Assembly (NCBI GenBank): GCA_005877075.1
Contig: VBPX01000041.1
Location: 38,312 to 102,311, forward strand
Reading direction: 5' to 3'
Length of the DNA stretch: 64,000 nt
Source: Nitrososphaerota archaeon
GTDB lineage: Archaea; Thermoproteota; Nitrososphaeria; Nitrososphaerales; Nitrososphaeraceae
Shown piece by piece: positions 1 through 64,000 of the stretch; positions within the stretch are counted from its first letter, which is position 1, and the number at the start of each line of letters is the position of its first letter. A program made the translations under genes and the position numbers. The notes under the pieces are model-generated. The model saw nothing but the letters and a program-made list of their open reading frames with translations, was not told the origin of the DNA and ran no database searches.

Positions 1-884
1 GTTGATTTATCGTTAGTTGCACCAAATTTTTCTTTCATTATCTTTGCATAAATACGTCGTGCTGCCCTAAACTTGGCTATCTCCTCAAAAAATTCCATTG
101 TACAGCAGAAAAAGAACGATAGGCGAGGAGCAAATTCGTCAACATTCAACCCTCGTGATGTACATGTCTTGATGTACTCTATTGCATTAGCAAATGTAAA
201 TGCCAATTCTTGAATTGCATTTGAACCTGCTTCGCGCATATGGTAACCAGAAATGCTTATGGGATACCATTGTGGAACAGATTTAGAACAATACTGAATC
301 ATATCTCCAATAATTCGCATCGATTGTCTTGGTGGATAGATATATGTATTCCGTGCAATATACTCCTTTAAGATATCATTTTGAGTCGTTCCCCTCAAAA
401 TACTAGATGAAACTCCCTGTGATTCTGCGACGACAATGTAGAGTGCCAAAAGGGTTGACGCAGTTGAATTTATAGTCATTGAGGTACTTACCTTCTCGAG
501 AGGAATATTCTGAAAACATGTCATCATATTATCAATAGAACTGATTGCAACTCCAGTTCGCCCAACTTCTCCTTGGGAATATTGGTTGTCAGAATCTCTT
601 CCTGTTTGCGTCGGAAGGTCAAAAGCTAGAGAGAGTCCTGTCTGTCCGTGTTCTAACAAGAATCTAAATCTATTGTTAGTCTCTTCTGCACTCCCAAATC
701 CACTGTACTGACGCATGGTCCATTGTCGCTCTCTGTACATGTTAGGATATAGTCCGCGCGTATACGGAAATCTGCCTGCTTCTTCCTCATCGTACTCCGT
801 TTTGACAAGATCTTTTGAAGAAAAAATTCTTTTTACAGGAATCCCTGAATCAGTTTTCAAATTATTTACATCCTGTTTTGCCAT
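1..884 (-). CDS. Methylmalonyl-CoA mutase, large (catalytic) subunit, 3'-truncated by window edge
   Basis: Open minus-strand frame from ATG at 882-884 to the edge ([23 protein letters not shown]...[42 protein letters not shown]...); typical mutase motifs; adjacent to MeaB. Confidence 0.9.
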
Positions 885-896
885 AGTTCTACTCTC

Positions 897-1805
897 CTAC
901 ACTATAATCTTTTTTGCGAAATTTAAAGCTGCATTATAGGGCTCTACTTCTTTTTTTAATATTCTACTTACAAGTTTCTTGTACTCTTCACTATTCATAA
1001 TCTTTTCAATAGATTTTTCTTTGATTACATTTAAAATCATATCTCTTAATTCGTTCTCTAGTATGGATCTTTCTCTTAATTGATATTTTTCATCATCTAA
1101 TAATTTAACAAGAGATTTTGTTAGTTCCTTTATTCCTTCTTGCATCTTTGCTGAACATTTGAGAACCAATTTATTGTCATTATTACCAATCAGGTCAGAG
1201 ATAATGTTATATAATATTGTAGATCCTTCCAAATCTGATTTATTAATAACATAGATATCGCCAATTTCTGTTAATCCTGCTTTTATTGCCTGTATGCTGT
1301 CACCTGTTTGTGGATTGAAGATCACTACTGTAATATTGACTGCCTTTGAAATTTCGATTTCTAATTGGCCTGCCCCTACGCTTTCTACTAATATCAAATT
1401 ATATCCAGCAGCGTCTAAGATTCTCACTACGTTCCTCAATGATCTTGAAACGCCGCCTTCTGCCCCTCTTGAGGCCATACTTCTCACATAGATTTCGTCA
1501 CTGATTGACATCATACGTACCCTATCTCCGAGAAGAGCTCCTCCAGTTATCGGACTTGATGGATCTACGGCAATGATAGCGACTTTGTATCCTAGAGAAT
1601 GAAATTCGGCAGCTAATCTTCCTATTAGCGTGCTTTTACCCGAACCTGCAGATCCAGTAAATCCTATGGTTCTCGCATTTCCAGTTTTCTTAAAAATTTT
1701 ATGAATTATTTCTGCTGAATCTGGCTCATTATTATCGACAATCGAGATTGCTCTTGATATTGATCTTTTCTCTCCTTTTAGAATTCCGTCTACTAACCCT
1801 GACAC
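897..1805 (-). CDS. meaB: Methylmalonyl-CoA mutase-associated GTPase MeaB/ArgK family
   Basis: P-loop GFTGSAGSGKSTL, DPSSPITGGALLGDR, NKSD; next to mutase subunits. Confidence 0.92.
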   Translation of the reverse strand: MSGLVDGILKGEKRSISRAISIVDNNEPDSAEIIHKIFKKTGNARTIGFTGSAGSGKSTLIGRLAAEFHSLGYKVAIIAVDPSSPITGGALLGDRVRMMSISDEIYVRSMASRGAEGGVSRSLRNVVRILDAAGYNLILVESVGAGQLEIEISKAVNITVVIFNPQTGDSIQAIKAGLTEIGDIYVINKSDLEGSTILYNIISDLIGNNDNKLVLKCSAKMQEGIKELTKSLVKLLDDEKYQLRERSILENELRDMILNVIKEKSIEKIMNSEEYKKLVSRILKKEVEPYNAALNFAKKIIV

Positions 1806-1917
1806 GATTGATTTAGCTGCGAAGTTAAGTATTAAAAGTTAATCGTGTGTCCAATAATATCAATTGATTCATGAAATTGACAAAAAATTTTAAACCTCCA
1901 CTACAAATTTTAGATAT

Positions 1918-2334
1918 ATGTCTACATCTGTACATAGCAAGAAAAAACCAATAAGAGTTCTCGTGTCTAAATTAGGGTTGGACGGTCATGATAGGGGCGC
2001 ATTGGTCATATGTAGAGCGCTTAGAGATTCTGGAATGGAGGTTGTTTATTCTGGACTCTTCTGTACTCCTCAACAGGTTGCAAAAATAGCTATAGATGAG
2101 GATGTTGATGTAGTTGCAATGAGTTTGTTAAATGGTGCTCATCTAACAATATTTCCTAAAGTTGCACGCATATTGGAAGAACATGGCGTTACTGACATCC
2201 TATTGATTGGAGGCGGTGTCATACCTCTTAAGGACAAAAAAATACTTGAAGAAAAAGGAGTAAAAGGAAATTTTGGACCAGGAACGCCCCTGAATATAAT
2301 TATTGATTATATTAATAAAAATCTGAAAAAATAA
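1918..2334 (+). CDS. Methylmalonyl-CoA mutase small subunit / cobalamin-binding domain protein
   Basis: B12-binding motif KLGLDGHDRGA, SLLNGAH, GGGVIP. Confidence 0.92.
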   Translation: MSTSVHSKKKPIRVLVSKLGLDGHDRGALVICRALRDSGMEVVYSGLFCTPQQVAKIAIDEDVDVVAMSLLNGAHLTIFPKVARILEEHGVTDILLIGGGVIPLKDKKILEEKGVKGNFGPGTPLNIIIDYINKNLKK

Positions 2335-2676
2335 TTATTAATTGGTACTAATTTAGTCACAGAAGGCAAAAGCAAAGTTTCTAAGCGCGAAAAACTAGAA
2401 AACATGCTTTCAGACGGGAGCGAAAATTGAACACGAAAATAAAGAAATCGCGCCCGAATTACTGACACATTACCATAACTGTTTCGAGTTACCTTCTGAG
2501 CATGAAAATGACCAAATTGGCTCGAATTAGATTATAAACAAAGCGTTATTTTTGAGCACAAAAAACTGGTTTATAGAGTATATATTAGAGTAATTATGAT
2601 AAAACACTTGAAATGGATTTTATGTTTGAAGACTCAAAAAGTTTAATCGCATTAAGAAATGTGAGGCTAGTAAAAA

Positions 2677-2850
2677 TTGGCTGATTGGTTAACCGTTTTA
2701 ATTGTAGGAATTATTTTGGTAGCAATCGGCTATATTCTGAAAAGGGTAATGACTGAGGCCATTATTAAAAAATTGGGTTACGTCATTGAAATAATTGGGA
2801 TTGTCGTTATCGTGATAGCAATAATTTTGCTAGTCGTGGCCTTTGTCTAA
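2677..2850 (+). CDS. Small hydrophobic membrane protein (57 aa, TTG start)
   Basis: LADWLTVLIVGIILVAIGYILKRVMTEAIIKKLGYVIEIIGIVVIVIAIILLVVAFV*; two predicted TM segments; not in the supplied ORF track. Confidence 0.5.
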   Translation: MADWLTVLIVGIILVAIGYILKRVMTEAIIKKLGYVIEIIGIVVIVIAIILLVVAFV

Positions 2851-3213
2851 CAACTGATCCACAATTTTTTGGACTGTTCACGAACCTAATTAATGTCACG
2901 ATATTCTTCGTAATCGTCTAGCACAGTTGGATAGTCTGGCATTCCCATGTAATACATTTTACACTGACAAAGAAATCAAAGAAAAAGAAGAACATAATTA
3001 ATAAGCACATATCTGAATCTGTGAGTGGAATTCGCAAGTCTTGATCATTACCTATTTGAATGAAGTTTTACGCCGATGAAGATATTATTGCATATTGACA
3101 GATTAATTCTCAATTTTATATAATTCATTTAAATTGGCGTTAATAACAGGTTCTGGTGTGAAATTGCAACCATAGACTAAATTACTAGGAAAACAAAGTT
3201 TATGACTATCACA

Positions 3214-3297
3214 TTATGTGTGAATATCTCTAAAATGTAAATCAAGGTTCTCTTGCGTAGGACACAATATACCACATTCTTTGCATTTAAAATTCAT
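3214..3297 (-). CDS. Single C2H2 zinc-finger microprotein (27 aa)
   Basis: MNFKCKECGILCPTQENLDLHFRDIHT*; CX2CX12HX4H; below the ORF-track size cutoff. Confidence 0.55.
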   Translation of the reverse strand: MNFKCKECGILCPTQENLDLHFRDIHT

Positions 3298-3310
3298 CGA
3301 CATATACCTT

Positions 3311-3674
3311 TTAATTGTTGCAATTATTTTGAATTCGTGCTAGTGCATCATTCACGGTGTCTTTCTTATCCATGAAAAGTGTAGCTATAATGGGACCATC
3401 ATCTCCATCTTTTTCGGAATGGATATATGACTGTGTTACTTTTTTCAGACCTTCTGCTTCAATTTGGTTCCAGAGCTTTGAATCATCACTTTACAATAAG
3501 TCCAGTGATTCCTGTGGCTGACACATCAGGATGTGACGGAACTGCGTTCCTGCCATTAAGTATCGCTATGTATCCATTTTGCTGGTGTGCATTTACTTGG
3601 TTTGTGAATATTACTGCAGCAGAGATTGACAATATGGCCACGATAGTCAAAGCCGTGAAGATTGTATTTGCCAT
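3311..3674 (-). pseudogene. Frameshifted secreted CHRD-domain-like protein
   Basis: Frame 1 MANTIFTALTIVAILSISAAVIFTNQVNAHQQNGYIAILNGRNAVPSHPDVSATGITGLIVK* continues in another frame as DDSKLWNQIEAEGLKKVTQSYIHSEKDGDDGPIIATLFMDKKDTVNDALARIQNNCNN*; break near 3487. Confidence 0.65.
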
Positions 3675-3879
3675 TATTTAAAAAAAGGCAATACAATTTA
3701 CTAATAACTATAAATCGTATATGCAAAAATAAGACGTCAATAAATAGATAAATAAACCATAATATGTTATAAAAGTCTACTATTACCCTTAGTGTATGCG
3801 CATAACAACATGGATTTAATGTTTTTTTATTATATTACTGATAATTTAAATTGATATTCATTAAATCTCAATTTGTAAA

Positions 3880-4440
3880 ATGACTATTATTGGTGACGCT
3901 TATCGCTGGATATATAGTAAACTTATTTCTCGTCCCACAAATTTTAGTTGGGTTATAAACAATCAACTAGCAGGAAGTGGATTACCGCTGTCTTATGATC
4001 AATTTATGTGGTTAGTAAATCATGGAATAGAGACAATTGTAACTGTAAGGGAAATTCCATTACCCGTACAATGGTTAACAGTTACGGATGTAAAGAATAG
4101 CTCCGCCAATAACGCGAATCTGAACAAAATAAATTATCTACATCTAAGGGTCGAAGACTATCATTCTCCTTCAATTGACGAGATTGATTCTACCGTCAAA
4201 TTTATCGAAAATGAAATTGAAGTAGAAAAAAGATCAGTTTTAGTTCATTGTGCAGCTGGAAAAGGAAGAACTGGCACAATTCTGGGTGCTTATCTATTAA
4301 AAAAAGAAAATATTTCTGCAAAAGAAGCTATAAATAGAATTAGGAAACTAAGACCAGGATCTATTCAAACAGATTCACAAGAAAAGTCTATTCATGAATA
4401 TGAAAAGTATTTAAAAGATAAATCAGCGAACCAAAATTGA
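3880..4440 (+). CDS. Dual-specificity / tyrosine-type protein phosphatase
   Basis: P-loop VHCAAGKGRTGT and upstream catalytic-Asp region. Confidence 0.85.
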   Translation: MTIIGDAYRWIYSKLISRPTNFSWVINNQLAGSGLPLSYDQFMWLVNHGIETIVTVREIPLPVQWLTVTDVKNSSANNANLNKINYLHLRVEDYHSPSIDEIDSTVKFIENEIEVEKRSVLVHCAAGKGRTGTILGAYLLKKENISAKEAINRIRKLRPGSIQTDSQEKSIHEYEKYLKDKSANQN

Positions 4441-4499
4441 GAATTACTAATAATCCTCTTAGTAACATACTGATATGATTATGATAACATTTTATTGAT

Positions 4500-4907
4500 A
4501 TGAGTTTAGATATTATAATTATGGATTTTGAAAAGCTTGAAAAATGGGCAGATGAAGCAAATATCTCTCGGAACCAAAATTTGAAGTTGAAGGCCAAAAA
4601 AATAGAGGAAGAACTTATGAAAAACCTTACTCAAGCGGATTTATACTTCCCAGTAGAGGATGAAGTCTTGATAACTAAAAATTCTGCTTCTTTTTTGTAT
4701 AAAAATAGCAAGACATATCCTTGCTTATTAGAATTTATTGGAAAGGTACTTCATGTTGATATTCCCATAAAACTTAATGAATGCAAATTTGGTCCCGGGG
4801 GAATCATAGTATCTGCAAATGATAAGGAACAAGCACACAAGATTTTGCATGATTGTTGCCATGAGTTACAGATTCTTCTCAAGGGAAAGGAAGGGCATAT
4901 TAGTTAA
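4500..4907 (+). CDS. Hypothetical protein (135 aa)
   Basis: Intact ORF, codon usage consistent with neighbours. Confidence 0.6.
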   Translation: MSLDIIIMDFEKLEKWADEANISRNQNLKLKAKKIEEELMKNLTQADLYFPVEDEVLITKNSASFLYKNSKTYPCLLEFIGKVLHVDIPIKLNECKFGPGGIIVSANDKEQAHKILHDCCHELQILLKGKEGHIS

Positions 4908-5162
4908 TTCAAGGTTTACCGCCAACATATTGAAGAAATTTTTGAATAAGAATGATAGTTAGTACTTTTCATTTTTAATTGCTTAAGAAAGTAAACTTGT
5001 AAATCCCTTGCGTAGTCCTGATTCTGAATTATTATCTACTAGCATTTTGTGCCCTCACTTGGTAACCTATGATTCAGGAATTCGCAATATTAGTAATCGA
5101 ATTTATTAAAAAATAAACAACACCTTGTACAAAAATCATAAATGAATTGTTCTATAAGAAAT

Positions 5163-6150
5163 TCACTTTCGTTTAATCAGCTCAAGTAGATTTGATAGCA
5201 TGAATGGCTTTACCAAAACATCTTGTTTACTTACTCCAAGAGAATCAATAACCGTTGTAAGCCGATTAAGGGGATTGGTAGTTGTCAGAATAATTCTTTG
5301 ATTTGGCAGAACGCGATGAATTTCATTTGTCACATTACTTGTTCTCATGTTATCACTTAAATGCATGTCTAAAACAACTATATCAAAATCTTTTTCCTTC
5401 AGTACAGATTGACACTTGTTACCATCTTCAGCTACTATGACATCAAAATCCAATGCACTCAAATATTCTGCATAAAGAGTTATTAAATGAGGTTCAGATT
5501 CCACTACGAGAATTCTAGTGTCATTTCTGTGTGCAAACGTATTGCGTAGCCGATTTAGATCGTATATGTCTAAATCTACCATCAAGTCATGTAAATTCGC
5601 AATCTTGCGCTTTGCATTTAATCTGCTTTGATCCATCATTACATGAGGATGAGGACATATTACTGTTATGTGGTAATTATTTTTCGTCCATTCATCATGG
5701 ACATTTTGACACCACTTCTCTAAAAATTCAGATTCATCAAACCATTTATTTTCGCACCAACAACATGCAGCATCAGCGAAAACAGTTATTTTCGTTTCTT
5801 TACCTTGAATGAGACGTTGATGAAGTGTCTGCTCCAGCATTGCTTTAAGATTCTCAAATGGGGCTATATTTCCTATTAATGCAGATTCATAGTATGGCTT
5901 AAAGTTGATAATCTGTAGATTATTGTAATCAATTTGTTTCTGGTAGTTTTGTATTTTAGCAGATAAATTTGAAATGCTTGAGATGTGCGATTGGTCAAAA
6001 GCATAAACAGATGCATAAATAAAGCTCATTATTTTCTAATCCTTCGTTGATCCAATGTGCAGCCGCATCTGTACGCTCCTGGTCTTTTTCATATAGCAAC
6101 ATAACATGCTTGCCTCCGGAAATTTGGAATGGGTCTTGAAGATTACTCAT
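5163..6150 (-). pseudogene. MEDS-like domain plus response-regulator receiver protein with a frameshift
   Basis: ORF 5163..6029 lacks its N-terminus; the missing part MSNLQDPFQISGGKHVMLLYEKDQERTDAAAHWINEGLENNEL is encoded upstream in a different frame from ATG 6148-6150; receiver motifs ILVVESE, DIVVLDMHL, VKPF. Confidence 0.65.
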
Positions 6151-6465
6151 ATATAGATCGCAAACACCTACTATTAAATTGCGTGGAGAACACTACTTCG
6201 TAAGTTTTAATGTGCGTTATACTTAATTAAGATTGTAGTATAGTTATACAAATTGCCTACGAAATAGGTATTAGACTACGGATTGCTTTTTGAAATCGCA
6301 ATCACGATCTCAATGGAACTAGGGCAAGACGAACATGGATATGAACGTAATATTATAGTAGTAACGATGATAGCATAAATATACAACCGAAGCGGTAAAT
6401 AAAATCTAAAAAAATGAGTCTCTTAAAACATACATTTTTAAAATATTAAATCAAAAAACGACAGT

Positions 6466-7464
6466 CTATTCCCCATTTTTCCACATCATCTCTCTCATTT
6501 CACTGCCAACTATCTCTATTTGATTTTTCTCCAGTTGATTCATGAATCTAACAAATGAATTCTTTCCGTACTTCTTGTAAATATTTGACCATTCATTAGC
6601 AAATTCACCTGACTGAATATCCTTAAGCACTTGTTTCATATTTTCTTTTACTTCCTTGTTTATTATTCTTGGTCCTCTAGTAAGACCACCATATCTTGCA
6701 GTTTCACTGACTCTATTATACATCCCTGTTATACCATATTTGTATATCAAATCTACAATTAGTTTTAGTTCATGCAAACATTCGTAATAAGCTACTTCTG
6801 GTTGGTAACCAGCTTCAACCAGAGTCTCAAATGCATTAACTACAAGAGAATGTGCACCTCCACAGAGGTCGACCTGTTCTCCAAACCAGTCTGTTTCTAC
6901 TTCTTCCTTAAATGTAGTTTCTATGACGCCTGGTCTAGTGCTTCCGATGGCTTTAGCAAGTCCCAGTACTGTATTTAATGCATTTCCTGTATAATCCTGA
7001 TAAACAGCAACAAGTGAAGGAGTCCCAAATCCCTCCTGATACAGTTCACGTACTCTCTGACCAGGTCCTTTGGGGGCAACCATTATCACATCAACATTTT
7101 TTGGAGGAACAATCCATTTCCAATGAATGGCTGCTCCATGAGAAAAATTTAGTGTTTTTCCTTCTGAGAGTCCTGGTTCAATTTCATTCTTATAAACACT
7201 GGACTGTTCCATGTCCGGAGTTAAAATATGAATAATATCTGCTGTTTTTGAAGCATCCTTTACCTCTTTAACTATATGTCCATCACCTTCTGCGATTTTC
7301 CATGATTTTCCTTCTTTGTATAATCCAACTATTACATTTAACCCAGAATCCTTCATATTATTTGCCTGTGCTCTTCCCTGTATACCGTAGCCTATTACGG
7401 CAATTGTCTTATTTTTTAGGGGATCTAAAGATACGTCACTATCAAACCATTTTTTTGCAGTCAT
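6466..7464 (-). CDS. ilvC: Ketol-acid reductoisomerase
   Basis: IAVIGYGIQGRAQANNMKDSG, MVAPKGPG, full length. Confidence 0.95.
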   Translation of the reverse strand: MTAKKWFDSDVSLDPLKNKTIAVIGYGIQGRAQANNMKDSGLNVIVGLYKEGKSWKIAEGDGHIVKEVKDASKTADIIHILTPDMEQSSVYKNEIEPGLSEGKTLNFSHGAAIHWKWIVPPKNVDVIMVAPKGPGQRVRELYQEGFGTPSLVAVYQDYTGNALNTVLGLAKAIGSTRPGVIETTFKEEVETDWFGEQVDLCGGAHSLVVNAFETLVEAGYQPEVAYYECLHELKLIVDLIYKYGITGMYNRVSETARYGGLTRGPRIINKEVKENMKQVLKDIQSGEFANEWSNIYKKYGKNSFVRFMNQLEKNQIEIVGSEMREMMWKNGE

Positions 7465-7553
7465 ACTTCAAGATATTCTCTGACGTTATATATGCTATTT
7501 AACTTGAAATAATCTTGATCATCGTCCAGCTTAACTAACTAAATTAAGAAAAA

Positions 7554-7682
7554 TCAAATCTCCATCTTCATAAAACATTTCTTGCATTCTAAGACTACGA
7601 CATCAGGCTTATTCTGAAGTATTGAAAACTTTTTGTTACCGCAATTTTTGCATATGGGACAAGCTCTTAATGGTTTTGCCAT
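7554..7682 (-). CDS. Small Zn-ribbon protein (42 aa)
   Basis: MAKPLRACPICKNCGNKKFSILQNKPDVVVLECKKCFMKMEI*. Confidence 0.55.
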   Translation of the reverse strand: MAKPLRACPICKNCGNKKFSILQNKPDVVVLECKKCFMKMEI

Positions 7683-7717
7683 GGAATATGGTAGTATAAT
7701 TTCATTTATTCCATTAA

Positions 7718-8281
7718 CTATTTTATATCAGGATATTGTTTAATCTCTCCAGAGGCATTTCCCTGGGTTTCAAATAATACTTTAATCCTCTTTATTCCAT
7801 TGATTTCGGAAAGTATTGCATATACTGCATTTGGTACAAGGTCTTTCCATTCTTTGTTCATTACAATATTCATTCTGATGTTAGTGCCACTACAATTAAC
7901 TTCATCATAAAATTTGGGCGGTCTAATATCAAAAGGTTGAGGGCTTCCAGACAAAAGTTCCAAAACAAATTTGTTACCGGTATAAATATAATTAAATTTA
8001 GGTACCATGGATCTCAAATGTTGAATCCAAATTGAATTATTTTCTAAATTTAAAATTGGGATGATATATACTCTTTTGAGATCAATTTTTTCTTCGATCA
8101 AAGAATTGTGAATAAGGTGTATTCGTTCTCCTGCAGTAAACGGATTTGAAAATGTATAGTTAAATTGAGAACTTCCTATTGCTATTATCAACTCATCACA
8201 ATCTTCTAATATTTGATGGGCAAGATTCAGATGCCCATTATGAAATGGTTGAAACCTTCCCATCATTAATCCAGATTTCAT
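7718..8281 (-). CDS. nadM: Nicotinamide-nucleotide adenylyltransferase
   Basis: GLMMGRFQPFHNGHL nucleotidyltransferase signature, length 187 aa. Confidence 0.85.
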   Translation of the reverse strand: MKSGLMMGRFQPFHNGHLNLAHQILEDCDELIIAIGSSQFNYTFSNPFTAGERIHLIHNSLIEEKIDLKRVYIIPILNLENNSIWIQHLRSMVPKFNYIYTGNKFVLELLSGSPQPFDIRPPKFYDEVNCSGTNIRMNIVMNKEWKDLVPNAVYAILSEINGIKRIKVLFETQGNASGEIKQYPDIK

Positions 8282-8283
8282 TA

Positions 8284-9960
8284 TTATCTATCATTTAGTT
8301 TATTTATTTGCTCTTTTATGTTATCTGATTCCACTTTTTTAAATAAAGGCTCAATATCACCTAATTTGTCACCTGGGTTCAATGATATCTCTCCAATTGT
8401 GTTCCACCTCTGTTCATGAATGTTATCTTGCAATCCAAGTTGTTTCCATATTTTTTCCACTGAAAATGGAATAAAAGGTTCAAGTAATAAAGATAGGGAT
8501 CTTACCGCATTAATTGATACGAAAAGTGTGGAACCTGATCCTTGAGGATATTTCCAAGGTTCTTTTTTCTGAAAATATTGATTAAAAATTGAGGAAAAAT
8601 TAAGAATACTTTTTAACGCCTTGTCAATTTCGTTACTTGCAATAAGGCCACCTACAATTTTACCAATATTTCCTATTTCCTCTAGAGATTTTTTATCTTC
8701 ATCATCATATTCTTCTGGCCTTGGTATTTTGTTATCAAAATATTTCTTAATAAAAGTTAGTGTTCTATTTATAAAGTTACCAATATTGGCTATCAATTCA
8801 TTGTTTATTTTTTCTTCAAAAGAATTCCAATCAAAGTTGATATCGTCTTGGGAATAATTGCAAATTGATGCAATATAAAATCGTAGGTAATCCGGTTCAA
8901 ACAAATCCACAAATGCTCTTAATCCAATATACCAATTTCTGCTCTTAGAAATTTTATGATTTTGAAGCATGAGGTGTCCACGAGTTGGGATTAAATCAGG
9001 TAATCTGTATTCTTTATTTATCCCGATTCTAATTGCGGGTAAAAAAAGATAGTGATGATAGACAATGTCTTTTCCAATAAAATGATATATCTTGGAATCA
9101 TTCCACTTTTCTTTTGCCCTTTGTATATCTCCGACAAGTTCTATAAGGCAAGAAATATAGCATAAATGGTTATCAAACCAACCATAGAACACCTTATCTT
9201 TTTTTTCATTGGTATTAGGAATTGGCACCCCCCATGAGATATCCCTTGTTATATCCCAATCTTGAAGTCCCTCAACAATCCAATTGAGTACATATTTTTT
9301 GACATCTTGTTGAAGTAACATATTTTCATTTAACCATTTTTCAAGTTCATTTTCAAAATTTGAAAGTTTAAAAAAATAATGATTGGTCTCCTTTTTAACT
9401 GGTTCAATACCACAAATAGCACATTTTGGATCTAGTATCTTATCTGGAATTCTACCACATTTTTCACACAGATCAGAATATTGATCTGTTGCATCACAGT
9501 AAGGGCATCTTCCAACTACGTAACGGTCTGGTAAAAATTTCAAGTCTTTTTCACAATAATATTGGATGACTTGCTTTTCATGGATAAGCCCTCTATTTTT
9601 TAGAACGTTAAAGACGTATTGAACGAAATGTATATTTGTACGAGAACTAGTTTGTGAAAAAGAATCAAAAATTATTCCAATTGACTTAAAATCCTCTAAA
9701 TCTTTATCATGCCAATATTTAACATACTCTTCTGGTTTTATTTTCTTTTTTTCTGTCTCAATAAGTACAGGTGTTCCAAAGTCATCAGATGCACAAAGAT
9801 GATAAACCTCTTTTCCGTCTAGTTTTAAATATCTTCCAAATATGTCTGCAGGAAGATAAGTGGATGAAATATGACCAAGATGTATTTCTCCGTTCGCGTA
9901 TGGGAGTGCACTTGTTATAATCACACTCTCAATATTGGAATTTTGCACAGCAAAGGGCAT
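8284..9960 (-). CDS. metG: Methionyl-tRNA synthetase
   Basis: TSALPYANGEIHLGHISS (HIGH-type), KISKSRNW (KMSKS-type), Zn-binding Cys cluster. Confidence 0.93.
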   Translation of the reverse strand: MPFAVQNSNIESVIITSALPYANGEIHLGHISSTYLPADIFGRYLKLDGKEVYHLCASDDFGTPVLIETEKKKIKPEEYVKYWHDKDLEDFKSIGIIFDSFSQTSSRTNIHFVQYVFNVLKNRGLIHEKQVIQYYCEKDLKFLPDRYVVGRCPYCDATDQYSDLCEKCGRIPDKILDPKCAICGIEPVKKETNHYFFKLSNFENELEKWLNENMLLQQDVKKYVLNWIVEGLQDWDITRDISWGVPIPNTNEKKDKVFYGWFDNHLCYISCLIELVGDIQRAKEKWNDSKIYHFIGKDIVYHHYLFLPAIRIGINKEYRLPDLIPTRGHLMLQNHKISKSRNWYIGLRAFVDLFEPDYLRFYIASICNYSQDDINFDWNSFEEKINNELIANIGNFINRTLTFIKKYFDNKIPRPEEYDDEDKKSLEEIGNIGKIVGGLIASNEIDKALKSILNFSSIFNQYFQKKEPWKYPQGSGSTLFVSINAVRSLSLLLEPFIPFSVEKIWKQLGLQDNIHEQRWNTIGEISLNPGDKLGDIEPLFKKVESDNIKEQINKLNDR

Positions 9961-10079
9961 TGATAGTAAAGAGGAATTAAAAGTATCGTGTGTAACTGGT
10001 TTAAATTTGTCTAATACCTGATTTTATTGTGATATTATTGAACATTAATTAATTATATCATGTTAGCTGTAATACCCTG

Positions 10080-11297
10080 ATGAGCAATATTGAACTAATT
10101 GACAGGGGAAGAAAGTCATGGGAATGGGCAAACTTTCACATGGGCATCATAAATGCTATAGTTTCTGGAAATCTTGGAAATAAACCGTTGAAAGGATTGA
10201 AACTTGGGCTTTCACTGCATGTTACAAAAGAAACCTCTGTTTTGGTAATAGCTGCGTTAAAACTAGGATCAAAAGTTTCCCTCTGCTCAGCAAATCCATT
10301 ATCAGTACAAGAGGATGTCGCAGCGTTTCTTTCATCAAAGGGAGTAGAAGTTTATGCATGGAAAAATGAGACAGATAGCGAGTATTCGGACAATCTAAAT
10401 AGAGTTTTAGAAACCGGTCCTCAGATAATAACCGACGACGGCTCAAATCTGCATATACTTGCACATAATAAAAAAATTCAAGGGATATTGGGGGGAACTG
10501 AGGAAACTACATCCGGACTTACAAGATTAAGAGCGTTGGAAGATTATGGAAAATTGTTGTATCCCGTTATTGGTGTGAATGAAGCTAGAACCAAACATCT
10601 ATTTGACAATCGGTTCGGTACTGGACAAAGTACTGTGAGCAGTATTATTAATTTGACAAATATTCTTATCGCTGGTAAACAAATAGTTGTATGTGGATAT
10701 GGACACGTGGGCAAAGGAGTTACGACAAGATTACGTGGAATGGGTGGTATTGTTACCGTAGTTGAGGTTGATCCCATAAGAGCTCTTGAAGCGTATATGG
10801 AAGGCTATCACGTAAAAAAAATTAATGAAGTAGTTGACAAGGCAGATATTTTTATTACCTGTACTGGACAAAAGAATGTAATTAGAAACGAACATTTTAA
10901 AAAAATGAAAAATGGCGTAATACTTGCAAATGCAGGTCATTTTGACAATGAAATAGAGGTAAGAAAGTTATTTTCAAATTCAAGTAGAAGATATTCAATC
11001 AAACCGTATTTGGACTGTCTGCATATTTATGGCAGAAAAATTTTCCTACTATCAAGCGGTAGAGTCGTTAATTTAGTAGGATCTGATGGTAATCCTCCAG
11101 AAGTAATGGCAATGTCTTTTGCAAATCAACTTCTATCTATAATGCATATTTTTAGATATTATAGAAGAATGAAAAAGAAGGTCTATTCTGTTCCCGAAAA
11201 TATCGATTCTGTGGTGGCAAAGTTATCACTAAAGTATCTTGGAATAGGTATCGATAAATTGACACCACTTCAGAAAAAGTATGCAAAATCATACTAA
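10080..11297 (+). CDS. ahcY: S-adenosylhomocysteine hydrolase
   Basis: VCGYGHVGKGVTTRLRGMGG, DNRFGTGQST, NAGHFDNEI. Confidence 0.93.
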   Translation: MSNIELIDRGRKSWEWANFHMGIINAIVSGNLGNKPLKGLKLGLSLHVTKETSVLVIAALKLGSKVSLCSANPLSVQEDVAAFLSSKGVEVYAWKNETDSEYSDNLNRVLETGPQIITDDGSNLHILAHNKKIQGILGGTEETTSGLTRLRALEDYGKLLYPVIGVNEARTKHLFDNRFGTGQSTVSSIINLTNILIAGKQIVVCGYGHVGKGVTTRLRGMGGIVTVVEVDPIRALEAYMEGYHVKKINEVVDKADIFITCTGQKNVIRNEHFKKMKNGVILANAGHFDNEIEVRKLFSNSSRRYSIKPYLDCLHIYGRKIFLLSSGRVVNLVGSDGNPPEVMAMSFANQLLSIMHIFRYYRRMKKKVYSVPENIDSVVAKLSLKYLGIGIDKLTPLQKKYAKSY

Positions 11298-11503
11298 TAT
11301 AAGATCAATTATTATGACTCAAGATTCTTGAAACTGTACTTACCTTAACTTTAACAATTTCAAGGTTCAATTTGGTAATTTAAGGTAATATCATTCAAAC
11401 TAGGATTGAAAATATTTCTGCAGATGGAAGAGAGATTTTTCAGGCATTTTTTCATATTTCATCCATAATATTTTATAAGAGATTAAAACTTAAAAAACTA
11501 ATT

Positions 11504-11809
11504 ATGACTTGGATGCGTGCTGCAAATATAGAAGAATTCGATAAAAAAACAGGAAAGGAAGTAAATTTAAGTGGGAATAGAATTGCCATTTTTCGAACAA
11601 AAGGAAAGTTTTATGCTATCGAAGCATTGTGTAGACATCAAGACGGTTCACTTGCTCCAGGTAAGATAGATGGAGAGGTAGTGGAATGCCCGTTGCATTC
11701 ATGGCATTATAACATACGAACTGGAGAATTATTAGATTATCTGGAAGGTGTAAAATTGAAAACATTTAAAATTGATTTAAAGGGAAAGGATATCTACGTA
11801 GATGTTTGA
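11504..11809 (+). CDS. Rieske-type 2Fe-2S ferredoxin
   Basis: CRHQDGSLAPG...CPLHSWHY. Confidence 0.88.
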   Translation: MTWMRAANIEEFDKKTGKEVNLSGNRIAIFRTKGKFYAIEALCRHQDGSLAPGKIDGEVVECPLHSWHYNIRTGELLDYLEGVKLKTFKIDLKGKDIYVDV

Positions 11810-11850
11810 GTTAACTTTATCATCATAATAATAATTGTTTTAGTTCTAAT

Positions 11851-13257
11851 TTGAAAATTTATAATAGACTTTCTGATACTGTTGAAGAGATTAAGCCAAA
11901 TAAAGACAACAAGATTAGAATATACGTTTGTGGTATTACAGTATATGATGACTGTCATATAGGACATGCAAGAACGATAGTGATTTTTGATGTATTAAGA
12001 AGATATTTGATCCATAAAGGATATGATTTGACATATGTACAAAATTTTACAGATGTCGATGACAAGATAATAAATAGAGCAAAAGAGGAAGGAAAAGCTA
12101 CTGAAGAGATTTCTAGTAAGTATATCTCAAACTATTTTGAAGACTTTTGTAAATTAAATGTAATGAACGCCGATCATTATCCAAAAGCTACTGAACACAT
12201 TAACGAGATAATAGAGGCAATTAAGATATTGAGAGAAAAAAATTATACATACACCACTTTAAACGGGATATATTTTAGAGTGCGGTCATTTCCAAATTAT
12301 GGTAAACTATCAAAGAAGAAAATCGATGAGCTTGAAGAAGGTTCAAGAATTGAGATGGATTCCTTGAAAGAAGATCCATTAGATTTTGCCTTATGGAAAT
12401 TTTCTTCTGACGCTCCATCATGGGATGGCCCCTGGGGAAAAGGAAGGCCAGGATGGCATATTGAATGTTCTGTCATGGTCTCAAAGTTTCTTGGTAATGA
12501 AATCGAAATTCATGGTGGCGGAACAGATCTTATTTTTCCACATCATGAGAATGAAATTGCTCAATCGGAAACCTTTAACGAAAAGAAACTTGCAAATCTC
12601 TGGATGCATGTAGGAATGATTACGATAAACTCTGAAAAGATGTCAAAATCGCTAAAAAATATGATTTTAGTTAGAAATGCCCTTAAAAAATGGGGAGCTA
12701 ATATTCTTAGAATATACCTTATTTCCTCCCAATATTCAAAACCAATGGATTACAACGACGAAATTTTGCATGAAGCGTTACAAAAATGGAGACAGATTGA
12801 GCACTGTAATTACGAACTTAGGACAACAAAAAATAATGTCAATGTGGAAATAGCCGAATTTGAAAAGCAGTGCAATAATTATCTGAATATTTTTATGTCG
12901 TCTTTAGACAGCAATCTGAATACTTCGTCAGCATTAACTTCCTTTATGAAACTAATTTCATATATTAACAATTTAAGTTCTTCCGAAAAATTAACAACTG
13001 CAATGTCAACTCTAGCGTTACCTTTGGTTAGTACTATGATGAATATTATGGGCATAAAGATAATAGATATCAATGATACTGCCAAAGCAGAAATTGAAAA
13101 CATGATTGAGTTAAGAAATAATCTTAGACTTGAGAAAAAATTTCAAGATGCAGATGAATTGCGAAAAAAGATATTTGAATTATATAATGTAGAGCTTACC
13201 GATCATTCCAAATACACTTCATGGAAAAAGATTGAAAGTGTCGAATTTGATAGATAG
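11851..13257 (+). CDS. cysS: Cysteinyl-tRNA synthetase (TTG start)
   Basis: YVCGITVYDDCHIGHARTIV, GGGTDLIFPHHENE, KMSKS. Confidence 0.95.
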   Translation: MKIYNRLSDTVEEIKPNKDNKIRIYVCGITVYDDCHIGHARTIVIFDVLRRYLIHKGYDLTYVQNFTDVDDKIINRAKEEGKATEEISSKYISNYFEDFCKLNVMNADHYPKATEHINEIIEAIKILREKNYTYTTLNGIYFRVRSFPNYGKLSKKKIDELEEGSRIEMDSLKEDPLDFALWKFSSDAPSWDGPWGKGRPGWHIECSVMVSKFLGNEIEIHGGGTDLIFPHHENEIAQSETFNEKKLANLWMHVGMITINSEKMSKSLKNMILVRNALKKWGANILRIYLISSQYSKPMDYNDEILHEALQKWRQIEHCNYELRTTKNNVNVEIAEFEKQCNNYLNIFMSSLDSNLNTSSALTSFMKLISYINNLSSSEKLTTAMSTLALPLVSTMMNIMGIKIIDINDTAKAEIENMIELRNNLRLEKKFQDADELRKKIFELYNVELTDHSKYTSWKKIESVEFDR

Positions 13258-13399
13258 CGAAAGTATTTGAGATTTCTTTTACTATTTGCCAATGACAATC
13301 TTGAAAATTTATTGGTAAATATTGTTTAGTTTACAGAAAGATAAATCAATTGATTATTTGATAAACTATTAATTATTCAAAATATAGATTAAGTCATAG

Positions 13400-13870
13400 T
13401 TGAAAAATAAGAAAATAATCTTTGCGACTATAATATCAGCCGTGTTGGTTATTTCCATAGGCTTGGCAACATTCTTTAATCCTTTTAAGAGTAATGCCAA
13501 AATGTTTAGCGAATCATTAATTGTTTTGGTATCAAAGTCACAAGAATTGACAAGAAACTATCAACAAGAAGTTGGAAAGTGGAACATGAAAATACACGAT
13601 AATTTGACAATGGTTATCATTACTGATAAATATCTGACTCAATTTGAAGCACTGGAGGGTGATGCAAAAAATTTAAAGGTTCCAAATGAGTATGAAAATA
13701 TCAAAGATTCATTTATTCGGTCGTTGGAATCAGAGGCCGCGAGTTACATACATTTCAAAAACTATTTGATTACTGGAAATAGGAGTGAAGATCAACTCTC
13801 AACAGATAATCTGTCCCTCTCGTATCAATATGAGCAGGTATACTCTGGTTTTCTTTCCAAAAATCATTAA
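13400..13870 (+). CDS. Hypothetical membrane-anchored protein
   Basis: N-terminal signal/TM segment, intact ORF. Confidence 0.55.
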   Translation: MKNKKIIFATIISAVLVISIGLATFFNPFKSNAKMFSESLIVLVSKSQELTRNYQQEVGKWNMKIHDNLTMVIITDKYLTQFEALEGDAKNLKVPNEYENIKDSFIRSLESEAASYIHFKNYLITGNRSEDQLSTDNLSLSYQYEQVYSGFLSKNH

Positions 13871-13890
13871 TTTTTATGTAATATGGATCT

Positions 13891-14640
13891 TTGGAGACAA
13901 AAATAAATTCCATGTCTATTTCAATATTTTGGAGACTTTTAGCAATGAGAAAAAACTCTTTTTTATGTGCACGTGATATATTAATACCAAAAACAGTATT
14001 GATTTTTTTCGGCATCCCGATATTGCTATTAAATAATTCAGCTTACTCAATAGAGAATTTTAAGACTTTACAAACAAATACATTAGTTGATCAAAGTGGA
14101 ATCATTCATTTATTTGGTGAACTAAAAAATATTTCAAATGAATCACAATACAGTGTTACAGCATTCGCTAATCTTCATGATAAAAATGGCCAAAATATAG
14201 GTAATGGAAGTGGAATAGCAATGGTAAGATCATTAAATGTCGGGCAGGTTTCCCCTTTAGAGATTCTATTTCTAAATAAAGACCCATCCAAACAATTTTT
14301 TGATTATTCTCTAAATTATACAAGCAAAGCAGGACATCAGAAGGCCGATAATATAGTTATTACCTCATCAAAATCCAGACCTGATATATTTGGTTATTAT
14401 TATGTTAGTGGAAGAATTTTGAATATGGGAAATCAAACTGCCACAAATGTACTTGCGATAGCATCTTTCTTCGACACGAATGGTAAAATAATTGGTCTAT
14501 CTAGCGCGATAGCAGAACCTACTAACATTACCTCTCACTCTCCAGCTAGTTTTACAATAGTGATGGATGACAAATTACAATCATCTAAAATCAAAAATTA
14601 TTCGTTAATTGCTGATTCAGACCAGTACGTTTCAAAATAA
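13891..14640 (+). CDS. Hypothetical exported protein, FxLYD-like repeats
   Basis: Two similar halves (GELKNISNESQYSVTAFANLHDKNGQNIGNGSG / GRILNMGNQTATNVLAIASFFDTNGKIIGLSS). Confidence 0.6.
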   Translation: METKINSMSISIFWRLLAMRKNSFLCARDILIPKTVLIFFGIPILLLNNSAYSIENFKTLQTNTLVDQSGIIHLFGELKNISNESQYSVTAFANLHDKNGQNIGNGSGIAMVRSLNVGQVSPLEILFLNKDPSKQFFDYSLNYTSKAGHQKADNIVITSSKSRPDIFGYYYVSGRILNMGNQTATNVLAIASFFDTNGKIIGLSSAIAEPTNITSHSPASFTIVMDDKLQSSKIKNYSLIADSDQYVSK

Positions 14641-14768
14641 ATTGCAAGTTTATTATTACAAGTCTTGCAGACGCAAAAAACTAGTTTTTGTTCTATGATA
14701 AGTAGTTCTCGTTTTTTGGTTCGGCAAGGCTACAGAATTATATAACGCTATTCTAGATTGTATAAAAT

Positions 14769-14918
14769 ATGGAAATATTTCATCCGTCTGTTTTTCTAGC
14801 TATGATTCCATATTTGTTTATTGGTAGCTTCCCTGTATTTGGATTGATATTGGTTACAAAATGGATTTTTGATGACACTAGAAAGAAGAAAAAAATTAGA
14901 TTGAATTATGGTATTTGA
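14769..14918 (+). CDS. Small membrane protein (49 aa)
   Basis: MEIFHPSVFLAMIPYLFIGSFPVFGLILVTKWIFDDTRKKKKIRLNYGI*. Confidence 0.5.
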   Translation: MEIFHPSVFLAMIPYLFIGSFPVFGLILVTKWIFDDTRKKKKIRLNYGI

Positions 14919-15020
14919 AATTACTTTTTCTTTTGTAACTCTTTGTACATGTAGTAAGATATCACAGAATGTAAATATGTGAAAATATATAGCACATCTT
15001 TGCAATATTTTATCCATATA

Positions 15021-15152
15021 ATGAATTCACCATCTCAAAAAAAGTGCGCTTTATGTGAAGAGGTGCTACCACTTTCAAGTGGTATAAATATTTGTGAAAA
15101 TTGCATAAAAAGTGCAGACTGTTGTGTTGGATTAGAAAACTTGAGAGATTAA
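15021..15152 (+). CDS. Small Cys-rich protein (43 aa)
   Basis: MNSPSQKKCALCEEVLPLSSGINICENCIKSADCCVGLENLRD*. Confidence 0.5.
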   Translation: MNSPSQKKCALCEEVLPLSSGINICENCIKSADCCVGLENLRD

Positions 15153-15161
15153 ATCTAATTT

Positions 15162-15719
15162 CTATTCTGCCATTTTCAGAGTATCGCTAATAGTTATGAT
15201 ACCAATAACTTCTCCTTTCCGACTTACCAGTACACACTTGGCAAACCTTACTAGAGGAATTAGTGCCTTGGCAGGCGTGGCAATATCAACTATAGGTGGG
15301 GGTGGTTCCATGACTTGCAGAATAGGTACCTGGTGAATGTTCTTCTTATCGTCGCTTTCAAGTACTTTTCTGGCAAGGATATCCTCGCTTACGATTCCTA
15401 CAATTTTAAATACATCAAAAACTGGAATTTGACTAATAGAGTTTTTCATCATTTTTTCTATTGCGACTTCTAATTTTTCATCTTTCTGGATTGAAATCAC
15501 TTCATGACTACATATATCCCCAGCCTTCAGTGATGTTTTTCCTTCTTGAGAACTTAGAACCTCAAATATTTTTCTAGCAGTATCATAGCTGGGTTTACAT
15601 CGTCCAGATTCAATTTGGTTTACCATAGATGTACTAATTCCGGATAGTGACGCTAGCTCACGCTGAGTCAATCCCAGTCTTATCCGTCCTTGCTTAATGT
15701 ACTCTATTCTCGGAAGCAT
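15162..15719 (-). CDS. XRE-family HTH regulator fused to CBS domain pair
   Basis: GLTQRELASLSGISTSMVNQIESGRCKPSYDTA then CBS-like ICSHEVISIQKDEKLEVAIEKMMKNSISQIPVFD. Confidence 0.85.
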   Translation of the reverse strand: MLPRIEYIKQGRIRLGLTQRELASLSGISTSMVNQIESGRCKPSYDTARKIFEVLSSQEGKTSLKAGDICSHEVISIQKDEKLEVAIEKMMKNSISQIPVFDVFKIVGIVSEDILARKVLESDDKKNIHQVPILQVMEPPPPIVDIATPAKALIPLVRFAKCVLVSRKGEVIGIITISDTLKMAE

Positions 15720-15852
15720 TTACTCATGATTTATTGCAGTATCATATTTTTATAGTAATAGCATGCACCGCAAAAAAAGAGAATAAAAATAAACAAGATG
15801 ACATAGCCTTAACCTTATATTATATAGACTTAATGATGTCATACAATTAAAA

Positions 15853-17130
15853 ATGAGTCAAGAGGCCCACAAGAAAAAGTGGGATTCTGTAAAGAGATAC
15901 AAATTAACCAAGATGTTAAATCAGTTATCAAGTATTACTGGTCATGGCACTGAGTTGGTTACAGTGTATATTCCTCCGCGTAGACCAATTTTCGAAGTAA
16001 TAGGCCAACTGAGAAATGAGTCTGGGACCGCTTCTAATATCAAGTCTGATTTAACAAGAACACACGTACAGGATGCCTTGAGTAAGACAGTAGAACATCT
16101 TAAACTCTTCAAAGAAACACCAGAGAATGGACTTGCAATTTTTTGTGGAGCCATTCCAAATAACAAGGGAATAGGAAATGAGAAAATAGAACTTTATTCG
16201 GTTTTCCCGCCAAAACCTATTCAGATTAATCTGTATAGATGCGATGATCATTTTTGGACAGATCATATAAAAGACATGCTCAGAGATGAAAAAGTAATAG
16301 GATTACTAGCTATAGATAGTCAGGAGGCAGGATTAGGTATCCTAACAGGGGATAGGTGGGAAGTGATAGATACCCTAACATCAGGTGTGGCTGGAAAGCA
16401 TCGACAGGGAGGACAATCAGCAAGGAGATTTGAGAGACTCAGGGAAAATGAACTGAATGAATACTTTCACAGAATTGCAGATCACGCGCAAAAAGTTTTC
16501 ATCGACGAATATAAGATAAATGGATTGATCCTAGGAGGTCCTGGACCAACAAAGGAGAATTTTTTGAAGGAAGAATATCTGGACTATAGACTTCAAAATA
16601 ATGTAGTTGCTACAATAGATAGTTCATACTCTGGAAGTGAAGGAGTTAGAGAGATCCTGGAAAAGGTAAATGAGCAAGGCATAATAACAGAATATAGATT
16701 ATTAGAAGAAAAAAAATTAATCAAGAAATTCATGAGCCAAGTTTATTCAAATGAAGGGCTAGCAGTATATGGACTTAATGATGTTCTAAAGTTTTTGAGA
16801 AGTGGAATAATCGATACCTTGATCGTCACTGATGAAATATCATACGTCCAGTTAGAGGTTAAGTGTAATAAATGTGGAGATGTTGAGGAGAAGTTTGTTG
16901 AACGATCTAAATTAATCAATTTAAAGCAAGATGAGGCTTCAAAAGCCTGTTCTAAATGCGGAAGTGTGGATAAGGTTAGTAGTGAAAAAGATATTGTCGA
17001 TGTCCTCGAAGAGTTATCCATTAATATAGGAAGCAAGATGGAAATTATCTCGTCAAAAACGGAAGAAGGTGCTCAACTAGGGAGTCTGGGAAATATTGGT
17101 GCATTGTTACGTTTTAATCCCTCGCGTTAA
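15853..17130 (+). CDS. prf1: Peptide chain release factor aRF1
   Basis: NIKSDLTRTHVQDAL, GGQSARRFERLRE (GGQ), Zn ribbon. Confidence 0.95.
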   Translation: MSQEAHKKKWDSVKRYKLTKMLNQLSSITGHGTELVTVYIPPRRPIFEVIGQLRNESGTASNIKSDLTRTHVQDALSKTVEHLKLFKETPENGLAIFCGAIPNNKGIGNEKIELYSVFPPKPIQINLYRCDDHFWTDHIKDMLRDEKVIGLLAIDSQEAGLGILTGDRWEVIDTLTSGVAGKHRQGGQSARRFERLRENELNEYFHRIADHAQKVFIDEYKINGLILGGPGPTKENFLKEEYLDYRLQNNVVATIDSSYSGSEGVREILEKVNEQGIITEYRLLEEKKLIKKFMSQVYSNEGLAVYGLNDVLKFLRSGIIDTLIVTDEISYVQLEVKCNKCGDVEEKFVERSKLINLKQDEASKACSKCGSVDKVSSEKDIVDVLEELSINIGSKMEIISSKTEEGAQLGSLGNIGALLRFNPSR

Positions 17131-17138
17131 ATCACAAA

Positions 17139-17588
17139 TTACTTTGCTTTAATATCAGATACCGTCAATGATGATTTTATTTTTTGTGCAATCTTGTTTA
17201 GTTCCTCGTCTGATATGAGGGTTCTAGAGGGCCATCTCCCATTTGGAGAATCGTAGTTGAATCTTGGGATTATATGAACATGAACATGAAGGACAATTTG
17301 ATTTGCTGCACGTCCATTGTTTTGGCCAATGTTTAAGCCCTTTGCATCTAACGCTTTAACAATTGCCTTTGCCAAAAACGAAACCGTGGAAAACAGTTTT
17401 CCAATTTCTTCATCTTGCATTGAAAAAATACTCTCGTGATGTTTTTTTGGTAGAACTAGAGTATGCCCAGTATTTATGGGATATTTGTCCATAAACGCAA
17501 TATACCGAGAATCTTCGTAAAGTTTGACAGCTTGTAATTTGTCATCAATTATAGAGCAGAAAATACACGATTTAGTACTCGTTTTCAA
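17139..17588 (-). CDS. HIT-family protein
   Basis: CIFCSIIDDKLQA...VLHVHVHIIPRF. Confidence 0.92.
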   Translation of the reverse strand: MKTSTKSCIFCSIIDDKLQAVKLYEDSRYIAFMDKYPINTGHTLVLPKKHHESIFSMQDEEIGKLFSTVSFLAKAIVKALDAKGLNIGQNNGRAANQIVLHVHVHIIPRFNYDSPNGRWPSRTLISDEELNKIAQKIKSSLTVSDIKAK

Positions 17589-17682
17589 TAAGTAAAATCC
17601 ATATCTTTTGCTGATTTATGTTTTTGTTATGTTTCCTAATTTACGTGACTTTTAAATAGGTCATATTTTTTTCTAATTGTAA

Positions 17683-17871
17683 ATGACTGAAACTATCGAA
17701 GTATACGAATTCAATATGAAATTTACATTTACTTGCCCAAAATGTGATTATAAAAATGAAGATATCTCTTCTGTAGATATCGCTAACGGCAATGCAGAGT
17801 GTGGAATGTGTGAAACTATTTTTAAAATAGAGGGCGTTGACGGAATAAAGATTTTTGCACTTGTAGAATAA
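17683..17871 (+). CDS. Small Zn-ribbon-like hypothetical protein
   Basis: CPKCDYKN...CGMCE, 62 aa. Confidence 0.6.
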   Translation: MTETIEVYEFNMKFTFTCPKCDYKNEDISSVDIANGNAECGMCETIFKIEGVDGIKIFALVE

Positions 17872-17943
17872 TTTCTTAGATTTGATGATACTTAAATTGG
17901 TATTAATGTTATATTAAAATACGCTTTAATTATTAATTCATTA

Positions 17944-19603
17944 ATGAAACTTATCAGTAGAACTGTAGTTAATGGACCTGCGAGGGCTCCGCATAGAGCC
18001 ATGTATAAAGCGATGGGTCTAAATGATGACGATTTGTTAAAACCCATAGTGGGCGTTTCTTCCACATGTAATGAAGCGACACCCTGTAACATTCATTTAG
18101 GAGATTTAGCTCAGCATTCAAAGGCTGGAGTAAAAGATTCAGGTTGTACTCCAAGAGAATTTACCGCAGTTTCTGTTTCAGATGGTATAGCAATGGGACA
18201 TGAGGGAATGAAGGCATCTCTTGTTAGCCGTGAAGTTATTGCAGATTCAATTGAGATAATGATGCGAGCCCATGGATATGATGCACTCGTTGGAATTTCA
18301 GGATGTGACAAGAGTTTACCAGGAACTATCATGGGGATGGCTAGAATGAATCTGCCATCAATATTTGTCTACGGAGGTACAATTTTACCAGGAACTTGGA
18401 ATGGAAAGCCGGTTACCATACAAGACGTATATGAAGCGGTCGGTTCATTCGAAACAGGTAAGATGAACTTGGAAGATTTAAAAAATTTGGAAAATGTTGC
18501 ATGTCCATCGGCGGGCTCATGCGGCGGCATGTATACGGCAAATACAATGGCCTGTATCAGTGAAGCACTGGGTATAGCCCTACCGGGAAGCGCTTCTCCT
18601 CCTGCATTGAGCGAAAAGAGAAACAAGATCTGCTATGAAACGGGAAAACAAATCTATCATCTTTTAGAGAATAATATAAGACCAAAGGATATCCTTACCT
18701 TTGAAGCATTTGAAAATGCAATAGCAATTGCAAATGCAATTGGAGGTTCAACCAATGCAATACTTTTCTAAAGAGATAGGTGTACATCTTGATTTACGAG
18801 ACTTTGAGCGAATTCGTAAGAGAACACCTCATCTAGCTGACACAAGACCTGGAGGTATGTATGTAATGGTTGATTTAGATAGGGTAGGAGGAGTGCCTGT
18901 CATACTAAAAAGTTTACTGAAAAAAGGATTATTGAATCCAGATACCTTGACTGTCACAGGCAAGACAATGAAAGAAAATCTTCAAAAAATATCGCAAACT
19001 AGTTCTGAACCAGTAATATATTCATGTGAAAAACCTCTTCACCCAGAAGGCACGCTCAAAATTCTAAAAGGAACGCTAGCTCCTGAGGGTGCAGTAATAA
19101 AGATCGCAGGCCTCCAGAGGACCAGATTTGAAGGATTTGCAAAAGTGTTTAATTCTGAAGAAGGTGCCTTTGAAGCAATTTCAAAACAAGAAATAAAGAA
19201 AGGAGATGTAATTGTGATTAGATATGAAGGTCCTAAAGGGGGACCTGGTATGAGGGAGATGCTAGCCGTTACTGCTGCACTAGTTGGACAAGGACTTGGA
19301 ACGGAAGTATCAATGGTTACAGATGGAAGGTTTTCTGGAGCAACAAGAGGATTTATGGTTGGTCATGTTTCGCCTGAAGCGACAGTAGGCGGACCGATTT
19401 CGCTGGTAAGAAAAGGCGATAAGATCAGCATTGACCTTGACAATGGAAAGATCGATTTGAAAGTCAGTAGCACAGAACTTAACAGAAGAAGAAAATCATG
19501 GAAGCCAATTAAAACAAAATATAAGGTCGGAGTGTTGGCAAAATACAGGTTGCTTGCTAGGTCAGCATCAGAAGGAGCCGTAACAATACCCTCATTGAAA
19601 TAG
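17944..19603 (+). pseudogene. ilvD: Dihydroxy-acid dehydratase, split by a frameshifting deletion at about 18765
   Basis: ORF 17944..18771 ends [16 protein letters not shown] 18728..19603 continues [16 protein letters not shown]...; family expectation GGSTNA-I/V-LHLxAI-xxE. Confidence 0.8.
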
Positions 19604-19645
19604 GCTTTTGGGCACGTGTCAAAAACTAGCAAAACTTAGCAAACC

Positions 19646-20398
19646 TTGATATTCACTCAAATGGCACATTTCAAAAACCTTTTCCTATTGTCAATTATTG
19701 TCATATCCATAATTTCAGTCGTATTTTTCTTGTACAGGTACGAGTCAGTTACGGTAAATTTTTTCCCTCAAAATTCTGATTTGATATTTCAAGGTATTTT
19801 CAACAATGCTACTAGTTTGGCAGAGTTAGGAAATACTACAAGGTCTCTTGGGATAAGTAATATTTCAGGAATTAATGCAAATCAAAATGCAACCATTGTG
19901 AACAAAAATAACAAAACAAATGAACCTCTGGACGATATCGATTCAATAAGTAACCCTATCGATACCCTTACAAAGATGATAGTTAGTATATTAGAAAAGT
20001 CCACAATCGATAATTCAAAAATTAGTAAAGACCAAGGGCTCAAAAACTACTACGATTTGAAAGGAACGTGGAACCTTGCAATTAGAGGTGATAAATTTTC
20101 AAACTTTACAGGTGTAATACTTTTGAACAATACGTATAATCACATTACCAAGAATTATAGTTTGAATCTTGTTACTTCCAGTGCTGATAATATCACGTTC
20201 GAGGCAACAAATCAGATAATAAAAATAAAAGGAACTGGCGATTTGACTCTTGACAATCAAACTGCAAAGGTTGAATTATTAATAATTCTATATAAAAACG
20301 AAAATATCTATGTAGTATTTGTCTCTAAAACTAATGAAAATCTATTTGATAATTTTCTAATTCATGGAAATATATCAGAGAAAAAATTTGAATATTGA
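19646..20398 (+). CDS. Hypothetical membrane-anchored/exported protein
   Basis: N-terminal TM, many N-x-T/S motifs. Confidence 0.55.
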   Translation: MIFTQMAHFKNLFLLSIIVISIISVVFFLYRYESVTVNFFPQNSDLIFQGIFNNATSLAELGNTTRSLGISNISGINANQNATIVNKNNKTNEPLDDIDSISNPIDTLTKMIVSILEKSTIDNSKISKDQGLKNYYDLKGTWNLAIRGDKFSNFTGVILLNNTYNHITKNYSLNLVTSSADNITFEATNQIIKIKGTGDLTLDNQTAKVELLIILYKNENIYVVFVSKTNENLFDNFLIHGNISEKKFEY

Positions 20399-20427
20399 TG
20401 ATAGTTAAGACTCATTTTAATTATAGC

Positions 20428-20826
20428 TTATTCAGCGCCTATCAGGCCAATTAAATCAAATCCTTCAGAGATCTTTGAACTTATTTCTGCAATTGAAATC
20501 AAATGCCCATCGGGATCTTCTATTATTGTGTGCTTGCCAAACGATTCTTGTTTGGGTTCCTTAAAAAATTTAACATTTTTCTCTTTCAGTTTATTGGCGA
20601 CTGATTCCAAATTACTAACCATGAACCCAACTAGAATTCCAGAGCTCTTTGTTTTCACTTTATTCTTAGACGGATGTAAGGCTAGTACTGTGCCGCTTGA
20701 AAAGAATTCGACCCATTCGGTAGAAGTGTTCTTGACGGGTAGTTCCAAAATATTGCGATAAAATTTAATAGATTTATCCATATCACTCACCAAGAGGATT
20801 ACTGCTCCAAGTCTTTTGAATGTCAA
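20428..20826 (-). CDS. VOC / glyoxalase-family protein
   Basis: AVILLVSDMDKSIKFYRNILELP...FKEPKQESFGKHTIIEDPDGHLISI. Confidence 0.88.
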   Translation of the reverse strand: MTFKRLGAVILLVSDMDKSIKFYRNILELPVKNTSTEWVEFFSSGTVLALHPSKNKVKTKSSGILVGFMVSNLESVANKLKEKNVKFFKEPKQESFGKHTIIEDPDGHLISIAEISSKISEGFDLIGLIGAE

Positions 20827-20949
20827 ATTACTGCAAAATGATTAATTCCGAATTAATAACTTATCGATCTTAGACACAAATTGAACTTTAAATTATAGTA
20901 AATTATATAAAATTTTTAATTTACTTAAAACAAGATTAGTGAAATTCAA

Positions 20950-21972
20950 ATGTTGACCGTAAAAGTAGTTGATAATAAGATAGCTTTGGTTGAAAGTGAT
21001 TTACCCAAATTTGATCAGGACGAAATCTTGGTCAGAATGCATTCATGTGGTATATGTGGTTCTGATTTAGAAAAAGTCTATGGAAATTACGGGATGAAAT
21101 CTGTGCGGGTAGGACATGAGCCTGCAGGAGACACTATTGCAGTCGGTAAAAATGTAAAGAAATTTCAAGAAGGAGACAGGGTTTTCGTCCATCACCACGT
21201 CAGCTGTTACTCTTGCCGATATTGCATTCAAGGAAATTATACAATGTGTAACAATTATCAAAAAAGCAATATTGAACCTTGCGGATTATCTGAGGAGTTT
21301 ATCGTTCCAAAATGGAATATTGAGCATGGTGGTGTGTTAAAGCTGCCTGAATCAATTTCTTATGACGAAGCTGCGTTAATTGAACCATTTGCTTGCTGCA
21401 TAAGAGGGCTAAACAAAATTTCAATAAAACATGGAGATAATGTGGCTATTTTGGGGGCTGGACCGACTGGTGTAATGCATATGCTGTTGGCCAAAATGTG
21501 GGGTGCCAACAATATTGTGGTTTCTGATATCAATGAATTTAGATTGAAATTTGTTGAAAAATACGGTGTAATTCCTGTAAATTCAAAGCAAGATAATTTG
21601 GATGACGTCATCAACCAAAATACGGAAAACATAGGAGCTGATGTGACTATCTTGGCTACTGGCAGTATTAAGGCATTTGAAAGTTCACTTAAAATCACAA
21701 GAAGAGGTGGAAAAATATTACTTTTCGGTGTCCCATCACTTGGAAGTAAATTTGAACTAGATTTGAGCTCCATTTATTCCAACGAACAAATAATCATCCC
21801 AAGCTATGGTGCTTCCGAAATAGAAACGAATCAGGCATTATCTTTGATTTCTGACAAATCAATCGATCTTTTACCTCTTGTCACCCATCGTTTTCAAATT
21901 AGAGAATCTAGTGACGCTTTCAAATGCGCGCATGATGCCTTGGATGCTATGAAGGTATTGATAGTAACATAA
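20950..21972 (+). CDS. Zinc-dependent medium-chain alcohol dehydrogenase family
   Basis: CGICGSDLE, GHEPAGD, CRYCIQGNYTMC, GAGPTGVMH. Confidence 0.9.
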   Translation: MLTVKVVDNKIALVESDLPKFDQDEILVRMHSCGICGSDLEKVYGNYGMKSVRVGHEPAGDTIAVGKNVKKFQEGDRVFVHHHVSCYSCRYCIQGNYTMCNNYQKSNIEPCGLSEEFIVPKWNIEHGGVLKLPESISYDEAALIEPFACCIRGLNKISIKHGDNVAILGAGPTGVMHMLLAKMWGANNIVVSDINEFRLKFVEKYGVIPVNSKQDNLDDVINQNTENIGADVTILATGSIKAFESSLKITRRGGKILLFGVPSLGSKFELDLSSIYSNEQIIIPSYGASEIETNQALSLISDKSIDLLPLVTHRFQIRESSDAFKCAHDALDAMKVLIVT

Positions 21973-22007
21973 TGAGTATCGCGATCAAAACATAAATAAC
22001 TTGTATA

Positions 22008-22841
22008 GTGAGCTTATTTTACATGGATTGGGGAATAAGAAATCGCTTATCAAGGATATTGAACCCACAAGATGGAAAAGGAGTTATGCTCGCAGTTGAT
22101 CATGGCTATTTTTTAGGTCCCACTGAAAAATTGGAGAATCCAAGAAAGACAATTAAGCCACTACTAAAATATGCGGAATCTTTGATGCTCACTAGAGGAA
22201 TTTTGAGAAGATGCGTTGATCCGGATTCTGATATTCCAATAGTATTGCGCGTTTCTGGAGGCACTAGTATTTTAGGCGAAGATCTGTCAAATGAGACTAT
22301 TACAACGTCAGTTGAAGAAGCAATAAAACTCAATGCTTCGTGTTTGGCTTTGTCTATTTTTGTTGGAAGTAAATATGAACACCAGACACTAAGTAATCTT
22401 TCTAAACTGGTAGACCAAGGAGAGAATTATGGAATCCCAGTATTAGCAGTTACCGCAGTTGGAAAAGAAATGGCCCGAGATGCAAGATATCTTGCTCTAT
22501 CCTGTAGAATAGCCGGGGAATTAGGAGCTCATTTGGTAAAAACCTATTACTGTGAAAACTTTGAAAATGTGGTTGAAGGATGCCCTGTGCCAGTCATTAT
22601 TGCAGGTGGCAAAAAATTACCAGAAAAGGAGGCACTCAATTTGACGTTTAATGCAATAAAAGATGGAGCGTCAGGTGTGGATATGGGTAGAAATATTTGG
22701 CAATCTAATTATCCAGTTGAAATGATTCAGGCTGTCCGAGCAATTGTTCATGACAAGTTAACGGTAGAAGAGTCAATGAATTCATTCTTTTTGAACAAAA
22801 ATATACGATCTAACGAATTGGAAACCTTAAAGACAACATAA
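22008..22841 (+). CDS. DhnA/LsrF-type class I aldolase family protein (start may be ATG 22023)
   Basis: MLAVDHGYFLGP...VIIAGGKK...GASGVDMGRNIWQ. Confidence 0.85.
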   Translation: MSLFYMDWGIRNRLSRILNPQDGKGVMLAVDHGYFLGPTEKLENPRKTIKPLLKYAESLMLTRGILRRCVDPDSDIPIVLRVSGGTSILGEDLSNETITTSVEEAIKLNASCLALSIFVGSKYEHQTLSNLSKLVDQGENYGIPVLAVTAVGKEMARDARYLALSCRIAGELGAHLVKTYYCENFENVVEGCPVPVIIAGGKKLPEKEALNLTFNAIKDGASGVDMGRNIWQSNYPVEMIQAVRAIVHDKLTVEESMNSFFLNKNIRSNELETLKTT

Positions 22842-22875
22842 ATATTTTTAATGGGTCTTATTTGATTACTTTAGC

Positions 22876-23001
22876 ATGTCGGAGTATGAAGGGGGTACTT
22901 TTAGGTGCGAAATATGTGCAAAAGAATTTCTAACAAAGAACGAATGCGACGCTCATTATGAAGATGTTCACGGGGACGAAATTGCAAACATTGGTGAATA
23001 G
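22876..23001 (+). CDS. Single C2H2 zinc-finger microprotein (41 aa)
   Basis: MSEYEGGTFRCEICAKEFLTKNECDAHYEDVHGDEIANIGE*; CX2CX12HX4H. Confidence 0.65.
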   Translation: MSEYEGGTFRCEICAKEFLTKNECDAHYEDVHGDEIANIGE

Positions 23002-23086
23002 CTCTTTTCTTGTGAAAGAGCAAATGGAACGTAATACGGTAATGTTAGATTTTTTAGTGACCAAATTAATTTATTTAAAGATATAG

Positions 23087-24319
23087 TTGAAAATTGCAAA
23101 TGTAGTTTTGTTTGAGCTTGGAATATGCATTCTTGAGGACACTAATCTAAATTATGTAAAAAAATTTGAAAATCCTGAACTGGAGTATTCTTCAATCCTC
23201 CAGGGTGAAAATAATGTGATAGCGGACTTGATTCCAAAATTGAGGGATTACGATCAAATTAGAGTAAATAATAAGAGTTTAGTTGAAATTCTTCAGAGCG
23301 AAAATATTGATGTTAAATTAATGTCTGATTCAAGACAAAATGAAATAAATCAAAATAAATTGGATCTGATTGTCAAATTTGGACTCGCTGAAAATAAAGA
23401 AGAACTATCTGCTATCTTGCAAAGGTTTGCGATAAATCTTTCATCCATGAAGGTGAAAAAAACATCTGAAAAATTAGATCTTCATTTGATCCAAGCAGTT
23501 AATACACTAGATGAACTAGACGAGATAATTAATACAATAAGTACAAGAATTCGTGAATGGTATGGACTTCATTTCCCAGAATTGGACTATATACTTCAAA
23601 ATATTATCACATATGCCAGTATTGTAAAGGATGCAGGACCAAGAGAAAATATTTCCAAGGAACTCTTAGGTCAACTCGATGTGCCTGAAAAAAAAATTGA
23701 ATTAATTCAACTAGCCATAGTAAAAAGTCAGGGAGGAGACCTTACTCCTGAAAGTTCTGAATCTCTAAAAATTTTAGCATCACAAGTTATAAAGTTATCA
23801 GAATTAAGAACAAGTCTATCTGACACGATTGAAAATTTGATGGAAACACTTGCTCCAAACATAAAAAATATTCTTACTGCAATAATAGGCGCAAGATTAA
23901 TTGCTAAAGCAGGTAGCCTATCGAAATTGGCGCAGATGCCTTCGAGTACAATTCAAATAATTGGTGCAGAGAAGGCATTGTTTAGAGCATTAAAAACTGG
24001 CACCAGACCTCCAAAACACGGTTTATTATTTCAGCATCCATCAGTTCACGCTGCTCCAAAATGGCAAAGAGGTAAAATTGCCCGTGCATTGTCCTCAAAA
24101 ATTGCGATTGCTGTTAGAATCGATGTATACCGAAACGCATCTTTGGATACATCAATATCAGAGAAATTGAATAGGAGAATAGAAACTATTCAGCGGATTT
24201 ATCATGAACCTCCAAAAGTAAAAGATACTTTCGAAAATAGGTTTGTGAATAAGAGAATAAAAAAATCTCTCAAATTCAAAAAGAGAAATATGTATCATGG
24301 AAAACGAAGACGCTATTAG
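23087..24319 (+). CDS. nop5: NOP5/NOP56-family C/D-box RNP protein (TTG start)
   Basis: GARLIAKAGSLSKLAQMPSSTIQIIGAEKALFRALKTGTRPPKHGLLFQHP Nop domain. Confidence 0.95.
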   Translation: MKIANVVLFELGICILEDTNLNYVKKFENPELEYSSILQGENNVIADLIPKLRDYDQIRVNNKSLVEILQSENIDVKLMSDSRQNEINQNKLDLIVKFGLAENKEELSAILQRFAINLSSMKVKKTSEKLDLHLIQAVNTLDELDEIINTISTRIREWYGLHFPELDYILQNIITYASIVKDAGPRENISKELLGQLDVPEKKIELIQLAIVKSQGGDLTPESSESLKILASQVIKLSELRTSLSDTIENLMETLAPNIKNILTAIIGARLIAKAGSLSKLAQMPSSTIQIIGAEKALFRALKTGTRPPKHGLLFQHPSVHAAPKWQRGKIARALSSKIAIAVRIDVYRNASLDTSISEKLNRRIETIQRIYHEPPKVKDTFENRFVNKRIKKSLKFKKRNMYHGKRRRY

Positions 24320-24971
24320 TTACATTACTCTTAATGGTAAAGAACATATAGCTACTGTAAATCTATTGAAAGGAATTACTCTATACGGTGAAAAACTAGT
24401 CACTCGAAATGGAAGTGAATACCGCACATGGGATCCCTTTAGGAGTAAATTAGCTGCGGCATATATCAAGGGATTAAAATTTGATTTCTCTTCAGTAGGA
24501 AACATATTATATTTAGGTGCATCAACAGGAACAACAGTGAGTCACCTATCGGACATAATTGGATATTCTGGTAAAATTTTTGCTGTTGAATCTTCGACGA
24601 GAGTTGCAAGAGAGTTAATTTCAAATGTCTCGTCTAAGAGAACAAATGTCATACCAATAATAGAAGATGCAAGGAAACCGAGAAATTATTTTTCAATATA
24701 TGATAAAATGGATCTTGTCTATTGCGACATTGCCCAACCAGATCAAACAAGTATAGCCATTGAAAATTGTAAAATATATCTTAAAGAAGGAAAACCAATA
24801 CTTCTTGTTATCAAAACTAGAAGTATTGATGTGACAATGTCTCCAAAAAAGGTAATCGCACAAGAAATAAAAAAATTACAAAATAATTTTTTTGAAATTA
24901 GACAACAAATAGATCTTGAGCCATTCGACAAGGATCATGCAATGATAAAGGCAATATTTTATACAAAATAG
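24297..24971 (+). CDS. flpA: Fibrillarin-like rRNA/tRNA 2'-O-methyltransferase
   Basis: YRTWDPFRSKLAAAYIKG, LYLGASTGTTVSHLSDI, overlaps nop5. Confidence 0.95.
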   Translation: MENEDAISYITLNGKEHIATVNLLKGITLYGEKLVTRNGSEYRTWDPFRSKLAAAYIKGLKFDFSSVGNILYLGASTGTTVSHLSDIIGYSGKIFAVESSTRVARELISNVSSKRTNVIPIIEDARKPRNYFSIYDKMDLVYCDIAQPDQTSIAIENCKIYLKEGKPILLVIKTRSIDVTMSPKKVIAQEIKKLQNNFFEIRQQIDLEPFDKDHAMIKAIFYTK

Positions 24972-25610
24972 TCATAGGTATATATCCAAACCAGAAACAA
25001 TCATTTGAGCAGGTTTCCAAGATTTTCTTGCGAATGGCGGAATTTCCTTTTTTTCTCTAAACCACTTTCTTACAAACTCTATTGTTTTTTTGTCTGAAGG
25101 ATATCCACTGCCAATGTCCCCGTATCTCATCCGGATTTTACCTATTTCACAATCACGTACAATTTTTGCGATAATAGAGGCCCCTGAAACTACAACGTTC
25201 AATTTGTCAGCATGGTGCATAGAAATTACTCTAGTATTTTTTTGATTAAGAAAACTACTAATGGTTCTTTCATATCTTGAGGGGTTTATATCACAGGAGT
25301 CTACATACGTCTTGTCCGATTTCATATTTTGTATTGTGATAGCCATAGCTTCTGCTTCAAGCAGGTTTAGATTGTTTTTAAAAACATGAAAGTCAATATC
25401 TTCGATGCTTATATTACAGACACAAATTGACTTTGCAATACTTACAATCTGACCAAAGAGAACCTGTCTTTTTTTTCGTGTAAGTAACTTTGAATCTTTA
25501 ATCCCTTTCTCAATCATTTCTGAAATCGATTTTTTGCTCACACAAATTCCTGCTACAATTATTGGTCCTAATAATGATCCTCTACCAGCTTCATCTACTC
25601 CACAAATGAT
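24972..25610 (-). CDS. rnhB: Ribonuclease HII; no ATG/GTG/TTG start upstream of the catalytic motif
   Basis: Frame extends upstream of the tracked GTG (25541) through ICGVDEAGRGSLLGPIIVAGI; in-frame ATC at 25608-25610 sits where ATG would give MICGVDEAGRG. Confidence 0.85.
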   Translation of the reverse strand: MICGVDEAGRGSLLGPIIVAGICVSKKSISEMIEKGIKDSKLLTRKKRQVLFGQIVSIAKSICVCNISIEDIDFHVFKNNLNLLEAEAMAITIQNMKSDKTYVDSCDINPSRYERTISSFLNQKNTRVISMHHADKLNVVVSGASIIAKIVRDCEIGKIRMRYGDIGSGYPSDKKTIEFVRKWFREKKEIPPFARKSWKPAQMIVSGLDIYL

Positions 25611-25730
25611 ATTTTCCTTACTACTGAACTCTAATCCCTTTACCCCAAATCAACATCTGTTGCTATTTTATCCGTATCCCTTTTGGAATCATGATATATT
25701 AAGAGTTATCAATTATCCTATAAATTAGGA

Positions 25731-26906
25731 TTGAAAAATGATTTCAAAAGGATCAAAGAAGGAAAAACAGAACTCCTAGTTCCGTCTGTTTCACTATCAG
25801 AAAAAGTACCTCCAAAAAATCCTGCTTTTTTTAATCCAAGTGCCAAGTGGAATAGAGATGTTTCTGTGTTGATCTACAAGACATATGCCTCTTTCTCAAA
25901 AAATGCCAGAACCTTTGCCGATTCAATCTGTGGCGTTGGGGCAAGAGGATTGAGAACTGCAGTCGAAGTGCCAAAAATAGATACGGTTTATCTTAATGAT
26001 CTAAATCCCATCGCCATAGAACTCGCAAAAGAAAGCGCCAAACTGAATGAGATAGAAAACAAATGTGTTTTTGATATCAATGAGGTATGCAAATTTTTAA
26101 ATTTTGAGCAACGTGATGTTCGAAAATTTGACATAGTGGATCTTGATCCGTTTGGAAGTCCGTCACCTTATGTAGATTGTGTTTTGCGGTCCGTAAACAA
26201 CCATGGATTGATATCAATTACAGCAACGGACACTGCAGTTTTATGTGGAGTATATCCAAACGTGTGTTATAGAAAATACTATGGATTTCCAATAAGAACC
26301 GATTATTGTAATGAAATTGGAATAAGGCTTTTGGTCTCTTTTATAGCATTGAACGCTTCACGATTTGATTTATCTGTAATTCCATATTTCTGTCATAACA
26401 ATCTTCATTATATGAGAGTATATCTGAAGGTGGTATTTGGTAACTCTCTTGCAAATTCTGTTTCTTCAAAAATAGGACATCTTAAGCATTGTCGCAATTG
26501 TAATCATCGTAAAGTTGAAAATCTTAAGGAACACAATGTGCTTTGCGAAATATGTAATTCAAAATGTATCTTAGCCGGACCACTCTGGATAGAGAACCTA
26601 TTTGACTTTGAATTTGTAAAGGAGACGTTAAATGTGTTGGAAAAGGATGAATATCTTTCATCAAGTGAAACTAATTATAAAAGGCTACTTAGAATGATGC
26701 AAATTTGTAAAAATGAACTAGCATATCCATTTTATTTTGAAACAGATAGTATTGCATCTAAAGCAAAAAAGAGTTCGATCTCATTGGATAAAGTGATTAA
26801 CTCTCTTATTGAAAATGGATTCAAGGCATCAAAAACTATTATGAATGATAAAGGATTCAAAACAAATGCCTCTTCAAATGATATAATTAATGCCCTTTAC
26901 AAATAA
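25731..26906 (+). CDS. trm1: tRNA (guanine26-N2)-dimethyltransferase Trm1
   Basis: FADSICGVGARGLRTAVE, DLDPFGSPSPYVD, TATDTAVLCGVYP. Confidence 0.93.
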   Translation: MKNDFKRIKEGKTELLVPSVSLSEKVPPKNPAFFNPSAKWNRDVSVLIYKTYASFSKNARTFADSICGVGARGLRTAVEVPKIDTVYLNDLNPIAIELAKESAKLNEIENKCVFDINEVCKFLNFEQRDVRKFDIVDLDPFGSPSPYVDCVLRSVNNHGLISITATDTAVLCGVYPNVCYRKYYGFPIRTDYCNEIGIRLLVSFIALNASRFDLSVIPYFCHNNLHYMRVYLKVVFGNSLANSVSSKIGHLKHCRNCNHRKVENLKEHNVLCEICNSKCILAGPLWIENLFDFEFVKETLNVLEKDEYLSSSETNYKRLLRMMQICKNELAYPFYFETDSIASKAKKSSISLDKVINSLIENGFKASKTIMNDKGFKTNASSNDIINALYK

Positions 26907-27016
26907 ATAATAATTTATGATAAACAATGTCGTGACATGTTGGGGAATTTCGTTAATATTCTATACGATACTACTACCTGATAACAGTTAATTACTATAC
27001 TCTCATTAAAAACTTA

Positions 27017-27776
27017 ATGGAAAACAACGCCGAAAAGGATCCTAAATATTGGGTTAATATGGGATATTCTCTTACTGCTGAAGGAAAAGATGAACAAGCA
27101 AAAAAATATTATAAAAAAGCCTTGGAACTTGATCCGGAAAATCCCGCCGCTTTGATAAATCTCGGAAAGGCTCAATCTCTAACGGGAGAATTAAAAGAGG
27201 CTAAAAAAAATCTACTATATGCGATTAAACTTTATCCCGAATCAGTTGAACCTTGGATTAACCTGGGGATAGTTTATGGAGAAGAAAAAAAACTGGACGA
27301 GGAGATGAATTGCTACAATAAAGCATTAGATATAGATCCAAGCATACCAGCAATTTGGCATAACAGAGGGTATCTCTACAGGCAGAAAGAGATGTTTAAA
27401 GAAGCCATATCTGACTACCAACAGGCTCTCAGACTTCGTCCTAAGCATATTCAGACTCTATTATACAAGGCTATTGCACATTTTCATTTAAAGGAATTTG
27501 ATGATGCTGATAAATGCCTTGATGAAATACTAGACATTGACCCGAACCATGTCGACGCATTGGCAAACAAAGCAAATATTTTCAGTCAAAAGGGGAAAAT
27601 ATGCCGACGCATTAGAATACATAAACCGGTCGTTAAAAATTAACAACACAAGCATAGATCTATTGAGAAACAAAGCTGAATTATTACGCTGGCTTGGAGA
27701 TTCTACAAATGCGAGAATATGTGATGAGGAAGCCGATAGGTTAGGATCGCATACTAAAAATGAAGAAATCGAATAG
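27017..27776 (+). pseudogene. TPR-repeat protein with 1-nt frameshift at about 27592-27599
   Basis: ORF 27017..27643 changes from TPR to non-TPR sequence at SQKGK; TPR pattern resumes in the next frame (YADALEYINRSLKINNTSIDLLRNKAELLRWLGD). Confidence 0.75.
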
Positions 27777-27943
27777 ATGTGAATAGTACCTTCATTAGTA
27801 AAATGGTTTTCCGATTATTTGATAGCACAACTAAAAGAGCAATTGCCAAGAGAAGCGAAGACTCAAGGTTGGAAGGGCTTTAAAGAGGCAATTAATAATA
27901 TTGGGCGCGAATAGTAATAAGCCAATAATATCTGACTTCCTCT

Positions 27944-28543
27944 ATGGATTTGGAGTGGGCTGTATTAGTAGCCGCAATTTCTGCGTGGGCCACTTTATTT
28001 ATTGGGCTCATCACGCGTGACTTGGTAAAAAGACAATTTGAAGAACAATTTGAATCTAATAAAAAACAGCACCAAGTTCAAGGTCTACTTGAAGCATTTA
28101 AAATCCTTGATAAGGAAGATCATAGAGAGTTTCGAAAAACAGTATTCATTCAATATTTTGAATATTTTGAAAATGGAGATGTAAAAGTATTTAAACACAA
28201 TGCAGTCGCGAATGTCATGGCAGATTTTGATATAATGGGCAAATTAGTAAAGTCTAACAATATTGATAGAGATGAATTTTTAGAGGAATATGGTTCACTC
28301 GCTTACCGGTGTTGGAAATGTCTCGAGGATCACATAATACATGAAAGAGAGGAGAGAAAATTTCCTCCTTTTATGACTTGGTTTGAGTGGCTAGCAAAGG
28401 AAGGATACAAATATTGGAAGGAGGGGCATAAGCCTCAAGGTTATGACTTCGATGATACTGTCTTATTTCATCCACATGATCCTGCTAAGAAAATAGATTT
28501 TCGATCCAAACCTAAATGGAAAGGGAAAGGTAGCCCGATTTGA
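27944..28543 (+). CDS. Membrane-anchored hypothetical protein, DUF4760-like
   Basis: N-terminal TM then charged helix QFEEQFESNKKQHQVQGLLEAFKILDKEDHREFRK. Confidence 0.55.
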   Translation: MDLEWAVLVAAISAWATLFIGLITRDLVKRQFEEQFESNKKQHQVQGLLEAFKILDKEDHREFRKTVFIQYFEYFENGDVKVFKHNAVANVMADFDIMGKLVKSNNIDRDEFLEEYGSLAYRCWKCLEDHIIHEREERKFPPFMTWFEWLAKEGYKYWKEGHKPQGYDFDDTVLFHPHDPAKKIDFRSKPKWKGKGSPI

Positions 28544-28887
28544 TATTGAGGCAACCAATAATAGTTTAAACCTGCTTATAGTATCACTGTTGGTTTGGTT
28601 TACGTTGTTTAAATGATTCCAATCTAAAGATTTATGCAACATATACTACATTTATTAACGCAAAATAAATACTGTATGCTGTGCAAGTTCAAGAGCTATC
28701 AAGAGTAAGAACTTGGGTCCAGTTACCAAAACTCTATACAAATAAATACCGATTTATAACAATCCTGTTTAATTCATTTACGACTGCTTATCAATAATTA
28801 AATAGTAATTTATAGAAAAAGCGTATTTATGAGAGTAAATGATACGCATACCCATATTCATTGGTTGTAATGTTTGGGGTGTAGATT

Positions 28888-29670
28888 GTGAAATTACAAG
28901 TTAAAAATTTATCCAAAAAATTTAGAACAAGCAGTTCAAATTCTGAATACGTTACTGCTATTGAAAATATTGATCTTACAATTAACGATGGTGAATTTGT
29001 TTGCATTGTAGGTCCATCGGGTTGTGGGAAATCTACTCTTCTTAACATTCTTGCGGGACTTGACAAACCTACTGAAGGTGAAATCATACTGAATGGTCAT
29101 CAAATTAAAGGAACTGGGCCTGATAGAATTATTGTCTTCCAGGAGAATGCTTTGTTTCCATGGCTCAAAGTAATCGAAAATGTTGAGTTTGGTTTAAAAA
29201 TGGCAGGGTTGCAGAAAGATAAAAGACGACAAATTGCATTGAGCCATTTAGAAACAATGCAACTGACAAAATTTGCCGATTCTTATGTCTATCAATTATC
29301 TGGCGGCATGAAGCAAAGGGTAGCCCTTGCTAGGGCACTTGTTATGGATCCTGACATATTGCTTATGGATGAGCCATTTGCCTCTCTAGATTCTCAAACA
29401 CGAGATTTACTGTCGGTTGAACTACAACTTATTTGGTCAAAAACTAGAAAAAATATTATTTTTGTAACTCATAATATAATGGAGTCTGTTTGTCTTGGAG
29501 ATAGAATATTTGTATTTACCAATAGACCAGGAAAAATCAAAAAAGAAATTACGGTTCAACATAGAAGGCCAAGGCTTAGCGAAGACGATGAACTCCAACC
29601 TTATTACAGGGAGGTTTTGAGTGAATTGAAAAGCGAAATCAGCGCTGCGCGCAAACAGAAATTGGATTAA
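28888..29670 (+). CDS. ABC transporter ATP-binding protein (nitrate/sulfonate/taurine type)
   Basis: GPSGCGKSTLLNILAGL, LSGGMKQRVALARAL, LLMDEPFASLDSQTR. Confidence 0.92.
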   Translation: MKLQVKNLSKKFRTSSSNSEYVTAIENIDLTINDGEFVCIVGPSGCGKSTLLNILAGLDKPTEGEIILNGHQIKGTGPDRIIVFQENALFPWLKVIENVEFGLKMAGLQKDKRRQIALSHLETMQLTKFADSYVYQLSGGMKQRVALARALVMDPDILLMDEPFASLDSQTRDLLSVELQLIWSKTRKNIIFVTHNIMESVCLGDRIFVFTNRPGKIKKEITVQHRRPRLSEDDELQPYYREVLSELKSEISAARKQKLD

Positions 29671-30437
29671 TTTTCCTTCAGTTTCATTACAAGATCTAAA
29701 CCATCTTCAAAACTATTCGGTGAGCACAAAAGTATTTTTTCTGTTAGAGTGGCTGCTTCTCGAACAAAATTTTCTGGTTCGTCTCTATATGATCTCCAAT
29801 CCAGACCTATTTTCTGCGCTGAGATTTCGTTCCTTTTGGAGGGACACATGATGCATGGTATAACATCAATGCCATATGGTGCAGACATTTTAATAATTTC
29901 TTGTAGATTGTGTATAGAACTTATTGATTGTGTAACAAACGCACGCGGTCTTGCTTCAAGCTTATTTTTGATTTTCGCTGTGTCACTTATTTTGCTTGGA
30001 ACTGATAGGTCAAATTTTATGTAATTGTTAAAACTATGCGATGATAGAATCCTGACAATCTTTGTAGGTGGGATATCGAAAATTTTATTTCCAATAATTG
30101 GTTCATCTCCACGAAGAATTAAGATGCTATAGACTCCACAGAATATTGCTTCAGACACAAACTGGAATATCGATATGAGATTTTTGTCATAAAGTCTACA
30201 CGTACAACTTATCGGTTTTGAAATTCCTAGTCTTTTTAACATTGAAACAAGCATTAAACTGGAGACTCTTGGTACGCCCAGTACATTATCTGTCAAATGT
30301 ATTCCGTCAACAAATTCTGATATTTTTTTTGCCCTTGACATAAAGAGGTCTATATTCTTGTTTATTGTATCATGATCAAAATAATTATTGTAAAGAACCT
30401 TTGGAGGGTTCATTTCATAAATAACTTTAACATCCAT
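29667..30437 (-). CDS. Methylenetetrahydrofolate reductase-like protein
   Basis: MetF-like barrel: YEMNPPKV, DGIHLTDN, ILRGDEP. Confidence 0.65.
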   Translation of the reverse strand: MDVKVIYEMNPPKVLYNNYFDHDTINKNIDLFMSRAKKISEFVDGIHLTDNVLGVPRVSSLMLVSMLKRLGISKPISCTCRLYDKNLISIFQFVSEAIFCGVYSILILRGDEPIIGNKIFDIPPTKIVRILSSHSFNNYIKFDLSVPSKISDTAKIKNKLEARPRAFVTQSISSIHNLQEIIKMSAPYGIDVIPCIMCPSKRNEISAQKIGLDWRSYRDEPENFVREAATLTEKILLCSPNSFEDGLDLVMKLKEN

Positions 30438-30576
30438 ATTATTTCACAATGATTATCGTAATTAAAGGCTTAACTCGTAATCTCGAAAATGTGAAATGGA
30501 GTGTTTCTGCAGAAGGCTTTTCGCTCGATAGATTTTATACTTTCTAATTATTAATAAATACAACAGATGATATTGT

Positions 30577-31164
30577 TTGTACAATGAAAAGGAAATCAAA
30601 CATTTGATTTATCCGTTTCTAAATAAAAAAGTAATCTTTCCATCATCTTCATTTCAATTAAGATTTGCGGCAGTAATGATAATAATTCATTTCACAAAAA
30701 AGATTCCGTATGTTATTTTAATAAGGAGGACTAAACTTGTGATAAATCATGCAGGTGAAATTTCCTTTCCTGGTGGCAATTTTATGGAAGAGGACGTTAA
30801 CATGTTGGGGACTGCAATAAGAGAAACAAGTGAGGAAATAGGAATCAGGATTAAAAAACAACAGGTAATTGGATATCTTAATGCAGTGAAGACACTAACT
30901 TCACAATATATTATTTATCCATACATTGCTTTGATAGGCAAGATTCCTAAAATAACCAGTACTAATTATGAGGTTGAAAAAATCATAGATGCCCCTCTTA
31001 TATCATTACTTAAAACCAGACAGAACGATACAGAACACCAGCAAGAATTTTCTATCTCCCAGTTACCTAAATTTACCTACAAAAATGAGATAATTTGGGG
31101 AGCAACAGCAAAAATATTAGTCCAACTTGCAGACCTGTTTTCTCGTGAAATAGATTTGAATTGA
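30577..31164 (+). CDS. NUDIX hydrolase, CoA-pyrophosphatase-like
   Basis: Nudix box GGNFMEEDVNMLGTAIRETSEEIGI. Confidence 0.87.
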   Translation: MYNEKEIKHLIYPFLNKKVIFPSSSFQLRFAAVMIIIHFTKKIPYVILIRRTKLVINHAGEISFPGGNFMEEDVNMLGTAIRETSEEIGIRIKKQQVIGYLNAVKTLTSQYIIYPYIALIGKIPKITSTNYEVEKIIDAPLISLLKTRQNDTEHQQEFSISQLPKFTYKNEIIWGATAKILVQLADLFSREIDLN

Positions 31165-31210
31165 AAGTTTTTTGAGCAAAAATACACTGGTTTGTACGGT
31201 AAGAGCTTTA

Positions 31211-31432
31211 TCAATAAGCATGTACTTCAGATTTGTGTTTTCTTAAACTTCTAAAAGTACCAAATTTCAAGGTGCATTTATCGCATTTCCAGAGATTTAC
31301 CTTTGCTTGGCTGTAAAAAGTATATGACTGATTTCCACTTTCATATTTGCGTGTACTGCTATTGTAATTCACTGGATTGTAATTTATTCTGTATTTGATT
31401 CTTGATATGTTTATTTTCAATTGTAATGCCAT
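31211..31432 (-). CDS. C2H2 zinc-finger small protein
   Basis: LWKCDKCTLKFGTFRSLRKHKSEVHAY; CX2CX12HX4H. Confidence 0.65.
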   Translation of the reverse strand: MALQLKINISRIKYRINYNPVNYNSSTRKYESGNQSYTFYSQAKVNLWKCDKCTLKFGTFRSLRKHKSEVHAY

Positions 31433-31545
31433 TGAATTTTTAGTATTAAAAAAGTGAAGTTAATTGATGATATAGGAATCAATCAACCTTATTTTACTAA
31501 ATCTGGAGCAACAAAACTAATATCTCATATGGAAAAAGGATCCAT

Positions 31546-32994
31546 GTGTATTTTGAAAATTTAAGAGATTACGTAGAATCTCTTGAAAAAACGGGCCAAT
31601 TGAAGAGGATAAAAACTAGGGTATCGGTAGATTTAGAAATAGCAGAGATATTGCGCAGACTAATGTATGAGAACGATTCACCTGCAGTATTATTTGAAAA
31701 TGTCGAAGGCTATAAAATCCCCGTACTTGGTAACGCATTTGGATCCATGAGACGATTAAAACTGGCTCTTGACATGGAAAATTTTGAAGAAATCGGTGAA
31801 CGTATAACCGCTTTAACAAAATTAAAAATACCTCATGGATTATTAAATAAATTTAAGGCTCTTCCAAAGTTATCTGAGATATCGGACTATGGTCCAAAAA
31901 TTACAAATGGAGGTCCAGTCACAGAAATTATTGAAACTGCTAACCCCTCACTATATACTTTACCCATTATCAAATCCTTTCCTAAAGACTCTGGGAGATT
32001 TATTACATTTGGAATTACGGTTACAAAAAATCCTGAAACACAGATTCGAAATATGGGGGTATACAGATTACAAGTAATCAATCCCAAAAAAGCCATAATG
32101 CATTGGCAAATTCACAAGCGAGGTGCATTGCATTATCAAATGAATACAGAAAAAAATCAAAATACGGCGGTTGCGATTGTTATTGGAGCTGACCCTGCAA
32201 CAATATTCAGTGCGGTTGCACCTGTTCCAGAGGGATTGGATAAACATCTTTTTGCCGGAATTACGAGAAAAAAAGGTACAAACCTGGTAAAGTGTAAAAC
32301 TATTGATGTTGATGTTCCCGCATCCGCTGAAATTGTTCTAGAAGGGTATGTTGATCCATCTGAGGTAAATATTGAGGGCCCATTTGGGGATCACACTGGA
32401 TACTATACACCGCCAGAACCTTATCCTACGTTTACCCTAACTGGTACAATGATGAGGAACAATCCAATTTATCTCACCACAGTTGTAGGTAAACCAATAC
32501 TTGAAGATGCTTACATAGGCAAAGTCATTGAAAGAGCATTTCTTCCATTAGTAAAGCTCTTCCAGCCTGAAGTTATTGATTTTTCGATGCCTGCTGCAGG
32601 TTGGTTCCAAGGCTTGGCGATAATCTCAATTAAGAAAAGGTATCCTGGACAGGCTAAAAAAGTGATGATGGGACTGTGGGGAATGGGTCAATTGTCGCTT
32701 ACAAAAATACTGATTGTGGTGGATCATGATATCAATGTGCATGACATGAATGATGTGATTTGGGCAGTAACAACTAGATCGGATCCAAAAAGAGATACAA
32801 TATTAATTGAGAATACTCCAACTGATACCTTGGATCCTGCCTCTCCATTTTTAAATCTAGGATCAAAAATGGGTATCGATGCAACTAAAAAAACAAAAGA
32901 AGAAGGTTACAATAGGCCAATCCAAGAGGAGGCTCTTCCTGATGAAAGTACTATTAGTTTAGTAACAAAAAAGTGGAGTGAATATGGCCTGTGA
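31546..32994 (+). CDS. UbiD-family decarboxylase
   Basis: PEGLDKHLFAGITR, EGPFGDHTGYYTPPEPYP. Confidence 0.93.
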   Translation: MYFENLRDYVESLEKTGQLKRIKTRVSVDLEIAEILRRLMYENDSPAVLFENVEGYKIPVLGNAFGSMRRLKLALDMENFEEIGERITALTKLKIPHGLLNKFKALPKLSEISDYGPKITNGGPVTEIIETANPSLYTLPIIKSFPKDSGRFITFGITVTKNPETQIRNMGVYRLQVINPKKAIMHWQIHKRGALHYQMNTEKNQNTAVAIVIGADPATIFSAVAPVPEGLDKHLFAGITRKKGTNLVKCKTIDVDVPASAEIVLEGYVDPSEVNIEGPFGDHTGYYTPPEPYPTFTLTGTMMRNNPIYLTTVVGKPILEDAYIGKVIERAFLPLVKLFQPEVIDFSMPAAGWFQGLAIISIKKRYPGQAKKVMMGLWGMGQLSLTKILIVVDHDINVHDMNDVIWAVTTRSDPKRDTILIENTPTDTLDPASPFLNLGSKMGIDATKKTKEEGYNRPIQEEALPDESTISLVTKKWSEYGL

Positions 32995-33040
32995 TGATAA
33001 GACACTATATGATAAATATCTGCGCTGCAAATGAAGAATA

Positions 33041-33868
33041 ATGAAATTTATCCATAGCGGCAAAGTAAAAGACGTTTATGAATTCGATGGCAAAAATCTG
33101 TTATTTCACTTTACAGATAGAGTATCAGCGTATGATGTACGAATGATTACTGACATCAAAGGAAAGGGAGAAATTTTATGCAAATTCGCTGAATTCTGGT
33201 TTAAATCTTTAGATTCTAAAAATCACATGGTAAGATTAGAAGATAAGGATAAGATGGTTGTGAAGAAGCTTAGAATGATTCCCCTCGAATGTGTTGTTAG
33301 AGGGTATCTTTATGGTAGTTTATACGAACGATATAAGGATGGAGATTATGAGATGGGTTTAGAGCCCAATATGCAAATTGCCTCAAAGTTAAAGGAACCA
33401 ATATTTGATCCAACAACTAAATCAAATATTCATGATCAACCTATCTCTGAAAATCAAATCTTGGAAAAAAAAATCCTGACAGATGATAAATTAAGAACTG
33501 TGAAAGATACATCATTGAGACTCTACAAACAGATGTCAGGTCTAGCAAATGACAAAGGATTCATAATGGCTGACGTAAAATTTGAATTTGGGGAGGATCC
33601 AGATTCAGATGAAATTATTTTAGCAGATTCTCTGGGGCCCGATGAATTTAGGATGTGGATTAAGGATTCATACAAGTCCGGCGAAAAGCAAGAAAGTTAC
33701 GACAAACAATATCTCAGAGATTGGCTAACCAAAGTTGGATTTAGAGACAATATAAGTAATGCAGCTAAAAGTGGTAAAAAACCAGTTCCGCCAGAACTTC
33801 CAGCTACTGTAGTTCAAGAATTATTGAATAGATACTCTTATGTTTACAGGAAAATAGCAAAACTTTGA
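33041..33868 (+). CDS. purC: Phosphoribosylaminoimidazole-succinocarboxamide synthase
   Basis: GKVKDVYEFDGKNLLFHFTDRVSAYDV, LADSLGPDEFRMW. Confidence 0.95.
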   Translation: MKFIHSGKVKDVYEFDGKNLLFHFTDRVSAYDVRMITDIKGKGEILCKFAEFWFKSLDSKNHMVRLEDKDKMVVKKLRMIPLECVVRGYLYGSLYERYKDGDYEMGLEPNMQIASKLKEPIFDPTTKSNIHDQPISENQILEKKILTDDKLRTVKDTSLRLYKQMSGLANDKGFIMADVKFEFGEDPDSDEIILADSLGPDEFRMWIKDSYKSGEKQESYDKQYLRDWLTKVGFRDNISNAAKSGKKPVPPELPATVVQELLNRYSYVYRKIAKL

Positions 33869-33913
33869 TCTATTTGCTCCATAATTCTATATAATTATAT
33901 GCGTGCGAAAGCT

Positions 33914-34342
33914 TTATTCTACTCTTACCCTTAGCAGTCCCTTTGCTTCTGAACAGGCTAGGGCGTTTATGAGGTCCCTTGGAATATCAGCTGCCGATTT
34001 GTCACATGATATAATCAGTGTCCTAGAATCAACATAAGTTGATTTTCTCAACACTATATCGTGCTTGTGTGTAATTTCTAAACTGTCACTACCCAATCCA
34101 ACCAAATCAAACTGATAAGGTTCTACAATAATTTGCATTTTTACGACATTCCCTCTAGTTTTCAATCTCCTTTTTAACTCAAAATCCAAATCATCACATG
34201 CTTTGTTGGCTGAAACTCCAACAATACAATCACCTTTCTTAGTCAGATTGGGATCCTTTGTTATTTCAATTGTTTTTGGATGAAGCGAAAGAATATTTTG
34301 ATGACCTTGAAATTGTATTTCTTCCTCCAAAGATAGGTTCAT
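33914..34342 (-). CDS. DUF371-family protein
   Basis: FQGHQNILSLHPKTIEITKDPNLTKKGDCIVGVSANKACDDL. Confidence 0.75.
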   Translation of the reverse strand: MNLSLEEEIQFQGHQNILSLHPKTIEITKDPNLTKKGDCIVGVSANKACDDLDFELKRRLKTRGNVVKMQIIVEPYQFDLVGLGSDSLEITHKHDIVLRKSTYVDSRTLIISCDKSAADIPRDLINALACSEAKGLLRVRVE

Positions 34343-34423
34343 GTTTTAAAAAATTGATTAATAATTTAAAGTATGATACTAAGGTAAACTTAAATTAAAG
34401 AATGCAAACAAGTTAGAGCTGAT

Positions 34424-35164
34424 TTGTTACCTGCAGCAGCTGGTTATGATAGAGCGATAACTGTATTTTCGCCAGACGGTAGACTATACCAAGTAGAGTA
34501 CGCTATTGAGACTGTAAGGAGAGGAACATTAGCTGTTGGAATCAAAAGCAAGGATGGAGTTGTATTGGCAGTAGAAGAAAAGGCTAGGAAATTGCAAGTT
34601 TCTGATGTTACTCAAAAAATATTTCAAATAGATGATCACATAGGTGTTGCAGCAGCTGGATATATTCCTGACGCAAGAACTCAAGTCGATCATGCGAGAT
34701 TTTTTGCTCAGAGTAATAGACTCATTTACGATGAACCTGTGGATGTAGAAGGTGTTGCAAAAAATCTTGCAGATATGGCCCAACAATTTACGCAGTATGC
34801 GGGTGTGAGGCCCTATGGTGTTGCATTAATCCTTGCAGGAGTTGATAAGAACGGTGCTTCACTTTATCAGACTGATCCTAGTGGAACTTACATTGGATAT
34901 GACGCAGTCGCAATTGGAAACGGTAGTGATCAAGTAAATGAATTCTTGGAAAAAAATTACCATACTGGCATAAGCATGGAAGACGCAAGTAGTCTAGCAT
35001 TAGAATCAATTTATTTGGTAAGCGAAGAGAAAACTGGTACAAGACATATCAAAATGGCTCAAATTGATATTGGAACAAAGACAATGAAAAGAGTTGAAAA
35101 CAATGACATTGAAAACTATGCAACAAAATCGAAAGAAAATACTAGCAAGAGAAACCCACAATAA
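34424..35164 (+). CDS. psmA: Proteasome alpha subunit (TTG start)
   Basis: AAAGYDRAITVFSPDGRLYQVEYAIETVRRG. Confidence 0.95.
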   Translation: MLPAAAGYDRAITVFSPDGRLYQVEYAIETVRRGTLAVGIKSKDGVVLAVEEKARKLQVSDVTQKIFQIDDHIGVAAAGYIPDARTQVDHARFFAQSNRLIYDEPVDVEGVAKNLADMAQQFTQYAGVRPYGVALILAGVDKNGASLYQTDPSGTYIGYDAVAIGNGSDQVNEFLEKNYHTGISMEDASSLALESIYLVSEEKTGTRHIKMAQIDIGTKTMKRVENNDIENYATKSKENTSKRNPQ

Positions 35165-35232
35165 TTCTTATTCTTTATTCCCAAAATTATAGTAATATTA
35201 ATTTAAATATTCAAGAATTATTCTGAATTTTT

Positions 35233-35895
35233 GTGACAATTAAACCTGGCTCACCTGTTCCGGAATTGAAAGTAACCGAGTGGGTTCAAGGTGGACCTAT
35301 TAGTCTGAAAGATTATCTAGGTAATGTCGTTGTGGTAGAAGTGTTCCAAGTAAATTGCCCAGGATGTTTTATCTACGGGATACCTGAAGCAATAGAGACA
35401 TATCACAAGTATAGGAACAAAGGAGTTGTAGTTTTGGGGCTTGCTACCGCATTTGAGGATTTTGACAAGAATACTATTGAAAATCTAAGACTTTTATTGA
35501 CTGAAAACAGGGTTATAGGCGAAACTCTCACGACACTTACATATCAGAGTAAGTTACTAAATGAAGGAAAGTTGTCTTACAATATACCCTTCCCTGTGGG
35601 AATGGATAAGCTTGAAAAAGAAAAATTGCCAATTGAAGACAAAAGAATTATGGAATTTGTTAATGCAAATATTCTTGATTTTGATTTGTATCATCAAAAG
35701 GATAAGGAACAAATTATATCACGTGTTAAATCATATCTGGAGTCAAAACCATACAGTCCGCTTACTTTTGAAGAATATTCATTAAGAGGCACACCATCAA
35801 CAATATTCATCGACAGAAAAGGTATTCTACGCGAAACGACTTTTGGATCTAATGGTATAATGGCCAGTACTGTAGAAAAATTATTATCAGAATAG
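35233..35895 (+). CDS. Thioredoxin-fold redoxin (AhpC/TSA or TlpA-like)
   Basis: VVVEVFQVNCPGCFIYGIPEA, FIDRKGILRE. Confidence 0.82.
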   Translation: MTIKPGSPVPELKVTEWVQGGPISLKDYLGNVVVVEVFQVNCPGCFIYGIPEAIETYHKYRNKGVVVLGLATAFEDFDKNTIENLRLLLTENRVIGETLTTLTYQSKLLNEGKLSYNIPFPVGMDKLEKEKLPIEDKRIMEFVNANILDFDLYHQKDKEQIISRVKSYLESKPYSPLTFEEYSLRGTPSTIFIDRKGILRETTFGSNGIMASTVEKLLSE

Positions 35896-35912
35896 ATAAT
35901 CTACAAAATACT

Positions 35913-36740
35913 TTGATTAACCTCTGGGTCGCGCTTCCTGATTCATGTTTGATAGAATCTCAAACAATCCTAGAGAAAAGTTACAAAATTTCACAAATTT
36001 CCCGTGCTTGTTCGATATTCCGCGTTAAAAAAATTTTTATTTATCATGACAAGAGCACAAAGGTAGAAAAAATCGACAAAAAAATAGCAAAAATAATACT
36101 CGAGTATCTTGATACACCTCCGTATCTTAGGAAAAAAATTTATCCTAAAATGTGGATTTTGAAACATGCCGGAATTTTACCCCCTATCAAGTCTCCACAT
36201 CACAAAACTCTGATAGATATAAAGAATATTAAAAATAACGAGATTCGGTTTGGAATTGTAACAAAGCAAAACGATTCGTTGTATGTGGACGTAGGACTTC
36301 AGAAACTTATAAAGTATAAAGGAACGCAAATAGGAAAAAAAGTTTTAGTAAAGATTTCAAATAACGGAGAACTATCTGCGGAGGACAGTGTAAAAGAGGA
36401 GCTTGAAGGTTATTGGGGATATGATGTTCAATTTGCAGAGTCACTATCATCATTGCTAGGAAATACGAATTGCGAAATATTAATGACTTCTATTGAAGGA
36501 CTACAATTTACAAAACATGTGGATGAATTAATAGACAAACTGAAATTGTCAAAAAACCTGCTCGTGGTATTTGGTGGCCCCAAGTTTGGTTTAAGGAAAA
36601 TAATGGAATACGAAAACAAAAAAATTTCAGAGCGTCATTATTTTCTAAACATGTTTCCGGAGCAGGGTACTCAGACTGTAAGGCTAGAAGAGGCAATTTT
36701 AGGCACTTTGTCAATAGTTAACAACTACTTGCATACTTGA
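35913..36740 (+). CDS. SPOUT-class putative RNA methyltransferase
   Basis: VALPDSCLIESQTILEKSYKISQISRACSIFRV..., C-terminal SPOUT-like knot VVFGGPKFGL, EEAILGTLSIVN. Confidence 0.78.
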   Translation: MINLWVALPDSCLIESQTILEKSYKISQISRACSIFRVKKIFIYHDKSTKVEKIDKKIAKIILEYLDTPPYLRKKIYPKMWILKHAGILPPIKSPHHKTLIDIKNIKNNEIRFGIVTKQNDSLYVDVGLQKLIKYKGTQIGKKVLVKISNNGELSAEDSVKEELEGYWGYDVQFAESLSSLLGNTNCEILMTSIEGLQFTKHVDELIDKLKLSKNLLVVFGGPKFGLRKIMEYENKKISERHYFLNMFPEQGTQTVRLEEAILGTLSIVNNYLHT

Positions 36741-36853
36741 TTCGATAAGAGTTAAAAAAATCATTAGATTTTTTTGAGTAGAGAATTCAAATGGAGTTAA
36801 TACTGTATTAAAGTTATTAATTTATTAAAGGGAAAACAAAGATTGGAATAGTC

Positions 36854-37852
36854 ATGGGCCATCGAAAATATAGTGCACCTAGACGTGGTAGTATGGCTTT
36901 CTATCCGAGAGTCCGTGCACGAAGCCTCGAATCTAGGGTTAGGACTTGGTCTGATCCTAAATTAGAGAAATCATCATTATTGGGTTTTGCCGGATATAAG
37001 GTTACCAATTTAAATGTACTATCTGTTGACGATAGAGAAAAGACTCCAAATTATGGCAAGAATATTATGAATTCATCTACGTTAATAGCTACCCCACCAT
37101 TAAAAATAATTGGGATAAGAGCATATGGAGAAACAGCATATGGAAAAAATGTAATTTTTGATGTTTTTGCAAAGGACAATGACAAGTATCTTTCAAGAAA
37201 AGCACCCTTCAAGTACGAGGAAGGAAAATTAGACGAAATTAATGCACATGTTGATAAAATCAAACATGTAGTTGCAATCGTATCATCTTACCCCGCAACT
37301 GCTTCCTTAGCACAAAAGAAACCCTTTGTGTGGGAAATACCCATAGGAGGAAAAGATACAAAATCAAAGCTTGATTATGTGGCGAACAATTTTGGAAAAC
37401 AGATGAACATTAAAGATGTCTTTGAAACTGGGCAATTTATTGATATTTCGGGCATAACAAGAGGAAAGGGAATTGAGGGCCCGATTACTAGATTTGGTGT
37501 AAAAAGAAAACAGCATAAATCTAGAAAAAGTGTTAGAGCCCTTGGAACATTAGGACCAATCTCTCCTGCAGTAGTTACATATACAGTTCCAAGGCAAGGA
37601 CAACGAGGATTTCATCAAAGGACTGAATATAATAAGAGAATTTTGATAATTTCAAATTCAGAAAAGGAGACGGATTTTAAAATTAATCCAAAGGGTGGAT
37701 TTGAACATTATGGCTTGGTAAAAAATGACTACATTATAGTCAAAGGCTCAATTCCCGGAGTACCAAAAAGACTAGTCAAAATGAGATTTCCAATTCGAAC
37801 TACAAGTAAGAAAGTATTAGAGCCTAAGGTTTTGGAGGTATTGGTAAAATGA
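36854..37852 (+). CDS. rpl3: Ribosomal protein L3
   Basis: GHRKYSAPRRGSMAFYPRVRA; operon position. Confidence 0.95.
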   Translation: MGHRKYSAPRRGSMAFYPRVRARSLESRVRTWSDPKLEKSSLLGFAGYKVTNLNVLSVDDREKTPNYGKNIMNSSTLIATPPLKIIGIRAYGETAYGKNVIFDVFAKDNDKYLSRKAPFKYEEGKLDEINAHVDKIKHVVAIVSSYPATASLAQKKPFVWEIPIGGKDTKSKLDYVANNFGKQMNIKDVFETGQFIDISGITRGKGIEGPITRFGVKRKQHKSRKSVRALGTLGPISPAVVTYTVPRQGQRGFHQRTEYNKRILIISNSEKETDFKINPKGGFEHYGLVKNDYIIVKGSIPGVPKRLVKMRFPIRTTSKKVLEPKVLEVLVK

Positions 37853-38661
37853 AAATCAAACTTAAAGATATTCGCGGAAATGAAATGGAAACTGTTGAAC
37901 TTCCAGCAGTTTTCAATACGCCGTTTAGACCTGACATTATAAAGAAAGTCTATGTTAATGTGCTCTCAACCAAATTCCAGCCTCAAGGCAGATACCCTGC
38001 TGCTGGTGAAATTGTTAGTGCAGAATCTCGTAATACGGGTTTGGGAATTGCAAGAATTGCAAGAGCGCGTGGTGAAGGATTTCCTCGTGCTGGCCAAGCT
38101 GCTGGAGTTGCGGGTGTCAGGGCTGGAAGAATTGCACATCCTCCAGTATCATGGAAAAATAATCATAAGAAAATTAACAAAAAAGAAAAACATCTCGGAT
38201 TCTGTTCTGCAATTGCAGCAACGTCAAAAAAGGATATCGTTGAAAAACGCGGACATAATGTGGGAAAGATTTTGGAGTTTCCAATTGTTGTTTCAGATGA
38301 GATGGAGAAGATAACAAAGACAGCAGAATTAAAAAAAGCATTAATGTCATTAGGATTGGAAGACGATCTCAAAAGGTCCACGAGTATAGTTAGGGTGCCA
38401 TCAGGTAAGTCACGATTACGCGGGAGAAAAAAACACTCTGCTTTGAGCTGTCTCATAGTTGTTTCTAAGAATTCTCCAATCTCTAAATTGAAAAAATCTT
38501 TACCTGGAGTTAATGTTGTCTCCGTTGAAAACTTGAGTATTATGGATCTAGTACCTGGAACAAGGCCCGTTAGATTGACAGTCTATACAAAAAATGCAAT
38601 CAACTCCATGAATAAAATAAATACGGTTTGGTCAAAAATACAGAGTGTGGTTGAACAATAA
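37849..38661 (+). CDS. rpl4: Ribosomal protein L4
   Basis: FNTPFRPDIIKKVYVN, GRIAHPPVSWKNNHKKINKKEK. Confidence 0.95.
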   Translation: MKIKLKDIRGNEMETVELPAVFNTPFRPDIIKKVYVNVLSTKFQPQGRYPAAGEIVSAESRNTGLGIARIARARGEGFPRAGQAAGVAGVRAGRIAHPPVSWKNNHKKINKKEKHLGFCSAIAATSKKDIVEKRGHNVGKILEFPIVVSDEMEKITKTAELKKALMSLGLEDDLKRSTSIVRVPSGKSRLRGRKKHSALSCLIVVSKNSPISKLKKSLPGVNVVSVENLSIMDLVPGTRPVRLTVYTKNAINSMNKINTVWSKIQSVVEQ

Positions 38662-38936
38662 TGAGTAAAGAGTCAGATAAAAATATCAATTCAGTCATTC
38701 TAAGACCCTATATCACAGAAAAGACCTTTAATTTAATAGAAAAAGAAAACAAATTAACTTTTATTGTTTCCGATGACGCAAGCAAAAAGGATGTTAACGA
38801 GGCAATAAGAACAATGTACGAAGGTAATGTTAAAGAAATCAATATTTTCAGGACAATTCAAGGAAAAAAAGCAATTGTAAAATTTACAAAAAATGATGAA
38901 GCACGAGAGCTTGCAACAAAGCTAGGATTGGTATAA
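38661..38936 (+). CDS. rpl23: Ribosomal protein L23
   Basis: LRPYITEKTFNLIEKENKLTFIV. Confidence 0.94.
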   Translation: MSKESDKNINSVILRPYITEKTFNLIEKENKLTFIVSDDASKKDVNEAIRTMYEGNVKEINIFRTIQGKKAIVKFTKNDEARELATKLGLV

Positions 38937-38988
38937 GAATTGAATCTAGTTAAATTTAAAAGGAGTATTTTGGAGTTGATAATCTTAG

Positions 38989-39396
38989 TTGGTTCGTGAA
39001 TTTAGATTTAGAGGTTATAATGTAGATCAATTAAAGAATTTATCTATAGAATCACTTCTTCCATTATTAAATGCCCGACAAAGGCGATCGTTAGACAAAA
39101 GAGTGGGGAAGTATATGAATGATCAAAAAAGAAAACTTCGTGAAAGAATAAAAACAATCAGGGAAGGTTCAACTAATGAAACTTTGAGGACTCACGTCAG
39201 AGATATGATAATTCTTCCCGACATGGTGGACATTACAATTAATGTTCATAATGGCAAAGACTTTACACCGATTACCATAAAACCAGAGATGATTGGGCAC
39301 TACTTGGGTGAATATGCAATTACGAACAAGAGAGTTCAACACGGGGCACCAGGAGTAGGAGCCTCCAGATCAAGTCTTTATGTTCCACTAAAGTGA
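38989..39396 (+). CDS. rps19: Ribosomal protein S19 (TTG start)
   Basis: EMIGHYLGEYAITNKRVQHGAPGVGASRSSLYVPLK. Confidence 0.95.
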   Translation: MVREFRFRGYNVDQLKNLSIESLLPLLNARQRRSLDKRVGKYMNDQKRKLRERIKTIREGSTNETLRTHVRDMIILPDMVDITINVHNGKDFTPITIKPEMIGHYLGEYAITNKRVQHGAPGVGASRSSLYVPLK

Positions 39397-39402
39397 TATA
39401 TT

Positions 39403-39876
39403 ATGCCAACATATTCTTACTCATTTTCTCAGTTTGACAAAAATAAACATGTTAGAGCGGCATTGAGAGAAACCGATATTTCACATAAGCATGCAAGAGA
39501 AATCGGTCTGGCAATAAAGGGATTATCGATAGAAAGGGCTCGGAACCTTTTGGATGATGTTATTGAAAAAAAGATCGCCATTCCTTATAGAAGATATCAC
39601 AATGAAGTAGCCCATCGATCAAATATCAGAGATGGATTTTTTTCGGGTAGATTTCCAAAGAAAGCGTCAAAGGAATTTTTGAGACTTTTAGACAATTTGG
39701 AATCGAATGCAGAATACAAAGGTATGGATTTAGATAGGTTAGAAATAATATCCTGTGTAATTCATAAAGGAACAAAACTTGAACGATTTATTCCTAGAGC
39801 TATGGGAAGATCAAGTCCTAAAATTGACACTTTAACGCATGTAGAAATTGTTGCTAAAGAGGGGAAAGTTTATTGA
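39403..39876 (+). CDS. rpl22: Ribosomal protein L22
   Basis: ALRETDISHKHAREIGLAIKG, IPRAMGRSSPK. Confidence 0.94.
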   Translation: MPTYSYSFSQFDKNKHVRAALRETDISHKHAREIGLAIKGLSIERARNLLDDVIEKKIAIPYRRYHNEVAHRSNIRDGFFSGRFPKKASKEFLRLLDNLESNAEYKGMDLDRLEIISCVIHKGTKLERFIPRAMGRSSPKIDTLTHVEIVAKEGKVY

Positions 39877-40658
39877 GCGCTATAAAAAATGTAATGAAAA
39901 ATAATTTTAGAAATATGGAGCTCGATGAATATTTAAGGTCATCATTGAGTGAAGCAGGGTACGGAGGAGCTGAAGTTCAAAAAACTCCAATAGGCACTAA
40001 AATTACGTTATTTGTAATAAGACCAGGTCTTGTCATTGGAAGAAAAGGCAGTGGGATAAGGGATTTGACCAGTAGATTGGAACAACAATTCAACTTGGAG
40101 AATGCACAAGTTTCTGTAACCGAAGTTACAAAGCCTGAATTAAATCCGCATATTATGGCAAACAGGATAGCTCAGCTGATTGAAAGAGGTACCGCCTTTC
40201 GAAGAGCTTCATTATGGACAATAAATACTATCATGGGTGCTGGTGCAATGGGTGTGGAAATTACAATTTCTGGTAAACTTCGAGGTGAACGTGCTCATTT
40301 TGAAAAGCATTCTGCAGGAATCATCCCAAAGAGTGGAAAAATTGCAGATGAAGTTGTAAGGAATAGCACAAACAGCATTTTAACAAAAATGGGATTAGTA
40401 GGAATAAAACTTAAGATTTCATTGCGAGAAGAAATTCATCATGATTTTGATTTGATGCTCGAAAAAGAAACAAAAAATGAAAATGAAATTGAAAACAAGG
40501 ATATTCAACCTGAGTCTGATATCAAGACAGAAAGCGTTCAATCTGATTCGGATATCAAGACAGAAAGCGTTCAATCTGATTCGGATATCAAGACAGAAAG
40601 TAAAGATATTATTAACAGTGAAGTTAAGGAAATAGCCGTAAATAAAAGTGAGACTTGA
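39873..40658 (+). CDS. rps3: Ribosomal protein S3 with acidic repetitive C-terminal tail
   Basis: KH domain VIRPGLVIGRKGSGIRDLTSRLE; tail ESDIKTESVQSDSDIKTESVQSDSDIKTES. Confidence 0.95.
   Translation: MSAIKNVMKNNFRNMELDEYLRSSLSEAGYGGAEVQKTPIGTKITLFVIRPGLVIGRKGSGIRDLTSRLEQQFNLENAQVSVTEVTKPELNPHIMANRIAQLIERGTAFRRASLWTINTIMGAGAMGVEITISGKLRGERAHFEKHSAGIIPKSGKIADEVVRNSTNSILTKMGLVGIKLKISLREEIHHDFDLMLEKETKNENEIENKDIQPESDIKTESVQSDSDIKTESVQSDSDIKTESKDIINSEVKEIAVNKSET
40518..40600 (+). repeat. 33-bp in-frame tandem repeat, about 2.5 copies, in rps3
   Basis: gatatcaagacagaaagcgttcaatctgattcg at 40518-40550, exact copy 40551-40583, partial 40584-40600. Confidence 0.97.
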
Positions 40659-40864
40659 TGAGCAGACTTAAATTAAAAACTTTAAGAGAATTTAATGACA
40701 CTGACCTAGACTCAAAACTTTCTGAAATTAGAGCTGATTTGTTAAAATTGAGAATTGAAAATTCAAAAGGTACACTTAAGAAAGAAACTGGAAATATAAA
40801 ATGGAAGAGAAGAGATGTCGCCAGAATACTTTCTATATTGAAGGAAAGGGAACTTGCTAAATGA
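40655..40864 (+). CDS. rpl29: Ribosomal protein L29
   Basis: LKTLREFNDTDLDSKLSEIRADLLKLRIENSKGTLK. Confidence 0.9.
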   Translation: MMSRLKLKTLREFNDTDLDSKLSEIRADLLKLRIENSKGTLKKETGNIKWKRRDVARILSILKERELAK

Positions 40865-41124
40865 CTAATAGAGATTATATGTTACAATTCGAATTCATAG
40901 GTCGAAATGCAGAAATCGAATATGGTTCATCAAATAATCAAAAAAAAATTAATGGCAAAATTATCTTTGAAACTAAAAATACGATATCGTTAAGCAATGA
41001 TTCCAAGTTGTATGTTATTCCAAAAAAATCAATACGTAGGTTAGGACTGATTTTTCAAGATGAGATTTGTTTCATGAATGGTTCTATGTTAATAGGTAGA
41101 CCGGAAGATCGTTTACTAAAATAA
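40861..41124 (+). CDS. rnp1: Ribonuclease P protein component 1 (Rpp29-like)
   Basis: Position between L29 and S17; FIGRNAEIEYGSSNNQKKINGKIIFETKNTISLS. Confidence 0.85.
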   Translation: MTNRDYMLQFEFIGRNAEIEYGSSNNQKKINGKIIFETKNTISLSNDSKLYVIPKKSIRRLGLIFQDEICFMNGSMLIGRPEDRLLK

Positions 41125-41138
41125 TGGTTTGATAGAGT

Positions 41139-41471
41139 ATGAGTAAAAATATTGGAGTAACAGTTTCGCAACCAAAAAGAAATTGCGATGATGAGTTGTG
41201 TCCTTTTCATGGTAAACTATCCATAAGAGGAAAAATATTGACCGGAACGACGGTAAGTGTCAAAGCGCATAAAATGATAGTAGTTGCACGTGAATATCCA
41301 AGACCGGTTAGAAAGTATAAGAGGTATGAGAGAAGCAGTTCAAAGGTTCATGCATTTCTACCTTCTTGTCTTGATGTAAAAGAAGGAGACGAAGTAAGGA
41401 TTGCAGAGTGTAAGCCGATATCAAAAACAATATCATTTGTAACTGTGGAGGTACTCAATAGTGACGTCTAA
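41139..41471 (+). CDS. rps17: Ribosomal protein S17
   Basis: CPFHGKLSIRGKILTGTTVSVKAHKMIVVARE. Confidence 0.94.
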   Translation: MSKNIGVTVSQPKRNCDDELCPFHGKLSIRGKILTGTTVSVKAHKMIVVAREYPRPVRKYKRYERSSSKVHAFLPSCLDVKEGDEVRIAECKPISKTISFVTVEVLNSDV

Positions 41472-41895
41472 AAGTCGTGCAGTATCCGCAAAAGGGGTAG
41501 AAGAGTTTAAGCCCTATATTACCAGGGCATTGCCCATATCTGCTAATTTAGTTTGTGCCGACAATACAGGAGCCAAAATATTAAGGATTGCTCAAGTCAC
41601 GCGTATCAAGGGTAGACATTCAAGAATGCCATCTGCTGCGGTAGGAGACTTTGTTAATGTTACTGTGAAAAAGGGAGCGGCAGAATTAAGAAAACAAATG
41701 TTTGGAGCTGTAATAATCAGACAAAAATACGCTATTAGGAGACTAAATGGTGTTCGATTATCATTTGAGGACAATGCAGCGGTACTGGTTACGCCTGAAG
41801 GAGAAATAAAGGGGACTGATATAAAAGGACCAGTTGCTGCTGAGGCAGCTGAAAAGTGGCCAAGAATAGCGAATCTTGCGTCTTTGATAATATGA
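41461..41895 (+). CDS. rpl14: Ribosomal protein L14
   Basis: LPISANLVCADNTGAKILRIAQV, VIIRQKYAIRRLNGVRLSFEDNAAVLV. Confidence 0.95.
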   Translation: MTSKSRAVSAKGVEEFKPYITRALPISANLVCADNTGAKILRIAQVTRIKGRHSRMPSAAVGDFVNVTVKKGAAELRKQMFGAVIIRQKYAIRRLNGVRLSFEDNAAVLVTPEGEIKGTDIKGPVAAEAAEKWPRIANLASLII

Positions 41896-41905
41896 GGAGA
41901 GATAG

Positions 41906-42328
41906 ATGTTTTATAAATTGATTTCAAAACATGCAAGAGAAAAATTTTTGGGTGCTAATGTTTCGGAAAGCCAGAGAGAACAGCATAAAAAGAGAAGTGT
42001 CAGGGTAATCAAGGGCGATACTGTTAGAATCGTAAGAGGAGAATATGCTGGAATTGAGGGAAAAGTTGAAAAGGTAAATACAGAAAGGTCAACATTATCT
42101 ATTGAAGGTGTACAGAGAGAAAAAATACGCGGAGGCAATGTTAAGGTACAAATCCACGCTTCAAATGTTCAAATTATTACGTTAAATACTGAGGATGATT
42201 ATCGTATGAAATCTAAAGAAAAAGAAAAAGAAAAAGTGAACGAAAAGAAAGAGAAATTAAAAAAAGGCAAAGAAATAAAAAAAGAACCTACAAAGAAAAA
42301 GGAATTGGTTAAAGTGGGATCAACTTAA
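41906..42328 (+). CDS. rpl24: Ribosomal protein L24 with lysine-rich tail
   Basis: KKRSVRVIKGDTVRIVRGEYAGIEGKVEKV; tail KEKEKEKVNEKKEKLKKGKEIKKEPTKKKE. Confidence 0.94.
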   Translation: MFYKLISKHAREKFLGANVSESQREQHKKRSVRVIKGDTVRIVRGEYAGIEGKVEKVNTERSTLSIEGVQREKIRGGNVKVQIHASNVQIITLNTEDDYRMKSKEKEKEKVNEKKEKLKKGKEIKKEPTKKKELVKVGST

Positions 42329-42330
42329 TT

Positions 42331-43050
42331 ATGGCAAAAAAAGGCGGCGATAAGAGATTAAAAAGACAGGTAGCTCCACGCTTTTGGAAAATTAATAGAA
42401 AAAGTTCAAGATTTATACTTAACACAATGCCAGGTCCACATACAAGAAAATTTTCTTATCCTATTGGTGTGGTGTTGCGCGATCTTTTACATTTATGTTC
42501 TAATATACGCGAAGTAAAAAGATCTTTAAATAAAGGTCTCATAAGCGTAGACGGTGAAATGATTCGACGTCCAAATTTTCCGGTCGGATTAATGGATACT
42601 GTAGAAATAAAACCTTCAAATGAATTTTACAGATTCGTACCTTCAAATGGAATTCCACTTTCTGCAATAAAAATAAAATCAGATGAAAAAAATTTAAAGT
42701 TGGAAAAGATAAAATCTAAGGTCACATCAAAGAAAAATCAATATCAATATGGTCTTCATGACGGAAGAACATTTCTAAGCGAAGAGTCTTATAGTGTCAA
42801 TGATACATGTTTGATTGAATTACCATCATTTGGAATCAAAAATTATGTACAACTGAAAGAAGGATGCAGTGTTATTGTTACTAGAGGAGAAAACGCTGGC
42901 AATATTGGGAAGGTTGAAGAAATTAAAACTGGATCGTTTTCATTGCCAAAACGCGTACTGGTTTCTATGGGTGAGAAAACTGTAGAATTACCTATTGATA
43001 TTGTCATGGCAATTGGTTTTGATTCGTCATTAATTCAGGTGAGCAAGTAG
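42331..43050 (+). CDS. rps4e: Ribosomal protein S4e
   Basis: KRLKRQVAPRFWKINRKSSRFILNTMPGPHTRKFSYPI. Confidence 0.95.
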   Translation: MAKKGGDKRLKRQVAPRFWKINRKSSRFILNTMPGPHTRKFSYPIGVVLRDLLHLCSNIREVKRSLNKGLISVDGEMIRRPNFPVGLMDTVEIKPSNEFYRFVPSNGIPLSAIKIKSDEKNLKLEKIKSKVTSKKNQYQYGLHDGRTFLSEESYSVNDTCLIELPSFGIKNYVQLKEGCSVIVTRGENAGNIGKVEEIKTGSFSLPKRVLVSMGEKTVELPIDIVMAIGFDSSLIQVSK

Positions 43051-43051
43051 A

Positions 43052-43561
43052 ATGAGTATGGCAAGCAATATGAAACAAATTAGTTTGGAAAAGGTGGTGA
43101 TAAACATTGGAGTCGGAAAGTCTGGAGAACCGTTAGAAAGAGCAAAGAATGCATTAGAAGAATTAACCTCAAGAAAACCTACTCAATGTAGCGCAAAAAA
43201 TAATGTAAGGGATTTTGGAATCCACAAAGGCGAACCAATAGGTGCAAAAGTTACACTAAGGAACACTGAGGCACTGGAGTTTACCAAAAGAATAATAGAA
43301 TCAAAGAGCAATAAATTGCAAAAGTCTTCCTTTGATAATTATGGAAATATTTCCATAGGAATCCGTGAACACATTGATATTCCTGGAGCAAAGTATAATC
43401 CCGACATTGGAATATTTGGTATGAACGTCTGTATATCTTTGTCAAGACCAGGTTATAGGATACTTAACAAGAGCAACCCTAGAAAGTTAGGCAAAAAACA
43501 TAGAATTTCAAAATATGAAGCTATTGAATTTTTTGAAAATTTGGGGGTTGAGATGGTTTAA
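43052..43561 (+). CDS. rpl5: Ribosomal protein L5
   Basis: [29 protein letters not shown]-like [22 protein letters not shown]. Confidence 0.94.
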
Positions 43562-43740
43562 TGCCAAAACCGAGAGAATATGAAGTCACAGGTAGGAAAC
43601 AACGCATACATGGAAAGGGGACACGCTGGTGCAAGAGATGTGGATGCTATTCTGGGCTTATACAGGCCTATGACATAATGCTCTGTAGACAATGTTTTAG
43701 GGAAGTAGCAATAAAATTAGGCTTTAGGAAATATGAATAG
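43561..43740 (+). CDS. rps14: Ribosomal protein S14 (59 aa, Zn-binding)
   Basis: [59 protein letters not shown]; missing from supplied ORF track. Confidence 0.93.
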
Positions 43741-43748
43741 AAAATCTA

Positions 43749-44150
43749 GTGAATGAGATGCCCGCATTAAATATCCTGTCAAATCTTTTTACGACTTTAT
43801 ATAATAATGAAATTAGAAGAAAAAAAGAATGCATAGTAAGTCCATCTTCAAGGTTTTCCAGTGAGGTACTGCGAGTAATGCAAAAACACAGATATATTGG
43901 AGAGTTTGAACAAGTAGATGATTCTAGAGCTGGCAAATTTAAAATACAATTGTTGGCAAAAATAAACAAATGTGGAATAATTACTCCAAAATTTAGTGTC
44001 AAGAAGAATGAGTACTTGAATTGGGAGAGACAATTTCTTCCGGCTTATAATATGGGAATCCTAATTGTTTCAACAAGTAAAGGTGTCCTGACTCATCATG
44101 AGGCGCAGGAAATGGGAATTGGCGGAGTACTGGTTGGGTATGTCTACTAA
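43749..44150 (+). CDS. rps8: Ribosomal protein S8 (start 43749 GTG or 43758 ATG)
   Basis: MQKHRYIGEFEQVDDSRAGKFKI...LGVLIVSTSKGVLTHHEA-type C-terminus. Confidence 0.94.
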   Translation: MNEMPALNILSNLFTTLYNNEIRRKKECIVSPSSRFSSEVLRVMQKHRYIGEFEQVDDSRAGKFKIQLLAKINKCGIITPKFSVKKNEYLNWERQFLPAYNMGILIVSTSKGVLTHHEAQEMGIGGVLVGYVY

Positions 44151-44676
44151 AGAAAATATCTCAACATTAGAAATACCCGAAGGCATTTCTGTATCAATGG
44201 TAGATAGAACAATATCAGTACAGGGTAAACTAGGTACGATAAAAAAAGATTTCACAAAACTTCCAGCCATACTAGTTATTGAAAATAATATTGTAAAGAT
44301 TCAGCCTTATGGCAAGCGAAGGAGAGACTTTGCTATTTCTAAAACTGCAAGGAGTATTATCACGAACATGATAAAAGGAGTCCAAAATGGGTACAAGTAT
44401 AAGATGAAAATAGTGTTTGCTCACTTTCCGATAACGGTCAAAGTGAAAGATGGCAAAGTGTATGTAGAGAACTTCTTCGGAGAAAGAAAGGCAAGAATTT
44501 CAAAAATAGTTGGGGATTCTACAAAAGTAACAGTTGAGGGTGACGACGTTGTAATTTCAGGGCCTCACCTTGAAGATGTATCTCAGACGGCTGCCAATAT
44601 CGAGCTATCGACAAGAGTTAAAAACAAGGATCAGCGAGTTTTTCTTGATGGAATATATGTATATTCCAGAGAATAG
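44140..44676 (+). CDS. rpl6: Ribosomal protein L6 (start likely ATG 44140, not the longer tracked ORF)
   Basis: MSTKENISTLEIPEGISVSMVDRTISVQGKLGTIKKDF; ATG overlaps S8 end. Confidence 0.93.
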   Translation: MSTKENISTLEIPEGISVSMVDRTISVQGKLGTIKKDFTKLPAILVIENNIVKIQPYGKRRRDFAISKTARSIITNMIKGVQNGYKYKMKIVFAHFPITVKVKDGKVYVENFFGERKARISKIVGDSTKVTVEGDDVVISGPHLEDVSQTAANIELSTRVKNKDQRVFLDGIYVYSRE

Positions 44677-44753
44677 GCGACACAAAACTGCACGTACAGC
44701 AAAAATTTTGGAATGACTTTTATATAGAATATTTGCGCAAGTGAGCAGTAACA

Positions 44754-45446
44754 GTGATAACAGTGATCCTTGCTGGCGGATTGGGAAAAAGACTCAGACC
44801 TCTAACGACTGATAGGCCAAAACCTATGATCGAAATTAAAGATACTCCCATTATTGAATGGCAAGTTAATTGGCTAAAAAAATTTGGAATAACAGATATT
44901 ATAATACTTGTAGGACATCTCAAGGAGAAAATAAAACACCATCTTGCTGACGGTAAGAAATTTGGAGTTAACATAAGCTACATAGAAGAACATATACCAC
45001 TTGGAACAGGAGGCGCCCTAAAGAACGCAAAAGATAAGATAATTCAAAATGGAAATAGAAATAGTGGATTTTTTGTAATTAATGGGGACATTTTGACTGA
45101 TTTGGATCCATTTACAATATCTGCAAAGGGATCAATGGCATTAGCACTAGTTCCTTTAAAAAGTACGTTTGGTATTGTAGAAACAAAAGGAGATCTTGTG
45201 TCTAAATTTGTGGAAAAACCATCTATCAATGATATGTGGGTTAATGCTGGAGTATACTACTTTTCGAATGAGATTTTTGACTATCTTCCAGATAAAGGAA
45301 ATATTGAGACCATCACTTTACCACTTTTGGTAGAGAAACAAAAATTAATGGCAAAAAAGTTCTCAAATAATTATTGGCGATCTATAGATTCTCATAAGGA
45401 TGTCGAAGAAGCGCCAAGAGAAATAGAACATATATTTAGAAAATGA
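44754..45446 (+). CDS. Sugar-1-phosphate nucleotidyltransferase
   Basis: ILAGGLGKRLRPLTTDRPKPMIEI. Confidence 0.9.
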   Translation: MITVILAGGLGKRLRPLTTDRPKPMIEIKDTPIIEWQVNWLKKFGITDIIILVGHLKEKIKHHLADGKKFGVNISYIEEHIPLGTGGALKNAKDKIIQNGNRNSGFFVINGDILTDLDPFTISAKGSMALALVPLKSTFGIVETKGDLVSKFVEKPSINDMWVNAGVYYFSNEIFDYLPDKGNIETITLPLLVEKQKLMAKKFSNNYWRSIDSHKDVEEAPREIEHIFRK

Positions 45447-46444
45447 CAGATCGGCGGGCTAAAATTGGTTATAATCCAAGTAGCTTATTTATTGCTCAAG
45501 ATATTTTGAAGTTTGGCAAGTTGCTTGATACCATCCCTAATGTTGATTCGATATGGATCCCTGAATCCTGGGGACGCGAAGCTTTTGTCATGCTTGGTGC
45601 AATATCTACTTTAACTCGAAGAATAAAACTTGGAACTTCAATTGTAAGCATTTTTTCCAGATCACCTGCGACTGCCGCAATGGCGGCCTCAACTTTAGAC
45701 AATATTTCTTCAAATCGTGCAATAATTGGTCTCGGGGCAAGTACTCCGACCCTAGCTGAAAATTGGCATGGAATCAAGTTTGAACATCCATTACAGCGCA
45801 TGAAAGAATATGTAACTTGTTTTAACATTATCGCCAGCGGAGAAAAGATAGACTATAATGGAAAATTTTTCAAGTTGAAAAATATGAAGATAATGTATCA
45901 ATCTTCAAGAAAGAAGATCCCTGTTTTCCTTGGCGCAGTAAATTCAGGAATGATTAAACTTGCAACAGAAATAGCTGATGGTACAATACTATACCTTCGT
46001 CCATTTAATGAGCTAGGAAATACGATAAAACTTATCAAATCATTAACATCAAAAAAACCCAAAGGTTTTGAGATTTGTTCTGTTTTTATTACTGCTGTCT
46101 CAAATAAATATCCTGATTTAGCCCGTGAGAGGGTTGCAAAAACATTAGCGTTTTATGTCGCGGTAGGTAACTATTATAACGAATTTTTATCATCGCATGG
46201 TTATGAAAATGAAGTTAAGCAAATAACAATTGAGTACCAAAAACATGGAGTTCAAAATATCGCAAAACTAGTAACAGATTCCATGCTTGATTCATTATCT
46301 ATCTATGGCACTGTTGATGATTGCATTAAATCTCTGAAACGGTTCCTTACCTGCGGAATCTCACTCCCAATACTACAGGTTAACCCGGTCAAAGATAGCG
46401 AGCAGTCAATAAAAGATTCTCTTGTTTTGGCAGAAATTGTCTAG
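45443..46444 (+). CDS. LLM-class (F420-dependent type) oxidoreductase
   Basis: WIPESWGREAFVMLGAISTLTRRIKLGTSIVSIFSRSPATAAMAASTLD. Confidence 0.87.
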   Translation: MTDRRAKIGYNPSSLFIAQDILKFGKLLDTIPNVDSIWIPESWGREAFVMLGAISTLTRRIKLGTSIVSIFSRSPATAAMAASTLDNISSNRAIIGLGASTPTLAENWHGIKFEHPLQRMKEYVTCFNIIASGEKIDYNGKFFKLKNMKIMYQSSRKKIPVFLGAVNSGMIKLATEIADGTILYLRPFNELGNTIKLIKSLTSKKPKGFEICSVFITAVSNKYPDLARERVAKTLAFYVAVGNYYNEFLSSHGYENEVKQITIEYQKHGVQNIAKLVTDSMLDSLSIYGTVDDCIKSLKRFLTCGISLPILQVNPVKDSEQSIKDSLVLAEIV

Positions 46445-47534
46445 AATAGCAATAGTTGATCAGTCCACTTCAGAATTTACTAAAGACACTTCATTATCGG
46501 TTCCAGAGTTGGCCTGTGATCCCTGCAGAAAGATATTAGAACATCATAAAGATTGTTCAATTGAAATTGATGCACTAATTCTATCCACAACTTCTGACAT
46601 CCAATATGGTTCAACAATTATTTCAGAGTACCTGGGAATCAAGCCGACAATTTCTCAAAGATTAGATAATTTATGTAATTCTGGTACTAATGCAATTGTT
46701 TCTGGATACTCATTGATAAAATCGGGCTTATGCAAGACTGTCTTGGTTGTTGGCGCTGATATAAGGGAAACTAAAGGAACCCAATTAGTATGGGATATTT
46801 CCAGAGGTGGTTTTACAGCTCCCATTTACTGGGCTTCACTATTTGCCAAAATGCACATGCGAAAGTACGGTACTACTGAAGAACAAATGGCTTCTGTTGC
46901 AGTAAAGAATCGAAAAAATGCCTGCCTAAATCAAAATGCACTTTTTAGGAAAAAGATATCAATTAATGATGTCATGAGTTCCAAAAAACTGGTCGGACCT
47001 ATCAAGACATTAGATTGTTCATATATCTGCAATGGCGCATCGGCGATTTTACTTACTGCTGAAAATGAGGCCAAAAATTATACAGATCGCCCAGTATGGA
47101 TTGAAGGAATTGGAAGTTCAACTGAAGCTGCAAGTTTTAGCAGCGTTAGTTCGGATCTCTCATCCATACAATCAACAAAAAAGGCATCAAATATGGCATA
47201 TTCAATGACAAAGATTGAGCCCAAACAGATAGACATTGTGGAACTTCATGATGCGTTTACGATCATGGAAATTCTGGCTTATGAAGATCTAGGTTTTTGC
47301 GAAAAAGGCAAAGGAGGAAAGTTTGTTTCACAAAATAACATATCGATTAATCCTCGTGGAGGATTAATAGGTACCGGTCATCCGCTTGGTGCCACCGGTG
47401 TGGCTCAAACTGTGGAAATCTGTGAACAATTAAAAGGAATAGCTGGAAAAAGACAGATCAAAGGTTGCAAGAGGGGATTGGTGCATAATATGTCTGCGGC
47501 AGGGTCCTCTTCTTTAGTTCTTATTCTTTCGTGA
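46437..47534 (+). CDS. Thiolase-family acyltransferase (start likely TTG 46437)
   Basis: CNSGTNAIVSGYSLI, HDAFTIMEI, NPRGGLIGTGHPLGATG. Confidence 0.88.
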   Translation: MSRIAIVDQSTSEFTKDTSLSVPELACDPCRKILEHHKDCSIEIDALILSTTSDIQYGSTIISEYLGIKPTISQRLDNLCNSGTNAIVSGYSLIKSGLCKTVLVVGADIRETKGTQLVWDISRGGFTAPIYWASLFAKMHMRKYGTTEEQMASVAVKNRKNACLNQNALFRKKISINDVMSSKKLVGPIKTLDCSYICNGASAILLTAENEAKNYTDRPVWIEGIGSSTEAASFSSVSSDLSSIQSTKKASNMAYSMTKIEPKQIDIVELHDAFTIMEILAYEDLGFCEKGKGGKFVSQNNISINPRGGLIGTGHPLGATGVAQTVEICEQLKGIAGKRQIKGCKRGLVHNMSAAGSSSLVLILS

Positions 47535-47745
47535 AAAACTAAAGGCGAGATCAATTACCAATATTAAAGTACGTTAAAGTATATGATTGGCGATCAGGAA
47601 ATTGTATTGAACTAACGAATATATTCAAATTAACATCGACCGTTTGATTGGAACCTAAAGTTTTAGATTTTGGACAAATGTGACTGCCAAGTCAATTGTA
47701 ATTCGGTATTGATCACTTTAAGTATGGTAACCCTTTTAGAATTAC

Positions 47746-48078
47746 ATGAAAGAATTCCTTGATTTCTTGAGAAAGGGAAAATTCAGAGTACCAACATGTA
47801 ATAATTGTAATGCAAAGATATGGCCACCTTCAAATATCTGTAAAGAGTGTTTCTCAAGAGAAATCAGAATGTCAAAATTAGATCCAGAAGGTCAATTGAT
47901 CGAATTTTCAGAATCATTTATTGATAAGAATAAAAATTTAGGATTGGTTGAAATTTCAGGAATCAGAGTTATTGGTATCATAAATGATGGAAATGTGAAT
48001 CAAGGTAGCATTGTCAAGTTGAGCAAATGTGGACTTGATATAAATAATTCACCCTATTATGAATTCACACCTACTTGA
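47746..48078 (+). CDS. DUF35-type Zn-ribbon/OB-fold acyl-CoA-associated protein
   Basis: FRVPTCNNCNAKIWPPSNICKECF; follows thiolase. Confidence 0.87.
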   Translation: MKEFLDFLRKGKFRVPTCNNCNAKIWPPSNICKECFSREIRMSKLDPEGQLIEFSESFIDKNKNLGLVEISGIRVIGIINDGNVNQGSIVKLSKCGLDINNSPYYEFTPT

Positions 48079-48130
48079 CGCTGGCACTAAAGGATTTAAT
48101 TATTCAAATAACATAAGGAAAATTAGCAAA

Positions 48131-48490
48131 ATGTCGTACGATAGATTTGTTGACGATAGACTCCTCACGAGTAGAGACGTACTTAACAAGAAGCAGATTA
48201 AGATGAAACTTATTGATATTGATGAATCTGCTAGGGATTTTTCACAGAGATTCGGTAATAGAATATTGGTTAGAAAGGTCTTGTTGACAATAAAACAAAC
48301 TGACACTGAGGAGATCGAGGAGAAAGAATTAGATGTTGAAGAATTAGAGAAAAGAGTTATGAAAGAAAGGCTATTTTCTTCCTCAAATAGATGGATTTCA
48401 AAACATGAAATCAAGAATGGATATATCGTGGCTTCCAAACATCTAGATCTATTAGCTAGTGCAATAGCCTTGGATATTATACAATTTTGA
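48131..48490 (+). CDS. Hypothetical protein
   Basis: MSYDRFVDDRLLTSRDVLNKKQIKMKLIDIDES...; better start than tracked 48059. Confidence 0.6.
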   Translation: MSYDRFVDDRLLTSRDVLNKKQIKMKLIDIDESARDFSQRFGNRILVRKVLLTIKQTDTEEIEEKELDVEELEKRVMKERLFSSSNRWISKHEIKNGYIVASKHLDLLASAIALDIIQF

Positions 48491-48667
48491 AAATTAAACT
48501 TATTTTTCTATTGGATAAATCGTTGGAACAATTTTGTGCCATTTGATCATTAATTAACATATTGCAGAATTTGAATTATGCAATATTGTTTTGATATGCA
48601 AACTAGGAACATAAATTATTATACTAAATAACACGTGTTGCTTTATTAATATCGATATCAAAAAAAG

Positions 48668-48770
48668 CGCCGCTGATCAGACTTGAACTGATGGCCCACT
48701 GGTTAACAGCCAGTTAAGCTCCAAAGAAACTAGTCTTTGAATTTGCTCTACCATGCTGAGCTACAGCGGC
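48668..48770 (-). tRNA. tRNA-Asn (GTT) with about 29-nt intron before the anticodon stem
   Basis: GCCGCTG/CAGCGGC acceptor, D stem GCTC/GAGC, anticodon arm ACTGG-CTGTTAA-CCAGT, T arm ATCAG-TTCAAGT-CTGAT; insertion AATTCAAAGACTAGTTTCTTTGGAGCTTA. Confidence 0.9.
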
Positions 48771-48879
48771 GCATATTTTACAGAAATTATTACTTCAAAT
48801 AAATGTTATGTTATTGTGCTACTATATTTACAATGTTTCTAAATTCGAATTTTGAAATAAAGAGTTTTGTTTGCAAAAA

Positions 48880-49275
48880 CTATTTTTTTCTGGTAATGAA
48901 TACTTTTACAATGCCCAATGCAACCAGTAAAATTCCTAGTCCTGTGGTCCCATATACTGTAGAACTTTTACTTCCATCGTCATGAACCATGCCTTGGGCA
49001 GCCAAACCAACCATTCCAGCTATGATCAATCCGCCGTTAATAATGAGGAGTACAACTACCAAGGTAGATCTCTCTTTCATCGAAATTGCAAAAGCAATTA
49101 TCGACAAAATTACTGCACCTCCACCTAAACCTCCACCCCTAATTGCTTCATTCAATTGTAGAAATCCACTCTTCCCATCATTAGAAGCCATTTTTGATGA
49201 TATGACGTCTGCCCCATAGATTATTAGTAAAGCAAGAGAAATGAACAACAAGATAATGGAAATTTTTGTCCTCAT
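48880..49275 (-). CDS. Hypothetical membrane protein
   Basis: Four hydrophobic segments, intact ORF. Confidence 0.6.
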   Translation of the reverse strand: MRTKISIILLFISLALLIIYGADVISSKMASNDGKSGFLQLNEAIRGGGLGGGAVILSIIAFAISMKERSTLVVVLLIINGGLIIAGMVGLAAQGMVHDDGSKSSTVYGTTGLGILLVALGIVKVFITRKK

Positions 49276-49552
49276 TACCTAGTTGATAGATTCAAATTAT
49301 TAATAAACTTATTTTGATGGTGAGTTCTTTCAGGTTCACGGGCCTGATTTGCAAGTTGGATGAACATAATCTAACGGGCAAGAAAATTCTGGATACGGAC
49401 TTCTGTAAAATCGAATATTTCTCAGGATTTGACGCAGGAAAATATTGAAATTTTTAGTCGTGTTTTTCCATAACAGTCAAAAAAGAATTTCAGTACATAC
49501 TAAGAAAGTAATCAGGCTAATGTACAAATAATGCAATACTAAACTATTTCTA

Positions 49553-50908
49553 TTGAATAGTAATAATCTTGACAAGAAATATGTCTGGCATCCATACACT
49601 CAGATGAAATTATGGAACAATTTAGAAAATATTGTAATAAAGTCAGGTAAAGGATTTAGTTTAATCGACAGCAAAGGAAGAAGGTATCTTGATGGCATTA
49701 GTAACATGTGGTGTAATGTGTGGGGACATGATAGGACTGAAATAATTGATGCCATGAAGCAACAACTAGATATTCTTCCTCATTCCTCGCTATTTGGTCT
49801 TGTCAATGGTCCGTCCGTGAATTTGGCAGGACGTTTGACAAGTATTGCTAAAGGAATGAGTAAGGTTTTTTTTACAGATAATGGGTCAACTGCAATTGAA
49901 GCAGCACTAAAAATTGCAACACAGTACTGGAATAATGTAGGGAAAACACAGAAAAAAAAATTCATTTGTTTAAAGAATGGTTATCATGGCGATACTATAG
50001 GCTGTATGTCTGTGGGATATGTTGATGGTTACTTTTCCCCATACAAATCGCTCTTGGTCAAAACAATAAAAGTAGACTCGCCTACAATAAGACATGAGAA
50101 ATTTGGACGTCAATGCTTTGAACAATATATCGAAAAAATTGATAAAATTCTAAAAAAACTATCGTCAAAGATATCAGGTTTTGTTATGGAAAGTGGAGCC
50201 CAAATTGCAGGAGGAGTTAATATCTATCCGAATAATTTTCAAAAGGAGATTAGTAAACTTTGCAAAAAATATGACATACTTTTGATATTGGATGAAATTG
50301 CTACTGGTTTTGGAAGGCTTGGAAATATGATAGAATATGAGGCTCAAGATTCTGAACCGGACATGGTGTGCTTTGCAAAAGCATTAACTGGAGGATATTT
50401 CCCATTGGCAGTAACACTAACAACAAGTCACATTTTCAAAGAATTTCTAGGAGAATATTGGGACAAAAAGCAACTCTTTCACGGTCACACTTTTACTGGA
50501 CATCCTGTTGGATGTATTGCAGCATTGACTAACTTAGACCTATATCAGAAACTGGACCTTATCAAGAAAATAAGGCATAATGCATCAGTTCTGAATCGTC
50601 TTTTGGAAAAATTTGCAGAATTTGATATTTGTTACGATATTAGACAAAAGGGGCTACTTTGCGGAATCGACCTAAGAAAAGGTAGAGACCCTATTAGGAT
50701 GATAGATAATGTTCCAATAGGACAATATATTGCAGGGGAATCGTTGAAAGAAGGAGTATACCTTAGAACTCTTGGAAATATTATTACCATAATTCCGCCA
50801 CTGGCAATCGGACAGGATGATCTTAAAAAGATAGTTGATGTGGAGTTCGGAATTGTAGATAAAATACAGAAAAAATTAAATCGTTTTAGTAAAGATAAGT
50901 TTGTCTAA
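49553..50908 (+). CDS. bioA: Adenosylmethionine-8-amino-7-oxononanoate aminotransferase (TTG start)
   Basis: KYVWHPYTQM, NMWCNVWGHDR, LILDEIATGFGRLG, HGHTFTGHPVG. Confidence 0.93.
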   Translation: MNSNNLDKKYVWHPYTQMKLWNNLENIVIKSGKGFSLIDSKGRRYLDGISNMWCNVWGHDRTEIIDAMKQQLDILPHSSLFGLVNGPSVNLAGRLTSIAKGMSKVFFTDNGSTAIEAALKIATQYWNNVGKTQKKKFICLKNGYHGDTIGCMSVGYVDGYFSPYKSLLVKTIKVDSPTIRHEKFGRQCFEQYIEKIDKILKKLSSKISGFVMESGAQIAGGVNIYPNNFQKEISKLCKKYDILLILDEIATGFGRLGNMIEYEAQDSEPDMVCFAKALTGGYFPLAVTLTTSHIFKEFLGEYWDKKQLFHGHTFTGHPVGCIAALTNLDLYQKLDLIKKIRHNASVLNRLLEKFAEFDICYDIRQKGLLCGIDLRKGRDPIRMIDNVPIGQYIAGESLKEGVYLRTLGNIITIIPPLAIGQDDLKKIVDVEFGIVDKIQKKLNRFSKDKFV

Positions 50909-51495
50909 ATCATACGAATGTGGTTATACAGAGTCGCTTTGGATATTCCCAGGTTTTTGGCAATTTTATTTCTTGGTATGTTCTGAGATAACATTTTGAT
51001 TAATGTATCTTTATCAAGAATTTTTTTCGGACGGCCAATATTTTTGCCAGAAATTTTTGCCCTTACCATTCCGTCTTTTGTTCGTTGAATCAACATTTCT
51101 CTTTCTCTTTCTGCCACCCATGTTAATATTCCAATCATCAATTTTCTAACACTTGGGTCAGTGGTTTGAAGAAAAAGCTCTTTTGGCGAACAAGATACCA
51201 AAGGGGAAAATTCTTCAATTGATTTTATCGCGTCAAGTGTTTCCCAAAATGTTCTGCCTACCCTTGATAGTTCATAAACTAGTACAGAATCAACTTTATC
51301 TGTTCTGACTAGATCCATCATCTCACTAAATGCAGGTCTATTCACTGCAGGAATTTTTCCACTTACTGCAGAATCTTCGAAAAAATCAAGAATTTTATAG
51401 TCATTATCTCCTGCCCATTTTTCTATTACAACTTTCTGGTTTAGTACTGTCTGCTCATCAGTACTAACTCGTAAATATCCAAACGAATATTTCAT
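50905..51495 (-). CDS. Serine recombinase (resolvase/invertase family) with C-terminal HTH
   Basis: FGYLRVSTDEQ catalytic Ser region, YELSRVGR, AEREREMLIQRTKDGM, GRPKKILDKDTLIKMLSQNIPRNKIAKNLGISKATLYNHI. Confidence 0.92.
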   Translation of the reverse strand: MKYSFGYLRVSTDEQTVLNQKVVIEKWAGDNDYKILDFFEDSAVSGKIPAVNRPAFSEMMDLVRTDKVDSVLVYELSRVGRTFWETLDAIKSIEEFSPLVSCSPKELFLQTTDPSVRKLMIGILTWVAEREREMLIQRTKDGMVRAKISGKNIGRPKKILDKDTLIKMLSQNIPRNKIAKNLGISKATLYNHIRMI

Positions 51496-51616
51496 TTACA
51501 TATATTTTTCTGAAATGTTGATAATCCTGTGGGTCAAAAAAGATACATACAGTCGAAAAAAGGTATCACATTTTTTGCACTAAATAAAAGTAAAAAAATG
51601 CATGTTATTTTATATT

Positions 51617-51642
51617 GTCTAAAAACGGGTCCTTTTTTAGAC
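51617..51642. repeat. Inverted repeat GTCTAAAAA-N8-TTTTTAGAC upstream of the serine recombinase
   Basis: Perfect 9-bp arms at 51617-51625 and 51634-51642. Confidence 0.9.
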
Positions 51643-52000
51643 GATTACAAATACAATGAAAAATGACGATTTTCGTATCTTATTTGATTTTTAATTGCTA
51701 GGAAATATCTATTAGTTTTTTGACTTTTTGACTGTTTTATCTATGGTAATACATTGAAAAACACTGATTTATACTAGTATTTTGATAGTCGTCGGCGATA
51801 ATTGTAATGATGGAATGTTTGGATATCAAGCGGCAGTGAATATGAACAAGGATACGTAATTATCTCTAAAAGTTAATTCTAGTTTTTTTCATTTAATAAC
51901 ACAAAAGACAGTTAATTTAATATGTTCAATTTTAATCTGTAAATTTGAATCTAGATCCTTAATTATGAAATTTTCTTGGTTAGCTAATTAAAGATTAATT

Positions 52001-53008
52001 ATGGGTTCCCGCGAAGAATTAATAATGCAAGAGTTCGAATTTATAGAATCTTGTTTGAAGAAGGTAATTAATGGAGATACTATCTCCTTCGAAGAGGCAG
52101 AAAAATTAATTTCGACTCAAAATGTGATCAAACTTGCAGACTCTGCTAATTTTATTACTAAAAAATTTAATGATGAGAATGTCGACGTTGAATCTCTAAT
52201 AAACGCCAAATCAGGTAATTGTCCAGAAGATTGTTCTTTTTGTGCGCAATCCACCTTTTATGAAACCGGGATAACAAAATATCCGCTCTTACCTGATGAA
52301 ACAATTGTTGAAAAAGCCATGGAAGCCCAATTGAATGGCGCAAATAGTTTCTGCCTTGTCTGTGCATATAGAGAACCCTCAGAAAACGATTTTAAAAAAA
52401 TTTGCAGAATAATACAAAAATTAAGACAACAAGTACGAATAGGCATTAATGTTTCACTTGGTTTTATGACTCAAGAAAGGGCACAAAGACTAAAGTTATT
52501 GGGGGTTAAAAGGTATAATCATAATCTAGAAGCAAGTCAAAGTTTCTTTTCAACGATTTGTAAAACACATGATTTTTCTGATAGAATTAATACGGCAAGA
52601 ATTGTGAAGGAAGCAGGACTTGAACTTTGTTGTGGAGGAATTATTGGAATGGGTGAAACTGCAACACAACGAATAGAATTGGCATTCTCTATTTCATCCC
52701 TTGACCCAGACGAAGTTCCAATAAACATCTTAATTCCAAGGAAAGGAACCCCAAAGGAATTAGAAAAGGCTTCGATTCGACCACTTGATATAATTAGGAC
52801 AATAGCTGCGTGGAGATTTATCATGCCAAAAACCATATTAAAAATTGCAGGGGGAAGAGAAGTTTATTTTACTGATGGGGGTAAACTTGCACTTCAGGCT
52901 GGTGCAAATGGAATCATCACCGGTGGGTATCTTACTACAAATGGAAATGAACCGAATGAAGATATCCAAATGATACAGGAAATTGGACTCGATTCAAAAA
53001 TTCATTAA
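52001..53008 (+). CDS. bioB: Biotin synthase
   Basis: Radical SAM motif GNCPEDCSFCAQS, YNHNLEAS. Confidence 0.95.
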   Translation: MGSREELIMQEFEFIESCLKKVINGDTISFEEAEKLISTQNVIKLADSANFITKKFNDENVDVESLINAKSGNCPEDCSFCAQSTFYETGITKYPLLPDETIVEKAMEAQLNGANSFCLVCAYREPSENDFKKICRIIQKLRQQVRIGINVSLGFMTQERAQRLKLLGVKRYNHNLEASQSFFSTICKTHDFSDRINTARIVKEAGLELCCGGIIGMGETATQRIELAFSISSLDPDEVPINILIPRKGTPKELEKASIRPLDIIRTIAAWRFIMPKTILKIAGGREVYFTDGGKLALQAGANGIITGGYLTTNGNEPNEDIQMIQEIGLDSKIH

Positions 53009-54143
53009 ATCAGATATTAATGAACTGAAAAAAGAAAATCTTTATAGAAGATTAAGAATTGTAGAAAATCAACGTGGATCTATAATAGTTGACAATAGAA
53101 AAATAATTAATTTTAATTCCAATGATTATCTTGGATTAGCTTCAGATAAAGAAGTAATAAAGAATACTTTAAAAAAATTTCACGAAATTTCTCAATGCAG
53201 TTCCAGGCTCGTTGGAGGAAATAACACAAGCATTTTAAAATTGGAAGAAGGTTTGTCTAAACACAGAAGAACCGAGTCTTCCCTGGTGTATACAACTGGA
53301 TATTCTGCTGTATTAGGTGTCATAAGCGCCTTGGCAGATCGCAATACAACAATCTTTAGTGATGAGCTAAATCATGCAAGCATTATTGATGGTTGTCGAC
53401 TGAGTAACGCCAAAGTAAAGATATTTCGTCACAATGATCTGGAACATCTTTTAGAAAAACTAAAGGATACAAAAGGTAAGAATATTCTTGTAACCGAGGG
53501 AATTTTTAGCATAGAAGGCGATATGTCAAACTTGAAATCAATCTGCAATTTGGCTAAACAGTTTGGGGTATTTGTTATTGTGGATGATGCTCACGGAGAC
53601 TTTGTTTTTGGAAAAAATGGTTCTGGTACTCCATCGCAATTAAATGTCAACAATTTGGTTGATATCCACATCAGTAGTCTAAGTAAGGGACTAGGTTGCT
53701 TTGGAGGATACGTTGCTTGTTCCAACCTGGTCAGAGAATATCTCATAAACAAATCAAAACAGTTCATATTTACTTCTGCTCTTCCAACTCATCTTTGCAT
53801 TTCTGCACTTAGCGCAATTGGAATTGCAAAAAATGGAATTTTGCAAAAAAAACTATTTACAAATGTAAAGATGTTCCACAATGGTTTAAGAAAACTAGGA
53901 TTTGATATAGGAAATACATGCAGTCAAATAATTCCGATACACATTGGTTCAGAATCCATAGCCATTAAATTCGCCACTGCATTGATAAAAAAAGGAATAT
54001 TTGTCCATCCAATGAGATTTCCTACTGTCAAGAAAGGTGATGCGTTATTGAGAATATCGCTAAGTGCTTCACATAGGAAAGAACATTTGATTTATACGTT
54101 AGATGAGCTGGAGCATATGGGCCAGAAATATAAAGTCATATGA
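52983..54143 (+). CDS. bioF: 8-amino-7-oxononanoate synthase (TTG start)
   Basis: NFNSNDYLGLA, CSSRLVGGN, DDAHGDFVFGKNG, SSLSKGLGCFGGY. Confidence 0.93.
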   Translation: MDSIQKFIKSDINELKKENLYRRLRIVENQRGSIIVDNRKIINFNSNDYLGLASDKEVIKNTLKKFHEISQCSSRLVGGNNTSILKLEEGLSKHRRTESSLVYTTGYSAVLGVISALADRNTTIFSDELNHASIIDGCRLSNAKVKIFRHNDLEHLLEKLKDTKGKNILVTEGIFSIEGDMSNLKSICNLAKQFGVFVIVDDAHGDFVFGKNGSGTPSQLNVNNLVDIHISSLSKGLGCFGGYVACSNLVREYLINKSKQFIFTSALPTHLCISALSAIGIAKNGILQKKLFTNVKMFHNGLRKLGFDIGNTCSQIIPIHIGSESIAIKFATALIKKGIFVHPMRFPTVKKGDALLRISLSASHRKEHLIYTLDELEHMGQKYKVI

Positions 54144-54387
54144 TTCTTTTAGTAGGATTATTAGCATTTTTTAATTACAAACAGATTAGGAAATTCATAC
54201 ATTTTTCAACTTAGGAAGCAATTAGAACTTAAATTTGAGTTGTTACTATTTTGCAGCCGCTAGTTTATTCAATTTATCATGTAAGATTTGGTAGAATCAA
54301 ACTTGACTAAACGAGTATTCTTATTATATTGTTTCACAATTCGAATTTAGAAATATTTATTTAATATATAATTAAGATAATTAATAG

Positions 54388-54726
54388 ATGATAGAAAAAG
54401 AATTAAAGTTTAGGCTTGTGGCATCGGAACGCCAGTTCAGGGAAATAAAGTATTATTTCTCTCTTCTCCATGCAGATTCAATAGTTTCAGGACTAAAATT
54501 TGCCTATAATAGACAAAAAGCTCGTGAAGGCGGATACTTGATGTTAGGAAGAAAAAGTCTTGTAAAAAAGGAAACTAGCATGTTAACAAAAGAACAAGCC
54601 AAGTGGAGACTTACAAATTGGAAGTCCATGATAAAGACTTATAGAAATAAGGGTTACAGTTATCCGACTATCAGTAGAATAAAAAAAGATATTAAGTTAA
54701 TTGCTAAAGGTAGCAACAAAAAATAA
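54388..54726 (+). CDS. Hypothetical basic protein (112 aa)
   Basis: Intact ORF convergent with the cdvB-like gene. Confidence 0.6.
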   Translation: MIEKELKFRLVASERQFREIKYYFSLLHADSIVSGLKFAYNRQKAREGGYLMLGRKSLVKKETSMLTKEQAKWRLTNWKSMIKTYRNKGYSYPTISRIKKDIKLIAKGSNKK

Positions 54727-54730
54727 GAAT

Positions 54731-55378
54731 TTAGTAAGTTGATGGCTCTGCGTTTTTTTCATCAAGATCGATTGAAGAGAGATCGGGGAATTTCTCTTTC
54801 ATGCTTTGTTCTACTAGGGTAGTGGCTTCTTCAATGATACTTGTTGATTCCTCGTTCAATACCCTTCCATTATTGACTTCGTGTTTAGGTATTTGTGCAG
54901 AATCTGACAATATACCGCCCATAAGATCTGATATCTGAGAAAGCGAATGGTCGGCTTCAGGGACCATTGATGATAATCCCCCTTGTATGTTCTTTATTAC
55001 AGACATAGCTGGGGTTAACGTGACAACAACATCTCCCAATTCGGTTATGGTGTTTAACCGTAACTGTATTTGCTCTAATGCTAATTTAGCAGAATCAACC
55101 ATCTTATTCATCTTTCGAATTTGCGAAAGCTCATTTGAAAGTAATTTAGCATATTGTACTTCATGATTTTGGATAGAATGAACTATTCGTTTAAAAATAA
55201 GCTGATCCTTTTCTACAATCTTTGCAGAAATACTTTCTAATTTTGAAATTTGAAGTTCTAATCTCTTTTGGGCCTCCTCAATTCTTGGTTTTAAAGGAGG
55301 TTGTGACTTTATACTTTCCAAAAGCTTTACTGCCACATTGTCTGATTGGGATTTATTCCACCTATTTTTAAAGGACAT
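54731..55378 (-). CDS. CdvB / ESCRT-III (Snf7)-like cell division protein
   Basis: Helical, basic N-half and acidic C-half; RIEEAQKRLELQISKLESISAKIVEKDQLIFKRIVHSIQNHEVQYAKLLSNELSQIRKMNKMVDSAKLALEQIQLRLNTITELGDVVVTLTPAMSVIKNIQGGLSSMVPEAD. Confidence 0.88.
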   Translation of the reverse strand: MSFKNRWNKSQSDNVAVKLLESIKSQPPLKPRIEEAQKRLELQISKLESISAKIVEKDQLIFKRIVHSIQNHEVQYAKLLSNELSQIRKMNKMVDSAKLALEQIQLRLNTITELGDVVVTLTPAMSVIKNIQGGLSSMVPEADHSLSQISDLMGGILSDSAQIPKHEVNNGRVLNEESTSIIEEATTLVEQSMKEKFPDLSSIDLDEKNAEPSTY

Positions 55379-55483
55379 TATACATTTCCTCTAAAACCTA
55401 TTACCTTTTTTGTTTATAAGGTCAAATGTAACCCAGATGAATGTACCTTAAGTTACAAGGTAGCCATTGACATTGATTCTTGT

Positions 55484-55759
55484 TCACTTTTTAGATCCTT
55501 TGTCAAACATATGTAGTAGTTGTTTTACTGCACCATCCATGTCGTCCTCACGTACCTCGGGCGATAATCCATTCTTTAGAAGATTGTTTATCGTGTTGGA
55601 AATCTCTGAACTTATCTCATCAAAGCTATCAACATCATTAAACCCTTGTTGATAAAGTCTATTTAGTTTCATGGCATACATTCTGGTTTGGTCATTTATT
55701 GTGACTTTGTATACATTATTGTTCACTTTAATTTCTTGATTAGTCATAATGGCTTTCAA
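55484..55759 (-). CDS. Hypothetical small protein (91 aa; start may be ATG at about 55747)
   Basis: Intact ORF upstream of the cdvB-like gene on the same strand. Confidence 0.6.
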   Translation of the reverse strand: MKAIMTNQEIKVNNNVYKVTINDQTRMYAMKLNRLYQQGFNDVDSFDEISSEISNTINNLLKNGLSPEVREDDMDGAVKQLLHMFDKGSKK

Positions 55760-56018
55760 TGCAAATGACCATGTTCGTGTAAGAAAAAGGTTTTGGTGTT
55801 AGATTTTCTAAAGCGATTAATTTATTTAGTATACAAAACTCTGATTTAGACAACTAAAATTATCGAGATCAAAGTAAATTCGTAAATTTTATGAAAATGA
55901 AAATAATAGTTAATAAAACTGTGGCCATGCCGAAATGAATGTTCTGGAATTTACTGCACTTGTCTATGATTCACTAAAGACACTCCATCCACTGATGTTC
56001 TGTTTTCAATTATCAAAG

Positions 56019-56336
56019 TTATACTGACAATACGGACTTCAGTTTTTTGGTAACTTCTTCACCCTTAGTGGTGAGTGAATAGTATCTCACTGCCATTGGT
56101 CTTGTCTTTGAATAGGTTTTCAAACCATATTCACTAGTGACCAAACCGGACTCTTCTAGTTTAGATAAGTGAAATGAGATTATCTTCCTGTCAATTTTCA
56201 TCATTTTCTCAAGTTGACTTGCAAATGATTTTTTGGATTCAAGTCGAGTAAGAATTCTTAACCTAGTCGGATGTACCGCTGTGTATATTGTTTTATAGAC
56301 GTCGTTAACGTTGGCTTTAATGTTTTTTTTGTCCAA
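56019..56336 (-). CDS. Winged-helix (ArsR-like) transcriptional regulator
   Basis: HPTRLRILTRLESKKSFASQLEKMMKIDRKIISFHLSKLEESGLVTSEYGL. Confidence 0.85.
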   Translation of the reverse strand: MDKKNIKANVNDVYKTIYTAVHPTRLRILTRLESKKSFASQLEKMMKIDRKIISFHLSKLEESGLVTSEYGLKTYSKTRPMAVRYYSLTTKGEEVTKKLKSVLSV

Positions 56337-56574
56337 TTATCCTTAGTATATAATATCCCATGGTTTATTATATGTTTCTTATGATAACATGTTATCACAA
56401 ATAGAAGCTTATTATGTTATTACCTAATAGTAACCCTTTTATGGATACTACGTATCCGTGTATAAACTGGCGTACAAGTAATAATAAAAATTAACGATAC
56501 CAATATTGAATACAAATCACAATAATGACAAACAAAATACAGCACATTTTCGCCAAATTATTCTACAATAATAC

Positions 56575-56649
56575 AGGTCATGGTGGGATTTGGACCCACG
56601 GCCTAAGGTTTACAAAACCTTCGCTCTAACCGGGCTGAGCTACATGACC
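56575..56649 (-). tRNA. tRNA-Thr (TGT), intronless
   Basis: GGTCATG/CATGACC acceptor, anticodon arm AAGGT-TTTGTAA-ACCTT, T arm GTGGG-TCCAAAT-CCCAC. Confidence 0.95.
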
Positions 56650-56763
56650 GAGTGACAGAATTAAATTTTTTTTGTCGCATAATTAAAACTTTGTTAAATT
56701 CTTATTCCGTAGGAAAATGAAATGAATTTGAATACTTAAATTAATAGAATGTAGAAGAATGGC

Positions 56764-57033
56764 ATGGGAAGATATCTCGTTGTCGTTACAATAGAAAATA
56801 AAGAACAAGTAGGTGATCCGGAAGGGGAAACAATCAAAAAAGATCTGATTATCAGAAGCGGGTATTCAAACGTTGAATCAGTTAGATCTGCTAAATGCTA
56901 CAATATAATCATTAATACAAAAACAGAGAATGAAGCCAAAACACAAGTAACCAAACTTTGCGAAGAGTTGAGGATTTATAATCCTATTGTAAGCAATTGT
57001 TCAATAGGTCCAATTAGGAAAATGGCCAAGTAA
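56764..57033 (+). CDS. purS: Phosphoribosylformylglycinamidine synthase subunit PurS
   Basis: VVVTIENKEQVGDPEGETIKKDLIIRSGYSNVESVRSAKCYNI...NPIVSNCSI. Confidence 0.82.
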   Translation: MGRYLVVVTIENKEQVGDPEGETIKKDLIIRSGYSNVESVRSAKCYNIIINTKTENEAKTQVTKLCEELRIYNPIVSNCSIGPIRKMAK

Positions 57034-57084
57034 TTGAGATAACGAATCAATGGAGGGAGATAGAAATGAAAGTATCATCCAACG

Positions 57085-59004
57085 CTACATCCTTTCTAAA
57101 GGTGTAATGCCAATTAAAGATAGATTCATCTCAAGCATCAAACGTATAGCTTCAACCAAACAAATTCTTGTATTAGAGATATCGGCATTTTTCTCCTTTA
57201 ATATGGGTAGTTTTTCATAAAATAGATTGAAAATTGTTGCGAGATCATATGCATATTGTGCAATAAGCTTGGGTTCCATGTTTTTAATCGTATCCTCTAT
57301 TACAATTGAAAATTTAGAAAGATGTTTTATTAAGTGATATTCAATATCGTGTGAAAGATTGATTGCGTTACAGTCAAAAGATTTAATTCGAGATTTCTCT
57401 ATTAACCGACAGCAGCGGGCATATGCATATTGTAAATATGGTCCAGAATTTCCTTCCAAGCTCAAAGAATCAATCGTGTCAAATTTTATTTCTTTTTCTA
57501 AATCATTCTTTATCAAACTGTACCTCATTGCAGATATAGCTATCTCTTCAGAGGTTCCTTCAAGATCAGCTCCAGTAATTTCTGGATTCCGCTTTATAAT
57601 TTCCTCCTTGGCTTTACTATGTAAAGTATCCAGTACGTAATCAGCATCAACATAAATCCCTTTTCTTCCGGACATTTGCATAGATTTATTATTATTTTCT
57701 GCATTTATTCCTAACATGTTTGCTGTTCTACTCGAGAGTAATACAGGACCGTATGCTAGGTGTAAATACTCGTTTGACTTCTCAGTAATTTTATTCAAGA
57801 CTTCCTTAATTATTTTTTGTAATCTTGTTTGTCTGCTATCTATTACCGTAATAGAATTTTCTGCAGGAAAGAATATTGGATGTGTGTCATTTTCCAAATG
57901 ATCATTTGTAGTTATCCATAAGTTTGAGTCATCCCACTGGTTGGTAAAAACTTTATATTTAAATGGATCCTGAATTGTGCCAATCTTCAGTAACGCATAA
58001 GGTATATCTTTTGCTATATATGTGGCGGTATTATCACTTCTGACTATAATCTTGATTCCTTCGTCAACAGATTCAAAAATCCAGCACCCTATGTTCTTTC
58101 CCTCCGTTTCTTTCTTTATTATTCTTTGATCTCGTAATTTTTGAAACGTATTTTTCCATAAATCTGAATTCAAAATGTGCGATTCAAAATTGAGTAAATC
58201 GTAGTGAGCCTTAAGTCTCCAACAAGTTTTCAATTGATCATTAAGGACCTTAAGTGTTATTTCAGAGGCGAATGAACTGATCTCAGCATCGCCAGACTCT
58301 AATTTTTTTAACAATGTTTTTCTTTTTTCTACAAGTGATGGATCCTTCTCATAAAGTTCATTTACCTTTACATAAATTGCGTTACCACAATATGTATCAA
58401 ACTTCAAGTCCTTGTCTTCTGGAATTAATGGAAATTTAAGATATAGAAAACCAACTAGAATATCTGCCACTTGTAGCCCAGAATCATCAACATAATTCAA
58501 AACGGTAACATTGTGGTTTGTTTTCTTTAGAAGCCTATACAGTGTGTCTCCAATTGCAACGTTTCGCAGGTGCCCCACATGTAATGCTTTGTTAGGATTG
58601 ACGCTGGTGTGTTCTATTATTACTTTTCTACCATTACCGATATCAAGATAAGAAAAATCGTTTTGTAAAATTTCATTCAAGATTTCCTTTCCTATTAGGT
58701 CAAAGTTTGCCTTAAAATTGATATATCCACTCTCATGTGCTACCACAGATTTGACATATGGAGTTGATTCTAGTCTTTTCTTTTCGTCAAAATTATGAAT
58801 ATACTGTTCAATTAACATTGAGGCAATCTCATAAGGAGATTTTTCTAACTTTTTTATGAGCAGAAATGCAATATTACAACTTAAATCTCCAAAATCTTCT
58901 TTGGCTGGCTCGGTAAGACTATAACTTTCGCCCTGTAGGTTTAATTTTTCCAGTGCGAATTTTATTACTTCATCAGCCTGTTCAATAAATTTCTTAAAGC
59001 TCAT
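57085..59004 (-). CDS. argS: Arginyl-tRNA synthetase
   Basis: EHTSVNPNKALHVGHLRNVAIGDTL, MSGRKG. Confidence 0.95.
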   Translation of the reverse strand: MSFKKFIEQADEVIKFALEKLNLQGESYSLTEPAKEDFGDLSCNIAFLLIKKLEKSPYEIASMLIEQYIHNFDEKKRLESTPYVKSVVAHESGYINFKANFDLIGKEILNEILQNDFSYLDIGNGRKVIIEHTSVNPNKALHVGHLRNVAIGDTLYRLLKKTNHNVTVLNYVDDSGLQVADILVGFLYLKFPLIPEDKDLKFDTYCGNAIYVKVNELYEKDPSLVEKRKTLLKKLESGDAEISSFASEITLKVLNDQLKTCWRLKAHYDLLNFESHILNSDLWKNTFQKLRDQRIIKKETEGKNIGCWIFESVDEGIKIIVRSDNTATYIAKDIPYALLKIGTIQDPFKYKVFTNQWDDSNLWITTNDHLENDTHPIFFPAENSITVIDSRQTRLQKIIKEVLNKITEKSNEYLHLAYGPVLLSSRTANMLGINAENNNKSMQMSGRKGIYVDADYVLDTLHSKAKEEIIKRNPEITGADLEGTSEEIAISAMRYSLIKNDLEKEIKFDTIDSLSLEGNSGPYLQYAYARCCRLIEKSRIKSFDCNAINLSHDIEYHLIKHLSKFSIVIEDTIKNMEPKLIAQYAYDLATIFNLFYEKLPILKEKNADISNTRICLVEAIRLMLEMNLSLIGITPLERM

Positions 59005-59007
59005 TTC

Positions 59008-59718
59008 CTATCTTAGATAATTTAGACTCACGTAGTCAATAGCATCACACAATCCTACCCCCTCTTTCCCACTTACAACATGATCTGCTTTACTCTTTAC
59101 TACATCATCTGAGTGACCTAATGCAATACTCAATCCGCAAATTCCAAAAATCGGAACATCAGTTTCACTGTCACCTATCGCAACTACTTCTTTTGGTTCA
59201 ATATTAAGAAACTTTAATGCATGGTCTAGTCCCCTTCCTTTGTTAATCCCTATTTCATTAATATGAAATGCATATTTACTGTCGACTATATCGAGCTCTA
59301 ATTTTTTTTCTCTTAGTATTTTTCTTCCTTCCTCGATGTCAAAAGTCCTTTGCAATACTACCTCTGATAATCTTGGGAAGACTGGCTTGAAATCTACATT
59401 TGACAAATACTTTTTTAATATTTCATATCCTTTTAAACACAATTCCTTATTTCCAAGAATTGTATGATCTGCAAATCCTCTAGAAATCACCCCACCATTC
59501 TCACCAACCGCTATTCTGGTTATGCCCAAAAATACCGATAAAACAAAGGCTTCAACTGATGAACGGCCTGTTACAAAAAATACTCTGTACCCTATTTTTT
59601 CGAGAAATCGCATTTTTGCTATTGCAGGTAAATAGATCATCCCATTTCCGTTTTCAGTTAAAGTCCCATCAATATCTACTGCGAATGCTTTAATGGTTAG
59701 ATTTTTACCTGAATGCAT
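59008..59718 (-). CDS. HAD-family phosphatase (phosphoglycolate phosphatase-like)
   Basis: AVDIDGTLTENG, VAIGDSETDVPIF. Confidence 0.88.
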   Translation of the reverse strand: MHSGKNLTIKAFAVDIDGTLTENGNGMIYLPAIAKMRFLEKIGYRVFFVTGRSSVEAFVLSVFLGITRIAVGENGGVISRGFADHTILGNKELCLKGYEILKKYLSNVDFKPVFPRLSEVVLQRTFDIEEGRKILREKKLELDIVDSKYAFHINEIGINKGRGLDHALKFLNIEPKEVVAIGDSETDVPIFGICGLSIALGHSDDVVKSKADHVVSGKEGVGLCDAIDYVSLNYLR

Positions 59719-59859
59719 TTTCTGACCTATTGTGTTACGATTTGCGTATCATTAACTTTTCTAATATTTCTTGAGATGCAAATTTTTTCCTAATTCGGCT
59801 GGAGTCTTTTTTCTTGGCATTATTTACAATTAAATAATTAGCCACCGCAATATCGTATA

Positions 59860-59948
59860 GGGTCCGTGGCCCAGTCAGGAAAGGGTGCTGATTATCAAGC
59901 ATAGGCCTCCGAAGCCAGAGTTCATGGGATCGAAGCCCATCGGACCCG
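59860..59948 (+). tRNA. tRNA-Arg (CCG) with 14-nt intron inside the 5' anticodon stem
   Basis: GGGTCCG/CGGACCC acceptor; removing ATTATCAAGCATAG (59891-59904) restores CTGGC-CTCCGAA-GCCAG; T arm ATGGG-ATCGAAG-CCCAT. Confidence 0.9.
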
Positions 59949-60022
59949 TAATTACTTAGAATTTCATTAAAAATAATTGGAAATCCTTATATGAGTATAA
60001 TATTGACTCGTTTTACACTAGC

Positions 60023-60394
60023 ATGAGCACTGAACTAGTAGTTTTACGTGATTATGATAATCAATTGATGAATAGAAGAGAGTTACAAGTGATATTTAGA
60101 AATGTATCAGGAAATATAAAGAAGAATGAAGCAATTGAGACAATTTCAAAGGCAAATAAAGTAGATTCAAAAACAATAGTGCCAATTGAAATTAGATGCA
60201 ACAAGGGAAGTACTGATGTTAATGGCTTTTTTCATATTTACAAAAGTGAAGAAAGCGCAAAGGAAATTTTACCAAAATATCGATCAATGAGACTTTTAGA
60301 CAAATCAGAAAGAAAAAAAATCTTTGATGAAGCAAAGGCTCAAAAACTCAAAGAAAAGCAACAGACTTCAGAAAAAGGCAAGACAAAGAAATAG
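60023..60394 (+). CDS. rps24e: Ribosomal protein S24e
   Basis: DYDNQLMNRRELQVIF...KNEAIETISKANKVDSKTIVP. Confidence 0.88.
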   Translation: MSTELVVLRDYDNQLMNRRELQVIFRNVSGNIKKNEAIETISKANKVDSKTIVPIEIRCNKGSTDVNGFFHIYKSEESAKEILPKYRSMRLLDKSERKKIFDEAKAQKLKEKQQTSEKGKTKK

Positions 60395-60409
60395 GTGAGC
60401 GATTACATC

Positions 60410-60595
60410 ATGGCAGATAAAAAGAAAAAATCAGAATCGCAAATATATTCATTTTATGATATTTCTAAGGAAAAGGTAACACGAAAGAAAAGGGATTGTC
60501 CTAGGTGTGGGAAAGGTGTATTTATGGCAGAACATAAAGACAGAAGTACTTGTGGCAAGTGTGGATTCACAGAATTCAAGCAAAAAACAAAATAA
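60410..60595 (+). CDS. rps27ae: Ribosomal protein S27ae (start likely ATG 60410)
   Basis: YSFYDISKEKVTRKKRDCPRCGKGVFMAEHKDRSTCGKCGFTEF. Confidence 0.92.
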   Translation: MADKKKKSESQIYSFYDISKEKVTRKKRDCPRCGKGVFMAEHKDRSTCGKCGFTEFKQKTK

Positions 60596-60676
60596 AATCG
60601 TCATTAATTTCAGCTTACAGTTAATTTAGAAATTTTAGAGTTAAAACTCTGATTCATCTCTGAGATTAGTCACAAT

Positions 60677-61741
60677 TTAGCAAATATTTTCACATATAAT
60701 ATCCAAAATATCAAAGGTGTCACATTTGCAATTTACTTTCGAAATCAGATTCAGATTGGGTGAGGTGTCCTCATATCCATTGATGAATTTCCTTACTGGA
60801 AATCCATTATCGCATAACATAATAAGTTCAAAATTTTTTTTACTTTTTAACTTGGATTGCATATGATAAACAAATTTCCAGATCTTGTTTCTCTTATTGT
60901 TGAACTTGACAATTTTAATATCCGTACTGTTGATCAATTTTAGATGAGATGATTTTAGATTCTCACTGCAATTTACAAAACATCTGACCTTGTTTATCAG
61001 ATGTGGTGCAGAAATAGGTAAATGTGACGGTTTCTTGTTTATATTAAATGTAATGCCTTCAGATCGAATTGAAAAATGACGCCTAAACCTAGTTATTTTT
61101 GAATTCTTAATCGACACGTAAAAAGGTCTTCCAGCTCCTAAGACTAAACTTTCAGGCTCTTCCTTACCTATAGGCCAAAAAATTATAGATTCACACTTTG
61201 TAATCCTTGCTAATTTTTTTTTTAAGATGTTTTCAATATAATGCTGATTAATTTCTAAATAACTATCTTTGTCAGCATTTTTTAAGATGCTTCGAAATCT
61301 TTTAGTTTTTTTATATCTCCCACTTAGTACCAGTGTACTCGATCTGATAGAAACAAGAGTTTCAAATTTTTTTCCTATCTGTAAGTTCACAACAATATCA
61401 GGAGAATTCAAATCTATTTTTTTATGTGATATCTTAGTGAATCTTGTTCGAATTTCACGCAAAAGGGACATCTTTATATTTTGTTTTCCTCTAATCTTGA
61501 ATCTTGATCTAAATTTGTCTTCATTGTCATAAAATGTATGATCTAATGTTACTCCAATTAGAAGAGTATCATATACATAATCTTTCGTTGATTGTATTAC
61601 TTTGTGACATATTTTGTCTATTTGCTTCTCTATTCCATGACATATTTCGCAGTCATCAACTATTTTTCGAATAGGATAGTTTTTGATAAATTGTCTTTTT
61701 AAACACCAGGGGCATATCTTGTATGAGAAATTTCTTTTCAA
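60677..61741 (-). CDS. pus10: tRNA pseudouridine synthase Pus10
   Basis: CPWCLKRQF Cys cluster, LGAGRPFYVSI, SGRYKKTKR. Confidence 0.82.
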   Translation of the reverse strand: MKRNFSYKICPWCLKRQFIKNYPIRKIVDDCEICHGIEKQIDKICHKVIQSTKDYVYDTLLIGVTLDHTFYDNEDKFRSRFKIRGKQNIKMSLLREIRTRFTKISHKKIDLNSPDIVVNLQIGKKFETLVSIRSSTLVLSGRYKKTKRFRSILKNADKDSYLEINQHYIENILKKKLARITKCESIIFWPIGKEEPESLVLGAGRPFYVSIKNSKITRFRRHFSIRSEGITFNINKKPSHLPISAPHLINKVRCFVNCSENLKSSHLKLINSTDIKIVKFNNKRNKIWKFVYHMQSKLKSKKNFELIMLCDNGFPVRKFINGYEDTSPNLNLISKVNCKCDTFDILDIICENIC

Positions 61742-61756
61742 TTATTTTTATCTTTT

Positions 61757-63115
61757 TTACCCTATTCCCAATCTTCTAAGCATACCCTGCATTTGTCTTC
61801 CTTTACTCTGTTTAATCATACTCTTTGAATTATGGAAATTCTTAATTAAATCTTTGACATCATGTTCCGCTACACCGGAACCTCTAGCAATCCTTTTTCT
61901 TCTTGAATCATTTATTACTTCGGGGTTCTTTTTCTCTTCCTTTGTCATTGATTGGATAATATAGCGCCATTTTTCTAATTTTCCTTGGATAACATCTAAT
62001 TCGTCCTCCTTAACTACTCCTGCCAAGCCTGGTAAATTATCAATAATATTTCTAAATCCCATTTTCCCGACGTTTTCCATTTGTGAATAAAAATCTTCTA
62101 TTGTCATTTTGCCGGTAAGTACTCTCTTAGATTGGTTTTCATCTGCCTGCAATTCCAAGTCGTTAGCTAAATCTAAAATTGCCTTTATGTCACCCATCCC
62201 CAACAATCTTCCTACAAATCTTGTGGGACTGAACTCTTCCAGATCATCAATTCTTTCTCCGTTTCCTATAAAGAAAATTTTCGCGCCTGTTACTGCAGAC
62301 GCTGCTAATGCTCCACCACCTTTAGCAGTTCCATCAAGCTTTGTTATAATGATACCTCCTACCGGAACTGTATCGTGAAAAGTCTCGGCCTGACTGAATG
62401 CTTGTTGACCTATTGTCCCGTCTATTACTAAAAGAATCAAATCGGGATTTGAGATCTCATACATATTTTTCATTTCCGCTAAAAGTTCAGTTTCATCCTT
62501 GTGTCGACCCGCAGTATCAATAATTACTACATCCACTTGGGCATTTTTAAAATAATCAATTCCTTTTCTTACTATCGAAGTAGCATCTTTATTTGATTCG
62601 TCTCCAAATACCTCAACATTTATCTTTACACAATTCATTCTAAGTTGTGTGAGTGCACCAGGTCTCCATGTATCTGCCCCAATAACTCCCACATGATAGC
62701 CCTGTTTAGCTAGCCATCTTGAAAGCTTTGCTGTGACCGTGGTCTTCCCACTTCCCTGAATACCAAACATTAGTACAACATTGAGTTTTCCTGGTGTGAG
62801 TGAAATAACTGGATTCTCAAGTTGTTTATTTTGATTGAGAGTATCTCCTCTATAACCCATCAATCTGGAAAGTTCATCATATAGTATTGAAACCACATGA
62901 TCCTTTCTCGACAATCCCTTTGGAGGAGACTCCTCTAACGATCTTTTTTTCAAATTTTGAGTTATATTCAGTACCAATCTGACATTAACGTCAGATTGAA
63001 GGAGAGCTCTTTGCACATCCTTACACAAGGAATCTATTAATTCTTCATTAACATCAGAAGCACCAACTAATTTTTTTAAGGCTGCTCCAAGGCTAGATCG
63101 CAGGTTGTCTAACAT
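61757..63115 (-). CDS. srp54: Signal recognition particle protein SRP54
   Basis: MFGIQGSGKTTVTAKLSRWL, DTAGRHKDE, TKLDGTAKGGGALAA, M domain. Confidence 0.96.
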   Translation of the reverse strand: MLDNLRSSLGAALKKLVGASDVNEELIDSLCKDVQRALLQSDVNVRLVLNITQNLKKRSLEESPPKGLSRKDHVVSILYDELSRLMGYRGDTLNQNKQLENPVISLTPGKLNVVLMFGIQGSGKTTVTAKLSRWLAKQGYHVGVIGADTWRPGALTQLRMNCVKINVEVFGDESNKDATSIVRKGIDYFKNAQVDVVIIDTAGRHKDETELLAEMKNMYEISNPDLILLVIDGTIGQQAFSQAETFHDTVPVGGIIITKLDGTAKGGGALAASAVTGAKIFFIGNGERIDDLEEFSPTRFVGRLLGMGDIKAILDLANDLELQADENQSKRVLTGKMTIEDFYSQMENVGKMGFRNIIDNLPGLAGVVKEDELDVIQGKLEKWRYIIQSMTKEEKKNPEVINDSRRKRIARGSGVAEHDVKDLIKNFHNSKSMIKQSKGRQMQGMLRRLGIG

Positions 63116-63802
63116 TTATTTATTAATTAATTCATAATCTGTTATTTCAAATATTCCATTATCCCCGAACCATCTAACAATTCCTTCTTTAATTCGAAAT
63201 TTTTTCTTGTAGAGCGGACAGTCAACGACAATAGTTTCTGCCTCACCCCCTTCAAAATTCAGATTAAATCTATATTTTAAAGACAATGATTCTAAATTTT
63301 TCACCTTCTCATGATCTAGCATAGAACCAAGCCACTGACGTTCCAACCCCATTGCTGAAACACTTACTATAACTATTTCAAATTTTTGATCTATCATCTT
63401 ATGAAGATATTTGCTTGGAGGCAAATTCCATAATGGAGAAAAAACGGAGAGTCCTAATTTTTGACAGACAGTTTCAAAATTCCTTTTTTGAAAATTGCTT
63501 GATATTCCACCATGAACTATTCCTTGTATATCAAATTCCTTTCCTACCTTTACAAGAGCATTTTCAAGTACTTCAATCTCATCACTTAATTTTGAGGATT
63601 TAGATTGAAATTTTCGCAGTGGTAAATTGATTGCTTCTGCAAGAATCGGTGTAAGATGGATATTTGGAAAATGGAAAAGTAAACTATCATTAATCATGGG
63701 GACTATAGAGAGTAGGCAAACAATTTCATGGCCATGCTGATTCACTTCAAAAATGGCATAGTTACTGTCTTTTCCTCCAGAATATAATGATACTAATTTC
63801 AA
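63116..63802 (-). CDS. Diphthine-ammonia ligase-like ATP-pyrophosphatase (DUF71)
   Basis: LYSGGKDSNYAIFEV, GIVHGGISSNFQK, NFEGGEAETIVVDCP. Confidence 0.87.
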   Translation of the reverse strand: MKLVSLYSGGKDSNYAIFEVNQHGHEIVCLLSIVPMINDSLLFHFPNIHLTPILAEAINLPLRKFQSKSSKLSDEIEVLENALVKVGKEFDIQGIVHGGISSNFQKRNFETVCQKLGLSVFSPLWNLPPSKYLHKMIDQKFEIVIVSVSAMGLERQWLGSMLDHEKVKNLESLSLKYRFNLNFEGGEAETIVVDCPLYKKKFRIKEGIVRWFGDNGIFEITDYELINK

Positions 63803-63850
63803 TAGACTACCCCAAAAAGTATAATAAATGAGATATATTAAGAGATTCTA

Positions 63851-64000
63851 ATGCCAAAAAAGGGAGGAGGCCTGCTTTTACTGCAGGAGACAATTTCACA
63901 GCAAAAGGTAATTGACTTTTTAAACAGCATCGCAAGAAACAGTGAGAAGTCAAAGAACACTTATTCTTTGGGTCTAGCACAGAAGCACCTAACAAATACT
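63851..64000 (+). CDS. Probable tyrosine recombinase/integrase N-terminus, truncated at window edge
   Basis: MPKKGGGLLLLQETISQQKVIDFLNSIARNSEKSKNTYSLGLAQKHLTNT...; resembles integrase SAM-like core-binding N-domains; GC-richer than neighbours. Confidence 0.5.
   Translation, partial: MPKKGGGLLLLQETISQQKVIDFLNSIARNSEKSKNTYSLGLAQKHLTNT

Follow-up and report, generated by a model that had tools for sequence, protein, structure and literature searches.

A noncanonical intron predicted to form a relaxed bulge-helix-bulge (BHB) motif at position 27/28 of the only tRNA-Asn gene found in a Nitrososphaeraceae genome

RESULTS

The window studied here (the whole 64,000-nt stretch of DNA that was analyzed) carries on its minus strand a tRNA-Asn(GTT) gene interrupted by 29 nt. 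The Rfam tRNA model RF00005 matches it across exactly 48668-48770 on that strand with 46.9 bits; ARAGORN, run in bacterial mode, missed the interrupted gene. Read on the minus strand, the interval consists of GCCGCTGTAGCTCAGCATGGTAGAGCAA, the intron ATTCAAAGACTAGTTTCTTTGGAGCTTAA, and CTGGCTGTTAACCAGTGGGCCATCAGTTCAAGTCTGATCAGCGGCG. Once the 29-nt insert is taken out of the 103-nt precursor, what is left is a 74-nt tRNA with a 7-bp acceptor stem, the GTT anticodon, the discriminator G73, and all stems paired. The features of the gene are listed below.

48668-48770, minus strand: gene for tRNA-Asn(GTT) with a 103-nt precursor; lacks an encoded CCA (RF00005, 46.9 bits)
48743-48770, minus strand: 5' exon, nt 1 to 27, with the 3' end GAGC-A26-A27; agrees with intronless orthologues
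48714-48742, minus strand: intron ATTCAAAGACTAGTTTCTTTGGAGCTTAA, 29 nt, best placed at 27/28; excision would give a 74-nt cloverleaf-compatible tRNA, and the relatives L019, L026, and L043 resolve the site
48668-48713, minus strand: 3' exon, C28 to G73, including the anticodon GTT (RF00005 match and exon joining)
48745-48748, minus strand: GAGC, nt 22 to 25, 3' side of the D stem and predicted 5' side of the BHB central helix; unchanged in every orthologue that has the intron
48716-48719, minus strand: GCTT, strand contributed by the intron to the predicted BHB central helix, imitating GCTC of the D-stem 5' side; introns pair with GAGC here in 51 of 51 cases
48742-48744, minus strand: 5' bulge AAA, predicted cut AA^A (comparison of 51 introns)
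48713-48715, minus strand: 3' bulge AAC, predicted cut AA^C (comparison of 51 introns)
48720-48741, minus strand: inner hairpin TTCAAAGA-CTAGTT-TCTTTGGA, 8 bp (covariation across 51 introns)

The predicted spliced product is identical at 58 to 65 of 74 positions to intronless orthologues of the order, five of which score 66 to 74 bits with RF00005 versus the 46.9 bits of the interrupted gene. Upstream of 48770 on the minus strand lies a conserved block, CATAACATTTATTTGAAGTAATAATTT, which is kept in the genus and is likely a promoter, and a T run, likely a terminator, follows the discriminator base downstream of 48668.

The genome is a 1.97-Mb draft in 123 contigs, 95% complete, with 36 tRNA matches. 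A preliminary description of the locus had named a second, intact tRNA-Asn as the finding that would turn this gene into a pseudogene. We looked for such a copy and found no second tRNA with a GTT anticodon among the other tRNA matches read in this 95% complete genome. The interrupted gene is the only tRNA-Asn found, which removes the case for a pseudogene accompanied by an intact copy. Seven other CTGTTAACC sites in the genome were considered as tRNA-Asn and rejected, as they lie outside a tRNA context.

For the structure of the insert we compared 51 distinct introns of 21 to 40 nt. Their central helix strand reads GCTT, GCTC, GTTT, or GTTC in all 51, and every one of these pairs completely with GAGC; since GAGC is invariant, this helix cannot display two-sided covariation. 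The 5' bulge is AAA in 45 introns, AAT in five, and AGA in one, and the 3' bulge is AAC in 34, AGC in 15, and ATC in two. When the eight positions of the inner helix are anchored on the bulges, 87% are paired, versus 74% in shuffles, and none of 2,000 shuffles reaches 87%; sliding the strands by 1 to 3 positions lowers pairing to 33 to 47%. Double-change cells in this helix number 70, against 19 expected from shuffles and a shuffle maximum of 40 in 2,000, counts that are inflated by kinship among the sequences. Quite different helices occupy the one site, such as TTCATAAT/ATTATGAA, TTTAAAGCG/CGCTTTAGA, and, in the window, TTCAAAGA/TCTTTGGA. By chance the BHB geometry is rare: when the 31 nt that separate GAGC from C28 were shuffled 1,000,000 times, it arose in 3 cases, and of the 205 GAGC sites counted over the two strands of the window, only that of tRNA-Asn forms it.

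The locus combines the traits by which archaeal tRNA BHB introns are recognized, which are a regular spliced tRNA, two 3-nt bulges on a central helix of 4 bp, compensatory change in the inner helix, and a site other than 37/38. The outer helix comprises at most A21-U29 and U20-G30, both built from invariant nucleotides. The strict hBHBh' form has a stable outer helix, so we file this motif as a relaxed, HBh'-like form.

In the window sequence itself, cuts at 25/26, 26/27, and 27/28 give an identical product, and it is relatives that separate them. With nt 43 being C in G040, a G27-C43 pair forms only with the 27/28 cut (AG^A, AA^C). In G018 and G001, where the 3' bulge is ATC, only 27/28 gives A27-U43 and avoids U27-U43. 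G030 is neutral or slightly contrary, with 26/27 slightly preferred because a G27-U43 pair would otherwise result. Taken together, these comparisons support 27/28 as the best splice position, in agreement with a predicted cut after the second nucleotide of each bulge.

The preliminary description holds up well against these results. It had proposed a 29-nt tRNA-Asn intron whose removal restores a correct tRNA, which the regular 74-nt tRNA-Asn(GTT) confirms, and the GAGC/GCTT central helix, the AAA and AAC bulges, and the inner hairpin are all present as it drew them. It gave no strand for the gene, which is minus. The cleavage that it proposed, following the second nucleotide of either bulge, is supported by nt 27 in three relatives and by intronless orthologues in which the exons meet at the same joint, and its suggestion of a weak outer helix and a relaxed motif fits the two possible outer pairs. 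It was also right to place the intron at a noncanonical site rather than 37/38; its location exactly between the D arm and the anticodon stem needs correction, as 27/28 lies one nucleotide inside the anticodon stem.

Relatives were sampled as 250 genomes spread evenly over the order. The interrupted tRNA-Asn was recognized in 64 of the 250 by exact patterns, for which a nonmatch does not prove absence; these are 59 of the 70 genomes of the window's family and five genomes in four other family groups (f4, f12, f16, and f17). G030 (f7) has a shorter intron at the same 27/28 site, and its gene (L022) possibly holds a second intron in the D loop. The intron-bearing family-level groups of the order number six. 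Within the window's family, genomes with a recognizable tRNA-Asn carry the intron at the same site, and an intronless tRNA-Asn had no exact match among the 70 genomes sampled. Intronless genes occur in 13 genomes, in f2, f10, f12, f13, and f15. One genus of f12 is mixed, with the intron in G048 (L134) and none in G035 (L155) and G057 (L156), a difference that, judged from these sequences, is a recent gain or loss. The intron is also present in named records, among them Nitrososphaera, "Candidatus Nitrosocosmicus," "Candidatus Nitrosopolaris," and other Nitrososphaeraceae, which makes this the very probable family of the window's organism.

Many other tRNA genes of the genome carry noncanonical introns as well. 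In the window, tRNA-Arg(CCG) (59860-59948, plus strand) has a 14-nt noncanonical intron, ATTATCAAGCATAG, at 59891-59904 (site 29/30), with a BHB of central helix GTGC/GCAT and bulges TGA and AGG; cuts after nt 2 would give a regular 75-nt tRNA. Reading by eye, we found inserts in the D arm, variable region, or T arm of Lys(CTT), Ser(TGA), Trp(CCA), Gly(TCC), Gln(TTG), Arg(CCT), and Asp(GTC). Matches that lack acceptor stems, L071 (Gln TTG), L072 (Arg CCT), and L052 on the reverse strand (Asp GTC), were considered as split tRNAs and rejected, as their flanks hold the missing parts; these three tRNAs have D-arm introns in cis of roughly 20 to 35 nt. The genes for tRNA-Trp(CCA) (L068, G000 C70:6786-6920) and tRNA-Gly(TCC) (L073, C81:17787-17909) seemingly have two introns each, one near 37/38 and the other in the T arm or variable region.

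Genes for two EndA paralogues, L081 and L082, are present in the genome. L081 is of the alpha type and matches 3P1Z_B of Aeropyrum pernix (E value, 1.3e-44); its lysine 54 aligns with Lys44 of the A. pernix Crenarchaea-specific loop, and Tyr, His, and Lys are aligned too. L082 (1426-2151, minus strand) is closest to the EndA of Methanocaldococcus jannaschii, ahead of crenarchaeal beta subunits. Since the aligned Tyr, His, and Lys are retained in L082 too, catalytic activity may reside in both subunits. The lysine of the Crenarchaea-specific loop has been linked to broad EndA specificity and relaxed BHBs (PMC6379350), and heteromeric EndA has been linked both to such BHBs and to tRNA sets rich in introns (PMC6379350, PMC4090602). 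Two paralogues together with an alpha loop lysine are expected of a broad-specificity (alpha-beta)2 EndA, and the pair encoded here is a candidate for such an enzyme, a heterotetramer able to cut relaxed BHBs.

DISCUSSION

We conclude that the insert is a real intron and almost certainly a functional one. Very probably, a 29-nt BHB intron divides the tRNA-Asn gene at 27/28, relies on GAGC/GCTT pairing in the precursor, and is excised by the two-subunit EndA. The interpretation of the locus as a BHB intron at a noncanonical site, its outer helix relaxed, first put forward in the preliminary description, is supported by the covarying inner helix, the invariant complementarity of the central helix, the intronless orthologues with the same joint, and the matching endonuclease.

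The way in which such an intron might be removed can be outlined from the sequences. In the precursor, GCTT at the intron's 3' end would pair with GAGC (nt 22 to 25), mimicking the D-stem 5' strand. The resulting 4-bp central helix and two 3-nt bulges would adjoin the 8-bp hairpin of the intron, with an outer helix that is nearly nil, as in HBh' motifs. We infer that this fold is the EndA substrate and that the two-subunit enzyme with its loop lysine would cut after the second nucleotide of each bulge, whereupon a tRNA ligase would seal A27 to C28. GAGC would then swap strands, pairing with its true partner, GCTC, to form the mature D stem. Because the intron's 3' end copies the 5' strand of the D stem, the BHB and the D stem are mutually exclusive.

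This exclusivity raises the question of which fold the endonuclease meets. A real intron could be presented to EndA in another form, with the D stem closed, the intron hairpin in place, and GCTY paired with the variable region, or as a bulge-helix-loop. Predicted folding leans that way in the window sequence, where the state with the D stem kept is better by 3.5 kcal/mol (-37.5 kcal/mol, versus -34.0 kcal/mol for the BHB state, under a model that omits tertiary contacts and EndA binding), and GCTT is able to pair with GGGC at nt 44 to 47 of the variable region. Over 53 precursors, the mean difference shrinks to 0.5 kcal/mol in favor of the D stem, which is near equality. The variable-region pairing is, however, incomplete in several relatives (e.g., G040, G030, and L030), whereas pairing with GAGC is complete in all, and nt 27 in three relatives is accounted for if each BHB bulge is cut after its second nucleotide. 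We therefore consider an alternative substrate unlikely and favor the BHB.

That the gene is a pseudogene, or that the tRNA works with its insert retained, is very improbable. Some tRNAs tolerate retained inserts, and excision is here deduced from sequence comparison; yet this is the sole tRNA-Asn found in the genome, the insert is conserved over the family with compensatory change, and retention would put 29 nt between the anticodon stem and the D stem. A draft of 123 contigs could in principle contain an assembly error, and a low-complexity insertion could arise by chance, but the probability of either is negligible here, as the relatives already refute it: the same insert at the same site recurs in the order sample and in the named Nitrososphaera, Nitrosocosmicus, and other Nitrososphaeraceae records.

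Noncanonical introns are an already established kind of feature in Thaumarchaeota, and the Nitrososphaeraceae tRNA-Asn intron at 27/28 is a new instance of it. tRNAscan-SE 2.0 tallies 107 such introns in that phylum, on which its dedicated BHB model was trained (PMC8450103); the intron described here belongs to the same phylum. It resembles noncanonical archaeal tRNA BHB introns at sites such as 25/26 and 29/30 (PMC4090602, PMC3218864) in being short, in its 4-bp central helix and 3-nt bulges, in its location outside 37/38, and in its association with a heteromeric EndA. It differs in its nearly nil outer helix, and tRNA-Asn 27/28 is absent from the examples spelled out in the review, a list that ends in "etc." A search of the open-access literature, without the intron catalogues of tRNAscan-SE or GtRNAdb, found no report naming a thaumarchaeal tRNA-Asn intron. 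The closest match in mechanism is the relaxed HBh' motif served by the A. pernix (alpha-beta)2 EndA (3P1Z; PMC6379350), with which our system has in common an alpha homologue that carries the loop lysine along with aligned Tyr, His, and Lys residues. In contrast to the A. pernix HBh' system, both bulges here are 3 nt and just the outer helix is missing, and the second EndA subunit is closest to that of M. jannaschii with the aligned triad kept.

In soil ammonia-oxidizing archaea, ordinary tRNA finders overlook this essential single-copy tRNA gene or model it wrongly, and these results establish its true structure. The mixed genus (G048 versus G035 and G057), together with persistence across the family, makes this intron a clean case for the study of archaeal tRNA intron gain and loss and of its link to EndA specificity. 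We also put forward, as a doubtful idea, that this is an ancient, family-wide strand-swap intron whose excision is needed for the D arm to form and which would serve the only tRNA-Asn as a checkpoint of folding or quality. If true, such a checkpoint could explain why loss of the intron went unseen in the family.
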